Assembly (NCBI GenBank): GCA_947458145.1
Contig: CANGYM010000002.1
Coordinates: 1 to 49,564, forward strand
Direction of reading: 5' to 3'
Length of the DNA stretch: 49,564 nt
From: Alphaproteobacteria bacterium
Lineage (GTDB): Bacteria; Pseudomonadota; Alphaproteobacteria; JAJTHO01; CANGYM01
In this document: positions 1-49,564 of the stretch, piece after piece
How the letters are laid out: each line of letters opens with the position of its first letter
Position numbering within the stretch: position 1 is the stretch's first letter
The notes under the pieces: generated by a model
Told to the model about the DNA's origin: nothing
The model's input: only the letters and a program-made list of their open reading frames with translations
Database searches by the model: none
Made by a program: the position numbers and the translations under genes

Positions 1-1
1 G

Positions 2-1504
2 CGCTATGAAAAAGCCCCCCCTGCCAAGGGATATGTGCTGTTTGAAACGGGCTATGGCCCATCAGGCCTGCCCCATATCGGCACGTTTGGGGAGGTCCTG
101 CGCACCACCATGGTCCGCCAAGCCTTTGCGGCGCTGAGTGATCTGCCCACAAAACTGTTTGTGGTTTCTGATGACATGGACGGACTGCGAAAAGTGCCTA
201 CCAATGTCCCGAATCAGGATCTTTTGGCGCAACATCTGGGCAAACCTTTAACCTGCGTGCCCGATCCCTTTGGCACACATACCAGCTTTGGGGCCCATAA
301 CAACGCCAAACTTCGGGAATTTCTGGACCGTTTCGGGTTTGACTATACGTTTATCAGTGCAACTGAAAAATACAAAGCGGGGCATTATGATGATATCTTG
401 CGCCGTGTTTTGGCCCATTATGATGCCATTGTGGGGGTAATTCTGCCCACGCTTGGGCCCGATCGCCGCGAAACCTATAGCCCTTTCCTGCCCTTATGCC
501 CAGACACCGGAAAGGTTTTGCAGGCCAAAGTCATCGGCCACGACACCACCGCCAGCACCATCACGTGGCAACACCCTGAAACGGGCCAAACCCTCACCAG
601 CAGCATTCTGGGGGGGCACAGCAAATTGCAATGGAAAGCCGATTGGGGCGGACGTTGGGCCGCGTTTCAAGTGGACTATGAAATGAGCGGCAAAGACCTG
701 ATCGATTCCGTCAAATTATCCAGCAAAATCTGCAGGATTTTGGGGGAAACCCCACCCGAGGGCATGACCTATGAACTGTTTTTAGGGGAAGATGGCGATA
801 AAATTTCCAAATCCAAGGGCAACGGACTGTCCATGGAAGACTGGCTAACCTACGGCCCCACAGAAAGCCTGAGCTTTTACATGTTCCAAGCCCCCCAGCG
901 GCAAAAACGTTTATTTTTTGATGTGATTCCCAAAGCCACCGATATGTATCTGGATCATCTGGAAAGCTACACACGGGAAGACCCCTTAAAGCAGCACGAT
1001 AACCCCGTGTGGTTTATTCATGGTGGACACCCCCCTGCCCCAGAAAGCCCCCTGAAATTCTCTTTGCTACAAAATCTGGCGGCCGCTGCCCATGCCGAAG
1101 ACACCAGCGTGTTGTGGGGGTTTGTGAAACGTTACGATTCTGCATTAACCCCTGAAAACGCACCATTTCTGGACCATTTGCTGGGGTATGCCGTCCGGTA
1201 TTACCAGGACTTTATCAAACCCAAAAAGACATACCGCTCGCCAACGGAAACAGAGAAAGGCGCTTTGTTGCGGCTGCGAAATGATCTTCTTTCGGCCCCT
1301 CAGGACACAGACGCGGAGGGGTATCAGAGTCTGGTTTATGCCGTGGGCCGTGACTTTGGCTATGACCCCATGCGGGATTGGTTTAGGGCCATTTACGAAG
1401 TTTTGCTGGGCGAAGAACAAGGTCCCCGCTTTGGATCCTTTATTGAATTGTTCGGGGTTCAGGGAACCTGTGATTTAATTGCTGAAAAAGTGGGGGCAGC
1501 GTGA
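2..1504 (+). CDS. lysK: Class I lysyl-tRNA synthetase, 5' end cut by window edge
   Basis: This enzyme charges tRNA-Lys with lysine in the cytoplasm. It is the class I form (LysK), which has a Rossmann fold and is unrelated to the common class II LysS. The HIGH-type motif reads HIGT just after the sequence GPSGLP, and the KMSKS-type motif reads KISKS near position 800-815. The frame stays open to the left edge (reading RYEKAPPAKGY before the first possible internal GTG at 35), and family members carry those residues, so the true start lies outside the window. About 500 residues are visible. The gene ends in a 4-base GTGA overlap with pyrD, so the two are probably translationally coupled. Confidence in family is high. 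Confidence 0.95.
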   Translation, partial: RYEKAPPAKGYVLFETGYGPSGLPHIGTFGEVLRTTMVRQAFAALSDLPTKLFVVSDDMDGLRKVPTNVPNQDLLAQHLGKPLTCVPDPFGTHTSFGAHNNAKLREFLDRFGFDYTFISATEKYKAGHYDDILRRVLAHYDAIVGVILPTLGPDRRETYSPFLPLCPDTGKVLQAKVIGHDTTASTITWQHPETGQTLTSSILGGHSKLQWKADWGGRWAAFQVDYEMSGKDLIDSVKLSSKICRILGETPPEGMTYELFLGEDGDKISKSKGNGLSMEDWLTYGPTESLSFYMFQAPQRQKRLFFDVIPKATDMYLDHLESYTREDPLKQHDNPVWFIHGGHPPAPESPLKFSLLQNLAAAAHAEDTSVLWGFVKRYDSALTPENAPFLDHLLGYAVRYYQDFIKPKKTYRSPTETEKGALLRLRNDLLSAPQDTDAEGYQSLVYAVGRDFGYDPMRDWFRAIYEVLLGEEQGPRFGSFIELFGVQGTCDLIAEKVGAA

Positions 1505-2487
1505 GTCCCTCCCTCTGGACCGCCGCCCGATCCCTGCTGCCGCCTGAGGCCGCCCATCGCGCAGCCATTGCGTGGCTATCCCATCCCGCGCTGGTGCCCC
1601 CTCAAACCCTGAAAGACGATCCGATAACCCTGTGGGGCATAACCTTTAAAAACCGCATCGGGATGGCGGCGGGTTTTGACAAAAACGGGGAAGCGGTTGC
1701 AGGCTTGGCCCGTTTGGGCTTTGGCCATATCGAGGTGGGCACCATCACCCCCCTGCCCCAGCCTGGCAATGCCCGTCCCCGCGTTTTTCGCCTGCCCGAG
1801 GATCAGGCCATCATCAACCGCTATGGCTTTAACAGCGCGGGAGCCGAGGCAGCTTATCGAAATCTTTCGGCCCTATCCCCAGACGTCCGACGCTCTGTGG
1901 TTTTAGGGGTGAATATCGGAAAAAATAAGGATACGCAGGATGCCGCCGTTGATTACCGCCACGGTTTAAAACGATTTCACGACATCGCCGATTACATCAC
2001 CATCAACATTTCCAGCCCCAACACCCCTAACTTACGGGATTTGCAAAGGGCCGAACCGTTGCGTCGTTTATTGTCAGAGTGCAGGGAAACTTTGGCAGGG
2101 CTCTCCCCTTCCCCGCCCCTGCTGCTGAAAATTGCCCCTGATTTGGATGCTTTGGCATTAAATGATCTTTTGGATCAGGTCATCGCGACCCGTATTGACG
2201 GCCTGATCATCAGCAACACCACCTTGGCCAGACCCCAAACCCTAAAAAATCCCCATGCCAAGGAAACAGGGGGCCTGAGCGGCAAACCGTTAATGGGACC
2301 CTCCACAGATATTTTAAAGCAAGCCTCTGAAAACTTGAAAGAGCGTGGCCTTACCCTGCCCTTGATCGGCGTGGGGGGCATTGGTTCTGCTGAGGATGTT
2401 CAGGCCAAGATAGGGGCCGGAGCCTGCCTGATTCAGGCCTATACGGCCTTTGCACTTGGGGGATTTGGGATCATGCGCTCATGGTAA
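1501..2487 (+). CDS. pyrD: Dihydroorotate dehydrogenase, class 2 (quinone-linked)
   Basis: It oxidises dihydroorotate to orotate in pyrimidine synthesis, using FMN and passing electrons to membrane quinone. The class 2 features are visible: an N-terminal helical stretch of about 40 residues for membrane association, the FMN-site sequence GMAAGFDKNGE, the motif PQPGNARPRVFR, the phrase NRYGFNSAGAE, and the C-terminal GVGGI and AYTAF segments. At 328 residues it is close to E. coli PyrD (336). It starts with GTG inside the lysK stop region. Its last 7 bases overlap ybgC, so lysK-pyrD-ybgC looks like one transcription unit. Confidence 0.95.
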   Translation: MSPSLWTAARSLLPPEAAHRAAIAWLSHPALVPPQTLKDDPITLWGITFKNRIGMAAGFDKNGEAVAGLARLGFGHIEVGTITPLPQPGNARPRVFRLPEDQAIINRYGFNSAGAEAAYRNLSALSPDVRRSVVLGVNIGKNKDTQDAAVDYRHGLKRFHDIADYITINISSPNTPNLRDLQRAEPLRRLLSECRETLAGLSPSPPLLLKIAPDLDALALNDLLDQVIATRIDGLIISNTTLARPQTLKNPHAKETGGLSGKPLMGPSTDILKQASENLKERGLTLPLIGVGGIGSAEDVQAKIGAGACLIQAYTAFALGGFGIMRSW

Positions 2488-2888
2488 ATTATACCTGCCC
2501 CACCGTTGCCTTTTGCGATACCGATGCTGGGGGTGTTGTTTATCATACAAAATACCTTGAATTGGCTGAACGGGCGCGTGCAGAATTCTTGATGTCTCTG
2601 GGCCTGTCCAATCAGGCCCTGTGGGTGAAGGGATTTGTCTTCGCCGTCACCGATATGACCGTGAAATATCACAAACCGGCGGTTTTGGGGGATGGTTTAT
2701 CCATCCAAACCACGCTGTTGCACCTTAGCCACGTGCGGATTCATCTGCAGCAAGATATTTTCAGGGACGAAAATCTTTTGGTCTCTCTCAGGATACACCT
2801 TGCGTGTTTATCAAAAGAGGGTAAACCTAAAGCTATGGACCCACCGCTTTATATGGCCTTGGCGTCTTTACGGGAAACTCAGGGATAA
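2481..2888 (+). CDS. ybgC: YbgC-type acyl-CoA thioesterase (hot-dog fold)
   Basis: This is a small hot-dog-fold thioesterase of the 4-hydroxybenzoyl-CoA thioesterase family. The signature is FCDTDAGGVVYHTKY near the N-terminus, whose Asp is the catalytic residue in the family. The length of 135 residues is typical. YbgC is usually the first gene of the Tol-Pal cluster, and here it also precedes tolQ, by 9 bases, which supports the call. Its substrate in this organism is unknown; short-chain or phospholipid-related acyl-CoA esters are reported for relatives. It overlaps the end of pyrD by 7 bases, which joins the Tol genes to the upstream unit. Confidence 0.93.
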   Translation: MVNYTCPTVAFCDTDAGGVVYHTKYLELAERARAEFLMSLGLSNQALWVKGFVFAVTDMTVKYHKPAVLGDGLSIQTTLLHLSHVRIHLQQDIFRDENLLVSLRIHLACLSKEGKPKAMDPPLYMALASLRETQG

Positions 2889-2897
2889 AAAAAGATT

Positions 2898-3596
2898 ATG
2901 GAAAACGTTGCTGTTACGACGGAACAAGCGGTCTCGGCTGAAAAAAGCGGATCCCTCCTTCATTTTTTGGACAATGCCGATGTTGTGATTTGGACCATTG
3001 TGCTTCTGCTTTTGGCCATGTCGATCATTTCATGGACCATCATGATTCACAAATGGTGGACTTTGCGCAAAGTCGTGAAGGAATCCAAGACGTTTGAGGA
3101 TTATATCTGGGCCCAAAAAGACATCAAACACGCCATCCCGCCTGGAACCAACGCCGTTGAACACAGCGCTGGACGCGTTTTTTTAATGGCCCAGCATGAA
3201 TTGCCGGAACAATGGACAAAGGATGAAACGCCCTCCCTACTCTCTCGCGTGGACCGTGCCATGTCTGGGGTCATGGGACGGGATATGGAGGTTTACCGGA
3301 AACATCTGGTGTTTTTGGCATCTGTGGGCTCAACCTCCCCCTTTATCGGTCTTTTGGGCACCGTATGGGGAATCATGAACAGCTTTAGCGCCATTGCGGT
3401 GACGCAAAACACATCCTTGGCCGTGGTGGCCCCTGGGATTGCAGAGGCCCTGTTTGTCACCGCGCTGGGTCTGTTTGCCGCCATTCCCGCATCCTTTGGT
3501 TATAACAAATTTTCCACAGACATTAACCGCTATGCCAGACGCATCGAGCTGTTCATGGAAGATATCCTGCTGAACATCGAACGGGGGGGTCAATAA
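2898..3596 (+). CDS. tolQ: TolQ, proton-channel subunit of the Tol-Pal system
   Basis: TolQ is an inner-membrane protein of the MotA/TolQ/ExbB family. With TolR it uses the proton gradient to energise outer-membrane constriction at division. There is one membrane segment near residues 30-52 (IWTIVLLLLAMSIISWTIMI), a cytoplasmic domain, then two further segments around 140-165 and 175-200. The conserved GSTSPFIGLLGTVWGIM and the TALGLFAAIPA helix are present. The 232-residue length is normal. It is followed by tolR after 3 bases. TolQ rather than ExbB is chosen because ybgC lies just upstream. Confidence 0.95.
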   Translation: MENVAVTTEQAVSAEKSGSLLHFLDNADVVIWTIVLLLLAMSIISWTIMIHKWWTLRKVVKESKTFEDYIWAQKDIKHAIPPGTNAVEHSAGRVFLMAQHELPEQWTKDETPSLLSRVDRAMSGVMGRDMEVYRKHLVFLASVGSTSPFIGLLGTVWGIMNSFSAIAVTQNTSLAVVAPGIAEALFVTALGLFAAIPASFGYNKFSTDINRYARRIELFMEDILLNIERGGQ

Positions 3597-3599
3597 ACC

Positions 3600-4004
3600 A
3601 TGGCCGGCCATAAATTTACGGAAAACGATCCCATTTCCGAAATGAACGTCACGCCGTTAGTGGATGTGATGTTGGTGCTGCTGATTATTTTCATGGTGGC
3701 GGCCCCCATGCTGGTGTCTGGCGTGCCGGTGGATTTGCCCCAAACGCAGGCCGATAACCTGAACATGGACAAAGAGCCCGTGGTCATCACCCTGAACAAA
3801 GATGGGACCATTTTCCTGCAAAAACGGGAAACCCCGCGCGAAGAATTGATCGCCCGCCTGTCCGCCATTGTGCAGGCCTCCGCTGAAGAGGTCTATATCC
3901 GCGCCGATAAAACCATTCCCTACGGCGATGTTATGGTATTGATGGGGGATATTAAGGCCGCCGGATACAAAAAAGTTATGTTGATTGTGGAACAGCCGTC
4001 GTAG
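3600..4004 (+). CDS. tolR: TolR, membrane-anchored Tol-Pal subunit
   Basis: TolR is a member of the ExbD/TolR family: a short cytoplasmic tail, one membrane helix (about residues 19-40) and a periplasmic domain. The helix begins with PLVDVMLVLLIIFMV, and its Asp is the proton-relay residue of the family. The length of 134 residues is normal. It pairs with TolQ, 3 bases upstream. The genes that normally follow (tolA, tolB, pal, cpoB) are absent; ispG begins 6 bases after the stop codon. TolA and the rest may be elsewhere on the chromosome. Confidence 0.94.
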   Translation: MAGHKFTENDPISEMNVTPLVDVMLVLLIIFMVAAPMLVSGVPVDLPQTQADNLNMDKEPVVITLNKDGTIFLQKRETPREELIARLSAIVQASAEEVYIRADKTIPYGDVMVLMGDIKAAGYKKVMLIVEQPS

Positions 4005-4010
4005 ATCCCC

Positions 4011-5114
4011 ATGTCCTATCATGTCACCATCCCGCGCCGTCCGTCTCGCCAAATCAGGGTGGGAAACGTTCTGATCGGGGGGGATGCGCCCATCGCGGTG
4101 CAATCCATGACCAACACCCTCACCACCGATATTCAGGGTACACTGGATCAAGTCAGGGGCCTAGAGGACGCAGGGGCGGATTTGGTGCGCATTTCGGTGC
4201 CTGATGAAGACTCCAGCGCATCATTAAAAAAAATCATTCCCCACTGCCGCGTGCCCATTGTGGCGGATATTCATTTTCATTACAAACGCGCGTTAGAATC
4301 CGCGGAGGCCGGCGCAAAATGCCTGCGCATCAATCCGGGCAACATCGGGTCCAAAGATCGCGTGCGCGAAGTGATTCAGGCCGCCAAGGACCACGATTGC
4401 GCCATCCGAATTGGGGTAAATGCGGGATCCTTGGAAAAACATCTTCTGGATAAATACGGCGAGCCCACCGCCGAGGCCATGGTAGAAAGCGCCCTGCATC
4501 ATGCAAAAATTTTAGAGGACCACGATTTTTTCAATTTTAAAATCAGCGTCAAAGCGTCCAACGTGTTTTTGGCCGTGGCGGCATACCGCGCCTTGGCAGC
4601 GGCCTGTGATTATCCCCTGCATTTGGGCATTACAGAGGCCGGCGGGCTGCGTACTGGCACCGTCAAATCCTCTGTCGGTATGGGCATGCTGCTGATGGAT
4701 GGAATTGGGGATACGCTGCGGGTGTCGTTATCGGCGGAGCCGGTGGAGGAAATTCGGGTGGGCTTTGAAATCCTGAAATCTTTGGGCCTGCGGGCCCGCG
4801 GGGTTCAGATCATTTCCTGCCCATCATGCGCCCGCCAGCAATTTGATGTGATCAAAACTGTGGCGGCTTTGGAAGAGCGCTTGGCCCACATCATCACCCC
4901 TATGACAGTTTCCCTGATCGGCTGTGTGGTCAACGGCCCGGGCGAGGCCATGATGACGGACATTGGCCTAACCGGCGGTGGCAACAATACCCACATGATC
5001 TATGTGGGGGGCCTGCAAAATCATCGCCTGAAGGATGGGGATATTGTGGAACATATTGCAGAGATGGTTGAAAAGAGGGCAGCAGCGATGGCTATGGCTG
5101 AGGTTACAGCTTAA
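4011..5114 (+). CDS. ispG: 4-hydroxy-3-methylbut-2-enyl diphosphate synthase (IspG/GcpE)
   Basis: IspG carries out the penultimate step of the MEP isoprenoid pathway, converting MEcPP to HMBPP with a [4Fe-4S] cluster. The three cluster cysteines are at residues 270 and 273 (CPSC) and 305, and the Glu ligand is at 312 in GCVVNGPGE. This is the same numbering as the E. coli enzyme. The N-terminal half is the TIM-barrel domain. The length of 367 residues is standard for the two-domain bacterial form. It is the last gene of the tightly packed lysK-to-ispG series and is followed by a 115-base gap. Confidence 0.96.
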
Positions 5115-5174
5115 TCTTACCGAGGGGTTGCCGTCGTTTTTGGCAATGGCGGACCCAAAAACCAACCAAAATCA

Positions 5175-5203
5175 TTGCTTTTTATGCCTAAAAATGGTAA
5201 ACT
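5175..5203 (+). promoter_or_regulatory. Possible sigma70-type promoter of the parDE-like pair
   Basis: The sequence shows TTGCTT, 17 bases, then TAAACT, 26 bases before the antitoxin start. Each hexamer matches the consensus at four of six positions. It is the only plausible promoter I see in the 115-base gap after ispG. This is a by-eye call. Confidence 0.35.
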
Positions 5204-5229
5204 CTTGAAGAATATGGAAGCAATCCTTT

Positions 5230-5475
5230 ATGTCCAAAACTGTTTTAACCGTACACCTTGATCCCCAAGTGCAGTTGGCCCTCGATGCCTTGGCGGCGAC
5301 GCTGGACCAGTCCCATTCTTGGGTGATTGAACAGGCTTTGCAGGATTATACGCAGCACCACGCTTGGCAGGTTCAGGCTATCCAAGAAGGGATTGCGTCC
5401 CTAAACCAAGGCCACGGCATTCCCCACGCCGCCGTGCAGCGGCGATTGTCTGACAAAATCGGAACCGACAGTTAA
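5230..5475 (+). CDS. ParD/CopG-like antitoxin, ribbon-helix-helix
   Basis: This 81-residue protein begins with a short beta strand (TVLTVHLDP) followed by two helices, the arrangement of ribbon-helix-helix DNA-binding antitoxins. The second helix carries the SHSWVIEQAL motif common to the CopG/ParD family. The C-terminal part (from about residue 45) should wrap the toxin. The stop codon overlaps the next gene's ATG by one base (TAATG), the usual coupling of antitoxin and toxin. By analogy it neutralises the downstream ParE-like protein and represses its own promoter. The operator is not identified. Confidence 0.82.
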   Translation: MSKTVLTVHLDPQVQLALDALAATLDQSHSWVIEQALQDYTQHHAWQVQAIQEGIASLNQGHGIPHAAVQRRLSDKIGTDS

Positions 5476-5765
5476 TGCAACGACCCATTATTTGGTCACC
5501 CCAGGCCCTGGACGATATCGAATCCGCCCTTGATTATTTTCTGGAACGAAGTCCCCAAGCCGCTCAGCGTGTTTATCGTGATGTGATGCAGCATATTCAG
5601 CACTTGGCAGAACACCCTTTTTCCGGTCGCCTTGGGCGTGTCGTGGGAACACGTGAATGGGTGATCCCCAAAACACCCTTTATCATTCCCTATCGGGTCC
5701 ATCAGGAACATGTGGAGATTATCCGCGTTTTCCACAGCGCCCGTCAGTGGCCCAAAGGGTTTTAA
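5475..5765 (+). CDS. ParE/RelE-family toxin
   Basis: This is a 96-residue toxin of the ParE/RelE superfamily. Recognisable features are the N-terminal strand with WSPQALDDIESALDYF, the mid-protein HPFSGRLGR turn, and the C-terminal strands FIIPYRV and IIRVFHSARQWP. The last motif is typical of ParE-type plasmid-stabilisation proteins. ParE relatives poison DNA gyrase, while RelE relatives cleave mRNA; the ending and the CopG-type partner favour ParE. The reading frame is full length with no visible break, so the pair is probably functional. Its chromosomal setting between ispG and aat shows no other mobile-element signs. Confidence 0.85.
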   Translation: MQRPIIWSPQALDDIESALDYFLERSPQAAQRVYRDVMQHIQHLAEHPFSGRLGRVVGTREWVIPKTPFIIPYRVHQEHVEIIRVFHSARQWPKGF

Positions 5766-5806
5766 GCCTCTTCTAAAAACTTTAAAAACAAGCCCTTCTC
5801 CTCCCC

Positions 5807-6445
5807 ATGCTCCCCAACCTCACCCCCGAAACCCTGCTTAAGGCCTATCGTATTGGCCTGTTTCCCATGGCGGAGGGGGCAGAGGACGAGGATCTGTTTT
5901 GGGTGGACCCCGATATGCGGGGGATTATGCCGCTACGGGCGCTGCATATTTCCCGCAGCCTGAAAAAAATCCTGAAAAAACCATGGGATATTCGGGTGGA
6001 TACGGCCTTTGCCGACGTGATGCAGGGGTGCGCGGCGGCCACGGAAAAACGTCCAGAAACGTGGATTAACCGTGAGATTTACAGCCTGTTTTGTGATTTG
6101 CATGATTTGGGCCACGCCCACAGCGTAGAGATCTGGGAAAACGGCCAACTGGTGGGTGGGCTGTACGGGCTGCACGTCGGGGCCGTGTTTTTTGGCGAAA
6201 GCATGTTCAGCCGCATTCCCAACGCCAGCAAGGTGGCCTTTGTGGATTTGGTATACCGGCTGAATCGTTCGGGGTTTGCCCTGCTGGATACCCAATTTTT
6301 AAACGACCACCTGCGCCAGTTTGGGGCCATTGAAATTCCCCGAGAGTCCTATAAAACCCTACTGCGTCACGCTGTGGATCAGCAGGGTGTGGTGTTTCCC
6401 ACTGCCCCCCTGCCCCGTCCGCTGGGCGATGATATCGGTCAGTGA
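5807..6445 (+). CDS. aat: Leucyl/phenylalanyl-tRNA--protein transferase
   Basis: Aat adds Leu or Phe from charged tRNA to proteins with N-terminal Arg or Lys, making them N-end-rule substrates for ClpS-ClpAP. The family opening LTPETLLKAYRIGLFPMA, the FWVDPDMRGIMPL segment, the GGLYG...FFGESMFS core and LLDTQFLNDHLRQFGA are all present. The length of 212 residues is normal. The gene starts 41 bases after the toxin gene. Its last 87 bases overlap the 3' end of dusA on the other strand, leaving no room for a terminator between them. Confidence 0.95.
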   Translation: MLPNLTPETLLKAYRIGLFPMAEGAEDEDLFWVDPDMRGIMPLRALHISRSLKKILKKPWDIRVDTAFADVMQGCAAATEKRPETWINREIYSLFCDLHDLGHAHSVEIWENGQLVGGLYGLHVGAVFFGESMFSRIPNASKVAFVDLVYRLNRSGFALLDTQFLNDHLRQFGAIEIPRESYKTLLRHAVDQQGVVFPTAPLPRPLGDDIGQ

Positions 6446-7300
6446 CTGCCGCCACGCCCGCGCCCCTGGCTTTCCCCGCCCCAGCCCCATCAGCGGGGGA
6501 AAAAATAACGATGGCCGCGCCCCCGCGTCGTTGCAAAAGGCAATATAGCGGCCAACGCTATCGGCAAGATCCACACTGCCCGCCTGCCCCGTTACCAACG
6601 GATCCACTGTCAACAAAATTTCGGGATGATCCCAAACCGCCCGCCCCAGCATGATGCCGCCCAAGGTTTCCTGCCAAGGGTTTTCAAAAGTACGCAGCCC
6701 CCCATTGATCATGATGTCGGCGTCAGGAAATCTTGCCTTGGCCGCCAGAACGCGGTCGTATTGCAGGGGGGGAATGGTGCGGTTTTCGGCGGGACTCAGG
6801 CCAGACAGCCACGCTTTTCGGGCATGCAGAACAATGCGACCGCATCCGGCATTCAGGCAGCTTTCTAAAAAACGATACAAATGATCATCGCTATCCTGAT
6901 CATCCACCCCTAGGCGGGTTTTGACCTCAACAGGGCGGTGCGTTTCCTGTCGCATGGCCCGAATCATGGCCGCGACGCGGGGGGGATCCTTCAGCAAACA
7001 CGCCCCAAAAGATCCCTGTTTGACGCGATCACTGGGACACCCCGCATTGATGTTATAGGCGATGTAGGCATGATGTTCCGCCATCCCCACAGCGCGGGCC
7101 ATGGTATCCGGATCACTGCCCCCCAACTGCAAAATGACGGGACCTTCTTGCGGCAACACGGTGATGTCGCAGCCATGGATCACAGCCTGATCCACCAACA
7201 TTTCCGTATAAAGCAGAACATGCTGCGACAGCATCCGGTAAAAAATCCGCGCCCAGCGATGGGTATAGGCCATCATGGGCGCTACAGCGTAAGAGAACAT
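6359..7300 (-). CDS. dusA: tRNA-dihydrouridine synthase, DusA type
   Basis: This is an FMN-dependent reductase making dihydrouridine in the tRNA D-loop (positions 20/20a for the DusA class). Visible are the N-terminal APMMAYTHRWARIFYR, the core NINAGCPSDRVKQGSFGACLL with its catalytic Cys, the VEVKTRLGVDD strand, ARKAWLSGLSP and INGGL. The KAWLxGLSPxExR block is the DusA hallmark. The 313-residue length is slightly short for DusA. The only stop codon in frame lies inside aat, so the two convergent coding regions truly overlap by 87 bases. No alternative upstream start looks better than this ATG. Confidence 0.94.
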   Translation of the reverse strand: MFSYAVAPMMAYTHRWARIFYRMLSQHVLLYTEMLVDQAVIHGCDITVLPQEGPVILQLGGSDPDTMARAVGMAEHHAYIAYNINAGCPSDRVKQGSFGACLLKDPPRVAAMIRAMRQETHRPVEVKTRLGVDDQDSDDHLYRFLESCLNAGCGRIVLHARKAWLSGLSPAENRTIPPLQYDRVLAAKARFPDADIMINGGLRTFENPWQETLGGIMLGRAVWDHPEILLTVDPLVTGQAGSVDLADSVGRYIAFCNDAGARPSLFFPPLMGLGRGKPGARAWRQSLTDIIAQRTGQGGSGKHHTLLIHSVTQ

Positions 7301-7418
7301 GCCACAGTGGCCTATGAAATCAGGTTTTTATACACCTTCCATGTTGACAAATTTCAGGAGAAACCGCAACAGTAAGCCTTAGTAAGAATATAAAAGACGA
7401 CTTGCAAGAGATCTGCCC

Positions 7419-8507
7419 ATGTTTTACTGGCTTTATACAACGTTTGGGCAGGACATTTCGGGCCTGAACGTCCTGCGCTATATTTCGTTTCGCAGCATTT
7501 GGGCGCTCATTACCGCTTTGGCCCTTACCATGGCCCTGGGCAAGCCCTTTATTGCTTGGCTGCGGCAGCAGCAAAAACATGGACAACCCATCCGTAGCGA
7601 TGGCCCCGAAAGCCATCTGCTGACCAAGCAATCCACGCCCACCATGGGGGGGATGATGATTTTGTTGACCTTGACCCTATCCACCCTTTTGTGGGCGGAT
7701 TGGGGGAATGTTTATATTCTCAGCATTCTTCTGGTCACCTTGGGGTACGGGGCTGTTGGGTTTTATGATGATTTTTTGAAACTGCGCTACCGAAACTCAA
7801 AGGGCCTCAGCGGTAAAGGAAAGCTTTTTTGGCAATCCACGCTTGCGGCAGCGGCTTTGGCCACTCTTTATTTGTTCACCGATCCTCTGATGTTTTCAAC
7901 CGTCAGTCTTCCCTTTTTTAAGGATATCCTCTGGGATTTGGGCTGGTTTTTTGTGCCCTTTGCGGTGATTGTTCTGGTGGGAACGTCCAACGCCGTAAAT
8001 TTAACCGATGGATTGGATGGTTTGGCCACAGTCCCCATTATGATGGCCGTAGGATGTTACGGGATTATCGCGTATTTAACGGGCCATACCATCTTTGCGG
8101 ATTATTTGTACATCAAGCCCATTGTGGGCACGGGAGAACTGTCGGTGTTCTGCGCTGCCTTGATCGGGTCCTGTCTTGGCTTTTTGTGGTTTAATGCGCC
8201 GCCAGCCTCTGTTTTTATGGGGGATACAGGATCTTTGGGTCTGGGCGGGGCGTTGGGGGCGCTGGCCGTGATGACAAAACAGGAACTTCTGCTCTTGGTC
8301 ATCGGCGGGGTTTTTGTGGTAGAGGCCGCCTCTGTCATCCTGCAGGTGGGCAGTTATAAACTGCGCAAAAAACGGATTTTCAAAATGGCACCCCTGCACC
8401 ATCATTTTGAAAAAAATGGATTATCCGAATCCACCATTGTCATTCGATTCTGGATTGTGGCCGTCATTTTGGCCTTGGTGGGGCTCGCCTCCTTAAAAGT
8501 TCGGTAA
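7419..8507 (+). CDS. mraY: Phospho-N-acetylmuramoyl-pentapeptide-transferase
   Basis: MraY is a polytopic inner-membrane enzyme that moves phospho-MurNAc-pentapeptide onto undecaprenyl phosphate, giving lipid I. The protein has about ten hydrophobic segments. The motifs include TPTMGGMM, the Asp pair in GFYDDFLK, NLTDGLDGLA, FMGDTGSLGLGG and the C-terminal PLHHHFE. The length of 362 residues is typical. It is normally found between murF and murD in the dcw cluster, but here it stands alone between dusA (other strand) and a HAD phosphatase gene, so it needs its own promoter in the 118-base gap upstream. I could not assign that promoter with confidence. Confidence 0.97.
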   Translation: MFYWLYTTFGQDISGLNVLRYISFRSIWALITALALTMALGKPFIAWLRQQQKHGQPIRSDGPESHLLTKQSTPTMGGMMILLTLTLSTLLWADWGNVYILSILLVTLGYGAVGFYDDFLKLRYRNSKGLSGKGKLFWQSTLAAAALATLYLFTDPLMFSTVSLPFFKDILWDLGWFFVPFAVIVLVGTSNAVNLTDGLDGLATVPIMMAVGCYGIIAYLTGHTIFADYLYIKPIVGTGELSVFCAALIGSCLGFLWFNAPPASVFMGDTGSLGLGGALGALAVMTKQELLLLVIGGVFVVEAASVILQVGSYKLRKKRIFKMAPLHHHFEKNGLSESTIVIRFWIVAVILALVGLASLKVR

Positions 8508-8542
8508 CCAGAGAAGAGCAGCCTTGCCAAAGGGGACTTGCT

Positions 8543-8571
8543 TTGACACTTTGGGTGGGGTTTGCTAAAAG
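8543..8571 (+). promoter_or_regulatory. Probable sigma70-type promoter upstream of the HAD-dapD unit
   Basis: A perfect TTGACA is followed after 17 bases by TAAAAG (four of six matches to TATAAT). It lies 34-62 bases upstream of the GTG start of the next gene, in the 97-base gap after mraY. The spacing is ideal, and this is the clearest -35 hexamer in the window. Confidence 0.5.
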
Positions 8572-8604
8572 ATAAGGGATTCTGAAAAAAAAGGCCTGTC
8601 TCCC

Positions 8605-9294
8605 GTGCCCCAGTCCCGTTCCTACGATACCTATATTTTTGATTTGGATAATACGCTTTATGCCTCAGCGTCCAGGCTGTTCAGCCAAATTGACGCCAAT
8701 ATGACCTCTTTTGTACAAAAACATTTTGATTTGCCCTTTGAAGGGGCCCAAGCCCTGCAAAAAAAATACTTCGAAGATCACGGCACAACCCTGTATGGCC
8801 TGATGAAAAAGCATGACGTCAACCCCCACCATTTTTTGGACTATATCCATGATCACGTGGATTACACGTGGCTGAACCCTCACGAGGATCTCAAAGCTGC
8901 CCTCAACGCCATTGAGGGGACCAAAATTGTTTTCACCAATGCATCAAACCACCATGCCAGCCGTGTTCTGGATCGGCTGGGCATTGCATCGTGCTTTTCT
9001 GGATGCTTTGACATTATTGAGGCCGACTTTGCCCCCAAGCCCCACCGTGAAACCTATGAAAAATTGCTGGCCACGTTTGATGTGGATCCAAAACGCGCGG
9101 TGATGTTTGATGACATTCCCAAAAACTTAGTCACGGCCTCTCAGGTGGGCATGGCCACAGTTTTGATTTTGCATGATGACGAGGGGCTTCCCTATCGTTA
9201 CGATGAAAACGCCCACGGCCCTTTTATCGATGATCAAACCGACGATTTGACCCACTGGCTGAAACAACACCACCAGATAATTTCTCAACCTTAA
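8605..9294 (+). CDS. HAD-family pyrimidine 5'-nucleotidase-like phosphatase
   Basis: This 229-residue haloacid-dehalogenase hydrolase has motif I IFDLDNTLY (nucleophile Asp and acid Asp), motif II in VFTNAS, the motif III Lys near APKPHRETYEK, and motif IV MFDDIPKNL. The opening DLDNTLYASASRLFSQID resembles the pyrimidine 5'-nucleotidase subfamily often encoded beside dapD or argB in alphaproteobacteria, so a nucleotide or sugar-phosphate monophosphate is the likely substrate. It begins with GTG, and the promoter-like TTGACA-N17-TAAAAG lies just upstream. dapD follows after 21 bases. The exact substrate cannot be read from the sequence. Confidence 0.88.
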   Translation: MPQSRSYDTYIFDLDNTLYASASRLFSQIDANMTSFVQKHFDLPFEGAQALQKKYFEDHGTTLYGLMKKHDVNPHHFLDYIHDHVDYTWLNPHEDLKAALNAIEGTKIVFTNASNHHASRVLDRLGIASCFSGCFDIIEADFAPKPHRETYEKLLATFDVDPKRAVMFDDIPKNLVTASQVGMATVLILHDDEGLPYRYDENAHGPFIDDQTDDLTHWLKQHHQIISQP

Positions 9295-9315
9295 CAAGAA
9301 AGTCTCTTTAGCCCT

Positions 9316-10167
9316 ATGATCTCTTATGCGGAACAACAAAGTCTTATTGAATCCTCTTGGGAGGTGCGTGACACCCTGACCCCATCGGCAGCGGGTTCCA
9401 TTCGCGCAACGGTGGACGAGGTTCTCAGCGCCCTGGATCAGGGGCGCCTGCGTGTGGCCAGCCCAGAAGGGGATTCCTGGACAGTCCACGAATGGGTGAA
9501 AAAAGCCGTCCTGTTGTATTTTCGCCTGAATCCCATGCGGGAATTGGGGGGCGGCGTGAAAGATGCCCTGTATGGGGATGCCAAGTGGTATGACAAAGTG
9601 CCATCAAAATTTGCGGGCTGGTCCACCGATGCGTTTCAAAATGCGGGATTTCGGGCCGTTCCCCCGTGCACCGTGCGGTTTGGGGCGTATATTGCGCCGG
9701 ACGTGGTGCTGATGCCATCGTTTGTGAACATTGGGGCCTATGTTGATCGCGGCACTATGATTGACACGTGGGCCACGGTGGGATCGTGCGCCCAAATCGG
9801 GAAAAACTGTCATATTTCTGGCGGTGCCGGCATCGGTGGCGTACTAGAGCCCCTGCAGGCGGCCCCCGTTATTATTGAGGATAACTGCTTTATCGGAGCC
9901 CGTGCAGAGGTGGCCGAGGGCGTGCGCGTGGGCACAGGATCGGTTTTGGGCATGGGGGTTTACTTGGGGGCATCCACCAAAATCGTGGATCGGGCAACGG
10001 GTGAAATTTTTACGGGCTATGTCCCCCCATACTCTGTGGTGGTGGCAGGAACCCTGCCCCCCGCCGATCCCAAAAAACCCAGTTTATACTGCGCGGTGAT
10101 TGTCAAACGCGTGGATGAAAAAACACGCTCCAAAACATCCTTAAACGATTTGCTGCGGGGGGATTAA
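9316..10167 (+). CDS. dapD: Tetrahydrodipicolinate N-succinyltransferase
   Basis: DapD succinylates tetrahydrodipicolinate in the succinylase route to meso-diaminopimelate (cell wall) and lysine. The N-terminal helical domain is followed by a left-handed beta-helix of hexapeptide repeats (around residues 110-235: [62 protein letters not shown]). The length of 283 residues is normal. dapB of the same pathway is at 46 kb in this window, and no other dap gene is visible. It starts 21 bases after the HAD gene and is followed after 4 bases by an NDUFA9-like gene. Confidence 0.97.
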
Positions 10168-10171
10168 CGGC

Positions 10172-11152
10172 ATGGGAACCTTTGTTGTTTTCGGTGGCAC
10201 TGGGTTTGTGGGGCGCTCTGTGGTGCATCATCTGTGCGCCGAGGGACACAGGGTTATTGTGCCCACACGGTCCGTGGAAAAGGCAGCGTCTCTTAAGGTC
10301 TCCGGCCATGTGGGGCAGGTTACCCCTTGTGCTTTTGATCTCTTTCGATCCTCAAAAGAAAGCCTTAATACCCTGCTTGCCGGTGTTGATGGGGTGATCA
10401 ATACGGTGGGTATTCTGTATCCCAAACGCTTGTTTGATACCCTGCACGTTCAGTGGCCCAAAACACTGGCCACCGCCTGTGGTCACTTGGGGGTGGAACA
10501 TTTGATTCATATTTCCGCGCTGGGCGTGGCGCCATCATCCAAAAGTGCCTATGCCTCCTCCAAGGCCCGCGGTGAACAAGCCGTTTTGTCCATTTTTCCC
10601 CGCGCCAGCATCCTGCGCCCCAGCGTTATTTTTGGGCCTGGCGATGGGTTTTTGGGGAAATTTGCCAACATGGCCTCTCTTCTTCCTTTTTTACCCCTGA
10701 TTGGTGGCGGAAAAACCCGCTTTCAACCTGTTTTTGTGGGCGATGTGGCACAGGCCGTGATGGCCCTGATTGCCAGCGAACGTCATGAAGGACAGGTGTT
10801 TTCCTTAGGCGGTCCCAACGTTTTATCCTTTCGGGACATCCTGCAGGCCATTATCAAAACCACGGGGCATGATGTTTTTTTTATGCCGGTTCCCTTCTTT
10901 ATGGCCTCTATCTTGGGCTGGATTATGCAACAGTTGCCCCGCCCGATTTTAACAGCGGATCAGGTAATTTTACTCAAAAGCGACAACGTTGTTCCGGCGG
11001 AAACCAAAACCTTCGAAGATTTGGGCATTCTGCCCACGTCCATGCTGCCCATGTTGCCTGAGCTGTTGCAGGGCCACATGCGCGGGGGACGCTGGGGCAC
11101 ACCGCACAGTGCAATAACAGAGTCTGAGACCGCTCCGCATGCCAACCTTTGA
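10172..11152 (+). CDS. NDUFA9-like atypical SDR (NAD(P)-binding) protein
   Basis: This is an extended-type Rossmann protein with the dinucleotide-binding motif VFGGTGFVGRSVV at residues 6-18. It also has the strand ending NTVGILYPKR, SALGVAPSSKSAYASSKARGE with a Tyr-x3-Lys-like arrangement, and LRPSVIFGPGDGFLGKF. These match the NDUFA9 or 39-kDa complex I-associated family of alphaproteobacteria, whose mitochondrial relative is an accessory subunit of NADH dehydrogenase. No other complex I gene is present here, and a role in quinone or lipid metabolism is also possible. Its last 14 bases overlap rnhB. Confidence 0.85.
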   Translation: MGTFVVFGGTGFVGRSVVHHLCAEGHRVIVPTRSVEKAASLKVSGHVGQVTPCAFDLFRSSKESLNTLLAGVDGVINTVGILYPKRLFDTLHVQWPKTLATACGHLGVEHLIHISALGVAPSSKSAYASSKARGEQAVLSIFPRASILRPSVIFGPGDGFLGKFANMASLLPFLPLIGGGKTRFQPVFVGDVAQAVMALIASERHEGQVFSLGGPNVLSFRDILQAIIKTTGHDVFFMPVPFFMASILGWIMQQLPRPILTADQVILLKSDNVVPAETKTFEDLGILPTSMLPMLPELLQGHMRGGRWGTPHSAITESETAPHANL

Positions 11153-11753
11153 TTTAGAACGTGGCCACAAAAGCTTGGTGGTGGGGGTCGATGAAGTGGG
11201 TCGCGGCCCCTTGGCCGGCCCTGTTGTGGCAGCGGCCGTGGTGTTTCATACCTATGATGTGCCAGAGGATGTTTTGTCTCTGATTCAGGATTCCAAAGTT
11301 CTCTCTTCGGCCCAAAGATTACGGGCCATGCAGGCCATCGCCCCCTACAGCTCTGTGGCGTGGGGCGCCGCATCCCGAAACACCATTGATGGTATGAACA
11401 TTTTGCGGGCCAGTTTGCTGGCCATGCAACGGGCCGTAACGGCATTGGCACGGCGGCATGGACCGTTTGATCATATTTTAGTGGATGGGAATCATTGCCC
11501 CTCTTTTCCCTGCCCCGCCAGTGCCGTGATCAAAGGGGATGGTTTAAGTGTTTCCATTGCCGCCGCCTCTATTTATGCCAAAGCGCTGCGGGATCGTCTA
11601 ATGGTTCGACTGGCGACCCGCTATCCTGATTTTTGTTGGGAAAAAAATGCGGGTTATGGAACGGCCGCCCATTTAAACGGCCTTAAAACCGCAGGCCTGA
11701 CCCCCCATCATCGGCTGTCCTTTCGACCCGTCGCTTTACAACAAAGGGCCTAA
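11139..11753 (+). CDS. rnhB: Ribonuclease HII
   Basis: RNase HII cleaves the RNA strand of RNA-DNA hybrids and starts removal of single ribonucleotides from DNA. The active-site DEVGRGPLAGPV lies at residues 18-29, with a further acidic residue in ILVDGNHCP. The family segments IKGDGLSVSIAAASIYAKALRDRLM and NAGYGTAAHLNGLKTAGLTPHHRLSF are also present. At 204 residues it is typical. The start ATG lies 14 bases inside the previous gene, giving an N-terminus that matches the family. The glycosyltransferase gene begins one base after its stop. Confidence 0.96.
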   Translation: MPTFDLERGHKSLVVGVDEVGRGPLAGPVVAAAVVFHTYDVPEDVLSLIQDSKVLSSAQRLRAMQAIAPYSSVAWGAASRNTIDGMNILRASLLAMQRAVTALARRHGPFDHILVDGNHCPSFPCPASAVIKGDGLSVSIAAASIYAKALRDRLMVRLATRYPDFCWEKNAGYGTAAHLNGLKTAGLTPHHRLSFRPVALQQRA

Positions 11754-11754
11754 G

Positions 11755-12768
11755 ATGCGGATTCTGGTTGCGGGACATTTTAAATACACCATGCATTACG
11801 GCATCATGCAAAAACTGTATCATGCCATGATCCGATTGGGGCATGCGGTGATGTTGTTTGATGACCGTACGGTGGCCCGACGCGCCACATGGTTCGGCGG
11901 CCGACAGGTGGGCATTGCCCCCATGAACCTGCGGTTTTTAAGGGCCGCCCAAGAATTTCAGCCCGACGTCATCGTTCTGGGCCACTGTGAAATGATTTGG
12001 AATGTCACGCTGGATCAAATCCGCCGTAGCCTGCCCCACACCAAAATCATTTATCGCAATGTGGATCCCCTGATGCACGTTCAAAATGTCAAAGATATTC
12101 ACAATCGCACGGACAGTGTGGATTGGATCTTTTTAACCACCGCTGGGGACGCCCTATCCCAATTTTCCGGCAAACGGGCCAAAATTGCCCATATCCCCAA
12201 TCCCGTGGATGCGGCCATTGAAACTGGGCGGGCCTTTGCCTGCCCCTCTTATACCCATGACTTGTTTTATTCCATTGGGGGCATTTATGCCAACGATCCC
12301 CGCCCTGCTGTGGCGCAGGGCATTTTGGATGCCTGTCCTGGTGTTTCCTGCTACTTTGGGGGAATGTTTGGCAATCCCCATATTTTTGGTCCGGCCTATT
12401 ATACCAAACTGGCCACGGTAAAAATGGGACTGAATTACAGTCGGGAAAACGATGTTTACCTTTATTCATCAGACCGCATGGCCCAGTATATGGGCAATGG
12501 GCTGTTGACGTTTGTGCATCGGGATACGGGGTTTGGGGAATTGTTTTCGGATGAAGACATCGCCTTTTTCAGCAATGCCAACGAGCTGCATGAAAAAATC
12601 CGCTTTTATGCACAAAATGACAATGAACGGGTACGCGTAGCACGCCAAGGATGGGAAAAAATCCATACCGTGTTTTCCAGCGATCAGGTGGCCCGATTCA
12701 TGATCCAGTGCGCCATGGGGCAGCCCATTTTGGCCGGTCAATTCCACTGGCCCACACAGGCCTTTTGA
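11755..12768 (+). CDS. CgeB-like family 1 glycosyltransferase
   Basis: The 337-residue protein looks like a GT-B glycosyltransferase of the CgeB or 'glycosyl transferases group 1' kind. It has an N-terminal Rossmann-like half (MRILVAGHFKYTMHYGIM; DVIVLGHCEMIW), a linker, and a C-terminal half with MGLNYSRENDVYLYSSDRMAQYMGNGLLTFVHRDTGFGELF. That stretch is the usual donor-site region where such proteins scan for a glycan-cluster 'starfish' or spore-coat role. No signal peptide or membrane segment is visible. The donor and acceptor are unknown. It is the last gene of the HAD-dapD-SDR-rnhB unit and ends 9 bases before the convergent metK. Confidence 0.75.
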   Translation: MRILVAGHFKYTMHYGIMQKLYHAMIRLGHAVMLFDDRTVARRATWFGGRQVGIAPMNLRFLRAAQEFQPDVIVLGHCEMIWNVTLDQIRRSLPHTKIIYRNVDPLMHVQNVKDIHNRTDSVDWIFLTTAGDALSQFSGKRAKIAHIPNPVDAAIETGRAFACPSYTHDLFYSIGGIYANDPRPAVAQGILDACPGVSCYFGGMFGNPHIFGPAYYTKLATVKMGLNYSRENDVYLYSSDRMAQYMGNGLLTFVHRDTGFGELFSDEDIAFFSNANELHEKIRFYAQNDNERVRVARQGWEKIHTVFSSDQVARFMIQCAMGQPILAGQFHWPTQAF

Positions 12769-12777
12769 AAAACCAGA

Positions 12778-13941
12778 TTACAGAAACGCTTTTTGGATTT
12801 TTTCGATCAAATCCAGCTTTTCCCATGGGAAATGGCCCTCGTCTGTAGGCTGGCGGCCAAAATGGCCATAGGCGGCTGTTTCTTGATAAATGGGGCGGTT
12901 CAGCTGCAAATGCTGGCGAATGCCTTTGGGGGTTAGGTCAATAAAGCTGCGCAGCTTTTCGGCCACCCTTTCTTCGGGCAAGGTTGTGGTGTCATGAAAA
13001 TTCAAATAAAGCGACAACGGCTCAGACACCCCAATGGCGTAAGACAGCTGCAACGTACAGCGTTTGGCCACCCCTGCCGCCACTAGGTTTTTGGCCAAAT
13101 AACGGGCCGCATAGGCAGCGGAACGATCCACCTTTGTGGGATCCTTCCCCGAAAAGGCCCCGCCCCCATGGGGGGCCGCGCCCCCATACGTATCAACAAT
13201 AATTTTGCGTCCCGTTAATCCCGCATCCCCATCAGGCCCACCGATGACAAAGCGTCCTGTGGGATTGATATAATACTGGGTGTCTGGGGTTAGAAATTCC
13301 GGCGGCAAGGCTTTGGCCACATAATGACGGACAATGTCGTGAACATCAGCAACATCCATGGCTTCGGTATGTTGCGTGGACACCACCACGGATGTGACAC
13401 CCACAGGGCGCTCGTTTTCATATAAAAATGTTAACTGGCTTTTGGCATCAGGGCCTAGGCCTTTGATGTCCCCCAAATGGCGGGCCTCAGTCATCAGGCG
13501 CAAAATTCTGTGGGCATAATAAATGGGGGCAGGCATGAAATCTGGTGTTTCGTCACAAGCATACCCAAACATGATGCCCTGATCACCGGCACCCTCTGCC
13601 TTTTGGGATGTTTCATCCACACCCACGGCGATATCCGCCGATTGTTCGTGCAGATAATTTTGCACCACCAGATTTTTCCAATGAAAGCCCCGCTGTTCAT
13701 ATCCAATACGGCGCACGGTTTGACGCACCACGTCCTCGATCACATCGGGGGTCATGTCATCTGGTCCGCGCACTTCCCCCATCAAAACCACACGGTTGGT
13801 GGTGGCCGCCGTTTCAATGGCGCAGCGGGCGTGGGGATCGCGGGACAAATACGCATCCACCAAAGCATCGGAAATCTGATCGCAAATTTTATCGGGGTGA
13901 CCTTCGGAAACAGATTCACTTGTAAACAAAAAAGCACTCAT
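12778..13941 (-). CDS. metK: S-adenosylmethionine synthetase
   Basis: MetK makes SAM from methionine and ATP. The signatures present are [19 protein letters not shown] near the N-terminus, [16 protein letters not shown] in the middle, and the phosphate-binding loop [19 protein letters not shown]. The length of 387 residues is normal. It starts 10 bases after the accB stop and so is probably the third gene of aroQ-accB-metK. That short gap leaves no space for a SAM riboswitch directly upstream. It converges on the glycosyltransferase gene with only 9 bases between the stops. Confidence 0.97.
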
Positions 13942-13951
13942 GATGATAATC

Positions 13952-14416
13952 CTAAGCCACGTGAATCAAAGGTTCGTTGTATTCTACGGGCTGGCTATCC
14001 TGAACAAAAATGGCCTTGACGACCCCGCGAACGGGTGAGGGGATGGGATTCATTACCTTCATGGCCTCAATAATCAAAAGCGTTTGGCCCTTTTCAACAG
14101 TGTCGCCAACCTTCACAAAAGTCTCTGCCCCAGGACGAGGGGAAAGATACACATTGCCCACCATAGGGGATTTCATGGCATCTTGAGGAAGGGTAGAAGG
14201 CGACGCGGATGAACCCGCAGCCGGAACCGAGGATTCCACCGCAGCGGGGGCATAAACCATATGGGCAGACGTCCCCCCATGCCGCGCCACACGGATTTTA
14301 AAGGTACCATCGGACAATTCGATTTCTGTCAGCGAGGTCTCGTTTAACAAATCGGCCAAGTCTTTGACCAGGGCCTTATCAAGAACATTCGCCTTATTTA
14401 AAGGAGTTTTCGTCAT
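13952..14416 (-). CDS. accB: Biotin carboxyl carrier protein of acetyl-CoA carboxylase
   Basis: AccB carries the biotin of acetyl-CoA carboxylase, the first step of fatty-acid synthesis. The C-terminal biotinyl domain (about residues 78-154) has the biotinylated Lys in EAMKVMNPI, flanked by [22 protein letters not shown]. The N-terminal part is a short helical domain, and the middle is an Ala/Pro/Ser-rich hinge ([13 protein letters not shown]). At 154 residues it is typical. It overlaps aroQ by 23 bases, as in many bacteria, but accC (biotin carboxylase) does not follow; metK does. Confidence 0.96.
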
Positions 14417-14855
14417 GTGGGTTCAGAAGCTCAGCTAAATGCATCAAAGCATACTTATACCCATTTATCCCAAAACCGCAAAGGATTCCTTTGGCCAAAG
14501 GGGCGACATAGGAATGATGACGCACAGACTCACGGGCAAAAATATTGCTGATATGGACCTCGATTACGGGGTTGGGGTAAAGGCGAAGGGCATCGTGCAA
14601 CGCCAAAGAGGTGTGGGTGAAGGCCCCCGCATTGATAATCAGTCCGTCCGTTTCCCCCACGGCGGCATGAATGGCCTCAATCAGATCCCCTTCATGATTG
14701 TATTGCTGAATCTGAATCGATAACCCCAGCGCATGACCGGTTTTTTCGCACAGCTTGACCAAGTCTTGGTAGGTGGTTTCACCATACACAGAAACTTCAC
14801 GACGCCCCAGCTGATTCAAATTGGGACCATTCAAAATCAAAATCGATGACGACAT
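14394..14855 (-). CDS. aroQ: Type II 3-dehydroquinate dehydratase
   Basis: This enzyme dehydrates 3-dehydroquinate in the shikimate pathway. The type II family is shown by LILNGPNLNQLGRRE at the N-terminus, the catalytic Tyr in VYGETTY, NAGAFTHTS, and VIEVHISNIFARESVRHHS with the catalytic His. At 153 residues it is standard. It opens the aroQ-accB-metK unit, with an SD-like AAAGGTG before the ATG. A later step of the pathway, aroA, is at 29-30 kb in this window. Confidence 0.96.
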   Translation of the reverse strand: MSSSILILNGPNLNQLGRREVSVYGETTYQDLVKLCEKTGHALGLSIQIQQYNHEGDLIEAIHAAVGETDGLIINAGAFTHTSLALHDALRLYPNPVIEVHISNIFARESVRHHSYVAPLAKGILCGFGINGYKYALMHLAELLNPHDENSFK

Positions 14856-14925
14856 AACGAAAAAACACCTTTAAGAGAAAGATGAGCGGCAGGATGATTT
14901 TTTATGGGGCTGGAACCGATGGCCT

Positions 14926-17376
14926 CTATTCCGCCCCAACAATTTTCTCCCACCAAGAGGGTTTTTCTTTCTTGTCTTTGGCTTTATCCATATCTACGGA
15001 AGCCGATGACGCTGGCTCTGACGCTGGCTGCGCAACAAAAGAGGATTCCCCTTCTGCCGAGGATCCTTCTGCAGAAGATCCCTCCCCAGGATTCCGGCCG
15101 CGACGACGGTTGCGGTATCGATTGCGACGGCGTCGTTTGTTATCGTCACGGGGCCCCTCTTCTGAGGATTGTTTTTGGGGCGAAAAAGTGTCCTGACCAT
15201 CAGATTCCCCATCAGAACTGGCCTGAGATTCCCCCTGATTATCGGATCTTTCGGAAAAAGGACCCCTGGGTTGCTGGGTACGGTCCTGACCACGTCCACG
15301 CCGGTTACCCCGATTACGGCGGCGGCGGCCGGTGAAGGATCCATCCCCCCCTTCTGTATCTTGGGTGGTCGCGTCCTGAGCCTCTTCCCCTTCAGCCGCG
15401 GGGGGGGTACGGTCACGACGACGATCTCTGTCTCTGTCTCTGTCTCTGTCTCTCTCCCCGTCTCTATCTCTGCCACCTCTGTCACGATCACGACCTTTTT
15501 CGCGCTCGCCCTCTTCGGTTTTGTATCGGTCAGAAGGCCGACGGTTCGATGATTTTTTCTTTTGACGCTCGCTTAATTCTTGTTGAAAGGCCTGAAGAAC
15601 TTCCAGATTTTCTGGCAAATGATGACCCTCTGCTTTTTTCTCAAGAACATCGATTTGATATCCGTTGTCTGGAATATCCGTGCTTTCTTCAATGCGGATG
15701 CGTATGGCATACAGACGCTCAATGTCCGTGATTTCCGAACGCTTTTCGTTAAAAAGATGAACGGCCAATCCATGCGGCACCAGCAACCTGAGCAGGAAGG
15801 CATTTTGTTTTAACCCTTCATACTCCACAGCCCGCAAAAGGGCCAAGGCGAGGGATTCCACCGAACGCAAGCGGCCACTGCCCTGACAATGGGGGCAGGA
15901 ATGACTGCTGATTTCCTCAATAGAGGGGCGCAGACGCTGGCGGGACATTTCCAACAGACCAAACTGGCTGATGCGCCCGACTTGGATGCGGGCCCGATCT
16001 TTGCGCAGCAGATCCTTCAGCCGTCGCTCCACAGCGGCATTTTTGCGATTGTCTTCCATGTCAATAAAGTCAACCACCACCAAGCCAGCCAAATCCCGAA
16101 GGCGAAGCTGACGGGCAATCTCTTCGGCGGCCTCTAGGTTGGTGCTTAGGGCCATATCCTCAACGCTGCGCTCTCGCGTGGACCTGCCAGAGTTCACATC
16201 GATGGATACCAGGGCCTCGGTTTGTCCAAACACCAGATACCCACCAGAAGGCAACTGGGTGATGGGCTTAAAGACAGCTTCGATCTGAGGTTCAACATGG
16301 TGGCGATGAAACAGAGGGATGACTTTGTCTTTATAAGGCTTCACCCTCTTGGAATGCGAGGGCATCATCATTTTCATGAAGGCTTTGGCTTCTTTATAAG
16401 CCTCTTCCCCAGAAACCCAGATTTCCTCAGTTTCGCGATCATAAATATCCCGAATGGCGCGGCGAATCAGCTGCCCCTCTTCATAAATCAATGACGGGGC
16501 CACGGCGCTGAGGGTATCCTCCCGAATCTGTCCCCAAACCCGCAACAGATAATCATAATCGCGCTTGATTTCGGTTTTTGTCCGCCCCATACCGGCGGTC
16601 CGCACGATCACAGAGATGGATTCAGGAACCTCCAGATCATCCAAAATGCCGCGAATGCGCTTGCGGTCTTCGTGACTGCCGATTTTTCGGGAAATCCCGC
16701 CGCCACTGCCAGAGTTTGGCATTAAAACACAATACCGCCCCGCCAAAGAAAGATACGTCGTTAAGGCCGCGCCTTTGTTGCCCCGCTCTTCTTTGACAAC
16801 CTGCACCAACAAAATCTGATTTTTCTTAATCACTTCTTGGATGGTGTATTGACGCTTTAGGCGGCGATGACGTTTCCATTCATCTTCTTCTCTGTCCGAG
16901 CCCGCTGAATTTTTTTCAGAAACGCCCAGATCCATGGGAATGGTTTCCGAAGACTCCTCATCATCCAAAGCTATAGGCTGAAAATCACCCTCGGCATCAA
17001 AGGAAATCCCATCATCAGCGGCGGTGTCTTGGTCATCAGCATTGTTAATCGTTGGGGCTTCTTCATCCTCGTCGCCCTCTTCAGGGGCCGGCAAAGACTC
17101 CTCTTCGATCAAATGCTTGCGATCCGCGATGGGTATGCGGAAATAATCGGGATGAATTTCAGAAAACGACAAAAACCCTTGGCGGTTTTGGCCATATTCC
17201 ACAAAAGCAGCCTGCAAAGACGGCTCAACCCGCGTGACTTTCGCGAGGTAGATGTTGCCTTTGTTCTGTTTTTTTAGCGTTGATTCATAATCAAACTCTG
17301 AGAGTGTCCCGTTTTCCAGGACGGCCACGCGCAATTCCTCGGGATGTTCCGCGTCGATCAACATGATTTGGGTCAT
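14926..17376 (-). CDS. rne: Ribonuclease E (RNase E/G family)
   Basis: This is the central endonuclease of mRNA decay and rRNA/tRNA processing. The N-terminal S1 region (AKVTRVEPSLQAAFVEYG; GFLSFSEIHPDYF) is interrupted by an acidic insert of about 80-100 residues (from about residue 92), as known for alphaproteobacterial RNase E. Then come the 5'-sensor and RNase H-like parts, the DNase I-like catalytic site (VSIDVNSGRSTRERSVEDMALSTNLEAAEEIARQLRLRDLAGLVVVDFIDM) and the zinc-link CPHCQGSGR. From about residue 610 the C-terminal tail is disordered and rich in Arg, Asp, Glu and Ser. It includes a run of RD dipeptides and probably serves as RNA-binding and degradosome scaffold. The length of 816 residues suits the family. 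Confidence 0.96.
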   Translation of the reverse strand: MTQIMLIDAEHPEELRVAVLENGTLSEFDYESTLKKQNKGNIYLAKVTRVEPSLQAAFVEYGQNRQGFLSFSEIHPDYFRIPIADRKHLIEEESLPAPEEGDEDEEAPTINNADDQDTAADDGISFDAEGDFQPIALDDEESSETIPMDLGVSEKNSAGSDREEDEWKRHRRLKRQYTIQEVIKKNQILLVQVVKEERGNKGAALTTYLSLAGRYCVLMPNSGSGGGISRKIGSHEDRKRIRGILDDLEVPESISVIVRTAGMGRTKTEIKRDYDYLLRVWGQIREDTLSAVAPSLIYEEGQLIRRAIRDIYDRETEEIWVSGEEAYKEAKAFMKMMMPSHSKRVKPYKDKVIPLFHRHHVEPQIEAVFKPITQLPSGGYLVFGQTEALVSIDVNSGRSTRERSVEDMALSTNLEAAEEIARQLRLRDLAGLVVVDFIDMEDNRKNAAVERRLKDLLRKDRARIQVGRISQFGLLEMSRQRLRPSIEEISSHSCPHCQGSGRLRSVESLALALLRAVEYEGLKQNAFLLRLLVPHGLAVHLFNEKRSEITDIERLYAIRIRIEESTDIPDNGYQIDVLEKKAEGHHLPENLEVLQAFQQELSERQKKKSSNRRPSDRYKTEEGEREKGRDRDRGGRDRDGERDRDRDRDRDRRRDRTPPAAEGEEAQDATTQDTEGGDGSFTGRRRRNRGNRRGRGQDRTQQPRGPFSERSDNQGESQASSDGESDGQDTFSPQKQSSEEGPRDDNKRRRRNRYRNRRRGRNPGEGSSAEGSSAEGESSFVAQPASEPASSASVDMDKAKDKKEKPSWWEKIVGAE
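15425..15472 (-). repeat. Hexanucleotide tandem repeat inside rne (RD dipeptide run)
   Basis: On the + strand there are eight consecutive 6-base units of the form TCTCTG; the first four are perfect and the rest carry one to three changes. In the rne frame each unit reads AGA-GAC, that is Arg-Asp. Because the unit is a multiple of three, copy changes would lengthen or shorten the tail without shifting the frame. Confidence 0.9.
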
Positions 17377-17658
17377 TACAATGTATCCTTTTTAACGCAG
17401 CCAACGGCCGCATGAAACGTGAAGAAGAAAGAAACCCACCCCGCATACGCGCAGGATAAGAAAAAGAAAATTGGGGGAAAAACCCAAAAGAGGGAGCACG
17501 ATCAATAAAGCGCAAAAAACGATTAGAGCGTGTCACAATGAATCCCATCATCCCTCAAAAACAACCTCATTATGGCATCACAGAAAACGACACCTTTAGA
17601 GGATACTGTCTAATTTAAACATATTTTTTTGTATCGTAAATCCCTTTGTCGGATTTTT
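17377..17658 (-). promoter_or_regulatory. Leader and promoter region of rne, with a weak hairpin followed by a U-rich tract
   Basis: This 282-base gap separates the pgm stop from the rne start and holds no convincing gene. On the minus strand a short stem (TTGGG pairing with CCCAA, 17471-17487) is followed by a U-rich run (TTTTCTTTTTCTT). Long rne leaders are known to mediate self-regulation in other bacteria, but this hairpin is weak and could be chance. I could not fix a promoter. Confidence 0.3.
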
Positions 17659-19068
17659 TTATAGGGACGCCATGGTTTCAATATCGTTAACAGCAAAATC
17701 CCCCTCACCCACCGATAGCCCCATGGCCTGCAAATGGGTGATGAGGGTTTTCACGAGGACAGGAAAGCCAGAGGGCGTCAAAGATTCACACCGCACACTC
17801 AGGGCGGGCTGGGTGTTGCTGGCGCGGACCAGCCACCAGCCTTCGGGGGTTTCCACGCGGATCCCATCGATGGCCAAATGGGGGGCGCCGGAGGCTTCGA
17901 TCCGTTGGCGCAGGGCCTCTATGATGGAAAATTTTTGATCATCGGCGCAAAAAATCCGAACCTCAGGAGAAGCGAGCGAGGATGGCAAAGCCTCCAGTTG
18001 TGACGAAAGCGGCCCTTGGGCCAGAATCTCCAGCGTTCGAAGGGCCGCGTACAGGGCATCATCATATCCCCCATAACGATCCGCAAAGAAAATATGACCA
18101 CTGCCCTCCCCTGCAAAAAGAGCCCCTGAGCTTTTCATTTTGGCTTTCATATGGGCATGGCCCACCATCCAAATCACAGGGTGGCCCCCATGGGTTTGAA
18201 TATCATCAAAAAACATACGCGATGTTTTCACATCCCCCAGCAGCGTGGCCCCAGGGCGATCCTGTAAAACGCCCCGCGCGAGCAGGGTTAAAAGGGCATC
18301 AATGCTAAGAATCCGGCCCTGATCGTCCACAACCCCCAACCGATCGGCATCCCCATCAAAGGCCAACCCGATGTCCGCGCGGTGATGCAAAACGGCCTGT
18401 TGCAGCTGCAGCATATTCTTGGGCTCGCTAGGGTCCGGATGATGGGCGGGAAAGGTTCCATCAATATGACCATTGATCACAATATGTTTTCCTGGCAACT
18501 GGTTGACCAATGTCCCAATCACATCCGCCGCCGCCCCGTTTCCAGGATCCCAAACGCAGGTCAAGGCATCGGGAACATCACTCAGATGCGTGGCCTTCAG
18601 CAAAGCCTCAACATACGCCTGCTGCAGGGAAACGGGAACAATCGCCCCCTTTTCAGGGGCCGGAACAGCGTCCTTCATCATGGGATGCAAGGCACGCAGG
18701 TCGTCCCCGTAAAAGGGCTGCCCCGCCAAAACGCATTTAAACCCATTATATTCGGGGGGGTTATGGGATCCCGTCACCATAATCCCCGAAGATGCGTGAG
18801 TTTTTTGGGTTGCGAAGTACGTCATGGGTGTTGGGCCCACGCCGATATCCAGAACCTCCACCCCCCCCTCAGACAAACCAAGGCGCAAGGCCTCCGCCAA
18901 CATCGGGGAATGCAGCCGGCCATCATAACCCACCACGACAGAGGAAAGACCTGCACCTCTTAACTTTTGCGCATAGGCCAACCCAAAATGACGGGCAAAC
19001 GCGGGGGTAAGGGTATCCCCCACAACCCCCCGAATATCATAAGCCCGAAAAATGCTGGGATCGTACAT
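17659..19068 (-). CDS. Phosphomannomutase/phosphoglucomutase (AlgC-like)
   Basis: This is an alpha-D-phosphohexomutase that interconverts hexose 1- and 6-phosphates for lipopolysaccharide or exopolysaccharide precursors. The phosphoserine loop GIMVTGSHNPPEYNGFK, the metal loop AFDGDADRLGVVD, the sugar-binding GEGSGHIFF and the C-terminal phosphate-binding region (VRASNTQPALSVRCES) appear in the usual four-domain order. I start it at the ATG giving MYDPSIFRAYDIRGV, as in the family (about 469 residues). A TTG at 19107 adds 13 residues and has a GGAG before it, but it would overlap pepA by 29 bases. It follows pepA in the same direction. Confidence 0.93.
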   Translation of the reverse strand: MYDPSIFRAYDIRGVVGDTLTPAFARHFGLAYAQKLRGAGLSSVVVGYDGRLHSPMLAEALRLGLSEGGVEVLDIGVGPTPMTYFATQKTHASSGIMVTGSHNPPEYNGFKCVLAGQPFYGDDLRALHPMMKDAVPAPEKGAIVPVSLQQAYVEALLKATHLSDVPDALTCVWDPGNGAAADVIGTLVNQLPGKHIVINGHIDGTFPAHHPDPSEPKNMLQLQQAVLHHRADIGLAFDGDADRLGVVDDQGRILSIDALLTLLARGVLQDRPGATLLGDVKTSRMFFDDIQTHGGHPVIWMVGHAHMKAKMKSSGALFAGEGSGHIFFADRYGGYDDALYAALRTLEILAQGPLSSQLEALPSSLASPEVRIFCADDQKFSIIEALRQRIEASGAPHLAIDGIRVETPEGWWLVRASNTQPALSVRCESLTPSGFPVLVKTLITHLQAMGLSVGEGDFAVNDIETMASL

Positions 19069-19078
19069 GGCGATGGGG

Positions 19079-20578
19079 CTAGGATTGGGATGATGAGTAG
19101 GCTGCAAAAAAACGCTCCATCAAATGCACCCCAAATCCTGTGGCGCCCTTGGGGGCCAAGTCTTTGCCATTTTTGGATGCTGTGACACCCGCAATGTCAA
19201 TGTGGGCCCACGCCACATCTTTTTGAATAAACCGCTGCAAAAACTGGGCGGCGGTGATGCTGCCGGCGCCGCGCCCTGATCCGATGTTGCGCATATCGGC
19301 AATGGGACTGTTCATGTCTTTGTTGTACTCTTCATTCAGGGGAAAACGCCAAATGGGTTCGTTGGCATCGTTAGAGGCGGCAAACAAAGCCTCTGCCAGC
19401 TTGTCGTTATTGCTGAACAAACCGGCTGTCAAATCCCCCAAAGCCACAACGATGGCGCCCGTTAATGTCGCAAAATCAATGACGGTTTTGGGCTTGAACG
19501 TTTCTTGGGCGTACCACAGAGCATCACTGAGAACCAAACGCCCTTCGGCATCGGTGTTCAAAACCTCAATGGTCTGTCCTGACATGGACGTGACAATATC
19601 CCCTGGACGTTGGGCGGTGCCAGAGGGCATGTTTTCCACCAACCCCACAACCCCAACCACGTGAAAGGGGGATTTTTGCTCGGCCAACATCTGAAGGGTG
19701 GCCACCACAACAGCCGAGCCCCCCATGTCCCACTTCATATCTTCCATATTGGCGGCGGGTTTAATGGAAATCCCCCCCGTGTCAAAGGTCACGCCTTTCC
19801 CAACCAAGGCAATCGGCGCATCATTGGTTTTGGATCCACGATATTCCATCACCACCATCTGAGATTCCACAGCACTGCCCTGACCCACGCCCAGCAACGC
19901 ACCCATGCCCAGCTTTTTCATGTCCTTTTCGCCCAAAACTTTTACCGATACGGGCAGTTTTGCAAAAACTTCTTTGATTTTTTCGGCGTAGGTTTCAGGA
20001 TTCAGGATGTTCGAGGGCTCGTTCTGCAGGGTCCGCGCCAAATAGACCGCCCGCACAAAGGCCGATGTTTTTTCAAAACAAACCTCGGCGGCTTTCTTAT
20101 CATTCACCAAAAAAACCAGAGAGGACAGTTTGGGCTTTTTCACATCAGGGCGCTCTTTGGTGATGTATTTATCAAAGCGATACCCTTTCAGCAAAGCCCC
20201 TGCCGCCATATCGTTGGCCGCATACTCTATGGATCCCCCCGCCCCCAAAGGCGCCACAACCGCGGTGGTCTCTTGACCACTCTGCAAAGCCCCGATGATG
20301 CTGGCACCAATTTTTTGCAAGGCCAGCGGGGTAAGGTCACTGGTTTTTCCAATACCGGCAACAACCACAGTGATGATTTTATCTTTTAAGGCCATTTTGT
20401 ACGTGGCTGTTTTTCCAGAGCTTCCCTTAAAATCATCTTTTTGTAAGAGGTCGGAAACAAGGGCTTGGGCCGCGCTGTCTAGCAGTTTATCGGCCACAAG
20501 GACCTTGTCCTCGTCATAAAAAACCACAACAGAGGCGGCAACCTCCGGAGCACTCAGGGCAAAAGACACAGGAAGCAT
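19079..20578 (-). CDS. pepA: Leucyl aminopeptidase (M17 family)
   Basis: This is a cytosolic dizinc aminopeptidase of the M17 family, usually hexameric; some relatives also bind DNA. The catalytic domain in the C-terminal half shows LVGKGVTFDTGGISIKP (metal-ligand Lys and Asp), KWDMGGSAVV, VNTDAEGRLVLSDALWYA and ATLTGAIVVALG. I prefer the ATG at 20578 (MLPVSFALSAPE) because an AAGGA lies 7 bases before it. The ATG at 20593 would add five residues but has no visible ribosome site. Length is about 499 residues, typical of PepA. pgm follows on the same strand. Confidence 0.95.
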   Translation of the reverse strand: MLPVSFALSAPEVAASVVVFYDEDKVLVADKLLDSAAQALVSDLLQKDDFKGSSGKTATYKMALKDKIITVVVAGIGKTSDLTPLALQKIGASIIGALQSGQETTAVVAPLGAGGSIEYAANDMAAGALLKGYRFDKYITKERPDVKKPKLSSLVFLVNDKKAAEVCFEKTSAFVRAVYLARTLQNEPSNILNPETYAEKIKEVFAKLPVSVKVLGEKDMKKLGMGALLGVGQGSAVESQMVVMEYRGSKTNDAPIALVGKGVTFDTGGISIKPAANMEDMKWDMGGSAVVVATLQMLAEQKSPFHVVGVVGLVENMPSGTAQRPGDIVTSMSGQTIEVLNTDAEGRLVLSDALWYAQETFKPKTVIDFATLTGAIVVALGDLTAGLFSNNDKLAEALFAASNDANEPIWRFPLNEEYNKDMNSPIADMRNIGSGRGAGSITAAQFLQRFIQKDVAWAHIDIAGVTASKNGKDLAPKGATGFGVHLMERFFAAYSSSQS

Positions 20579-20677
20579 AGAAAAATCCTTCATAAAACAA
20601 GTGATGTGTTTGTTTGTAGCATGATTCTTAGGACAGACAACAGAAAGTAAAAAAATCTTGAAAAACAGCCAATACCC

Positions 20678-21334
20678 CTAACCCCCGATAAAATACGCCC
20701 CAATCCCCATCATCCCCCCCGTCACCGCGCCCCAGATCACCAGCCACCCCAAGTGTTCATGGATCATCCGGTGGACCAGATCTTTGACCATAACCGGCGT
20801 TAATTGATTTAAACGATCGTTGATCAATTGGCTGATGAGAGAGCGCACGTTTTCCGGACGCTTAGGGTCCGTTTGATTGTTCATCAAATCCTGCAAAATG
20901 GCCTGAATTTTTTCTTTCACGGGCTCGCGCAGGGGTTCCAGAGCCTTCTTCCCCCCCATGAGGGCAAGCATACTGCCAAAGGACGAATCCGCGATGGCAT
21001 CCGCCAAATGATCGAAAATTTTATCTTTATCAAGGGACAGACTGCTGGTTTTGCTTTTTAAAAACGATTGGACATGATCGTCCTGAAAAAACTCCCGCAT
21101 CATCATATCGTGCAGGGTGGTTTTAAACGATTCAAAGCGATTTAAAATAACGCCCGATCCATACATAAACGGAACACGTTCAAACAACATATACACGGCC
21201 AGCCAGTTGGTTAACCCCCCTGACAGGGCGTATAGGCCGATATTCAAAACCAAGGCGTGCCAAGGTTCAGGCAAAACAAAGGCCAAGCCGACAAGAGAGG
21301 CGGCAATCAGGTTGGAAAGAAGGCTGACGTTCAT
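20678..21334 (-). CDS. DUF445-family inner-membrane protein
   Basis: This protein matches the general plan of DUF445 proteins. Two N-terminal hydrophobic segments (LLSNLIAASLVGLAFVLP and LVLNIGLYALSGGLTNWLAVYMLF) are followed by a long soluble helical part with RFESFKTTLHDMM and repeated charged helices. A last C-terminal hydrophobic segment follows (WLVIWGAVTGGMMGIGAYFI). The GGxTNWLAVxMLF motif is the strongest family sign. The function of the family is unknown. I start it at the ATG giving MNVSLLSN; a TTG ten codons earlier at 21364 is possible. It is divergent from the amidotransferase-like gene, 53 bases apart. Confidence 0.8.
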   Translation of the reverse strand: MNVSLLSNLIAASLVGLAFVLPEPWHALVLNIGLYALSGGLTNWLAVYMLFERVPFMYGSGVILNRFESFKTTLHDMMMREFFQDDHVQSFLKSKTSSLSLDKDKIFDHLADAIADSSFGSMLALMGGKKALEPLREPVKEKIQAILQDLMNNQTDPKRPENVRSLISQLINDRLNQLTPVMVKDLVHRMIHEHLGWLVIWGAVTGGMMGIGAYFIGG

Positions 21335-21387
21335 CGGATTATATTGTGGGATGGATTTTCCCAAACCTTATGGATTATAGTGGGTTT

Positions 21388-22146
21388 ATGCAACCTGTTA
21401 TTGGCCTGTCTTGTTGTGTGAAAAACGTGGATAAACTCCATTTCCATGGGGTGGGGGAGCGTTTTATCCGTGTGGTTGCCGATGTTTTGGGGGCCACGCC
21501 GCTGCTGATTCCCTCCATCGGGGCCAGTGCGCTTCAGGTTTTGCCCCATTTGGATGGACTGATTATGACGGGCAGCCTGTCCATGGTGGATCCGGCCCAT
21601 TATGGGGAGGATATCGCCCTGCCTGAGGCCTGCTATGATGCCCGCCGCGATCAGACCACGCTTTCTTTGATCACAGCCGCCTTGGGTCAGGGGGTTCCTT
21701 TGCTGGGGATTTGTCGGGGGATTCAGGAAATGAACGTGGCCTTGGGGGGCACGTTGCACCAAAATTTGAAACAGGTGCCCCAAACGTTGGATCATTTGGA
21801 TCAAGGGCTGACCAACGACGATGCCGCCCGCTTTGCCAAAAAACACGATGTGTTTTTAACGCCTGATGGCTTTCTGGCGGGGCTGAGTCCGGTGGGGGGC
21901 ACCCTTCGCGTCAATTCTTTGCATACGCAGGCGATCAAAACCTTGGGTTCTGACTTAACCATTGAGGCCCTCGCCCCCGACGGCGTTATCGAGGCCGTTC
22001 GCGTCACCACCGCCCCCCGCTTTGCAGTGGGCATTCAGTGGCACCCCGAATGGGAACCGGAAAGCGATGCCTTTTCCATGGCCTTGTTTCAGGCGTTTTT
22101 GGGGGATGTGGAAATATCCCGCGCTTTTCGTCGCTTCTCATCCTAA
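21388..22146 (+). CDS. Class I glutamine amidotransferase-like hydrolase (peptidase C26, PuuD-like)
   Basis: This is a single-domain hydrolase of the gamma-glutamyl hydrolase family. The nucleophile elbow is LLGICRGIQEMNVALGG and the catalytic His is in GIQWHPEWE. PuuD relatives hydrolyse gamma-glutamyl-GABA in putrescine breakdown, but no other putrescine gene is near, so the substrate is left open. I choose the ATG giving MQPVIGLSCC, which matches the family N-terminus. ATGs at 21370 and 21346 would add 6 or 14 residues. Length is about 252 residues. radA begins 15 bases later. Confidence 0.85.
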   Translation: MQPVIGLSCCVKNVDKLHFHGVGERFIRVVADVLGATPLLIPSIGASALQVLPHLDGLIMTGSLSMVDPAHYGEDIALPEACYDARRDQTTLSLITAALGQGVPLLGICRGIQEMNVALGGTLHQNLKQVPQTLDHLDQGLTNDDAARFAKKHDVFLTPDGFLAGLSPVGGTLRVNSLHTQAIKTLGSDLTIEALAPDGVIEAVRVTTAPRFAVGIQWHPEWEPESDAFSMALFQAFLGDVEISRAFRRFSS

Positions 22147-22161
22147 AGAGTAAAAAATCCC

Positions 22162-23517
22162 ATGGCCAAACCCAAAATTCATTATCAATGTCAGGCCTGC
22201 GGGGCCACCCACCCCCGCTGGCAGGGCCAATGCGAGGGCTGCGGGGCATGGAATACCTTAACCGAAGAGTTGCCCACTGTGGCACTATCACCTGCGGGGA
22301 AAACACCTCAAAAATCCGGCTTAGTCCTAGAGCCCCTGCAAAGACAAGAGGCGCCCTCTGCCCAGCGCATGTCCACGGACATTGGGGAATTGGATCGGGT
22401 TTTGGGCGGGGGCCTGATGGTGGGCTCGGTGATTTTAATCGGGGGGGAGCCTGGCATCGGTAAATCCACACTGTTGCTACAGGCCATGATCAACCTGTCA
22501 CGGCACCACGACGTGGCCTATTTCACGGGGGAGGAATCGCTGGATCAAATTGCCCAGCGGGCGGTTCGATTGCATGCCCCCCACGATCAGGTAATGGCGG
22601 CGCACACGGTGCATCTGGAGGATATTTTAACCTTGCTAGACAAACCCACCGCCCCAAAAATTGTGGTGATCGATTCCATTCAAACCCTGCACGCTGGGGC
22701 CATCGAATCCGCCCCAGGCACCGTCAGTCAGGTGCGATACAGCACCCATATGTTGGCCAATTTGGCCAAAAAGCGGGGCATTACCTTTTTCATTGTGGGG
22801 CATATCACCAAAGAGGGAACACTGGCGGGCCCCAAAGTGTTGGAACATCTGGTGGATACCGTTTTGACGTTCGAGGGGGACCGCCGTCACCATGTCCGCC
22901 TGCTGCGTGCCAGCAAAAACCGCTATGGGGCCACCGATGAAATCGGGGTATTTACCATGACATCTTCGGGGTTGTCAGAGGTGACCAATCCGTCATCTTT
23001 GTTTTTATCCACAGATCAGCCCCCCTGCCCAGGCCATGTGGTGACGGCGATTATGGAGGGGGCCCGCCCCCTGCTGGTGGATATTGAGGTTTTGGTATGC
23101 CCCACCCCACTGGCCATTCCCCGCAGAACTGTGGTGGGGTGGGATGTAAACCGGCTTCATATGTTGGTGGCGGTGCTGGAAAAACGGTTGAAATGTCCGC
23201 TGTCCAGCAAAGATATTTTTATGAATGTGGCGGGGGGATTAAAAATCCAAGAGCCAGCGGCCGATTTTGCGGTGTGCGTGGCCCTATTGTCGTCCCTGCG
23301 GGATACGTTGGTGCCCAAGGGGACCGTGGTTTTTGGCGAAGTCAGCCTGAGCGGCACCCTGCGCTCTGTTCCCCACGCCTATACCCGCATGCGCGAAGCC
23401 ACCCGTCTGGGGTTCACCCGCATCCTCGCCCCCAAACAGGACATAGAAAACCTTGAGGGCGCCACCTATGTGCCGTGCGAACATCTGGGGGATGTTCTGG
23501 GATCCACGGACACGTGA
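22162..23517 (+). CDS. radA: DNA repair protein RadA
   Basis: RadA (Sms) is a RecA-like ATPase that helps process recombination intermediates and drives branch migration. An N-terminal zinc finger has Cys at 10, 13, 24 and 27. It is followed by the ATPase core with Walker A GEPGIGKST (95-103), and the RadA signature KNRYG at 252-256, where Tyr replaces the usual Phe. The C-terminal Lon-protease-like domain (from about 280) lacks a protease catalytic Ser, as in all RadA. The length of 451 residues is typical. A chance TTATCCACA occurs inside the gene at 23005. Confidence 0.97.
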   Translation: MAKPKIHYQCQACGATHPRWQGQCEGCGAWNTLTEELPTVALSPAGKTPQKSGLVLEPLQRQEAPSAQRMSTDIGELDRVLGGGLMVGSVILIGGEPGIGKSTLLLQAMINLSRHHDVAYFTGEESLDQIAQRAVRLHAPHDQVMAAHTVHLEDILTLLDKPTAPKIVVIDSIQTLHAGAIESAPGTVSQVRYSTHMLANLAKKRGITFFIVGHITKEGTLAGPKVLEHLVDTVLTFEGDRRHHVRLLRASKNRYGATDEIGVFTMTSSGLSEVTNPSSLFLSTDQPPCPGHVVTAIMEGARPLLVDIEVLVCPTPLAIPRRTVVGWDVNRLHMLVAVLEKRLKCPLSSKDIFMNVAGGLKIQEPAADFAVCVALLSSLRDTLVPKGTVVFGEVSLSGTLRSVPHAYTRMREATRLGFTRILAPKQDIENLEGATYVPCEHLGDVLGSTDT

Positions 23518-23524
23518 TAGAGAT

Positions 23525-24004
23525 TCAGGGTTTGGTTTTTGGCGTTTGCAAAGACGTTAAGGTGCCCCGATGGTGCCAAATGCGCCCCTGATGCATCAAA
23601 AAAGTCTCCGGTAGCCCCCGAAGCCCGCTGGATACGGCCAGCGTACCTGATTCATCCCACAGGATGTTTTGATAGGGGTTTCCGTGTTTTTTCAGCCAAG
23701 CCTCAACCACGGGCTTTTTGTCCATGGTGACAATCCCCACCAGATGAAAATCCCCCGAAAGGCCGGAAATCATAGCATGATCCACAATGCACGTGCTGCA
23801 CCAACTGGAAAAAAAATGAACCAACGTCGGGGGATTGTCTGGAACGGCGCCAACGGCTTTGATCAAATCCGGGTAATCCTCAGCTTTCACGGGTTGCATC
23901 CCCGTCAGCTCTATGGCAGGGTGCATCGTTTTTTGCACCAAAACCACAGCCAGAAGCAACAAAACACCCATCAACCCAACAAAGACAATTCGATGAAAAC
24001 GCAT
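23525..24004 (-). CDS. CcmG/DsbE-like periplasmic thioredoxin
   Basis: This 159-residue protein is a membrane-tethered thioredoxin. A basic start (MRFHR) precedes one hydrophobic anchor (IVFVGLMGVLLLLAVVLV), then a thioredoxin fold with the redox pair in SWCSTC and the cis-Pro loop GLPETF. The stretch HGNPYQNILWDESGTLAVSSGLRGLPETFL closely follows CcmG, the protein that reduces apocytochrome c for heme attachment. No other ccm gene is near. It starts within the first codons of truB on the opposite strand (12-base overlap of 5' ends). Confidence 0.83.
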   Translation of the reverse strand: MRFHRIVFVGLMGVLLLLAVVLVQKTMHPAIELTGMQPVKAEDYPDLIKAVGAVPDNPPTLVHFFSSWCSTCIVDHAMISGLSGDFHLVGIVTMDKKPVVEAWLKKHGNPYQNILWDESGTLAVSSGLRGLPETFLMHQGRIWHHRGTLTSLQTPKTKP

Positions 24005-24865
24005 GATGATTCCGGATGGTTATGGATGGATAAACCTGATGGGATCAGTTCTACTGCGCTGGGGACGCTTGTCAAAAGAAAAACAGGCTATAAAAAAATT
24101 GGTCACTTGGGAACACTGGATCCCTTTGCCAGCGGTGTGCTGATTTTGGCGGTGGGGGAAGCCACAAAACTGATGCCACTCATTGAAAAGCGCACCAAAA
24201 CCTACGTCGTGACCGTACGCTGGGGCGTGGAAACGGATACCTTGGATTGTTTGGGGCAGGTCACGCGAACCATGGCCCATAATGTGACACGGGATGATAT
24301 CATAAAGATCATCCCTGACTTTTTAGGTGTTCAATCGCAAATCCCGCCCCTGTATTCTGCTGTTCATGTTGATGGGGTGCGTGCCTATCAACGGATGCGT
24401 CAGGGGGATGATGATTTTTCCATACCCGCACGCTCTGTGATGATCCACAGCATTGATCTCTTAAGCGCCGCAGGGGATGCCGCCACGCTTTCTATTGTTT
24501 GTGAAACAGGCACCTATATCCGCAGTCTGGTGCGGGATATGGCAGCAGCTTTGGGGACCGTAGGTCATGCACTAACCCTAAGACGCACAGCCGATGGGGC
24601 CATTGATGAAACCCATTTAACGGGGGAAAGGGACCTTTGTTTGGGTATGCCGCTGCACCCCATGGACAGCCTGCTGGCCGATTTTCCCCGCATTACCCTA
24701 TCTGTGGATCAAGAGGTTCATTTTCGTCAGGGACGATCGCTGGCATTGCCGCCCCCCTCTTGGGATACCCAAGGGCCCATTCTGGCATACGGGACGGGGG
24801 GATTGCTGGGTTACGGTGTTTGTGATGATGATGGGGTTTTTAAACCCAAACGAGGCCTTTTTTAA
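23993..24865 (+). CDS. truB: tRNA pseudouridine(55) synthase
   Basis: TruB makes pseudouridine 55 in the T-loop of nearly all tRNAs. The N-terminal WLWMDKPDGISS, the catalytic GHLGTLDPFASGVL (nucleophile Asp), ATKLM and the later ETGTYIRSLVRDMA are family motifs. The open frame runs far upstream, but homologues begin near MKTHDDSGWLWMDKP, so the ATG at 23993 is chosen (290 residues). The usual partner rbfA is absent. The 3' end overlaps nadE (other strand) by 4 bases. Confidence 0.95.
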   Translation: MKTHDDSGWLWMDKPDGISSTALGTLVKRKTGYKKIGHLGTLDPFASGVLILAVGEATKLMPLIEKRTKTYVVTVRWGVETDTLDCLGQVTRTMAHNVTRDDIIKIIPDFLGVQSQIPPLYSAVHVDGVRAYQRMRQGDDDFSIPARSVMIHSIDLLSAAGDAATLSIVCETGTYIRSLVRDMAAALGTVGHALTLRRTADGAIDETHLTGERDLCLGMPLHPMDSLLADFPRITLSVDQEVHFRQGRSLALPPPSWDTQGPILAYGTGGLLGYGVCDDDGVFKPKRGLF

Positions 24866-26436
24866 AACGGCACCGTTCCCCGCATCACCGGAAAACGCCA
24901 ATCCGGACCAAAGGCGCGGGGTGTGATCTTAATCCCCAAAGGCGCCTGACGTCGTTTGTATTCCGCGCCGTGCAGGGCGCGGTAGACCTTTTGGGCCTCT
25001 GCCTTAGAAAACCCTTGGGTGACTGCCCCTTCAACCGTGCCATACCCTTCAATAAAATGCTGCAACAAATGATCCAGACGATCATAGGGCGGCAGACTGT
25101 CAGTATCTTTTTGGTCAGGGCGCAGCTCAGCCGTTGGCTCTTTGGTTAGGGTCGATGCATTAAACACAACGCTTTGTGTATTGCGCCAATGCGACAGGCG
25201 ATACACCATTGTTTTATAAATATCCTTTAAAACCGAAAATCCCCCGCACATATCCCCGTACAGAGTTGCATACCCCATGGCCGATTCCGATTTGTTGGAT
25301 GTGTTCAAAAGCAAATCATTGTTGCCGTTGGCATGGGCCATCAGGATCAAACCCCGCAAACGCGCCTGCAGATTTTCATGGGTTATGCCCGTGGGATAAT
25401 CCAGCAAAACCTCCAAAGCCCCCATCGCCGAAGAAAGCGGCAGCGTCAGCAACTCTATCGCCAAAGCCCTCGCCACAAATGCCGCATCGTCTAAACTGGC
25501 TTGGGACGTATAAACCGACGGGATCATAACGCCGTAAACACGATCCGCCCCCAACGCATCCACGGCAATGGCCGCCGTTAGGGCCGAATCCATCCCGCCA
25601 GACAGTCCCAACAGAACCTTTCTGGGTTTGACCGCATCCACATAATCCCTAAGCCCCCGTTTCAGGATGGTATAAATCTCTTCTTCCTCTGAAATTGCCT
25701 TAACCGTTTTTGTGGGGGATGCGGGGGACAGGGCGATGGTGCAGCCTGCCTCTTCCGCCAAGGGCAAAACCACGCGCGTGCCATTGTCATAAACAAAAGA
25801 CCGCCCATCAAAAACCAGACCATCCTGCCCCCCGACACGATTCACATACACCACAGGTGTTGGGCATTGGGCAGCTTTCTGCAGTCGTTTTTCCTGTTTG
25901 CCTGTTTCGTAGGGGGAGGCATTGATCACCACCGTAACATCAGGGTTTAGGGCGTTATAGCATTGCATGGCTTCGGGTTGCCAAAAATCCTCGCAAATCG
26001 GAACAGACAACCTAAGGCCAGCAACCGAAAACAGGCGGGGGGGGCGGTCATGGGCAAAATAACGCGCCTCGTCAAAAACACCGTAACTGGGCAGGGCTTG
26101 CTTGGTGGTCACATCCTGAATCTTTCCCTGAGAAAGCAAGGCGGCTGCATTGTAAAGCTTGCCCTTTTCCTGCCACGGTGTCCCGACAATCAGGGGGGGA
26201 AGGTCCGCGCTTTTTTGCGCCAAGGCGTCCAAAGCCTCTTGGTTTTTCTGAATAAAATGGGGAACCAACAGCCAATCTTCGGCAGGGTAGCCACACAACG
26301 CCAGTTCTGGAAAAACAGCCAGATGGGCCCCTTCGGCCTTGGCCTCTCGGGCATGGGATAAAATTTTGGCAATGGCCCCCTCAAAATCCCCTATCGGGGT
26401 GGATATTTGTGCCAGATAAATGGAAAAAGGGCCCAT
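24862..26436 (-). CDS. nadE: Glutamine-dependent NAD+ synthetase
   Basis: This is the final step of NAD synthesis: amidation of nicotinate adenine dinucleotide using glutamine. An N-terminal nitrilase-like amidase domain (about 1-250) has the Glu-Lys-Cys triad in FPELALCGYP (Glu at 44), EKGKLYN and VPICEDFW. The C-terminal synthetase domain has the ATP-binding loop LLGLSGGMDSAL and NKSE, YGDMCGG and PTAELRPDQKD. At 524 residues it is the short two-domain form common in alphaproteobacteria. It follows xseB by 6 bases, giving an rnd-xseB-nadE unit. Confidence 0.96.
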   Translation of the reverse strand: MGPFSIYLAQISTPIGDFEGAIAKILSHAREAKAEGAHLAVFPELALCGYPAEDWLLVPHFIQKNQEALDALAQKSADLPPLIVGTPWQEKGKLYNAAALLSQGKIQDVTTKQALPSYGVFDEARYFAHDRPPRLFSVAGLRLSVPICEDFWQPEAMQCYNALNPDVTVVINASPYETGKQEKRLQKAAQCPTPVVYVNRVGGQDGLVFDGRSFVYDNGTRVVLPLAEEAGCTIALSPASPTKTVKAISEEEEIYTILKRGLRDYVDAVKPRKVLLGLSGGMDSALTAAIAVDALGADRVYGVMIPSVYTSQASLDDAAFVARALAIELLTLPLSSAMGALEVLLDYPTGITHENLQARLRGLILMAHANGNNDLLLNTSNKSESAMGYATLYGDMCGGFSVLKDIYKTMVYRLSHWRNTQSVVFNASTLTKEPTAELRPDQKDTDSLPPYDRLDHLLQHFIEGYGTVEGAVTQGFSKAEAQKVYRALHGAEYKRRQAPLGIKITPRAFGPDWRFPVMRGTVPF

Positions 26437-26442
26437 GGGGGG

Positions 26443-26649
26443 TTAAAGACCCTCCCCCTTCTTCAAAACCTCGATGTTCATCTCAGCACGCTGCAAACGA
26501 TTTTCGCAGAGTGTCTTTAACGATAAACCCCGCTGATAAGCCGTCATCATTTGATCCAAACTCAGCTGGCCGGCTTCCATCGCTTGGGCAATGTCTGAAA
26601 GTTCCTGAATGGCGGCCTCAAAAGAAAGATCCTCTAAAGGGATGTTCAT
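26443..26649 (-). CDS. xseB: Exodeoxyribonuclease VII small subunit
   Basis: XseB joins XseA to form exonuclease VII, which degrades single-stranded DNA. This 68-residue protein has the family pattern LSFEAAIQELSDIAQAMEAGQLSLDQMMTAYQRG, two helices predicted to form a coiled hairpin. I start at the ATG giving MNIPLED; a TTG two codons earlier (26655) is possible. xseA is not in the window. The gene sits between rnd (20 bases upstream) and nadE (6 bases downstream) on the same strand. Confidence 0.92.
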   Translation of the reverse strand: MNIPLEDLSFEAAIQELSDIAQAMEAGQLSLDQMMTAYQRGLSLKTLCENRLQRAEMNIEVLKKGEGL

Positions 26650-26669
26650 AAACAAAGGTCTTTCTTGGA

Positions 26670-27287
26670 TTAATGATGAAAAATATCGTCCTGACCATCA
26701 CCCCATCCCATCAGATCCAACTGAACACGGGTGGGCAAAAATTCAAAACAGCGCTGGGCCATGGCCAGGCGATCTTCCCGTTGCAGTCGGCCCTGTAAAA
26801 TGGCCCTTAACCGGTGCAAATGCAGGACATCTCCGGCGGCGTAATTTTGTTGATCTTTGGTGAGCGAGGTATGGCCCCAGTCAGACGATTGCTGTTCCTT
26901 TTTCATCTCCAGCCCCAAAAGTTCATGACACAGGGCCTTTAATCCATGGCGGTCTGTATAGGTGCGCACCAATTTAGAGGCGATTTTGGTGCAAAACAAA
27001 GGGGCCGCGACAATATCCAAATGGTGTAACAACGTCGCCACATCAAAACGGGCAAAATGGAAAATCTTTGTGCGCTCTGGGTCCGAGAGGACGGCTTTCA
27101 GGCGGGGGGCCTCAAAGGTGCCTTGGGTAAAATGAACCAGATGGACATCCCCTTCTGCATCCGCAATTTGCACCACGCACAAGCGATCCCGCAAAGGATT
27201 CAAGCCCATGGTTTCTGTATCAACAGCCAGATCGCCTTTCAGGATCACCGTTTCGGGTAAGTCATTTTGATGATAGGTCAGACGCAT
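26670..27287 (-). CDS. rnd: Ribonuclease D-like 3'-5' exonuclease (short form)
   Basis: This DEDD-family exonuclease has Exo I DTETMG, Exo II within FHFARFDVATL, and Exo III around YAAGDVLHL with Tyr and Asp. RNase D trims tRNA 3' ends. At 205 residues it holds only the catalytic domain and lacks the C-terminal HRDC domains of E. coli RNase D (375 residues), a short form common in alphaproteobacteria. It is the first gene of rnd-xseB-nadE and is divergent from flhF, with 105 bases between the starts. Confidence 0.92.
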   Translation of the reverse strand: MRLTYHQNDLPETVILKGDLAVDTETMGLNPLRDRLCVVQIADAEGDVHLVHFTQGTFEAPRLKAVLSDPERTKIFHFARFDVATLLHHLDIVAAPLFCTKIASKLVRTYTDRHGLKALCHELLGLEMKKEQQSSDWGHTSLTKDQQNYAAGDVLHLHRLRAILQGRLQREDRLAMAQRCFEFLPTRVQLDLMGWGDGQDDIFHH

Positions 27288-27392
27288 GCAAAGTTCCTCA
27301 ATGTCGTTTGTTCATACTTTTTTTACCCTCTTTTGTCTAGAGTACACCTGCCCTTGAGAAAAAAAGAACATCACAAAGGATCAACGGCCATC

Positions 27393-28409
27393 ATGCGCAT
27401 GAAAACCTTTTCTGCTCCCTCAATGAGCCAAGCCCTTAAGCTGGTGGAAGAGCAGATGGGCAAAGACGCCATTATTTTGTCTTCCAAGGAAAACACCAAA
27501 GACGGGATCGTGCATGTCACGGCGGGACTGGATCCGGATTTTGTCAGCCGCCCTGTTGTGGTGCGCTCAACGCCCGAAACCAAGCCATCAAAAATCATTC
27601 GGCCCGCCTTTGCCCCCCCGCCAGCGCCCACAAAAATTCCTGATTCGGTTTTGGATACCGTGTCTGGTTGGCTTAAACAACATGGATTTTCCACAAACCG
27701 CATTGTGCATCTGTTGCAGCCATGCGGTTTTTTCAGTGATCCCGATCCCACCCCCGCAAACATTTTATCGTTTTGTTTGGGCCGAACCATACGCTGCACA
27801 TCGTTTTGGGAAACGGTACATCATAAAAAACCTGTGGTTTTTTTGGGCACACCAGGCACAGGAAAAACAGTAGCTGTGGCCAAATTGGCAACACAGGCCT
27901 TGCTGCACGATTTTAAACCGATTTTGATGTCCAGCGATGTTGCAAAAGCAGGCGGGATTGAGCAATTAGAGCATCTAACCCGCATTTTAAACCTGCCTTT
28001 GCATATTGCCGAAGATCAGCAGGCCCTGACACAGACATTACGCCATTTGCCCGCAACGGTCCCCATCCTGATGGATACACAGGGCATTCATGCCTATGAT
28101 GATTTGGCCATTGCCCGTTTTCAGGACCTGTTTCCTGCGGACCGCTTTGGCTTTGTTCTGGTGTCATCCCCGCAGGATCATGAAGAGGACATTGCCTTAT
28201 TGCTTGAAAAACTGGGGTCTGCCTATCACCCTATGGGGCTGCTGCCAACCAAGCTGGACACATCCCGCAAATGGGGACATATTCTGCAAACGGCCCTGAC
28301 GTTTCGTCTGCCTTTGTTTGAACTGGGTGTATCTGCCAGTGTCACCCACGGACTGATGGCAGCCCACCCCGATACGATTGCCCGTTTTTTCCAAACACAT
28401 CAAGGATGA
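27393..28409 (+). CDS. flhF: FlhF, SRP-type GTPase for flagellar placement
   Basis: FlhF is a GTPase related to Ffh and FtsY that sets the site and number of flagella. The N-terminal part is a basic, poorly conserved region (MRMKTFSAPSMSQALKLVEE is typical of FlhF). It is followed by a helical N-domain and the G domain with the P-loop GTPGTGKT (152-159), DTQG (228-231) and TKLD (286-289). The usual DTYRIGAVEQL reads SSDVAKAGGIEQL, so the Arg of that motif is missing. I start at the ATG giving MRMKTF (338 residues). It shares a 4-base ATGA overlap with flhG. Confidence 0.88.
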   Translation: MRMKTFSAPSMSQALKLVEEQMGKDAIILSSKENTKDGIVHVTAGLDPDFVSRPVVVRSTPETKPSKIIRPAFAPPPAPTKIPDSVLDTVSGWLKQHGFSTNRIVHLLQPCGFFSDPDPTPANILSFCLGRTIRCTSFWETVHHKKPVVFLGTPGTGKTVAVAKLATQALLHDFKPILMSSDVAKAGGIEQLEHLTRILNLPLHIAEDQQALTQTLRHLPATVPILMDTQGIHAYDDLAIARFQDLFPADRFGFVLVSSPQDHEEDIALLLEKLGSAYHPMGLLPTKLDTSRKWGHILQTALTFRLPLFELGVSASVTHGLMAAHPDTIARFFQTHQG

Positions 28410-29158
28410 TTATCGTGACCGGAACCATTATCGCTATCGCTTCAGGGAAAGGGGGGGTTGGAAAAACCTTCTTTTCCATTTCCTTGGCCACAGCTTTGGC
28501 CCAAAACAACCGCCGTGTTTTGTTGTTTGATGGGGATTTGGGGCTGGCGAATGTTGACATTCAAATGGGTGTGGTGCCCCAGAATGATCTGAGTTTGCTT
28601 TTGCGAGAGGACGTGGACCCCATGAGCCTGGTCGAGCACAATAAGGAAACGGGCATTGATTTTTTGGCGGGTCCTTCGGGCTCTGATACCTATGCCAATC
28701 TCAGTGCGGGGGAATTGACATTGCTGGCCAAAAAACTGGAAAAGCTGAGAGCGCACTATGATGACATCATTTTTGACCTCAGCGCCGGCGTCAGCAAAAC
28801 GGTTTCTATCTTGGCCAGCAGTGCCGATAAAATCCTAATGCTTTTTACGCCGGACCCCACATCGCTGACGGATGCCTATGCGTGCGTGAAGGTTTTCCAC
28901 CAAAAAAAAGTGTCCGACCGTGTCAGTTTGATTGTCAACATGGCGCTGGATCGGGTTCAGGCGGCCAAAACGTGTGATACCTTATTGCGGGCTTGCCAGA
29001 CATTTTTGCAAATCAAGCCCCCCTATCTGGGTTTTGTCCCCAGAGACAGCCACGTCACAATGGCCATTCGCGCCCAAAAACCCTTGCTGCTTCATGCCCC
29101 CAATTGCGCCGCAACCAAAGCGGTTCGGGACATTGCGCAGAGTTTGGATCTGGATTAA
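28406..29158 (+). CDS. flhG: FlhG (FleN/YlxH), MinD-type ATPase
   Basis: FlhG is a ParA/MinD-family ATPase that controls flagellar number and opposes FlhF. The deviant Walker A motif KGGVGKT lies at 15-21, then DGDLGLANVDI, FDLSAGVSKTV and the DPTSLTDAYACVK motif typical of FlhG. The length of 250 residues is slightly shorter than common forms, which often have an N-terminal FlhF-activating helix; here the protein starts almost directly at the P-loop strand. It overlaps flhF by 4 bases. No other flagellar gene is in the window. Confidence 0.9.
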   Translation: MIIVTGTIIAIASGKGGVGKTFFSISLATALAQNNRRVLLFDGDLGLANVDIQMGVVPQNDLSLLLREDVDPMSLVEHNKETGIDFLAGPSGSDTYANLSAGELTLLAKKLEKLRAHYDDIIFDLSAGVSKTVSILASSADKILMLFTPDPTSLTDAYACVKVFHQKKVSDRVSLIVNMALDRVQAAKTCDTLLRACQTFLQIKPPYLGFVPRDSHVTMAIRAQKPLLLHAPNCAATKAVRDIAQSLDLD

Positions 29159-29208
29159 CCCCATAGGACCACGTTCATGGGGTGAGCCCAGATGATCCAC
29201 GCCCACGA

Positions 29209-29237
29209 TTGTGAATCGTCTCAAAAAAAGCTATACT
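29209..29237 (+). promoter_or_regulatory. Probable sigma70-type promoter of aroA
   Basis: TTGTGA, 17 bases, TATACT (four and five matches to consensus) lies 30-58 bases before aroA, in the 108-base gap after flhG. The -35 element overlaps a perfect 6-bp inverted repeat, ACGATT-GTG-AATCGT, at 29205-29219, which could be a protein-binding site. Confidence 0.5.
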
Positions 29238-29266
29238 GGTTCCTTCCTTGACCAAAGAAAACGTTC

Positions 29267-30604
29267 ATGTCCTTTCTATCCTGCCACGCTGCCGTATCCC
29301 CCCTTTCGGGGACTATTCCTATCCCTGGGGATAAATCCCTATCCCACCGTGCCTTGATCTTTGCGGCCTTGGCCAGGGGCAAAACCACCATCACGGGACT
29401 GCTGCCCAGTGAGGATGTATGGTCCACACGACTGGCCTTGGCCAGTCTGGGCGTTGATTTTCAAGATGAATCCGATGGCCGCGTTGCCGTCAACAGCCTC
29501 GGGTATCAAGCATTTCATGAACCCGAAGACATTTGGAACATGGGCAATTCCGGAACCAGCGCCAGACTGTTGATGGGCATGGTTTGCAACCTCCCGTTTC
29601 GGGTTTTTATGACGGGGGATGCGTCTTTGCGGCGGCGTCCCATGGGGCGTGTGATCCAGCCCTTATCTCAATTTGGGGCCAAAATCACGGCACGCCAAGA
29701 TAAGATTCTTCCCTTGTTCATTGAGGGCGCGGCCCATCCTGTTCCCATCACCTATACCCTGCCCGTTCCCTCAGCCCAGGTGAAATCCGCAATCCTGCTG
29801 GCGGGGTTAATGTGCCACGGGGAAACGACGGTGATTGAACCTGAACCTTCCCGTGATCACACCGAACGTTTGTTTGATTATTATGCCATTCCTCATTCCA
29901 TTACCGAGAGAAACGGACACCGCCACATCACGGTTAAGGGCTTTCCTGAAATCCAACCTCGTCCTCTTCACATCGTGGGGGATCCGTCTTCGGCTGCTTT
30001 TGTTATGGTTGCGGCCCTGTTGGTCCCTGGCAGTGATGTCACAATACACAATGTTGGCCTGAATCCCCTCAGAACAGGTTTAATTGAGACCCTGCAGGAC
30101 ATGGGGGGGGATATTCAAATTCACAATCAAACCGTTGTTTCCGGAGAAGAAGTTGGTGACATTGTGGTTCGGGGCAGTGCCTTGCGCGGTGTCACTGTTC
30201 CAGCCGAACGGGCCCCCCGTATGATTGATGAATATCCCATTTTATCTGTGGCGGCCTCTTTTGCTGAGGGCCCAACAGAAATGCACGGGTTGGCCGAGCT
30301 TAGGGTCAAAGAAAGCAATCGACTGCAGGCCATTCTTGACGGTCTGTCTGCGGTGGGCGTTCGGGCTGAAAGTCACGATGACACCTTAACCGTTTATGGG
30401 CAAAACACCGTTCGCGGCGGGGCCACCATCGCCGCCCATCTCGATCATCGCATGGCCATGAGCTTTTTTGTCATGGGCCTGCGGACACAGTCCCCCATCA
30501 TGATCCAGGGCTGGGAATCCATCAACACCAGTTTCCCAACCTTTTTGGACTGCATGCGCAGTATGGGTGTGACCTTTGCCGTGATCCCTGATGCCAAACC
30601 ATAA
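29267..30604 (+). CDS. aroA: 3-phosphoshikimate 1-carboxyvinyltransferase (EPSP synthase, class II-like)
   Basis: AroA joins shikimate 3-phosphate and PEP in the shikimate pathway. The two inside-out domains are evident. Class II-type motifs are visible: IPGDKSLSHRA, GDASLRRRPMGRV, PSAQVKSAILLAG, SRDHTERLF and NPLRTGLIETL. The PEP-site loop reads GNSGTSARLL, with Gly where naturally glyphosate-tolerant class II enzymes have Ala. The length of 445 residues is normal. A good promoter lies upstream. aroA is followed after 19 bases by argD, so aroA-argD-argF-tsaC may be one transcript. Confidence 0.96.
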   Translation: MSFLSCHAAVSPLSGTIPIPGDKSLSHRALIFAALARGKTTITGLLPSEDVWSTRLALASLGVDFQDESDGRVAVNSLGYQAFHEPEDIWNMGNSGTSARLLMGMVCNLPFRVFMTGDASLRRRPMGRVIQPLSQFGAKITARQDKILPLFIEGAAHPVPITYTLPVPSAQVKSAILLAGLMCHGETTVIEPEPSRDHTERLFDYYAIPHSITERNGHRHITVKGFPEIQPRPLHIVGDPSSAAFVMVAALLVPGSDVTIHNVGLNPLRTGLIETLQDMGGDIQIHNQTVVSGEEVGDIVVRGSALRGVTVPAERAPRMIDEYPILSVAASFAEGPTEMHGLAELRVKESNRLQAILDGLSAVGVRAESHDDTLTVYGQNTVRGGATIAAHLDHRMAMSFFVMGLRTQSPIMIQGWESINTSFPTFLDCMRSMGVTFAVIPDAKP

Positions 30605-30623
30605 ACCAAAGAATATCAAGACA

Positions 30624-31811
30624 ATGCCCTCCCCCATTCTGCCCGTTTTTTCGCCTTTTCCTGTCTCTTTTGTTCGGGGGGAGGGTGTTTATTTGTATGA
30701 TACCTCCGGCAAACGGCATTTGGATTTTGGCAGCGGCGTTGCGGTTTCTGCGCTGGGGCACAGCCACCCCTCTGTCATTCGGGCCATCACGGAACAGGTG
30801 CAGCGCGTTATCCATGTTTCCAACTGGTACCAGATTCCTGAACAATACGAGGCCGCTGAGGCCCTGATTGCCCATACCTTCGCGGATTATGTTTTTTTTG
30901 CCAACTCAGGCACAGAAACCATCGATGGAGCCATCAAACTGGTGCGGCAATACCAGATTCATCACAAACATCCCGAACGGTACCGGATCATTACCGTCAA
31001 GGGATCGTTTCACGGGCGCACCTTTGCGGCCATGTCGGCGTGCGGCAAAAATACCTTTGCCCCTGATTTACCAGGATTTGATTCTGTGCCTTTTGGGGAC
31101 TGGGATGCCCTGGAATCCGCCATAACCCCCCACACGGCCGGCATTTTGATTGAACCGATTTTGGGGGAGGGGGGCATTCTTCCCGTCCCCCTAACCCAAC
31201 TGCGCCGATTAAGGGACCTGTGTGATCAGCATGATTTGGTTTTATGTTTCGATGAAATTCAAACAGGGGTTGGGCGCACAGGCCATTTGTATGCCTATGA
31301 GGCGGCCGGCATAGCCCCCGATGTTTTAACCACCGCCAAAGGGATGGGGGCAGGATTCCCCGTAGGGGCCATTTTGACCAATCAAAAGGTGGGGGGATGC
31401 ATGCAATCCGGTATGCATGGATCCACGTTTGGGGGCAATCCTTTGGCGTGCAGGGTTGTTTCCGCCGTTCTGGCAGAAATCACGCAGCCAGCCTTTTTGG
31501 ATCATGTCCGCGCCATGGGACAGTGGCTTTGGGAAGAACTTGAGACCCTAACAAAAACCTATCCCCACGTGTTTTCTCAGGTCCGTGGGGCGGGATTGAT
31601 GCAGGGTCTGGTTTGCATTGAAACTCTGGACAATCGATCTATCGCCATGTCCCTGATGCAAAAAGGCCTCTTGGTGATTCCCGCAGGCCAAAACACCATT
31701 CGTCTGATGCCCCCCCTGATTGTCACAAAAAATCAGATTGACGAAGCTGTTGCTATTTTACGTGATTTTTGCAAGGATCCTTCTTTTTCTTTTCATCACT
31801 TAAATCCCTAA
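30624..31811 (+). CDS. argD: Acetylornithine aminotransferase
   Basis: This PLP enzyme (class III aminotransferase) makes N-acetylornithine in arginine synthesis and often also serves as the succinyl-DAP aminotransferase of the lysine route, which would fit with dapD here. The motifs are FANSGTETIDGAIKLVRQY, GSFHGRTFAAMSA, CFDEIQTGVGRTG and TTAKGMGAGFPVGA, where Lys binds PLP. I start at the ATG giving MPSPILPVFSPF; an earlier ATG at 30591 would overlap aroA. Length is 395 residues. argF follows after one base. Confidence 0.95.
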   Translation: MPSPILPVFSPFPVSFVRGEGVYLYDTSGKRHLDFGSGVAVSALGHSHPSVIRAITEQVQRVIHVSNWYQIPEQYEAAEALIAHTFADYVFFANSGTETIDGAIKLVRQYQIHHKHPERYRIITVKGSFHGRTFAAMSACGKNTFAPDLPGFDSVPFGDWDALESAITPHTAGILIEPILGEGGILPVPLTQLRRLRDLCDQHDLVLCFDEIQTGVGRTGHLYAYEAAGIAPDVLTTAKGMGAGFPVGAILTNQKVGGCMQSGMHGSTFGGNPLACRVVSAVLAEITQPAFLDHVRAMGQWLWEELETLTKTYPHVFSQVRGAGLMQGLVCIETLDNRSIAMSLMQKGLLVIPAGQNTIRLMPPLIVTKNQIDEAVAILRDFCKDPSFSFHHLNP

Positions 31812-31812
31812 C

Positions 31813-32715
31813 ATGATTCGCCATTTTTTAGATTTGGATGCCTTGGATGCAGAGGCCCTAAAGGGCCTGCTGGATCAAGCCCTGAGCCTGAAACAGACCC
31901 GTTTGTTTCCCGATGCCTTGCGGGGGAAAACAGTGGCGATGATTTTTGAAAAACCCTCAACCCGCACACGGTTTTCTTTTGAAAAAGCCATCCACGATTT
32001 GGGGGGGCAGGCCATTGTCGTTAACAAAAATGATATGCAACTGGGACGCGGCGAAACTGTTGCGGATACAGCCCGCGTTCTTTCGCGTTATGTGGATGCC
32101 ATCATCGCCCGCACAATCGCCCATCAGACCCTGCTGGATTTAAAAGAGCACGCCAGCGTTCCCGTGATCAATGCCCTGAGCAATCATAGCCATCCCTGCC
32201 AGATTCTGGCGGATTTGTTGACGGTTCACGAGGCCTTTGGCCCCCTGACCCACCCACGCATCACGTGGATCGGGGATCCCAACAATGTCTTTTTTTCGTG
32301 GCTTCAGGCGTGCCTGATCCTGAAGTTTCCTCTTACACTGAGCTGCCCCCCTTCCCTATTCCGTGACGATTTAAAAAAGCAGTTTGATCAAAATCCCCTT
32401 TTGACATGGGAAGAGGATCCCAAAAAAGCATCCAGCGGCGCCCACGTCGTCATGACAGATACGTGGGTTTCCATGGGGTGCGAAAACCCTGAGGCGCAAA
32501 CGCGCCTCCTCACCCCCTATCAGATCAATGACGACGTGATGAAACGGGCGGATAAAGATGCCATTTTCCTGCATTGCCTGCCGGCTGTGCGTGGGCAAGA
32601 GGTCACCGATGCGGTCATGGATGGACCCCAAAGCAAAATTTTTGATCAGGCCGAAAACCGACTGCATGCCCAGCGTGCCCTTTTGTTATGGTGCCTTCAA
32701 ACCCCCAAGGCATAA
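31813..32715 (+). CDS. argF: Ornithine carbamoyltransferase
   Basis: ArgF makes citrulline from ornithine and carbamoyl phosphate. The carbamoyl-phosphate motif is EKPSTRTRFSFE, followed by the ornithine-side segments NALSNHSHPCQILADLLT, TWIGDPNNVFFSW and VVMTDTWVSMG, and the Cys-containing HCLPAVRGQEV. The length of 300 residues is standard for the trimeric enzyme. It directly follows argD, the gene order seen in many alphaproteobacteria, and precedes tsaC by 2 bases. Confidence 0.97.
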   Translation: MIRHFLDLDALDAEALKGLLDQALSLKQTRLFPDALRGKTVAMIFEKPSTRTRFSFEKAIHDLGGQAIVVNKNDMQLGRGETVADTARVLSRYVDAIIARTIAHQTLLDLKEHASVPVINALSNHSHPCQILADLLTVHEAFGPLTHPRITWIGDPNNVFFSWLQACLILKFPLTLSCPPSLFRDDLKKQFDQNPLLTWEEDPKKASSGAHVVMTDTWVSMGCENPEAQTRLLTPYQINDDVMKRADKDAIFLHCLPAVRGQEVTDAVMDGPQSKIFDQAENRLHAQRALLLWCLQTPKA

Positions 32716-32717
32716 CC

Positions 32718-33653
32718 ATGGACCCTTTTTTTCTGGCAGATGGTCTTGTGGCCCTGCAATCTGGCGCCCTCGTCATCATTCCCACAGAAACGGTTTATGG
32801 ATTGGCCGCCGATGCCACGAATCCCAAAGCCATCGCCGCCCTGTACGCGGCCAAGGGCCGCCCCGCCACCAATCCCCTGATTGTTCATGTTGCGGATAAA
32901 GCGGCGGCCCAGCGTTGGGGCATGTTTTCAGAAACGGCCCATAAACTGGCGGATGCGTTCTGGCCCGGCCCCCTGACCCTCGTTTTGCCCATGACGCCAG
33001 AGGCCAAAGAGCATTTGGCCCCCGCTGTCACGGCGGGACAGAATACGCTGGCCCTTAGGATGCCGCAGCACCCGTTGACGTTGGCGGTTTTACGGTCTCT
33101 CCCCTTTCCGCTCGCCGCCCCCAGTGCCAATTTGTCGAATCAGCTTTCCCCCACACGCATCCATCATCTTCATTCTGATCTGCTGGCCCATGTGGCCCAT
33201 GTTTGGGACGGCGGGCCCTGTATCCAAGGTTTGGAATCCACCATTGTCCAAGTCATAGGGGACAATTGGGCTTTGCTGCGTCATGGGATTTTAACGCAGG
33301 AGGATCTCACCACTTTTCTAAAGACCCCTCCCCTCTCCGCCACAACAGCCGCCCCAGGGCAATCCCTGCGGCACTATGCGCCGCAACATCCCATGATCCT
33401 CAACAGCACGATCGTGGGCCCAGAGGATGCCCTTCTGGCCTTTGGCCCCCAAGTCCCTGCGGGGGGGATGATCACACGGAACCTCAGCGTACGCGGCAAC
33501 CTCAACGAAGCGGCTGCCCATCTGTTTGATGCCCTGCATACGCTGGATCAATGGCCATGCCAGCGTATTGTGGTGATGCCCATTCCCGAAGCGGGGGTGG
33601 GTTTGGCCATCAATGAACGCCTCAGAAAAGGGGCTGCCAGAGCCACTCTTTAA
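32718..33653 (+). CDS. L-threonylcarbamoyladenylate synthase (Sua5 type)
   Basis: This enzyme makes threonylcarbamoyl-AMP from threonine, bicarbonate and ATP for the t6A37 tRNA modification. The N-terminal YrdC domain has IPTETVYGLAADA, the KGRPATNPL motif and APSANLSNQLSPT. The C-terminal Sua5 domain (from about residue 200, after APGQSLRHYAPQ) marks it as the long form rather than TsaC. I start at the ATG giving MDPFFLADG, with AAGG 7 bases before it (311 residues); the ATG at 32688 would overlap argF. It ends the aroA-argD-argF series. Confidence 0.94.
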   Translation: MDPFFLADGLVALQSGALVIIPTETVYGLAADATNPKAIAALYAAKGRPATNPLIVHVADKAAAQRWGMFSETAHKLADAFWPGPLTLVLPMTPEAKEHLAPAVTAGQNTLALRMPQHPLTLAVLRSLPFPLAAPSANLSNQLSPTRIHHLHSDLLAHVAHVWDGGPCIQGLESTIVQVIGDNWALLRHGILTQEDLTTFLKTPPLSATTAAPGQSLRHYAPQHPMILNSTIVGPEDALLAFGPQVPAGGMITRNLSVRGNLNEAAAHLFDALHTLDQWPCQRIVVMPIPEAGVGLAINERLRKGAARATL

Positions 33654-33685
33654 AATTTTTTTCCGCCGTCTTAACAGTGAAACGA

Positions 33686-33713
33686 TTGCTTTTTTTTGCG
33701 TTATCCTTAAAAT
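33686..33713 (+). promoter_or_regulatory. Possible sigma70-type promoter of sodB
   Basis: TTGCTT, 16 bases, TAAAAT (four and five consensus matches) lies in the 96-base gap before sodB, about 37 bases upstream of the start. The gap is very AT-rich, so chance matches are more likely. This is a by-eye call. Confidence 0.4.
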
Positions 33714-33749
33714 GCACTTTCTTTATATCTTTACGTTAGGGATTTTTTT

Positions 33750-34415
33750 ATGTCGTTGACACTCGCGCCTTTACCTTTTGCCCTCAATGCCTTGGCCCCC
33801 CATATGTCCCAAGAAACCTTGGAAATTCATCATGGTAAGCATCACAAAGCCTATGTTGATAAACTCAACACCCTAACACCAGGCACCCGCTATGAAGGAA
33901 AATCCCTGGAGGCCATCGTTAAAATGTCTTTTGATGCGGGCGATCACGTTGTCTTTAACAATGCGGCCCAGGTGTTTAACCACGACTTTTTTTGGAACAG
34001 CCTAAAGCCCGCGGGCGGCGGTGAACCCACTGGATCCCTGCGCACAGCCTTGGATGAAAAATTCGGCAGCTTTGATGCGTTTAAGGCCGCATTTAAAGAA
34101 GCCGCTTTGGGACAATTCGGCAGCGGATGGGCTTGGTTGTGTTATAACATTGATGGACTGACCATAACCAAAACCTCTAATGCGGAAACCCCTTTGTTGG
34201 TCAATTCCCGTTTGTTGATGACATGCGATGTGTGGGAACATGCCTATTATGTGGATTACCGGAATCGTCGCGCTGATTTTGTTGATGTTTTTCTGAATCA
34301 TCTGGTGAATTGGGATTTTGCCCAGGCAAACTATGATGCCGCAACCGCCCATTTCAAGGCTGTTTTGGAAAAACAAGAAGCCACTCAAGCGGCTTTGGAG
34401 CAGGACGTAGCCTAG
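33750..34415 (+). CDS. sodB: Superoxide dismutase, iron type
   Basis: This enzyme dismutes superoxide in the cytoplasm. The metal ligands are His27 (in EIHHGKHH), His78 (AAQVFNHDFFW), Asp160 and His164 (DVWEHAYYVDYRN). The AAQ tripeptide before the second ligand and the TSNAETPLL segment point to the Fe form rather than Mn. There is no signal peptide. At 221 residues it is slightly longer than E. coli SodB (193) because of a longer C-terminal tail. It ends 11 bases before a tRNA gene. Confidence 0.95.
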   Translation: MSLTLAPLPFALNALAPHMSQETLEIHHGKHHKAYVDKLNTLTPGTRYEGKSLEAIVKMSFDAGDHVVFNNAAQVFNHDFFWNSLKPAGGGEPTGSLRTALDEKFGSFDAFKAAFKEAALGQFGSGWAWLCYNIDGLTITKTSNAETPLLVNSRLLMTCDVWEHAYYVDYRNRRADFVDVFLNHLVNWDFAQANYDAATAHFKAVLEKQEATQAALEQDVA

Positions 34416-34426
34416 TCCCCTTTCTC

Positions 34427-34502
34427 GGGCCTGTAGTTCAGCGGTTAGAACGCGCCGCTCATAACGGCGTTGTCGGGGGTTCGAATCCCTCCGGGCCCAC
34501 CA
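34427..34502 (+). tRNA. tRNA with CAU anticodon, probably tRNA-Ile2 (AUA, lysidine-modified)
   Basis: All cloverleaf parts fold: the acceptor GGGCCTG pairs with CGGGCCC (one G-U), the D stem is GTTC/GAAC, the anticodon stem CGCCG/CGGCG with loop CTCATAA (anticodon 34460-34462), and the T stem GGGGG/CCCTC around TTCGAAT. Discriminator A73 and an encoded CCA complete it. Total length is 76. A CAU anticodon fits Met or Ile2. The C4-G69 and C5-G68 acceptor pairs, known TilS determinants, and the D-loop similarity to E. coli tRNA-Ile2 favour Ile2. It sits between sodB and the trpD-like gene without a visible terminator. Confidence 0.93.
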
Positions 34503-34525
34503 TGGCGTTTTAAAGGAAACCCTTT

Positions 34526-35497
34526 ATGCCTCAGGACGTTCTTTGTCAGCGTTTTCGGGATCTTTGTGCTGGGGCCGCCGAAGATCCCCACCTTTACACC
34601 GATTTTTTACAGCAGACACAAAACGCTTCCCTAGAAACCCAAGCCTGTATTTTAGAGGCGATGCTGGATTATGCCCTGCCCTGCCCTCTTTTTCCTGAGG
34701 CCATTGATGTTTGCGGCACAGGGGGAAGTGGATTGCACAAACGCAACATTTCCACGGCGGTTGCATTTGTTTTGGCATCACTGGGCATTCCCGTCAGCAA
34801 ACATGCCAACCGCAGTGCCACATCAAAATCGGGATCTGCGGATGTTTGGGATTGTTTGGGGCTGCCGTTTTTAAGTGATCCTTTGTCATTAAAAAAAACA
34901 TACGATCAGTATCATCTGGCGTTTCTTTTTGCGCCCCAGATGCACCCCGCCCTCAAACACTTTGCGCTGGCCCGCAAAGCCTTGGGCGTGCCCACAATTT
35001 TCAACCGCCTTGGCCCTTTGGCAAACCCTTCCCGTCCAGAGTATCAATTGCTGGGCGTTTCAAAAAAGGCGTGGTTATCTGAAACGGCTTGCCTTTTAAA
35101 AAAACGCCCCATCCGCCGCGCTTGGGTGGTTTGCGGTGAAGATGGCTCTGACGACATTGCCCTGCATCACGCTACGGATATTATGGACGTTTCCCCTGAT
35201 GGCATAACCCAGTTTCGTTTAGACCCTAAAGACTTTCCCTTTGTTCCTGCTGATCCCCAAGGTTTGTTGGGGGGATCCCCGCAGGATAATGCCAACGCGC
35301 TGTTATCGGTATTACAGGGAAAAACCTTGGAGGATGCCTATAGCCAAAGCGTCACCATCAATGCTGCCGCTGGCCTGATCATCACTGGGCATGCCGCAAA
35401 CCTGACCGAAGGCTGCCAGTGGGTTCAAAATGCCTTACGAGAGGGCAAGCCCTACGCCCTGTACAGGGCCATGAAAGCGCAAGCTCTGTCTCTTTAA
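34526..35497 (+). CDS. trpD: Anthranilate phosphoribosyltransferase-like protein (TrpD family)
   Basis: The fold and order of motifs match TrpD, which transfers phosphoribose to anthranilate in tryptophan synthesis. There are departures. The PRPP loop is CGTGGSG (64-69), where most TrpD have GTGGD; the next motif is KHANRS instead of KHGNRS; and the Mg-binding pair is Asp-Asp (209-210) instead of Asp-Glu. KSGSADV, FNRLGPLANP and LGGSPQDNA are normal. The N-terminal helical part is about 15 residues short. No trp operon surrounds it. It may be a true but diverged TrpD or a paralogue with another substrate. Confidence 0.8.
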   Translation: MPQDVLCQRFRDLCAGAAEDPHLYTDFLQQTQNASLETQACILEAMLDYALPCPLFPEAIDVCGTGGSGLHKRNISTAVAFVLASLGIPVSKHANRSATSKSGSADVWDCLGLPFLSDPLSLKKTYDQYHLAFLFAPQMHPALKHFALARKALGVPTIFNRLGPLANPSRPEYQLLGVSKKAWLSETACLLKKRPIRRAWVVCGEDGSDDIALHHATDIMDVSPDGITQFRLDPKDFPFVPADPQGLLGGSPQDNANALLSVLQGKTLEDAYSQSVTINAAAGLIITGHAANLTEGCQWVQNALREGKPYALYRAMKAQALSL

Positions 35498-35501
35498 ATT
35501 T

Positions 35502-37394
35502 CTAAACGGCTTCTTGAAACAAATCTTCGTTATCTTCGGGAAGGGTCTTTTGCCCCTTTTTCAACTTTTGCAGAATAGCCGCCAAGGCCACGGGGGTAAT
35601 ACCCTCTAAATTGCGGGCGTCTTCCATGGTTTTGGGGCGGGCAGCGGAAAGACGAAGACGCTCTTCGGCGGAAAGACACACCAAAGCATCATAGGAAAAC
35701 GTTTCAGGGATCCGTTTTTGCCGGTGTTCGGCCACCATACGCCGTTCCTGATCGTGCCGTTTCAAATACCCTGCGTACAACACTTCACTTTGCAGGGTAT
35801 CAAACAAATCCTCAGAAAAAGGGGCATGATGACCGCTTTGCCTGAGCAAAGCCAACGCATCATCATACCCACACAAAGGCAAAAGCGCATAAAGAGAACA
35901 CTCACTTTTTCTCTCTTCCCCTGTCAAACGGCTGCATTCATCGGGGGTTAGCCTGAGTCCACCCATCGTTTCCTTCCAATGATCCATTATTGAACATTTG
36001 TTCACAAAAAAATCATACCGATGACGGCCCACAATCCCCTGTTGATACCCCCAACCTGTCAGGCGCTGATCCGCATTGTCCGCCCGCAAGCTTAACCGAT
36101 ACTCCGCCCGTGATGTGAACATGCGATAGGGCTCCTGAACACCCTTGCTTACCAAATCATCCACCATAACCCCAAGGTAACCCTCCGAGCGGTCAATCAC
36201 CACGCCATCGCGTCCTGCGGCCCGATGGGCTGCGTTCAAACCAGCGAGAAGACCTTGGGCTGCGGCCTCTTCATAACCCGTGGTTCCATTGATTTGTCCT
36301 GCCAAAAACAGGCCCTCTATATTTTGGCTTTCCAACGTCGATTTCAGGGCGCGAGGATCAATGTAATCATATTCAATGGCATAAGCGTATTGTTTTATTT
36401 TAACATTTTCCAGTCCTGGAATGGTCCGCAAAAAAGCGTCCTGAACCGCATCCGGCAAAGAATTTGATAGCCCGTTGGGATACAGCGTGGGGTCGTTCAG
36501 GCCCTCCGGCTCTAAAAAAATCTGATGCCGTGTTTTATCCGCAAAACGAACAATTTTATCCTCGATGGATGGACAATATCGTGGTCCTTTTCCCGCAATA
36601 TGGCCGCCATACAAAGACGATTCCTGCAAATGGTCCCGCAGAATCCCGTGTGTTTTTTCCGTGGTGTAGGTTATAAAACAATCGGTCTGGGGAACCGTTA
36701 TGGTTTCAGTCAGGAACGAAAAGGGGTAGGGGCGAGCATCGGCATGCTGGCGCTCGACTTGACTGTAATCGACACTGTGGGCGCACAAACGGGCTGGGGT
36801 TCCCGTTTTCAAACGCCCCACCGGAAACCCTTGGGCATAAAACCAATCGGCCAAGGGCACACTGCTGGCCGCGCCCATGCGCCCCGCAGGAAACGATATT
36901 TTTCCCCGATGGATCATCCCCCGCAAAAAGGTCCCCGTGGCCACCACCACACTGCCACAGACATAGAACTGCCCATTAACAGTGACCCCGTTAATTTTTT
37001 GATTGTTTACGGAAAACGCCGTGGCTTCTCCCTCAATAACCATCAAACCCGACGTTTCAGAAATATGCTTTTGAACAGAGGCCCGAAACAGAGCCCGATC
37101 CGACTGGGTTCTGGGCCCCCGAACGGCCGGCCCCTTGCTGCGGTTTAACAAACGAAACTGAATGCCACTTTCATCAGCGGCTTTTCCCATAATGCCATCC
37201 AGCGCATCAATTTCACGGACCAGATGCCCCTTTCCAATCCCCCCAATGGCCGGATTGCAGGACATTTCCCCCAAAGTATCCCGTCGATGGGTAATCAGGG
37301 CCGTTTTCGCCCCCATGCGGGCAGCTGCCGCAGCGGCCTCAACCCCTGCATGCCCACCGCCGATAACCATAACATCAAAAAAAGACTCGGACAT
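35502..37394 (-). CDS. mnmG: MnmG (GidA), tRNA wobble-uridine modification flavoprotein
   Basis: MnmG works with MnmE to place the carboxymethylaminomethyl group on U34 of certain tRNAs. The FAD-binding [21 protein letters not shown] is at the N-terminus, followed by [53 protein letters not shown] and [17 protein letters not shown]. The C-terminal helical domain interacts with MnmE. At 630 residues it is normal. It follows mnmE after 36 bases, and that gap holds a ParB-site-like palindrome. It is convergent with trpD, with only 4 bases between the stop codons. Confidence 0.97.
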
Positions 37395-37398
37395 GGCT

Positions 37399-37410
37399 TT
37401 TCACGTGAAA
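37399..37410. promoter_or_regulatory. parS-like palindrome in the mnmE-mnmG gap
   Basis: TTTCACGTGAAA is a perfect 12-bp palindrome identical to the core of the bacterial parS consensus (TGTTTCACGTGAAACA). The two outer bases on each side do not match. It lies 5-16 bases upstream of the mnmG start codon. parS sites bind ParB and cluster near the origin, often around the mnmG-parAB region in alphaproteobacteria. I saw no second exact copy of the core in the window. Confidence 0.5.
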
Positions 37411-37430
37411 GTTTAAGTGCATTTTATGGG

Positions 37431-38762
37431 TTATTTGCCGATGCAAAACCCTGAAAAAATACGATCCAAGACCTCTTCCTGATCCACGTCATGGACCATA
37501 GAGGCAAGGGTATCAAAAACATCATAAAGAATTTGAACCCTGATTTCCAATCTTTTTTCTTCAAATGCTGCATTCAGGGCAATGAACGCCCGATCCAAAG
37601 CTCCCTTGATCACATCTCCACTGTCGGCTTTTTCCACAGATGAAGAAAATTCCTCTTCTAAGATTTTTTGAACACACGATTCCAGTTCGCGCAACCCCTC
37701 TCGACTTTGCGACGAAACACATACGGTTTCCTTGTGTTGGTCATAGGGGAACACATCTGCCTTGGTTAGCACCAAAACAACATTGGGGGAGTGGCACTGC
37801 GCCCTGAGGATTTCCTCCTGATCAAGGGTTTCCTGATCCAACATCAAAAGGGTGATTCTGGCCAATTTTTCCTGATCCCGTGTGCGCTGAATCCCCATGG
37901 CCTCTAGGGGATCTGCCGTTTCTCTGACCCCCGCTGTGTCAATCAGGCGCACAGCATAGCCCCCCCAATTCACCAACACCTGCACCACATCCCGTGTGGT
38001 CCCAGGAATATCGGACACCAACGCACATTCCTCACGCGCCAAGGCGTTCAGAAGCGAGGATTTCCCCACATTCGGGGGGCCCACCAAGATCACAGGAATT
38101 CCCGACCGCAACATCTCTTTTTTTTGATAAAAATCCTGATATTGCTTCACAATAACAATCAGTTCTTCTATTTTTTCTGATAGGGCATTTTCCAGATCAC
38201 TTGAAATATCATCCTCATCCGGAAATTCCAGAGACGCCTCTGCATCCCGCAACAATAAAAGCAATTGTTCACGCACAAAATCCAAATCCTCGTGGACAAC
38301 CCCCGTGGTTTGCCCCGTCATTTGGGCCAACGCTGCACGGTACTGTTGCTGGGTTTGTGATTCGATCAGATAGCGCACGCCTAGGGCTTCCTCAAGGGTC
38401 ATCTTTCCCTTAAGAACAGCCCGCCTAGAAAATTCCCCAGGCTCTGCCAAACGAAGGCCGTTTTGATGAAGACAGGCGCAAAAGTGATCATTCACAGATT
38501 TTCCTGCATGAAGACTGATTTCCGCCACGTCCTCCCCCGTATAGCTGTTGGGGGCCGGATAAAAGACCACCAGAGCGCAGGGATCAATAAGGGCGCCCTC
38601 TGTATCCATCAAAGTAACTTTGTAGCTGTAGCGGCCTTTAAAAGTGGATTTTCCTGTCATCTGTTGGATTGCCAACAAAGCCTGTGGTCCCGAGAGTCGG
38701 TACAAAGACACAGATCCCCCTGACGGGGTAAGGGGCGCATAGATGGTCTGTGTGTCCTTCAT
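37431..38762 (-). CDS. mnmE: MnmE (TrmE), tRNA-modifying GTPase
   Basis: This is the partner GTPase of MnmG. The N-terminal formyl-THF-binding domain (IYAPLTPSGGSVSLYRLSGP; AEPGEFSRRAVLKGKMTLEEA) is followed by a helical domain with an inserted G domain. The G domain has GPPNVGKSSLLN, DIPGTTRD, DTAGVRET and TKAD. The protein ends in FCIGK with the conserved Cys. I start at the ATG giving MKDTQTIYAPLTPSGG (443 residues), which makes a 4-base ATGA overlap with lnt. Earlier in-frame codons would run into lnt. Confidence 0.96.
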   Translation of the reverse strand: MKDTQTIYAPLTPSGGSVSLYRLSGPQALLAIQQMTGKSTFKGRYSYKVTLMDTEGALIDPCALVVFYPAPNSYTGEDVAEISLHAGKSVNDHFCACLHQNGLRLAEPGEFSRRAVLKGKMTLEEALGVRYLIESQTQQQYRAALAQMTGQTTGVVHEDLDFVREQLLLLLRDAEASLEFPDEDDISSDLENALSEKIEELIVIVKQYQDFYQKKEMLRSGIPVILVGPPNVGKSSLLNALAREECALVSDIPGTTRDVVQVLVNWGGYAVRLIDTAGVRETADPLEAMGIQRTRDQEKLARITLLMLDQETLDQEEILRAQCHSPNVVLVLTKADVFPYDQHKETVCVSSQSREGLRELESCVQKILEEEFSSSVEKADSGDVIKGALDRAFIALNAAFEEKRLEIRVQILYDVFDTLASMVHDVDQEEVLDRIFSGFCIGK

Positions 38763-40252
38763 CGACGCGATACACGGTAACAAAGAAAAAACATGAACAA
38801 ACCAAAAACCCCACTGGCCCAAAGGCCAGCGTAAGAATACAGGGTGCGACGAACCTCAACAGGAAGAGGGGCCACCAAAACTCCCGCGGCATCCATGGGT
38901 AAATCTTGCAGGATACGACCCTTGGCATCAACGACAGCAGTTTTTCCTGTATTGGCCACACGAATCAGGGGGAGGCCCTCCTCGATCGTTCTGACCCTAG
39001 CCTGATAAAAATGCTGCGCAGGTCCCCAAGAATCACCAAACCAAGCATCATTGGTCACATTAACCATCCAGCGTGCATCGTGTAAAACGATGGTCCCTGA
39101 AAACAAAGACTCGTAGCAGATTTGAGGGGACGCGGGGGGAAATCCAGGTAGGGAAAGAGGCTCAACCTCATCCGGTCCGGACTGAAAACGGGGCATACCT
39201 TTCTGATTGAGAAAGACAAAAGGAAGAGAGGATAGAAACGGAACCTTCTCCCCAAAGGGAACCAGATGGCGCTTGGTATAGGTGGCCAGACGGTTCAAAT
39301 GTTCATCCACAACCCAGATCTGATTCATGTTCACAACCTCTCCCGCCATTGTTTCCCGAACTGAAACCCCCATCATCAACAGGCGCCCCCCAGAGAGCAA
39401 AGTTTTTAAAGAGTTCTGAAACACAGGATCTTCCATTTGATGGCCATAAATCGCTGTTTCTGGCCAAACGATCAACCGCGCCCCCTGTTCCTGAGCAGCT
39501 TGGGCGCTCAGGAACAGCAGACGCTTTTGATAACCTGGTGTATAAAACCCCATAACTTTTTCATCCTGCGTCCACGACGGCTGAACCAAAGCTATGGTTG
39601 CTGGGGAGGCATTGGCAGAGGGGAGAGAAGGGGCACGATCCACGTGATGCAAAACGCCATATCCAGCACCCGCCACCAAAAACCATACACCCAGCGTCAC
39701 AAGAGCGGATTTTAGAGAATGAATAAAAAGGTGAACACTCGCAAAAACAGCAACACTTAACCCCAGAATACCCACCAAAGCTGTGCTTTGTAAAACAGGT
39801 AAAGTCCCCCCCCAAATGCCGCCCATAAATAACCATGGAAAGGGAAGGACAAGATACCCACGAATCCCCTCCATAACGACCCACGCGGCCCCCAAAGCCC
39901 AAGAGGCATGATGCCGTGGCAAATAACGACGAACCCCGTAGGCCATCAAACCATGGGGCAGCGCCAAGACCAACGGAATCCCCCAAAGGGCCAAGGGAAT
40001 CAACGAGGCAGGCAAGGATGGAAAAAACGTTAACGCCTCAGCAATCCAACGAAGTCCCCATCCAAAATAACCGTACGCAAAGGCAAAAACCAAAACCGCC
40101 GCAAAACGTCTGGATTCACTGGACCGATACGCCCAAAACAAAGCCACCAACGATCCCACGGACAACGGCCACAGGTGATAGGGAGCCTGCCCCAAAGAAC
40201 AAACAACGCCCAGGGCCAAGCTTAGGAAAAAACCCAGTCCCGTCACAATCAT
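38759..40252 (-). CDS. lnt: Apolipoprotein N-acyltransferase
   Basis: Lnt adds the third acyl chain to outer-membrane lipoproteins in the inner membrane. Several hydrophobic segments fill the first 200 residues and one lies at the C-terminus (LYSYAGLWASGVFGLFMFFL). The nitrilase-like periplasmic domain between them has the Glu265-Lys327-Cys379 triad (VWPETAIYG, TYTKRHLVPFGE, ICYESLFSG). The length of 497 residues is typical. It overlaps corC upstream by 4 bases and mnmE downstream by 4 bases, so ybeY-corC-lnt-mnmE-mnmG reads as one unit. Confidence 0.96.
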   Translation of the reverse strand: MIVTGLGFFLSLALGVVCSLGQAPYHLWPLSVGSLVALFWAYRSSESRRFAAVLVFAFAYGYFGWGLRWIAEALTFFPSLPASLIPLALWGIPLVLALPHGLMAYGVRRYLPRHHASWALGAAWVVMEGIRGYLVLPFPWLFMGGIWGGTLPVLQSTALVGILGLSVAVFASVHLFIHSLKSALVTLGVWFLVAGAGYGVLHHVDRAPSLPSANASPATIALVQPSWTQDEKVMGFYTPGYQKRLLFLSAQAAQEQGARLIVWPETAIYGHQMEDPVFQNSLKTLLSGGRLLMMGVSVRETMAGEVVNMNQIWVVDEHLNRLATYTKRHLVPFGEKVPFLSSLPFVFLNQKGMPRFQSGPDEVEPLSLPGFPPASPQICYESLFSGTIVLHDARWMVNVTNDAWFGDSWGPAQHFYQARVRTIEEGLPLIRVANTGKTAVVDAKGRILQDLPMDAAGVLVAPLPVEVRRTLYSYAGLWASGVFGLFMFFLCYRVSRR

Positions 40253-41034
40253 GGTTTTTTAAAAATAACCCTCAGGGTTTTCACACGTCTGGCATCGACA
40301 TCCAAAATTTCAAAATCCAAATTGGGACTGACGGTGATCATTTCCCCACGTGCGGGCACACGGGCAACCTTATGAAAAACAAGGCCCGCCAAAGTATCCA
40401 TATCGACGTCTATGTCTTCTTTAACAAGATCGTCCCTATCCTCAAAAAAATTCAGAAAATCGACGATTTCTGTCCTTGCATCAAAAAGGAACACATCGTT
40501 ATCCTCTGAATTGTCTTCTTTTTTAGGGGAATTCACTGAGATTTGATGGGATAAAAAGTACGTTTCAACCAGCGATTCTACCAGCATTTGGGTGGTCACC
40601 ATACCATCAACCCCGCCGAATTCATCCACCACAATAGCCATATCAATTTTTTGGGAAAACATCTGATCCGCCAAATCCAATAAGGGTTTGGTGTGGGGAA
40701 TATACTCGGGTTGCTGTAACAGGGCTTCTAAAGGTTTGGGGGGCGTTGAAACCATGCCTTCCCAAAGATCCCGCAACCGAACATACGCATAAATATGGTC
40801 AATTTCCCCGCGGGTGACAGGAAAAACGCACCATGGATGATCTTTAACGCAAGCTATAATGTCTTGGGGGGTCATATCTAGCCTTAGTGCGACCATGTCC
40901 ACCCTTGGTAAATAAACATCGTACGCAGTGGCTTGGGAAAGTTTCTGAGTGAAGGCTTCTAAGGCCTCTTCGTTCATACCCTCTTCGTCTTCACTCTGGC
41001 CAGAAAAGACCCATTGTCTTAAGGATTTAAGCAT
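40249..41034 (-). CDS. corC: CorC/HlyC-type CBS-domain protein
   Basis: This soluble protein carries a pair of CBS domains (about residues 45-165: VYLPRVDMVALRLDMTPQDII and the region around MAIVVDEFGGVDGMVT). It has a C-terminal CorC/HlyC transporter-associated domain (MDTLAGLVFHKVARVPARGEMITV). It lacks the membrane part of full CNNM or YfjD-type exporters. Such short forms are linked to magnesium/cobalt efflux, but the role is not firmly known. The length of 261 residues is normal. It lies between ybeY and lnt, the usual alphaproteobacterial order, overlapping both (16 and 4 bases). Confidence 0.92.
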   Translation of the reverse strand: MLKSLRQWVFSGQSEDEEGMNEEALEAFTQKLSQATAYDVYLPRVDMVALRLDMTPQDIIACVKDHPWCVFPVTRGEIDHIYAYVRLRDLWEGMVSTPPKPLEALLQQPEYIPHTKPLLDLADQMFSQKIDMAIVVDEFGGVDGMVTTQMLVESLVETYFLSHQISVNSPKKEDNSEDNDVFLFDARTEIVDFLNFFEDRDDLVKEDIDVDMDTLAGLVFHKVARVPARGEMITVSPNLDFEILDVDARRVKTLRVIFKKP

Positions 41035-41471
41035 AAAGACCCAAAATAAGGATCGGGAATACCCAAAATTTTAAGGGCAGCAGTTTCCTTGGCTTCCATA
41101 ATCGCGGCATCATCGTCTGTTTCGTGGTCATACCCCAGAAGATGAAATATACCATGGATCACCAGATGAACACAATGGTTTATCATGGGTTTGTTTTGCT
41201 GAGTAGCCTCGGCCAAAACAGTCTCATAAGCCAACACAACATCCCCCAAAACAGAAGGATCTGAAAAGGCTCCGGTGTTCGCAAAACTCAGAACATTGGT
41301 GGGGGTATTTTTTTGTCGGTATGTGCTGTTTAAGTGCTGAACGAAAGCATCATCGGCCAAAAAAACCGTTACTGTCCCTTTGATAGAAAACAAACGCGAT
41401 AAACGTAAAGTGCGAAGCTCAGAAGCTAAGCCCCCCCATCGTTTTTCATTCCTTCTTATAATAATATTCAT
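41019..41471 (-). CDS. ybeY: Endoribonuclease YbeY
   Basis: YbeY is a zinc-dependent RNase that acts in 16S rRNA 3'-end maturation and ribosome quality control. The metal motif HLVIHGIFHLLGYDHETDDD contains the three His ligands. TPTNVLSFA and LGDVVLAYETV precede it as in the family. The length of 150 residues is normal. It is the first gene of the leftward unit and its 5' end borders the AT-rich candidate origin. The usual upstream neighbours phoH and miaB are absent. Confidence 0.95.
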   Translation of the reverse strand: MNIIIRRNEKRWGGLASELRTLRLSRLFSIKGTVTVFLADDAFVQHLNSTYRQKNTPTNVLSFANTGAFSDPSVLGDVVLAYETVLAEATQQNKPMINHCVHLVIHGIFHLLGYDHETDDDAAIMEAKETAALKILGIPDPYFGSLCLNP

Positions 41472-41624
41472 AGATATATAATTTTATGATGTTGTAGTAA
41501 GGGGTGTGAGTAAGGGGAAAACAAAAACACTCTTTGAGATATACACAGTTTTTAAGCCTGATGAAAATAATAAAAAGTTTTTATTATCAAAACATAAACA
41601 AGTAAGTGAACGCATACTTTTAAC

Positions 41625-41633
41625 TTATCCACA
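41625..41633 (+). other. DnaA box, perfect TTATCCACA
   Basis: This is an exact match to the strong DnaA-binding consensus, in the AT-rich gap upstream of ppsR. Confidence 0.65.
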
Positions 41634-41721
41634 AAATGGTTTTTTCTAAACACAAAACAGGGGAGAAAAAAAGAAAAAACGTGTACAAAAACGCATCGTT
41701 CTGAAAAGGAGAAAAGACAGT

Positions 41722-42564
41722 ATGGGGTTATCCACACATCAAAACGAAGTCTGTGTTCACTTTGTTTCCGACTCTACAGGGGAGACTGTCACCAAGGTGG
41801 GGCGGGCGGCCTTTGCCCAATTTCAGAAAAAAAACATTGTTGAAAATTTGTGGCCATTTGTTCACACGCCGCGGCAAATTCTACACATTTTGAAAAAAAT
41901 TGAAGCCCAGCCCGGGGTTGTCATTTGCACACTGGTGGATGATCTTCTTTTTCAAGAATTAAAGAAAGGGTGTGATCGTTTAGGGTTGCCTTGCATTTCT
42001 CTCCTTGGTCCGTTGCTGTCGTTTTTAGAAGGGGAGGGATGGTCCCGTATTGCCCCCAAAGCAGGGCGGCAGCATGATTTGGACAGTGCGTATTTTCGCC
42101 GTATTGATGCGGTGGACTTTGCCCTGAATCACGATGATGGGCATGGATTGGACACCATTCATGAGGCGGATGTTATTTTGCTGGGCGTTTCCAGATCCTC
42201 CAAAACCCCTTGCTGTGTTTATTTGTCTTATAAGGGGATTAAGGCCGCCAATGTCCCCCTGATTCTGGATGCCCCGTTGGATGAACGGTTGATTCAGCTT
42301 TTGACAAAAGCGGATCGTCCTTTAATTGTGGGTCTTCTTCAGGATCCTTCACTGCTCAGGAATATCCGTCAGAAACGGGCGGAACATCTTTCCCACGATT
42401 GCGACGATTATACGTCAACGGAAAACATTCGTCAGGAAACCTTTTATGCCCAGAAATTATTTAAAAAATACAATATCCCCACCATCAGCGTGTCCCGCCG
42501 ATCAGTGGAGGAAATTGTGGCCATGGTCATCAGTATGATGGGTGCCAAGCGGATGGAGGGGTGA
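41722..42564 (+). CDS. ppsR: Pyruvate, phosphate dikinase / PEP synthase regulatory protein (DUF299, RP001 family)
   Basis: This bifunctional kinase/pyrophosphorylase switches pyruvate-phosphate dikinase or PEP synthase on and off. The N-terminal HFVSDSTGETVTKVGRAAFAQF and the P-loop GVSRSSKT at 155-162 followed by YLSYKGIKAANVPL are the family signatures, and the ending SVEEIVAMVISMMG is typical. The length of 280 residues is normal. AAGGAG lies 10 bases before the ATG. Which target (PpdK or PpsA) is used cannot be told, as neither gene is here. The family gene borders the origin in several alphaproteobacteria. Confidence 0.94.
   Translation: MGLSTHQNEVCVHFVSDSTGETVTKVGRAAFAQFQKKNIVENLWPFVHTPRQILHILKKIEAQPGVVICTLVDDLLFQELKKGCDRLGLPCISLLGPLLSFLEGEGWSRIAPKAGRQHDLDSAYFRRIDAVDFALNHDDGHGLDTIHEADVILLGVSRSSKTPCCVYLSYKGIKAANVPLILDAPLDERLIQLLTKADRPLIVGLLQDPSLLRNIRQKRAEHLSHDCDDYTSTENIRQETFYAQKLFKKYNIPTISVSRRSVEEIVAMVISMMGAKRMEG
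41728..41736 (+). other. DnaA box, perfect TTATCCACA, within ppsR codons 3-5
   Basis: This second exact match has the same orientation as the box at 41625 and lies 103 bases after it. It falls in the first codons of ppsR. Confidence 0.6.
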
Positions 42565-42578
42565 TCCCCGAACAATCT

Positions 42579-45134
42579 TTACACAAGGGCCAGTGCATCC
42601 CCCTGAACATCCAAAGCCGCTGTGCTGTGATCAGTTAGGGTGCCGCTGAGGATGGCCTCTGCCAACAGGTCCTGAACATTTTTCTGGATCACTCGTTTTA
42701 AGGGGCGTGCCCCATAGGTGGGATCAAAACCCCGTTGCGCCAGCCAAGCTTTGGCCGGATCCGTAACAGTCAGGGCAATATCGCGTCCCGCCAGCAGGGT
42801 GTGAAGGCGTTTGAGCTGAATGTCCACAATGGCCGCCATATGATCCCGCGACAGGGGATTAAACAGTAAAATTTCATCCAAACGGTTGATAAACTCAGGA
42901 CGAAAGGCCCCGCGCACCCGATCCATGACCAGCGGAAAAATAATTTCCGACGGTGTCCCATGGGGATGACTGGCAATCACATCGCTGCCCAAGTTGGATG
43001 TTAAAATCAAAACGGTGTTTTTAAAATCCACCGTGTGGCCTTGGCCATCGGTCAGGCGCCCTTCATCCAGAACCTGCAGCAGGATGTTGAACACATCATT
43101 ATGCGCCTTTTCAACCTCATCAAACAAAATGATGCGGTAAGGGCGACGACGGACGGCCTCAGTAAGGGCCCCCCCTTGTTCATACCCCACATACCCTGGG
43201 GGGGCACCAATCAGACGCGCCACCGCGTGTTTTTCCATGTATTCGGACATATCGATGCGCAGCAAAGCGGCTTCGTCATCAAACAAAAACTGCGCCAAAG
43301 CCTTGCTGAGCTCGGTTTTTCCAACACCGGTTGGGCCCAAAAACAAAAACGAACCAATGGGGCGGTTGGTATCTTGCAGACCGGCGCGGGAGCGGCGCAC
43401 GGCTTGGGAAACGGCTGCCACGGCCTCGCGTTGACCCACCACGGTTTGGGACAGTACGGATTCCATGGCCAGCAATTTTTCCCGCTCACCCTCCAGCATC
43501 TTATCCACGGGAATGCCAGTCCAGCGGGACACAATGCTGGCGATGTCGTGTTCGGTGACGGTATCGTTGGCCATGCCTTGGGTGGCGGCCTCTAGTTCAG
43601 AGAGTTTTTTTTGTAACATGGGGATTTTGCCGTAGGCAATCTCTCCGGCTTTGGCCAAATCCCCTGAACGCTGGGCGTTTTCCAGGGCGACTTTTAACGT
43701 GTCCAGCTCTTCTTTGGTTTTTTGAATGTTGCCCAATTGATCCCGCTGGGCCTGCCATTTGGCTGTTTCCACGGTGGCGGTTTCGGTTAGGGTGGAAAGT
43801 TCCTTTTCCAATTCTAACAGACGCTTGATAGAGGCCTCGTCCGTTTCTTTTTTCAGGGCCTGCTGTTCAATTTTTAACTGAATGATGCGGCGGTCCATAT
43901 CCTCCAGCGCCTCTGGCTTGGATTGAATTTGCATCCTCAGGCGGGCGGCGGCTTCATCCATCAGGTCAATGGCTTTATCAGGCAGAAAACGATCACTGAT
44001 ATAACGGTCCGAAAGGGTTGCCGCCGCCACCAACGCATGATCACTGATACGCACGGCGTGGTGCAGTTCGTATTTTTCCTTGATCCCCCGTAAAATGGAA
44101 ATGGTTTCCCCGACGGTGGGTTGATCCACAAATACGGGCTGGAAACGACGGGCCAGCGCAGCATCTTTTTCAATGTATTTGCGGTATTCATCCAGCGTTG
44201 TGGCCCCAATACAGTGCAACTCCCCCCGCGCCAAAGCGGGTTTGAGCATATTGCTGGCATCCATCGCCCCCTCGGCTTTGCCGGCCCCAACGAGAGTATG
44301 CAGTTCATCAATAAACAAAATCACCTGACCCTCTTCGGCGGAAACCTCGGCCAGTAAGGCTTTCAGGCGTTCTTCGAATTCCCCTCTGAACTTGGCGCCG
44401 GCCACCAGAGCGCCCAGATCCAACGCCAAAAGCTTTTTATCCTTTAAACTGTCGGGAACATCACGATTCACGATGCGCTGGGCGAGCCCCTCAATAATCG
44501 CGGTTTTCCCCACACCGGGTTCCCCGATCAAAACAGGATTGTTTTTGGTGCGACGGGACAGAACCTGAATGGTGCGGCGAATTTCTTCGTCCCTTCCGAT
44601 GACGGGGTCGATTTTTCCCAATGCGGCTTTTTCCGTAAAGTCCAAGGTGTATTTTTTCAGGGCCTGATACCCCCCCTCGGCCGCCGGAGAGTCCGCCGTG
44701 CGTCCTTTGCGGATTTTGGCAATTTGGGATTCCAGTTTTTCTGCGGTTGCCCCCAGAGAACGCAACAGGTCCCCCGCGGCACTTTTTGATGCCACGATGG
44801 CCTGCAGCAGGCGTTCCTGCGTGACGTATTGATCTTTGTAGGATGTGGCCAAGCGGCTGGCCTCATCCAAAATCTGCGCGGCCTCACGTCCCCAGTGCAT
44901 TTCGGCGCCGGTGCCAGAGACCTTGGGTAATTTTGCCAATTCTTCCTGAATCCTCTGGGCCAATAGGTTGCTATCAATCCCGATCAGGAGGTTTTTGGCC
45001 AGTCCATCCTCATCCTCCAGCAATGCGGAGAGGATATGAAACGGCGTCACCTGCTGATGCCCTGCACGCATGGCCAGCGTTTGAGATGTTTGCAGTGTTT
45101 TTTGGGTTTTTTCGGTGAATTTTTCGATGTCCAT
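42579..45134 (-). CDS. clpB: ClpB disaggregase
   Basis: ClpB is a hexameric AAA+ chaperone that, with DnaK, pulls apart protein aggregates after heat stress. The N-domain spans 1-150, the first ATPase domain has Walker A GEPGVGKT at 204-211, and the coiled-coil M domain (about 405-520, [19 protein letters not shown]) separates it from the second ATPase domain with [14 protein letters not shown]. There is no ClpP-binding IGF/L loop. The length of 851 residues is normal. A heat-shock-type promoter is visible upstream. ppsR converges on it with a 14-base gap. Confidence 0.97.
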
Positions 45135-45170
45135 AACAATCCTTGGGTAGGGTTCAGGCCTTCCTAAAGG

Positions 45171-45199
45171 ATATGGGAAGTGTTGGGGGGTGTGTCAAG
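45171..45199 (-). promoter_or_regulatory. Heat-shock (RpoH-type) promoter of clpB
   Basis: On the minus strand CTTG is followed after 18 bases by CCCATAT, close to the alphaproteobacterial RpoH consensus CTTG-N17/18-CYTATNT (one mismatch). It lies 37 bases upstream of the clpB start, a position expected for a heat-shock promoter. Confidence 0.6.
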
Positions 45200-45229
45200 G
45201 TGGGGTTTGGTTTGAAAGCCCGATGCTCT

Positions 45230-45565
45230 TCACGGACAATCCGGAGAAAGATCCTGTGACCCCTCCGGCGTATGCAATATGGTTTTGCCTGTTTTGGTAT
45301 CCACGGTGACGCTGCCAAGGGGCAGGGTGGAATCCCGCATCAGATCCTTTTGCCGTAAGTCAGGATTCACAGACAAATCCAGTGAAAACGTTTGGGGCGG
45401 GGTCCACGAAGGGGTTTCCTCAGCGGGGACAACATTGTCATCGGGGGTAAAGGTCACATCAGGGGCCGGACTATGATGAACACAGTCCGCACCGAATGCG
45501 GGCAGAGGGGCCGAAAACCAGACCAACCCCAGCAGCCCCAAAATGAGGATGGTGGCTTTATTCAC
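45230..45565 (-). CDS. Hypothetical exported protein with two cysteines
   Basis: I do not recognise this family. Starting from GTG at 45565, the 111-residue product opens with a clear signal peptide (NKATILILGLLGLVWFSAPLPAFGA). Cleavage after AFGA leaves a mature protein of about 85 residues beginning DCVHHSP and ending SPDCP. It thus has one Cys near each end that could form a disulfide. The middle is Pro/Thr-rich, then has SVTVDTKTGKTILHTPEGS, resembling a small beta-strand module. A longer in-frame start at 45679 exists but would hide the signal peptide. Its start overlaps the upstream small gene by 8 bases, so the two are probably coupled. Confidence 0.65.
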   Translation of the reverse strand: MNKATILILGLLGLVWFSAPLPAFGADCVHHSPAPDVTFTPDDNVVPAEETPSWTPPQTFSLDLSVNPDLRQKDLMRDSTLPLGSVTVDTKTGKTILHTPEGSQDLSPDCP

Positions 45566-45761
45566 TGGCCTCGGGCGATCCCAAATGCCGTTCATGCAAC
45601 CGCGTACCGGCATCCTTAACCCATGACTTAACCAAGTCCACGGTGACATCTGTGTTTTTGTACGATGCGGAACGTTCATCGGCGAAGGCTTGCAGTGTTG
45701 CAGAGGGTTGGGCGGATAAAGAAATGACCAAAAAAGCCAAAAAGATCACAACAAAATTCAT
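45558..45761 (-). CDS. Hypothetical small exported protein
   Basis: This 67-residue protein has no family I recognise. A hydrophobic N-terminus (MNFVVIFLAFLVISLSAQPSA) looks like a signal peptide. The remaining 40-odd residues are charged and mostly helical in character (SYKNTDVTVDLVKSWVKDAGTRLHERHL). A good ribosome site, GGAG, lies 6 bases before the ATG, which supports a real gene despite the small size. It overlaps the next small exported gene by 8 bases, and clpB follows on the same strand. A lipoprotein Cys is not present. Confidence 0.65.
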   Translation of the reverse strand: MNFVVIFLAFLVISLSAQPSATLQAFADERSASYKNTDVTVDLVKSWVKDAGTRLHERHLGSPEASE

Positions 45762-45998
45762 AATATCTCCAAAAAAATAAAAAACAAAGGCTTGCTTAAA
45801 ATAAGGGGTCTTAGAGAATGGTCTTTAAAATATAGAGAGACTGTACCACACGAAATCTTAAAAAATTCTCAAGGTCGTGGAAGGATCAAAAAGAGGCACG
45901 AAGATCATCGCTTTTGACCCCGTGGATTGGATGAAAACACGTGCTTTTTTTTGAAAAATGGTTTATGAGAAAGGCCCCTGAGAAGAAGGAAAATAGTC

Positions 45999-46796
45999 AT
46001 GATTAAAATTGGTGTGGCAGGTGGCGCAGGCCGCATGGGCAAGGCGATTGTTGCGGAGATTGCCCGAAATTCAAGGTGCGAACTGGTGGGCGTCACGGTT
46101 CTGGAGCAGGATCAAAATCGCGGTCGTGACGCTGGGGAAGTGGCAGGGATTGGCCGTCTGAATGTACCGCTGCGGCATACGCCCGTGGAAATGTTTGAAA
46201 ATGCGGATGTGGTTATTGATTTTACCTCTCCGGCGGCATCTTTGGAACATTGTATGCTGGCCCATGAATACAAAACGGCTTTGGTCATCGGCACCACGGG
46301 CTTTAACCCGAAGCAAAATGAAATGCTGAAAAGTCACGCTGAAAAAGTGCCATTGCTCGGTGCGCCCAACATGAGTTTGGGGGTGAATTTGCTGCAAGCC
46401 CTAACAACAGTGGCGGCAAGGATTTTGGATGATCGTTTTGATGCGGAAATTTTAGAAATGCACCACAATGCCAAACGCGATGCCCCTTCGGGAACGGCGT
46501 TGGCCTTGGGGGAATCTGTGGCCAAAGGCCGCGGTGTTCGCCTGTCTGAAAAAGCGGCCCATGATCGATCGGGTCAAAGAGAAATCGGGGATATTGGATT
46601 TGCTGTGCTGCGCGGGGGGGATGTGGTGGGGGACCACACCGTTTTTTTTGCGGGCCCGGGCGAGCGGATTGAACTGTCCCATCGCGCCAGCAGTCGGGTC
46701 ATTTATGCCCACGGCGCCGTTCATGCGGCCCTGTGGATTGCGGATAAGCCGGCGGGGCTTTACACGATGCAGGATGTTTTGAATCTGGGACTGTAG
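45999..46796 (+). CDS. dapB: 4-hydroxy-tetrahydrodipicolinate reductase
   Basis: DapB reduces HTPA to tetrahydrodipicolinate with NAD(P)H, two steps before the DapD product of this window. The nucleotide-binding GVAGGAGRMGKAI is at the N-terminus, GTTGF follows in the middle, and the catalytic HHNAKRDAPSGTAL (His-His, Lys, and PSGTA) lies at about 150-165. The length of 265 residues is normal. It starts a rightward unit with leuS 4 bases later. AGAAGGA precedes the ATG. Confidence 0.97.
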   Translation: MIKIGVAGGAGRMGKAIVAEIARNSRCELVGVTVLEQDQNRGRDAGEVAGIGRLNVPLRHTPVEMFENADVVIDFTSPAASLEHCMLAHEYKTALVIGTTGFNPKQNEMLKSHAEKVPLLGAPNMSLGVNLLQALTTVAARILDDRFDAEILEMHHNAKRDAPSGTALALGESVAKGRGVRLSEKAAHDRSGQREIGDIGFAVLRGGDVVGDHTVFFAGPGERIELSHRASSRVIYAHGAVHAALWIADKPAGLYTMQDVLNLGL

Positions 46797-46800
46797 ATCC

Positions 46801-49320
46801 ATGCGTTACCATCCTAAAGAAACAGAGGCCAAATGGCAGGCCACGTGGGATCAGGCGGGTGATTTTTGTGTGGATACGGAAACGGCCAAGCGGCCGTATT
46901 ACGTTTTGGAAATGTTTCCCTATCCTTCGGGAAAAATCCATATGGGGCATGTGCGCAATTATGTCATCGGGGATGTGATGGCCCGATTTGCCCGCGCCCA
47001 GGGGTGTGATGTTTTGCATCCTATGGGGTGGGATGCCTTTGGTTTGCCTGCGGAAAATGCGGCCATAGAGCGCGGCGTCGCCCCAAAGGATTGGACCCTG
47101 CAAAACATCGCCGCCATGCAGGTGCAGCTAAAAAAACTGGGGTTATCGTATGACTGGGGCCGCAGTTTTGCCACGTGTGATCCTGAGTATTATCGCCACG
47201 AACAGGCCTTTTTTCTGGATTTTTATCAGCGGGGTTTGGCCTATCGTCGGGAATCATGGGTCAACTGGGATCCGGTGGAACACACCGTTTTGGCCAACGA
47301 ACAGGTGGTGGATGGCAAAGGCTGGCGTTCCGGCGCCCCCATCGAAAAGAAAAAACTGGCCCAGTGGTTCCTGAAAATCACGGATTACAGCGATGATTTG
47401 CTCTCTGGCCTGAATGATCTGAAGGACTGGCCCGATGCGGTCACCTTGATGCAAAAAAACTGGATCGGGAAATCCTCAGGGGCGCATATCAATTTTGATA
47501 TTCAAAACAAAACAGGGCAACAGATCGACACGGTAACAGTGTTTTCAACACGTCCCGAAACGCTGTTTGGGGCGGCGTTTGTTGCCATTGCGCCCCATCA
47601 TCCGCTGGCCGATGTGTTGGCAAAAACGGATGATGGCCTTGCGGCCTTTATCGCAGAATGCGATGCCGCCGGCACCAGCGAGGCCGCCATCGAAAGCCAA
47701 GAAAAAAAAGGCTATGATACCGGTTTGCTCGCCGTTCATCCCCTGGGCGGGGGGAATGTTCCCCTTTATGTGGCGAATTTTGTGTTGATGGATTATGGGA
47801 CGGGGGCTGTGTTTGGATGTCCCGCCCATGATGCGCGGGATTATGCCTTTGCGGAAGCCTACGGTTTGCCCATCCGCCGCGTTGTGGACAGCGACAGACC
47901 TTTGCCTGATACAGAATCCGAAGGGGTCATGATCCATTCGGATGGACTTGATGGTTTGTCTGTGGCCGATGCCAAAGAGGCCGCCATAAAAAAATTGGAT
48001 GATCTGGGCAGGGGATCCCGAAAAATAACCTATCGCCTGCGGGATTGGGGCGTTTCCCGTCAGCGGTATTGGGGATGCCCCATTCCCATCATTTATTGTG
48101 GGGATTGTGGCATTGTGCCGGTGCCAAAGGACCAGCTGCCCGTAACCTTGCCCAGTGATGTGGTGTTTTCGGGCGGCGGGAATCCGCTGGCGGCCCATCC
48201 CACGTGGAAACATGTCGCCTGCCCTCAGTGCGGCGGCAAAGCAGAGCGGGAAACGGATACCTTCGATACATTTTTTGAATCATCATGGTATTTTTTCCGG
48301 TACATCAATCCCCAAGGGGACCCCTTTGCCCAGCCAGATGTTTTAAAACGATGGCTGCCCGTGAATCATTACATTGGCGGGATTGAACATGCCGTGATGC
48401 ATTTGCTGTATGCGCGGTTTTTTACGTTGGCCTTGAACACACTGGGCCTGAGCCCCGTGACGGTGCCATTTCAAAAACTGCTCACGCAGGGGATGGTGTG
48501 CCACGCGTCCTATAAACGGGCGGATGGGGTGTGGTTGTATCCCGAAGATGTGAGCGTTCACAATGGATCGGCCCAATGTCGCACCACGGGCCAACCCGTC
48601 ACCATCGGCCGCGCCGAAAAAATGAGCAAATCCAAAAAAAATCTGGTGGACCCCGAGGCCATCATCGAGGCCTACGGCGCCGACACCGCCCGTTTGTTTG
48701 TTCTGTCCGATACCCCGCCCGAGCGGGATATGGAATGGTCAGAGGAGGGTTTAGAGGGCGCATGGCGTTACGGCCAGCGCGTGTATCGTCTGGCGCGTAA
48801 GGCCATAGAGGCGGGACGGGGTGCGGGGGTGCCTGATCGTCCCCTTTTGGTTCTGATGAACAAAACCCTGCGGGATGTGGGGGAAGACCTTTCGCACTGT
48901 CACACCAATCGGGCCATTGCCCGTATTCGGGAATTCAGCAATGCCCTTGAGGGCCTGAACATAGCCCATCCCAACGAACAGGCTGGACTGTGGGCGGGGA
49001 CGCGGGTCCTTCTCATGCTGCTTTCTCCCTTCATGCCTCATTTGGCCGAAGATTTGTGGGCAGGTATGGGGGAATCCTCTCGTCTGTCAAAAACCGTGTG
49101 GCCCACCCCCGATCCAGCCTATTTACACCAAAGCGAAGTCACGCTGGCGGTGCAAATCAACGGCAAACGCCGCGGGGAAATCACCGTGGCCACAGATGCC
49201 GATGTTGCCAGCATCGAGCAAATGGCCTTAAGTGATCCCCAAATCCTTCCCTACCTTTCCGGCCAAACCGTCAAAAAAGTAATCGTGGTGCCCGGGCGCA
49301 TTGTGAGTGTTGTGGTTTAG
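46801..49320 (+). CDS. leuS: Leucyl-tRNA synthetase
   Basis: This is a class Ia aminoacyl-tRNA synthetase for leucine. The HIGH-type motif is HMGH in YPSGKIHMGHVRNY, and the KMSKS motif is intact (EKMSKSKKNLVDPEAII). The CP1 editing domain between them shows TVFSTRPETLFGAAFVA, GCPAHDARD and GTGAVFG, so the enzyme should proofread. The length of 839 residues is typical for bacterial LeuRS. The gene begins 4 bases after dapB, and they are probably co-transcribed. Confidence 0.97.
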   Translation: MRYHPKETEAKWQATWDQAGDFCVDTETAKRPYYVLEMFPYPSGKIHMGHVRNYVIGDVMARFARAQGCDVLHPMGWDAFGLPAENAAIERGVAPKDWTLQNIAAMQVQLKKLGLSYDWGRSFATCDPEYYRHEQAFFLDFYQRGLAYRRESWVNWDPVEHTVLANEQVVDGKGWRSGAPIEKKKLAQWFLKITDYSDDLLSGLNDLKDWPDAVTLMQKNWIGKSSGAHINFDIQNKTGQQIDTVTVFSTRPETLFGAAFVAIAPHHPLADVLAKTDDGLAAFIAECDAAGTSEAAIESQEKKGYDTGLLAVHPLGGGNVPLYVANFVLMDYGTGAVFGCPAHDARDYAFAEAYGLPIRRVVDSDRPLPDTESEGVMIHSDGLDGLSVADAKEAAIKKLDDLGRGSRKITYRLRDWGVSRQRYWGCPIPIIYCGDCGIVPVPKDQLPVTLPSDVVFSGGGNPLAAHPTWKHVACPQCGGKAERETDTFDTFFESSWYFFRYINPQGDPFAQPDVLKRWLPVNHYIGGIEHAVMHLLYARFFTLALNTLGLSPVTVPFQKLLTQGMVCHASYKRADGVWLYPEDVSVHNGSAQCRTTGQPVTIGRAEKMSKSKKNLVDPEAIIEAYGADTARLFVLSDTPPERDMEWSEEGLEGAWRYGQRVYRLARKAIEAGRGAGVPDRPLLVLMNKTLRDVGEDLSHCHTNRAIARIREFSNALEGLNIAHPNEQAGLWAGTRVLLMLLSPFMPHLAEDLWAGMGESSRLSKTVWPTPDPAYLHQSEVTLAVQINGKRRGEITVATDADVASIEQMALSDPQILPYLSGQTVKKVIVVPGRIVSVVV

Positions 49321-49369
49321 GGGGTTTTTAGAAAAAAACACAATAACATATACACCCATATTTTTTTCC

Positions 49370-49399
49370 TTGTCCTCTGGTGCGGTTTTTGGGTATGAT
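49370..49399 (+). promoter_or_regulatory. Possible sigma70-type promoter of cydA
   Basis: TTGTCC, 18 bases, TATGAT (four and five matches) lies 34-63 bases before the cydA start, in the 112-base gap after leuS. The spacing is one base longer than ideal. Confidence 0.4.
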
Positions 49400-49432
49400 G
49401 GTTATCGTCATGATGATTTAGATGAGCTGATC

Positions 49433-49564
49433 ATGTTTGATCTTGATCCCGTCCTTTTGGCCCGCATTCAGTTTGCGGCAAACATTACCTTTCATATTTT
49501 ATTCCCCAGTATAACGATTGCTTTGGGGTGGTTTCTTTTGTTTTTCAAATTAAAATACAATGCC
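49433..49564 (+). CDS. cydA: Cytochrome bd ubiquinol oxidase subunit I, first 44 codons
   Basis: The visible 44 residues (starting MFDLDPVLLARIQFAANITF) match the opening of CydA or CioA, the heme-bearing subunit of the bd-type quinol oxidase, an inner-membrane terminal oxidase with high oxygen affinity. The His in FHILFP at residue 21 corresponds to the heme-ligand His of the family. The gene runs off the right edge, so the Q-loop and heme-ligand details cannot be checked. A cydB gene would be expected downstream. It is a separate gene from leuS, with its own likely promoter. Confidence 0.85.
   Translation, partial: MFDLDPVLLARIQFAANITFHILFPSITIALGWFLLFFKLKYNA

Follow-up and report, generated by a model that had tools for sequence, protein, structure and literature searches.

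A probable chromosomal replication origin between ybeY and ppsR in an uncultivated alphaproteobacterial order

In Caulobacter crescentus and Rickettsia, the chromosomal origin lies between hemE and a COG1806 gene (RP001/CC_0001), according to the account of Brassinga et al. cited in PMC1914354, and in Wolbachia, Ehrlichia, and Anaplasma it is found between hemE and a COG1253 gene (PMC1914354). Seven criteria for recognizing alphaproteobacterial origins have been published in the same study. The window analyzed here is the entire contig C2 (49,564 bases) of an alphaproteobacterial draft genome (G000; 1.41 Mb, 1413498 bases, 111 contigs, 96% complete), and it was compared with the only other genome of the genus that was found (G001, MAG CANGYP01, "Alphaproteobacteria bacterium isolate RE-18aug17-8") and with two further genomes of the same order (G002 and G003). 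The intergenic region between ybeY and ppsR on this contig is probably the chromosomal oriC (probability roughly 0.8) and would represent a rearranged hemE|COG1806 variant in which ybeY has replaced hemE. An earlier note on this DNA had proposed such a rearranged origin, and this reading gains consistent support from neighborhood, order-level synteny, AT-richness, a switch in GC skew, constraint on the sequence, and the parS core close by.

As far as the hemE|COG1806 origin is described in that source, the present locus resembles it in that ppsR/COG1806 forms one boundary and is transcribed outward from the gap, in an A+T content above that of the genome, DnaA boxes, a shift in GC skew, and in having mnmG, mnmE, and a parS-like site no more than 6 kb away. 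It differs from the Caulobacter and Rickettsia origins, within the limits of the same description, in that ybeY stands instead of hemE, the gap measures 250 bp rather than about 380-400, boxes are less numerous, consensus sites for CtrA and IHF are lacking, and parAB is off the contig. The rearranged boundary is shared with Wolbachia, Ehrlichia, and Anaplasma, where a CorC_HlyC-domain gene likewise adjoins the gap or lies one gene away; however, those genera keep hemE and have COG1806 replaced, whereas G000 keeps COG1806 and has ybeY in place of hemE, with the corC-like gene second. Compared with the published criteria (PMC1914354), the gap falls within the size range of 200-1000 bp, has a higher A+T content, is conserved, and lies at a GC-skew shift and a COG1806 boundary. 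Its boxes are modest, hemE is not at its boundary, and agreement on binding sites is partial, given the lack of IHF (and CtrA) sites. Since ybeY holds the place of hemE, the locus is best described as a variant of the hemE|COG1806 type and not as a strict member.

The ybeY/ppsR gap, the putative oriC core, occupies 250 bp (41472..41721) and has a GC content of 29.6% in a window of 52.2%. The earlier count of 67 G/C in the 240 bases from 41461 to 41700 is exact. Across contig C2, the lowest-GC 250-bp window (26.4%) starts at 41442, and nearest-neighbor energies place the least stable 60-, 100-, and 200-bp windows at the gap, starting at 41441 and 41455 for the 60- and 100-bp windows, respectively. 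The search for RNA families in the gap gave no matches. Gene names given previously were right, as Pfam returned Kinase-PPPase (ppsR), YbeY, CorC_HlyC, LNT, MnmE, and GIDA. To the right, ppsR (41722..42564, plus strand; Kinase-PPPase, E=2e-79) belongs to the COG1806/RP001 family of classical origin-flanking genes. To the left, all on the minus strand, lie ybeY (41019..41471), identified by Pfam and neighborhood comparison and standing in the usual hemE position, a corC-like gene (40249..41034) with a CorC_HlyC domain and a weak CBS match, mnmE (37431..38822), called from a TTG at 38822 with its real start probably downstream, and mnmG (gidA; 35502..37394), which is near the origin in many alphaproteobacteria. 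The statement that mnmE and mnmG lie less than 6 kb from the gap is thus borne out, with both genes identified by Pfam at 35502..38822.

Two perfect DnaA boxes, TTATCCACA, were found on the plus strand by exact motif scan, at 41625..41633 and 41728..41736. They are 103 bases apart, as had been reported, but only the first is truly intergenic; the second falls in codons 3-5 of ppsR. Together, the two boxes span 112 bp. The 1.41-Mb genome holds 34 perfect TTATCCACA sites, and about 0.08-0.09 chance pairs this close would be expected genome-wide (0.094 using 36 sites), while two boxes with at most one mismatch were reached in 4 of 100 shuffles. The intergenic box is not kept in G001, where the aligned position reads TTGCTTACA. 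The box at 41728 is kept, within a run of identical bases, even though synonymous sites between the two genomes are about half randomized. A scan for DnaA, CtrA, and IHF sites, which the earlier note had suggested, yielded the DnaA boxes but no CtrA (TTAA-N7-TTAA) or IHF consensus site in 41400-41800, and no exact CtrA or IHF site is present in the corresponding gaps of G001, G002, and G003. In most loci of the class that were examined, the gap upstream of ppsR is enriched in DnaA boxes, and many other ppsR loci carry a plus-strand box 27-111 bp upstream of the start of the ppsR match.

The earlier note had found no clean skew switch in sampled G and C counts, and this is wrong, as the steepest minus-to-plus switch lies at 41.8 kb, with a GC skew of -0.118 in the 5 kb to the left and +0.043 in the 5 kb to the right. 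The jump exceeds that at every other usable position in a ~370-kb sample of G000, or roughly one quarter of its genome, comprising the window, 20-kb stretches of C3, C5-C16, and C20, and all of C4; stretches of C1 were excluded, being masked and without usable bases. In the first 40 kb of this largest contig (G000:C1:1-40000), the skew is accordingly undefined and no genes were called. Cumulative skew over the window shows a flat minimum at 41-45 kb, on a fragmented assembly (111 contigs) in which contig C2 extends just 8 kb to the right of the gap. As the gap is bordered on its left by minus-strand genes, skew was corrected for strand using 4-fold sites, giving -0.124 at 27.5-41.5 kb and +0.059 right of the gap. 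In a weighted regression across genes, the right-side effect was +0.12 for all genes (p=0.011) and +0.18 for genes beyond 26 kb (t=3.3), with strand-corrected t values of 2.7-3.3 overall, and the best break fell at 40-42 kb. A switch at the ppsR gap is also seen in G001 (-0.079 to +0.194) and G003 (-0.029 to +0.138). In seven genomes that are more distantly related and complete or nearly so, the local skew is mixed: two have their minimum at most 1 kb from ppsR and the others do not, so class-wide support comes from boxes and synteny.

The gap is 69% identical to that of G001, against 48% at the 4-fold sites of the flanking genes in this comparison of two genomes, and it is therefore under constraint. 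Identity peaks in the 70 bp closest to ybeY and again over 41632-41690. The first of these parts (41472..41541), the most conserved AT-rich section with 73-90% identity in 30-base windows, is a candidate unwinding element, although it could equally hold the ybeY promoter. At its edge, a block identical in G001, TGAGATATACACA (41535..41547, plus strand), contains a weak, putative DnaA-like site with two mismatches at 41539. The gap might instead be no more than an AT-rich promoter region shared by the divergent ybeY and ppsR genes, with boxes present by chance or for DnaA-regulated transcription. Such a region would likewise be AT-rich, conservation is highest on the ybeY side, one of the boxes is coding, and there are three promoter-like matches in the gap, near the shuffled expectation of 1.4. 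Yet a promoter would leave unexplained why the strongest skew switch falls at this gap, why boxes are enriched upstream of ppsR across the class, and why a parS core lies nearby, which makes this explanation quite unlikely.

Comparison of 30 ppsR loci of the class places hemE directly upstream of ppsR in 23, while ybeY takes this position in three, namely those of G000, G001, and G002; the remaining four have no assigned upstream gene, one of them having just 0.6 kb of upstream sequence. The classical layout is retained in G003 as mnmG-parA-parB-mnmE-coaE-aroE-maf-ppsR|hemE (names confirmed by searches, the rest by sequence inspection), with one perfect and three one-mismatch boxes in the ppsR|hemE gap; its contig also bears three perfect parS sites, and parA, parB, and mnmG are close by. 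In G002, the order is corC-ybeY|ppsR-maf-coaE-parB-parA, and the gap holds three boxes, one perfect and two with one mismatch. This box-bearing gap is separated from ppsR by a PIN-domain gene and a preceding short ORF (L037, G002:C55, about 2070-2719); by its layout, the pair appears to be a VapBC-like toxin-antitoxin system inserted before ppsR.

As the earlier note had observed, hemE is missing beside the gap in G000; it is located on contig C69. When hemE and ppsR were separated, the origin could in principle have followed hemE, for which there is a precedent in the Anaplasmataceae, as the Wolbachia origin is reported to be flanked by hemE and a COG1253 gene (PMC1914354). However, the hemE upstream gaps of G000 and G001 are short and show neither a perfect box, a box cluster, nor a skew switch, and in G002, where hemE is not beside ppsR either, no DnaA box occurs within 3.7 kb of hemE and the gene likewise shows no skew switch. 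An origin at hemE was rejected on these grounds and is highly improbable.

The earlier note had also held that a better cluster of DnaA boxes next to a different gene would refute the ybeY|ppsR site. The genome contains two close clusters of TTATCCACA, the 41625/41728 pair and a denser one, the best in the genome, on C4 in the gap between the convergent pth and EAL-domain genes, where three perfect boxes start at 13157, 13321, and 13333 (C4:13157-13341; L035). The origin could lie elsewhere, for example at this C4 gap, in which case ybeY|ppsR would once have been the origin and would still retain its old skew. Two of the C4 boxes are only 12 bp apart, the cluster adjoins AT-rich DNA, a CtrA-like response regulator gene is located ~1 kb away, and the arrangement is kept with near-identical spacing as a mirror copy in G001 (L088, G001:C14). 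However, strand-corrected skew at C4 is negative on both sides (-0.15, -0.08, -0.17, and -0.25 in 4-kb blocks, 8 to 24 kb), the largest local switch there (0.029) is the smallest among all stretches at that window size, and the G001 contig bearing the similar cluster has a skew of almost uniformly one sign. In addition, no classical origin gene is adjacent, and a similar box pair in G002 is found at an unrelated place. Neither in G000 nor in G001 does the skew change sign across the C4 cluster, which is therefore more likely a DnaA regulatory or titration site than an origin, perhaps a datA/DARS-like control site. The cluster beside pth thus answers the description of a better cluster in part, but without a skew switch, without a classical origin gene, and with no counterpart at the equivalent place in G002, it leaves the claim for ppsR standing, and an origin at C4 is considered unlikely.

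Between mnmG and mnmE, 4.2 kb from the ybeY|ppsR gap, lies the palindromic 12-bp parS core TTTCACGTGAAA (37399..37410). Exact copies number one in G000 and one in G001, the latter at the orthologous place, while chance would give about 0.08 per genome (1413498/4^12). No 16-bp parS within two mismatches was detected in G000, and a relaxed parS search of this genome returned just one poor match, on C75. The parB gene is present on C20 in G000 and on C13 in G001, and parAB is not on the window contig. Because a full parB is present yet only the 12-bp core remains, the sequences suggest that ParB specificity has been shortened or altered in this genus, and the site at 37399 may be the ParB-bound segregation center. 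A separate candidate, an origin near parAB on C20 of G000, was rejected, as the sites there are only scattered ones with one mismatch and the skew is mostly uniform.

For the ybeY|ppsR origin, it is proposed that DnaA-ATP (the DnaA gene lies on contig C54) binds the boxes at 41625 and 41728 together with weaker sites and opens the adjacent AT-rich DNA, after which forks would leave the gap in both directions, making the plus strand rich in C on the left side and in G on the right side. The site would descend from the hemE|ppsR (COG1806) origin of the class; a rearrangement in this lineage would have removed hemE and placed ybeY-corC-lnt there instead, leaving the origin next to ppsR, and the parS-like site at 37399 would serve in segregation. 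A broader and more tentative possibility is that the order has rebuilt its origin neighborhood as a whole, keeping ppsR, losing hemE and, in this genus, parAB, gaining ybeY-corC, dropping most strong DnaA boxes and the exact CtrA and IHF sites, and shortening parS, with the separate conserved DnaA-box cluster near ctrA possibly titrating or recharging DnaA. If the ybeY|ppsR assignment is correct, it locates the origin for an uncultivated alphaproteobacterial order and mirrors the Anaplasmataceae, where the origin went with hemE and not, as here, with ppsR; either flank could then be lost while the site persists, and searches demanding hemE beside the origin would miss such a case. On the far side of ppsR, synteny with G001 breaks immediately after the gene (window 42565-45134 versus L036 7300-9434), with clpB following in G000 and an unrelated 444-aa ORF without a Pfam match in G001, where leuS reaches the edge of its contig.
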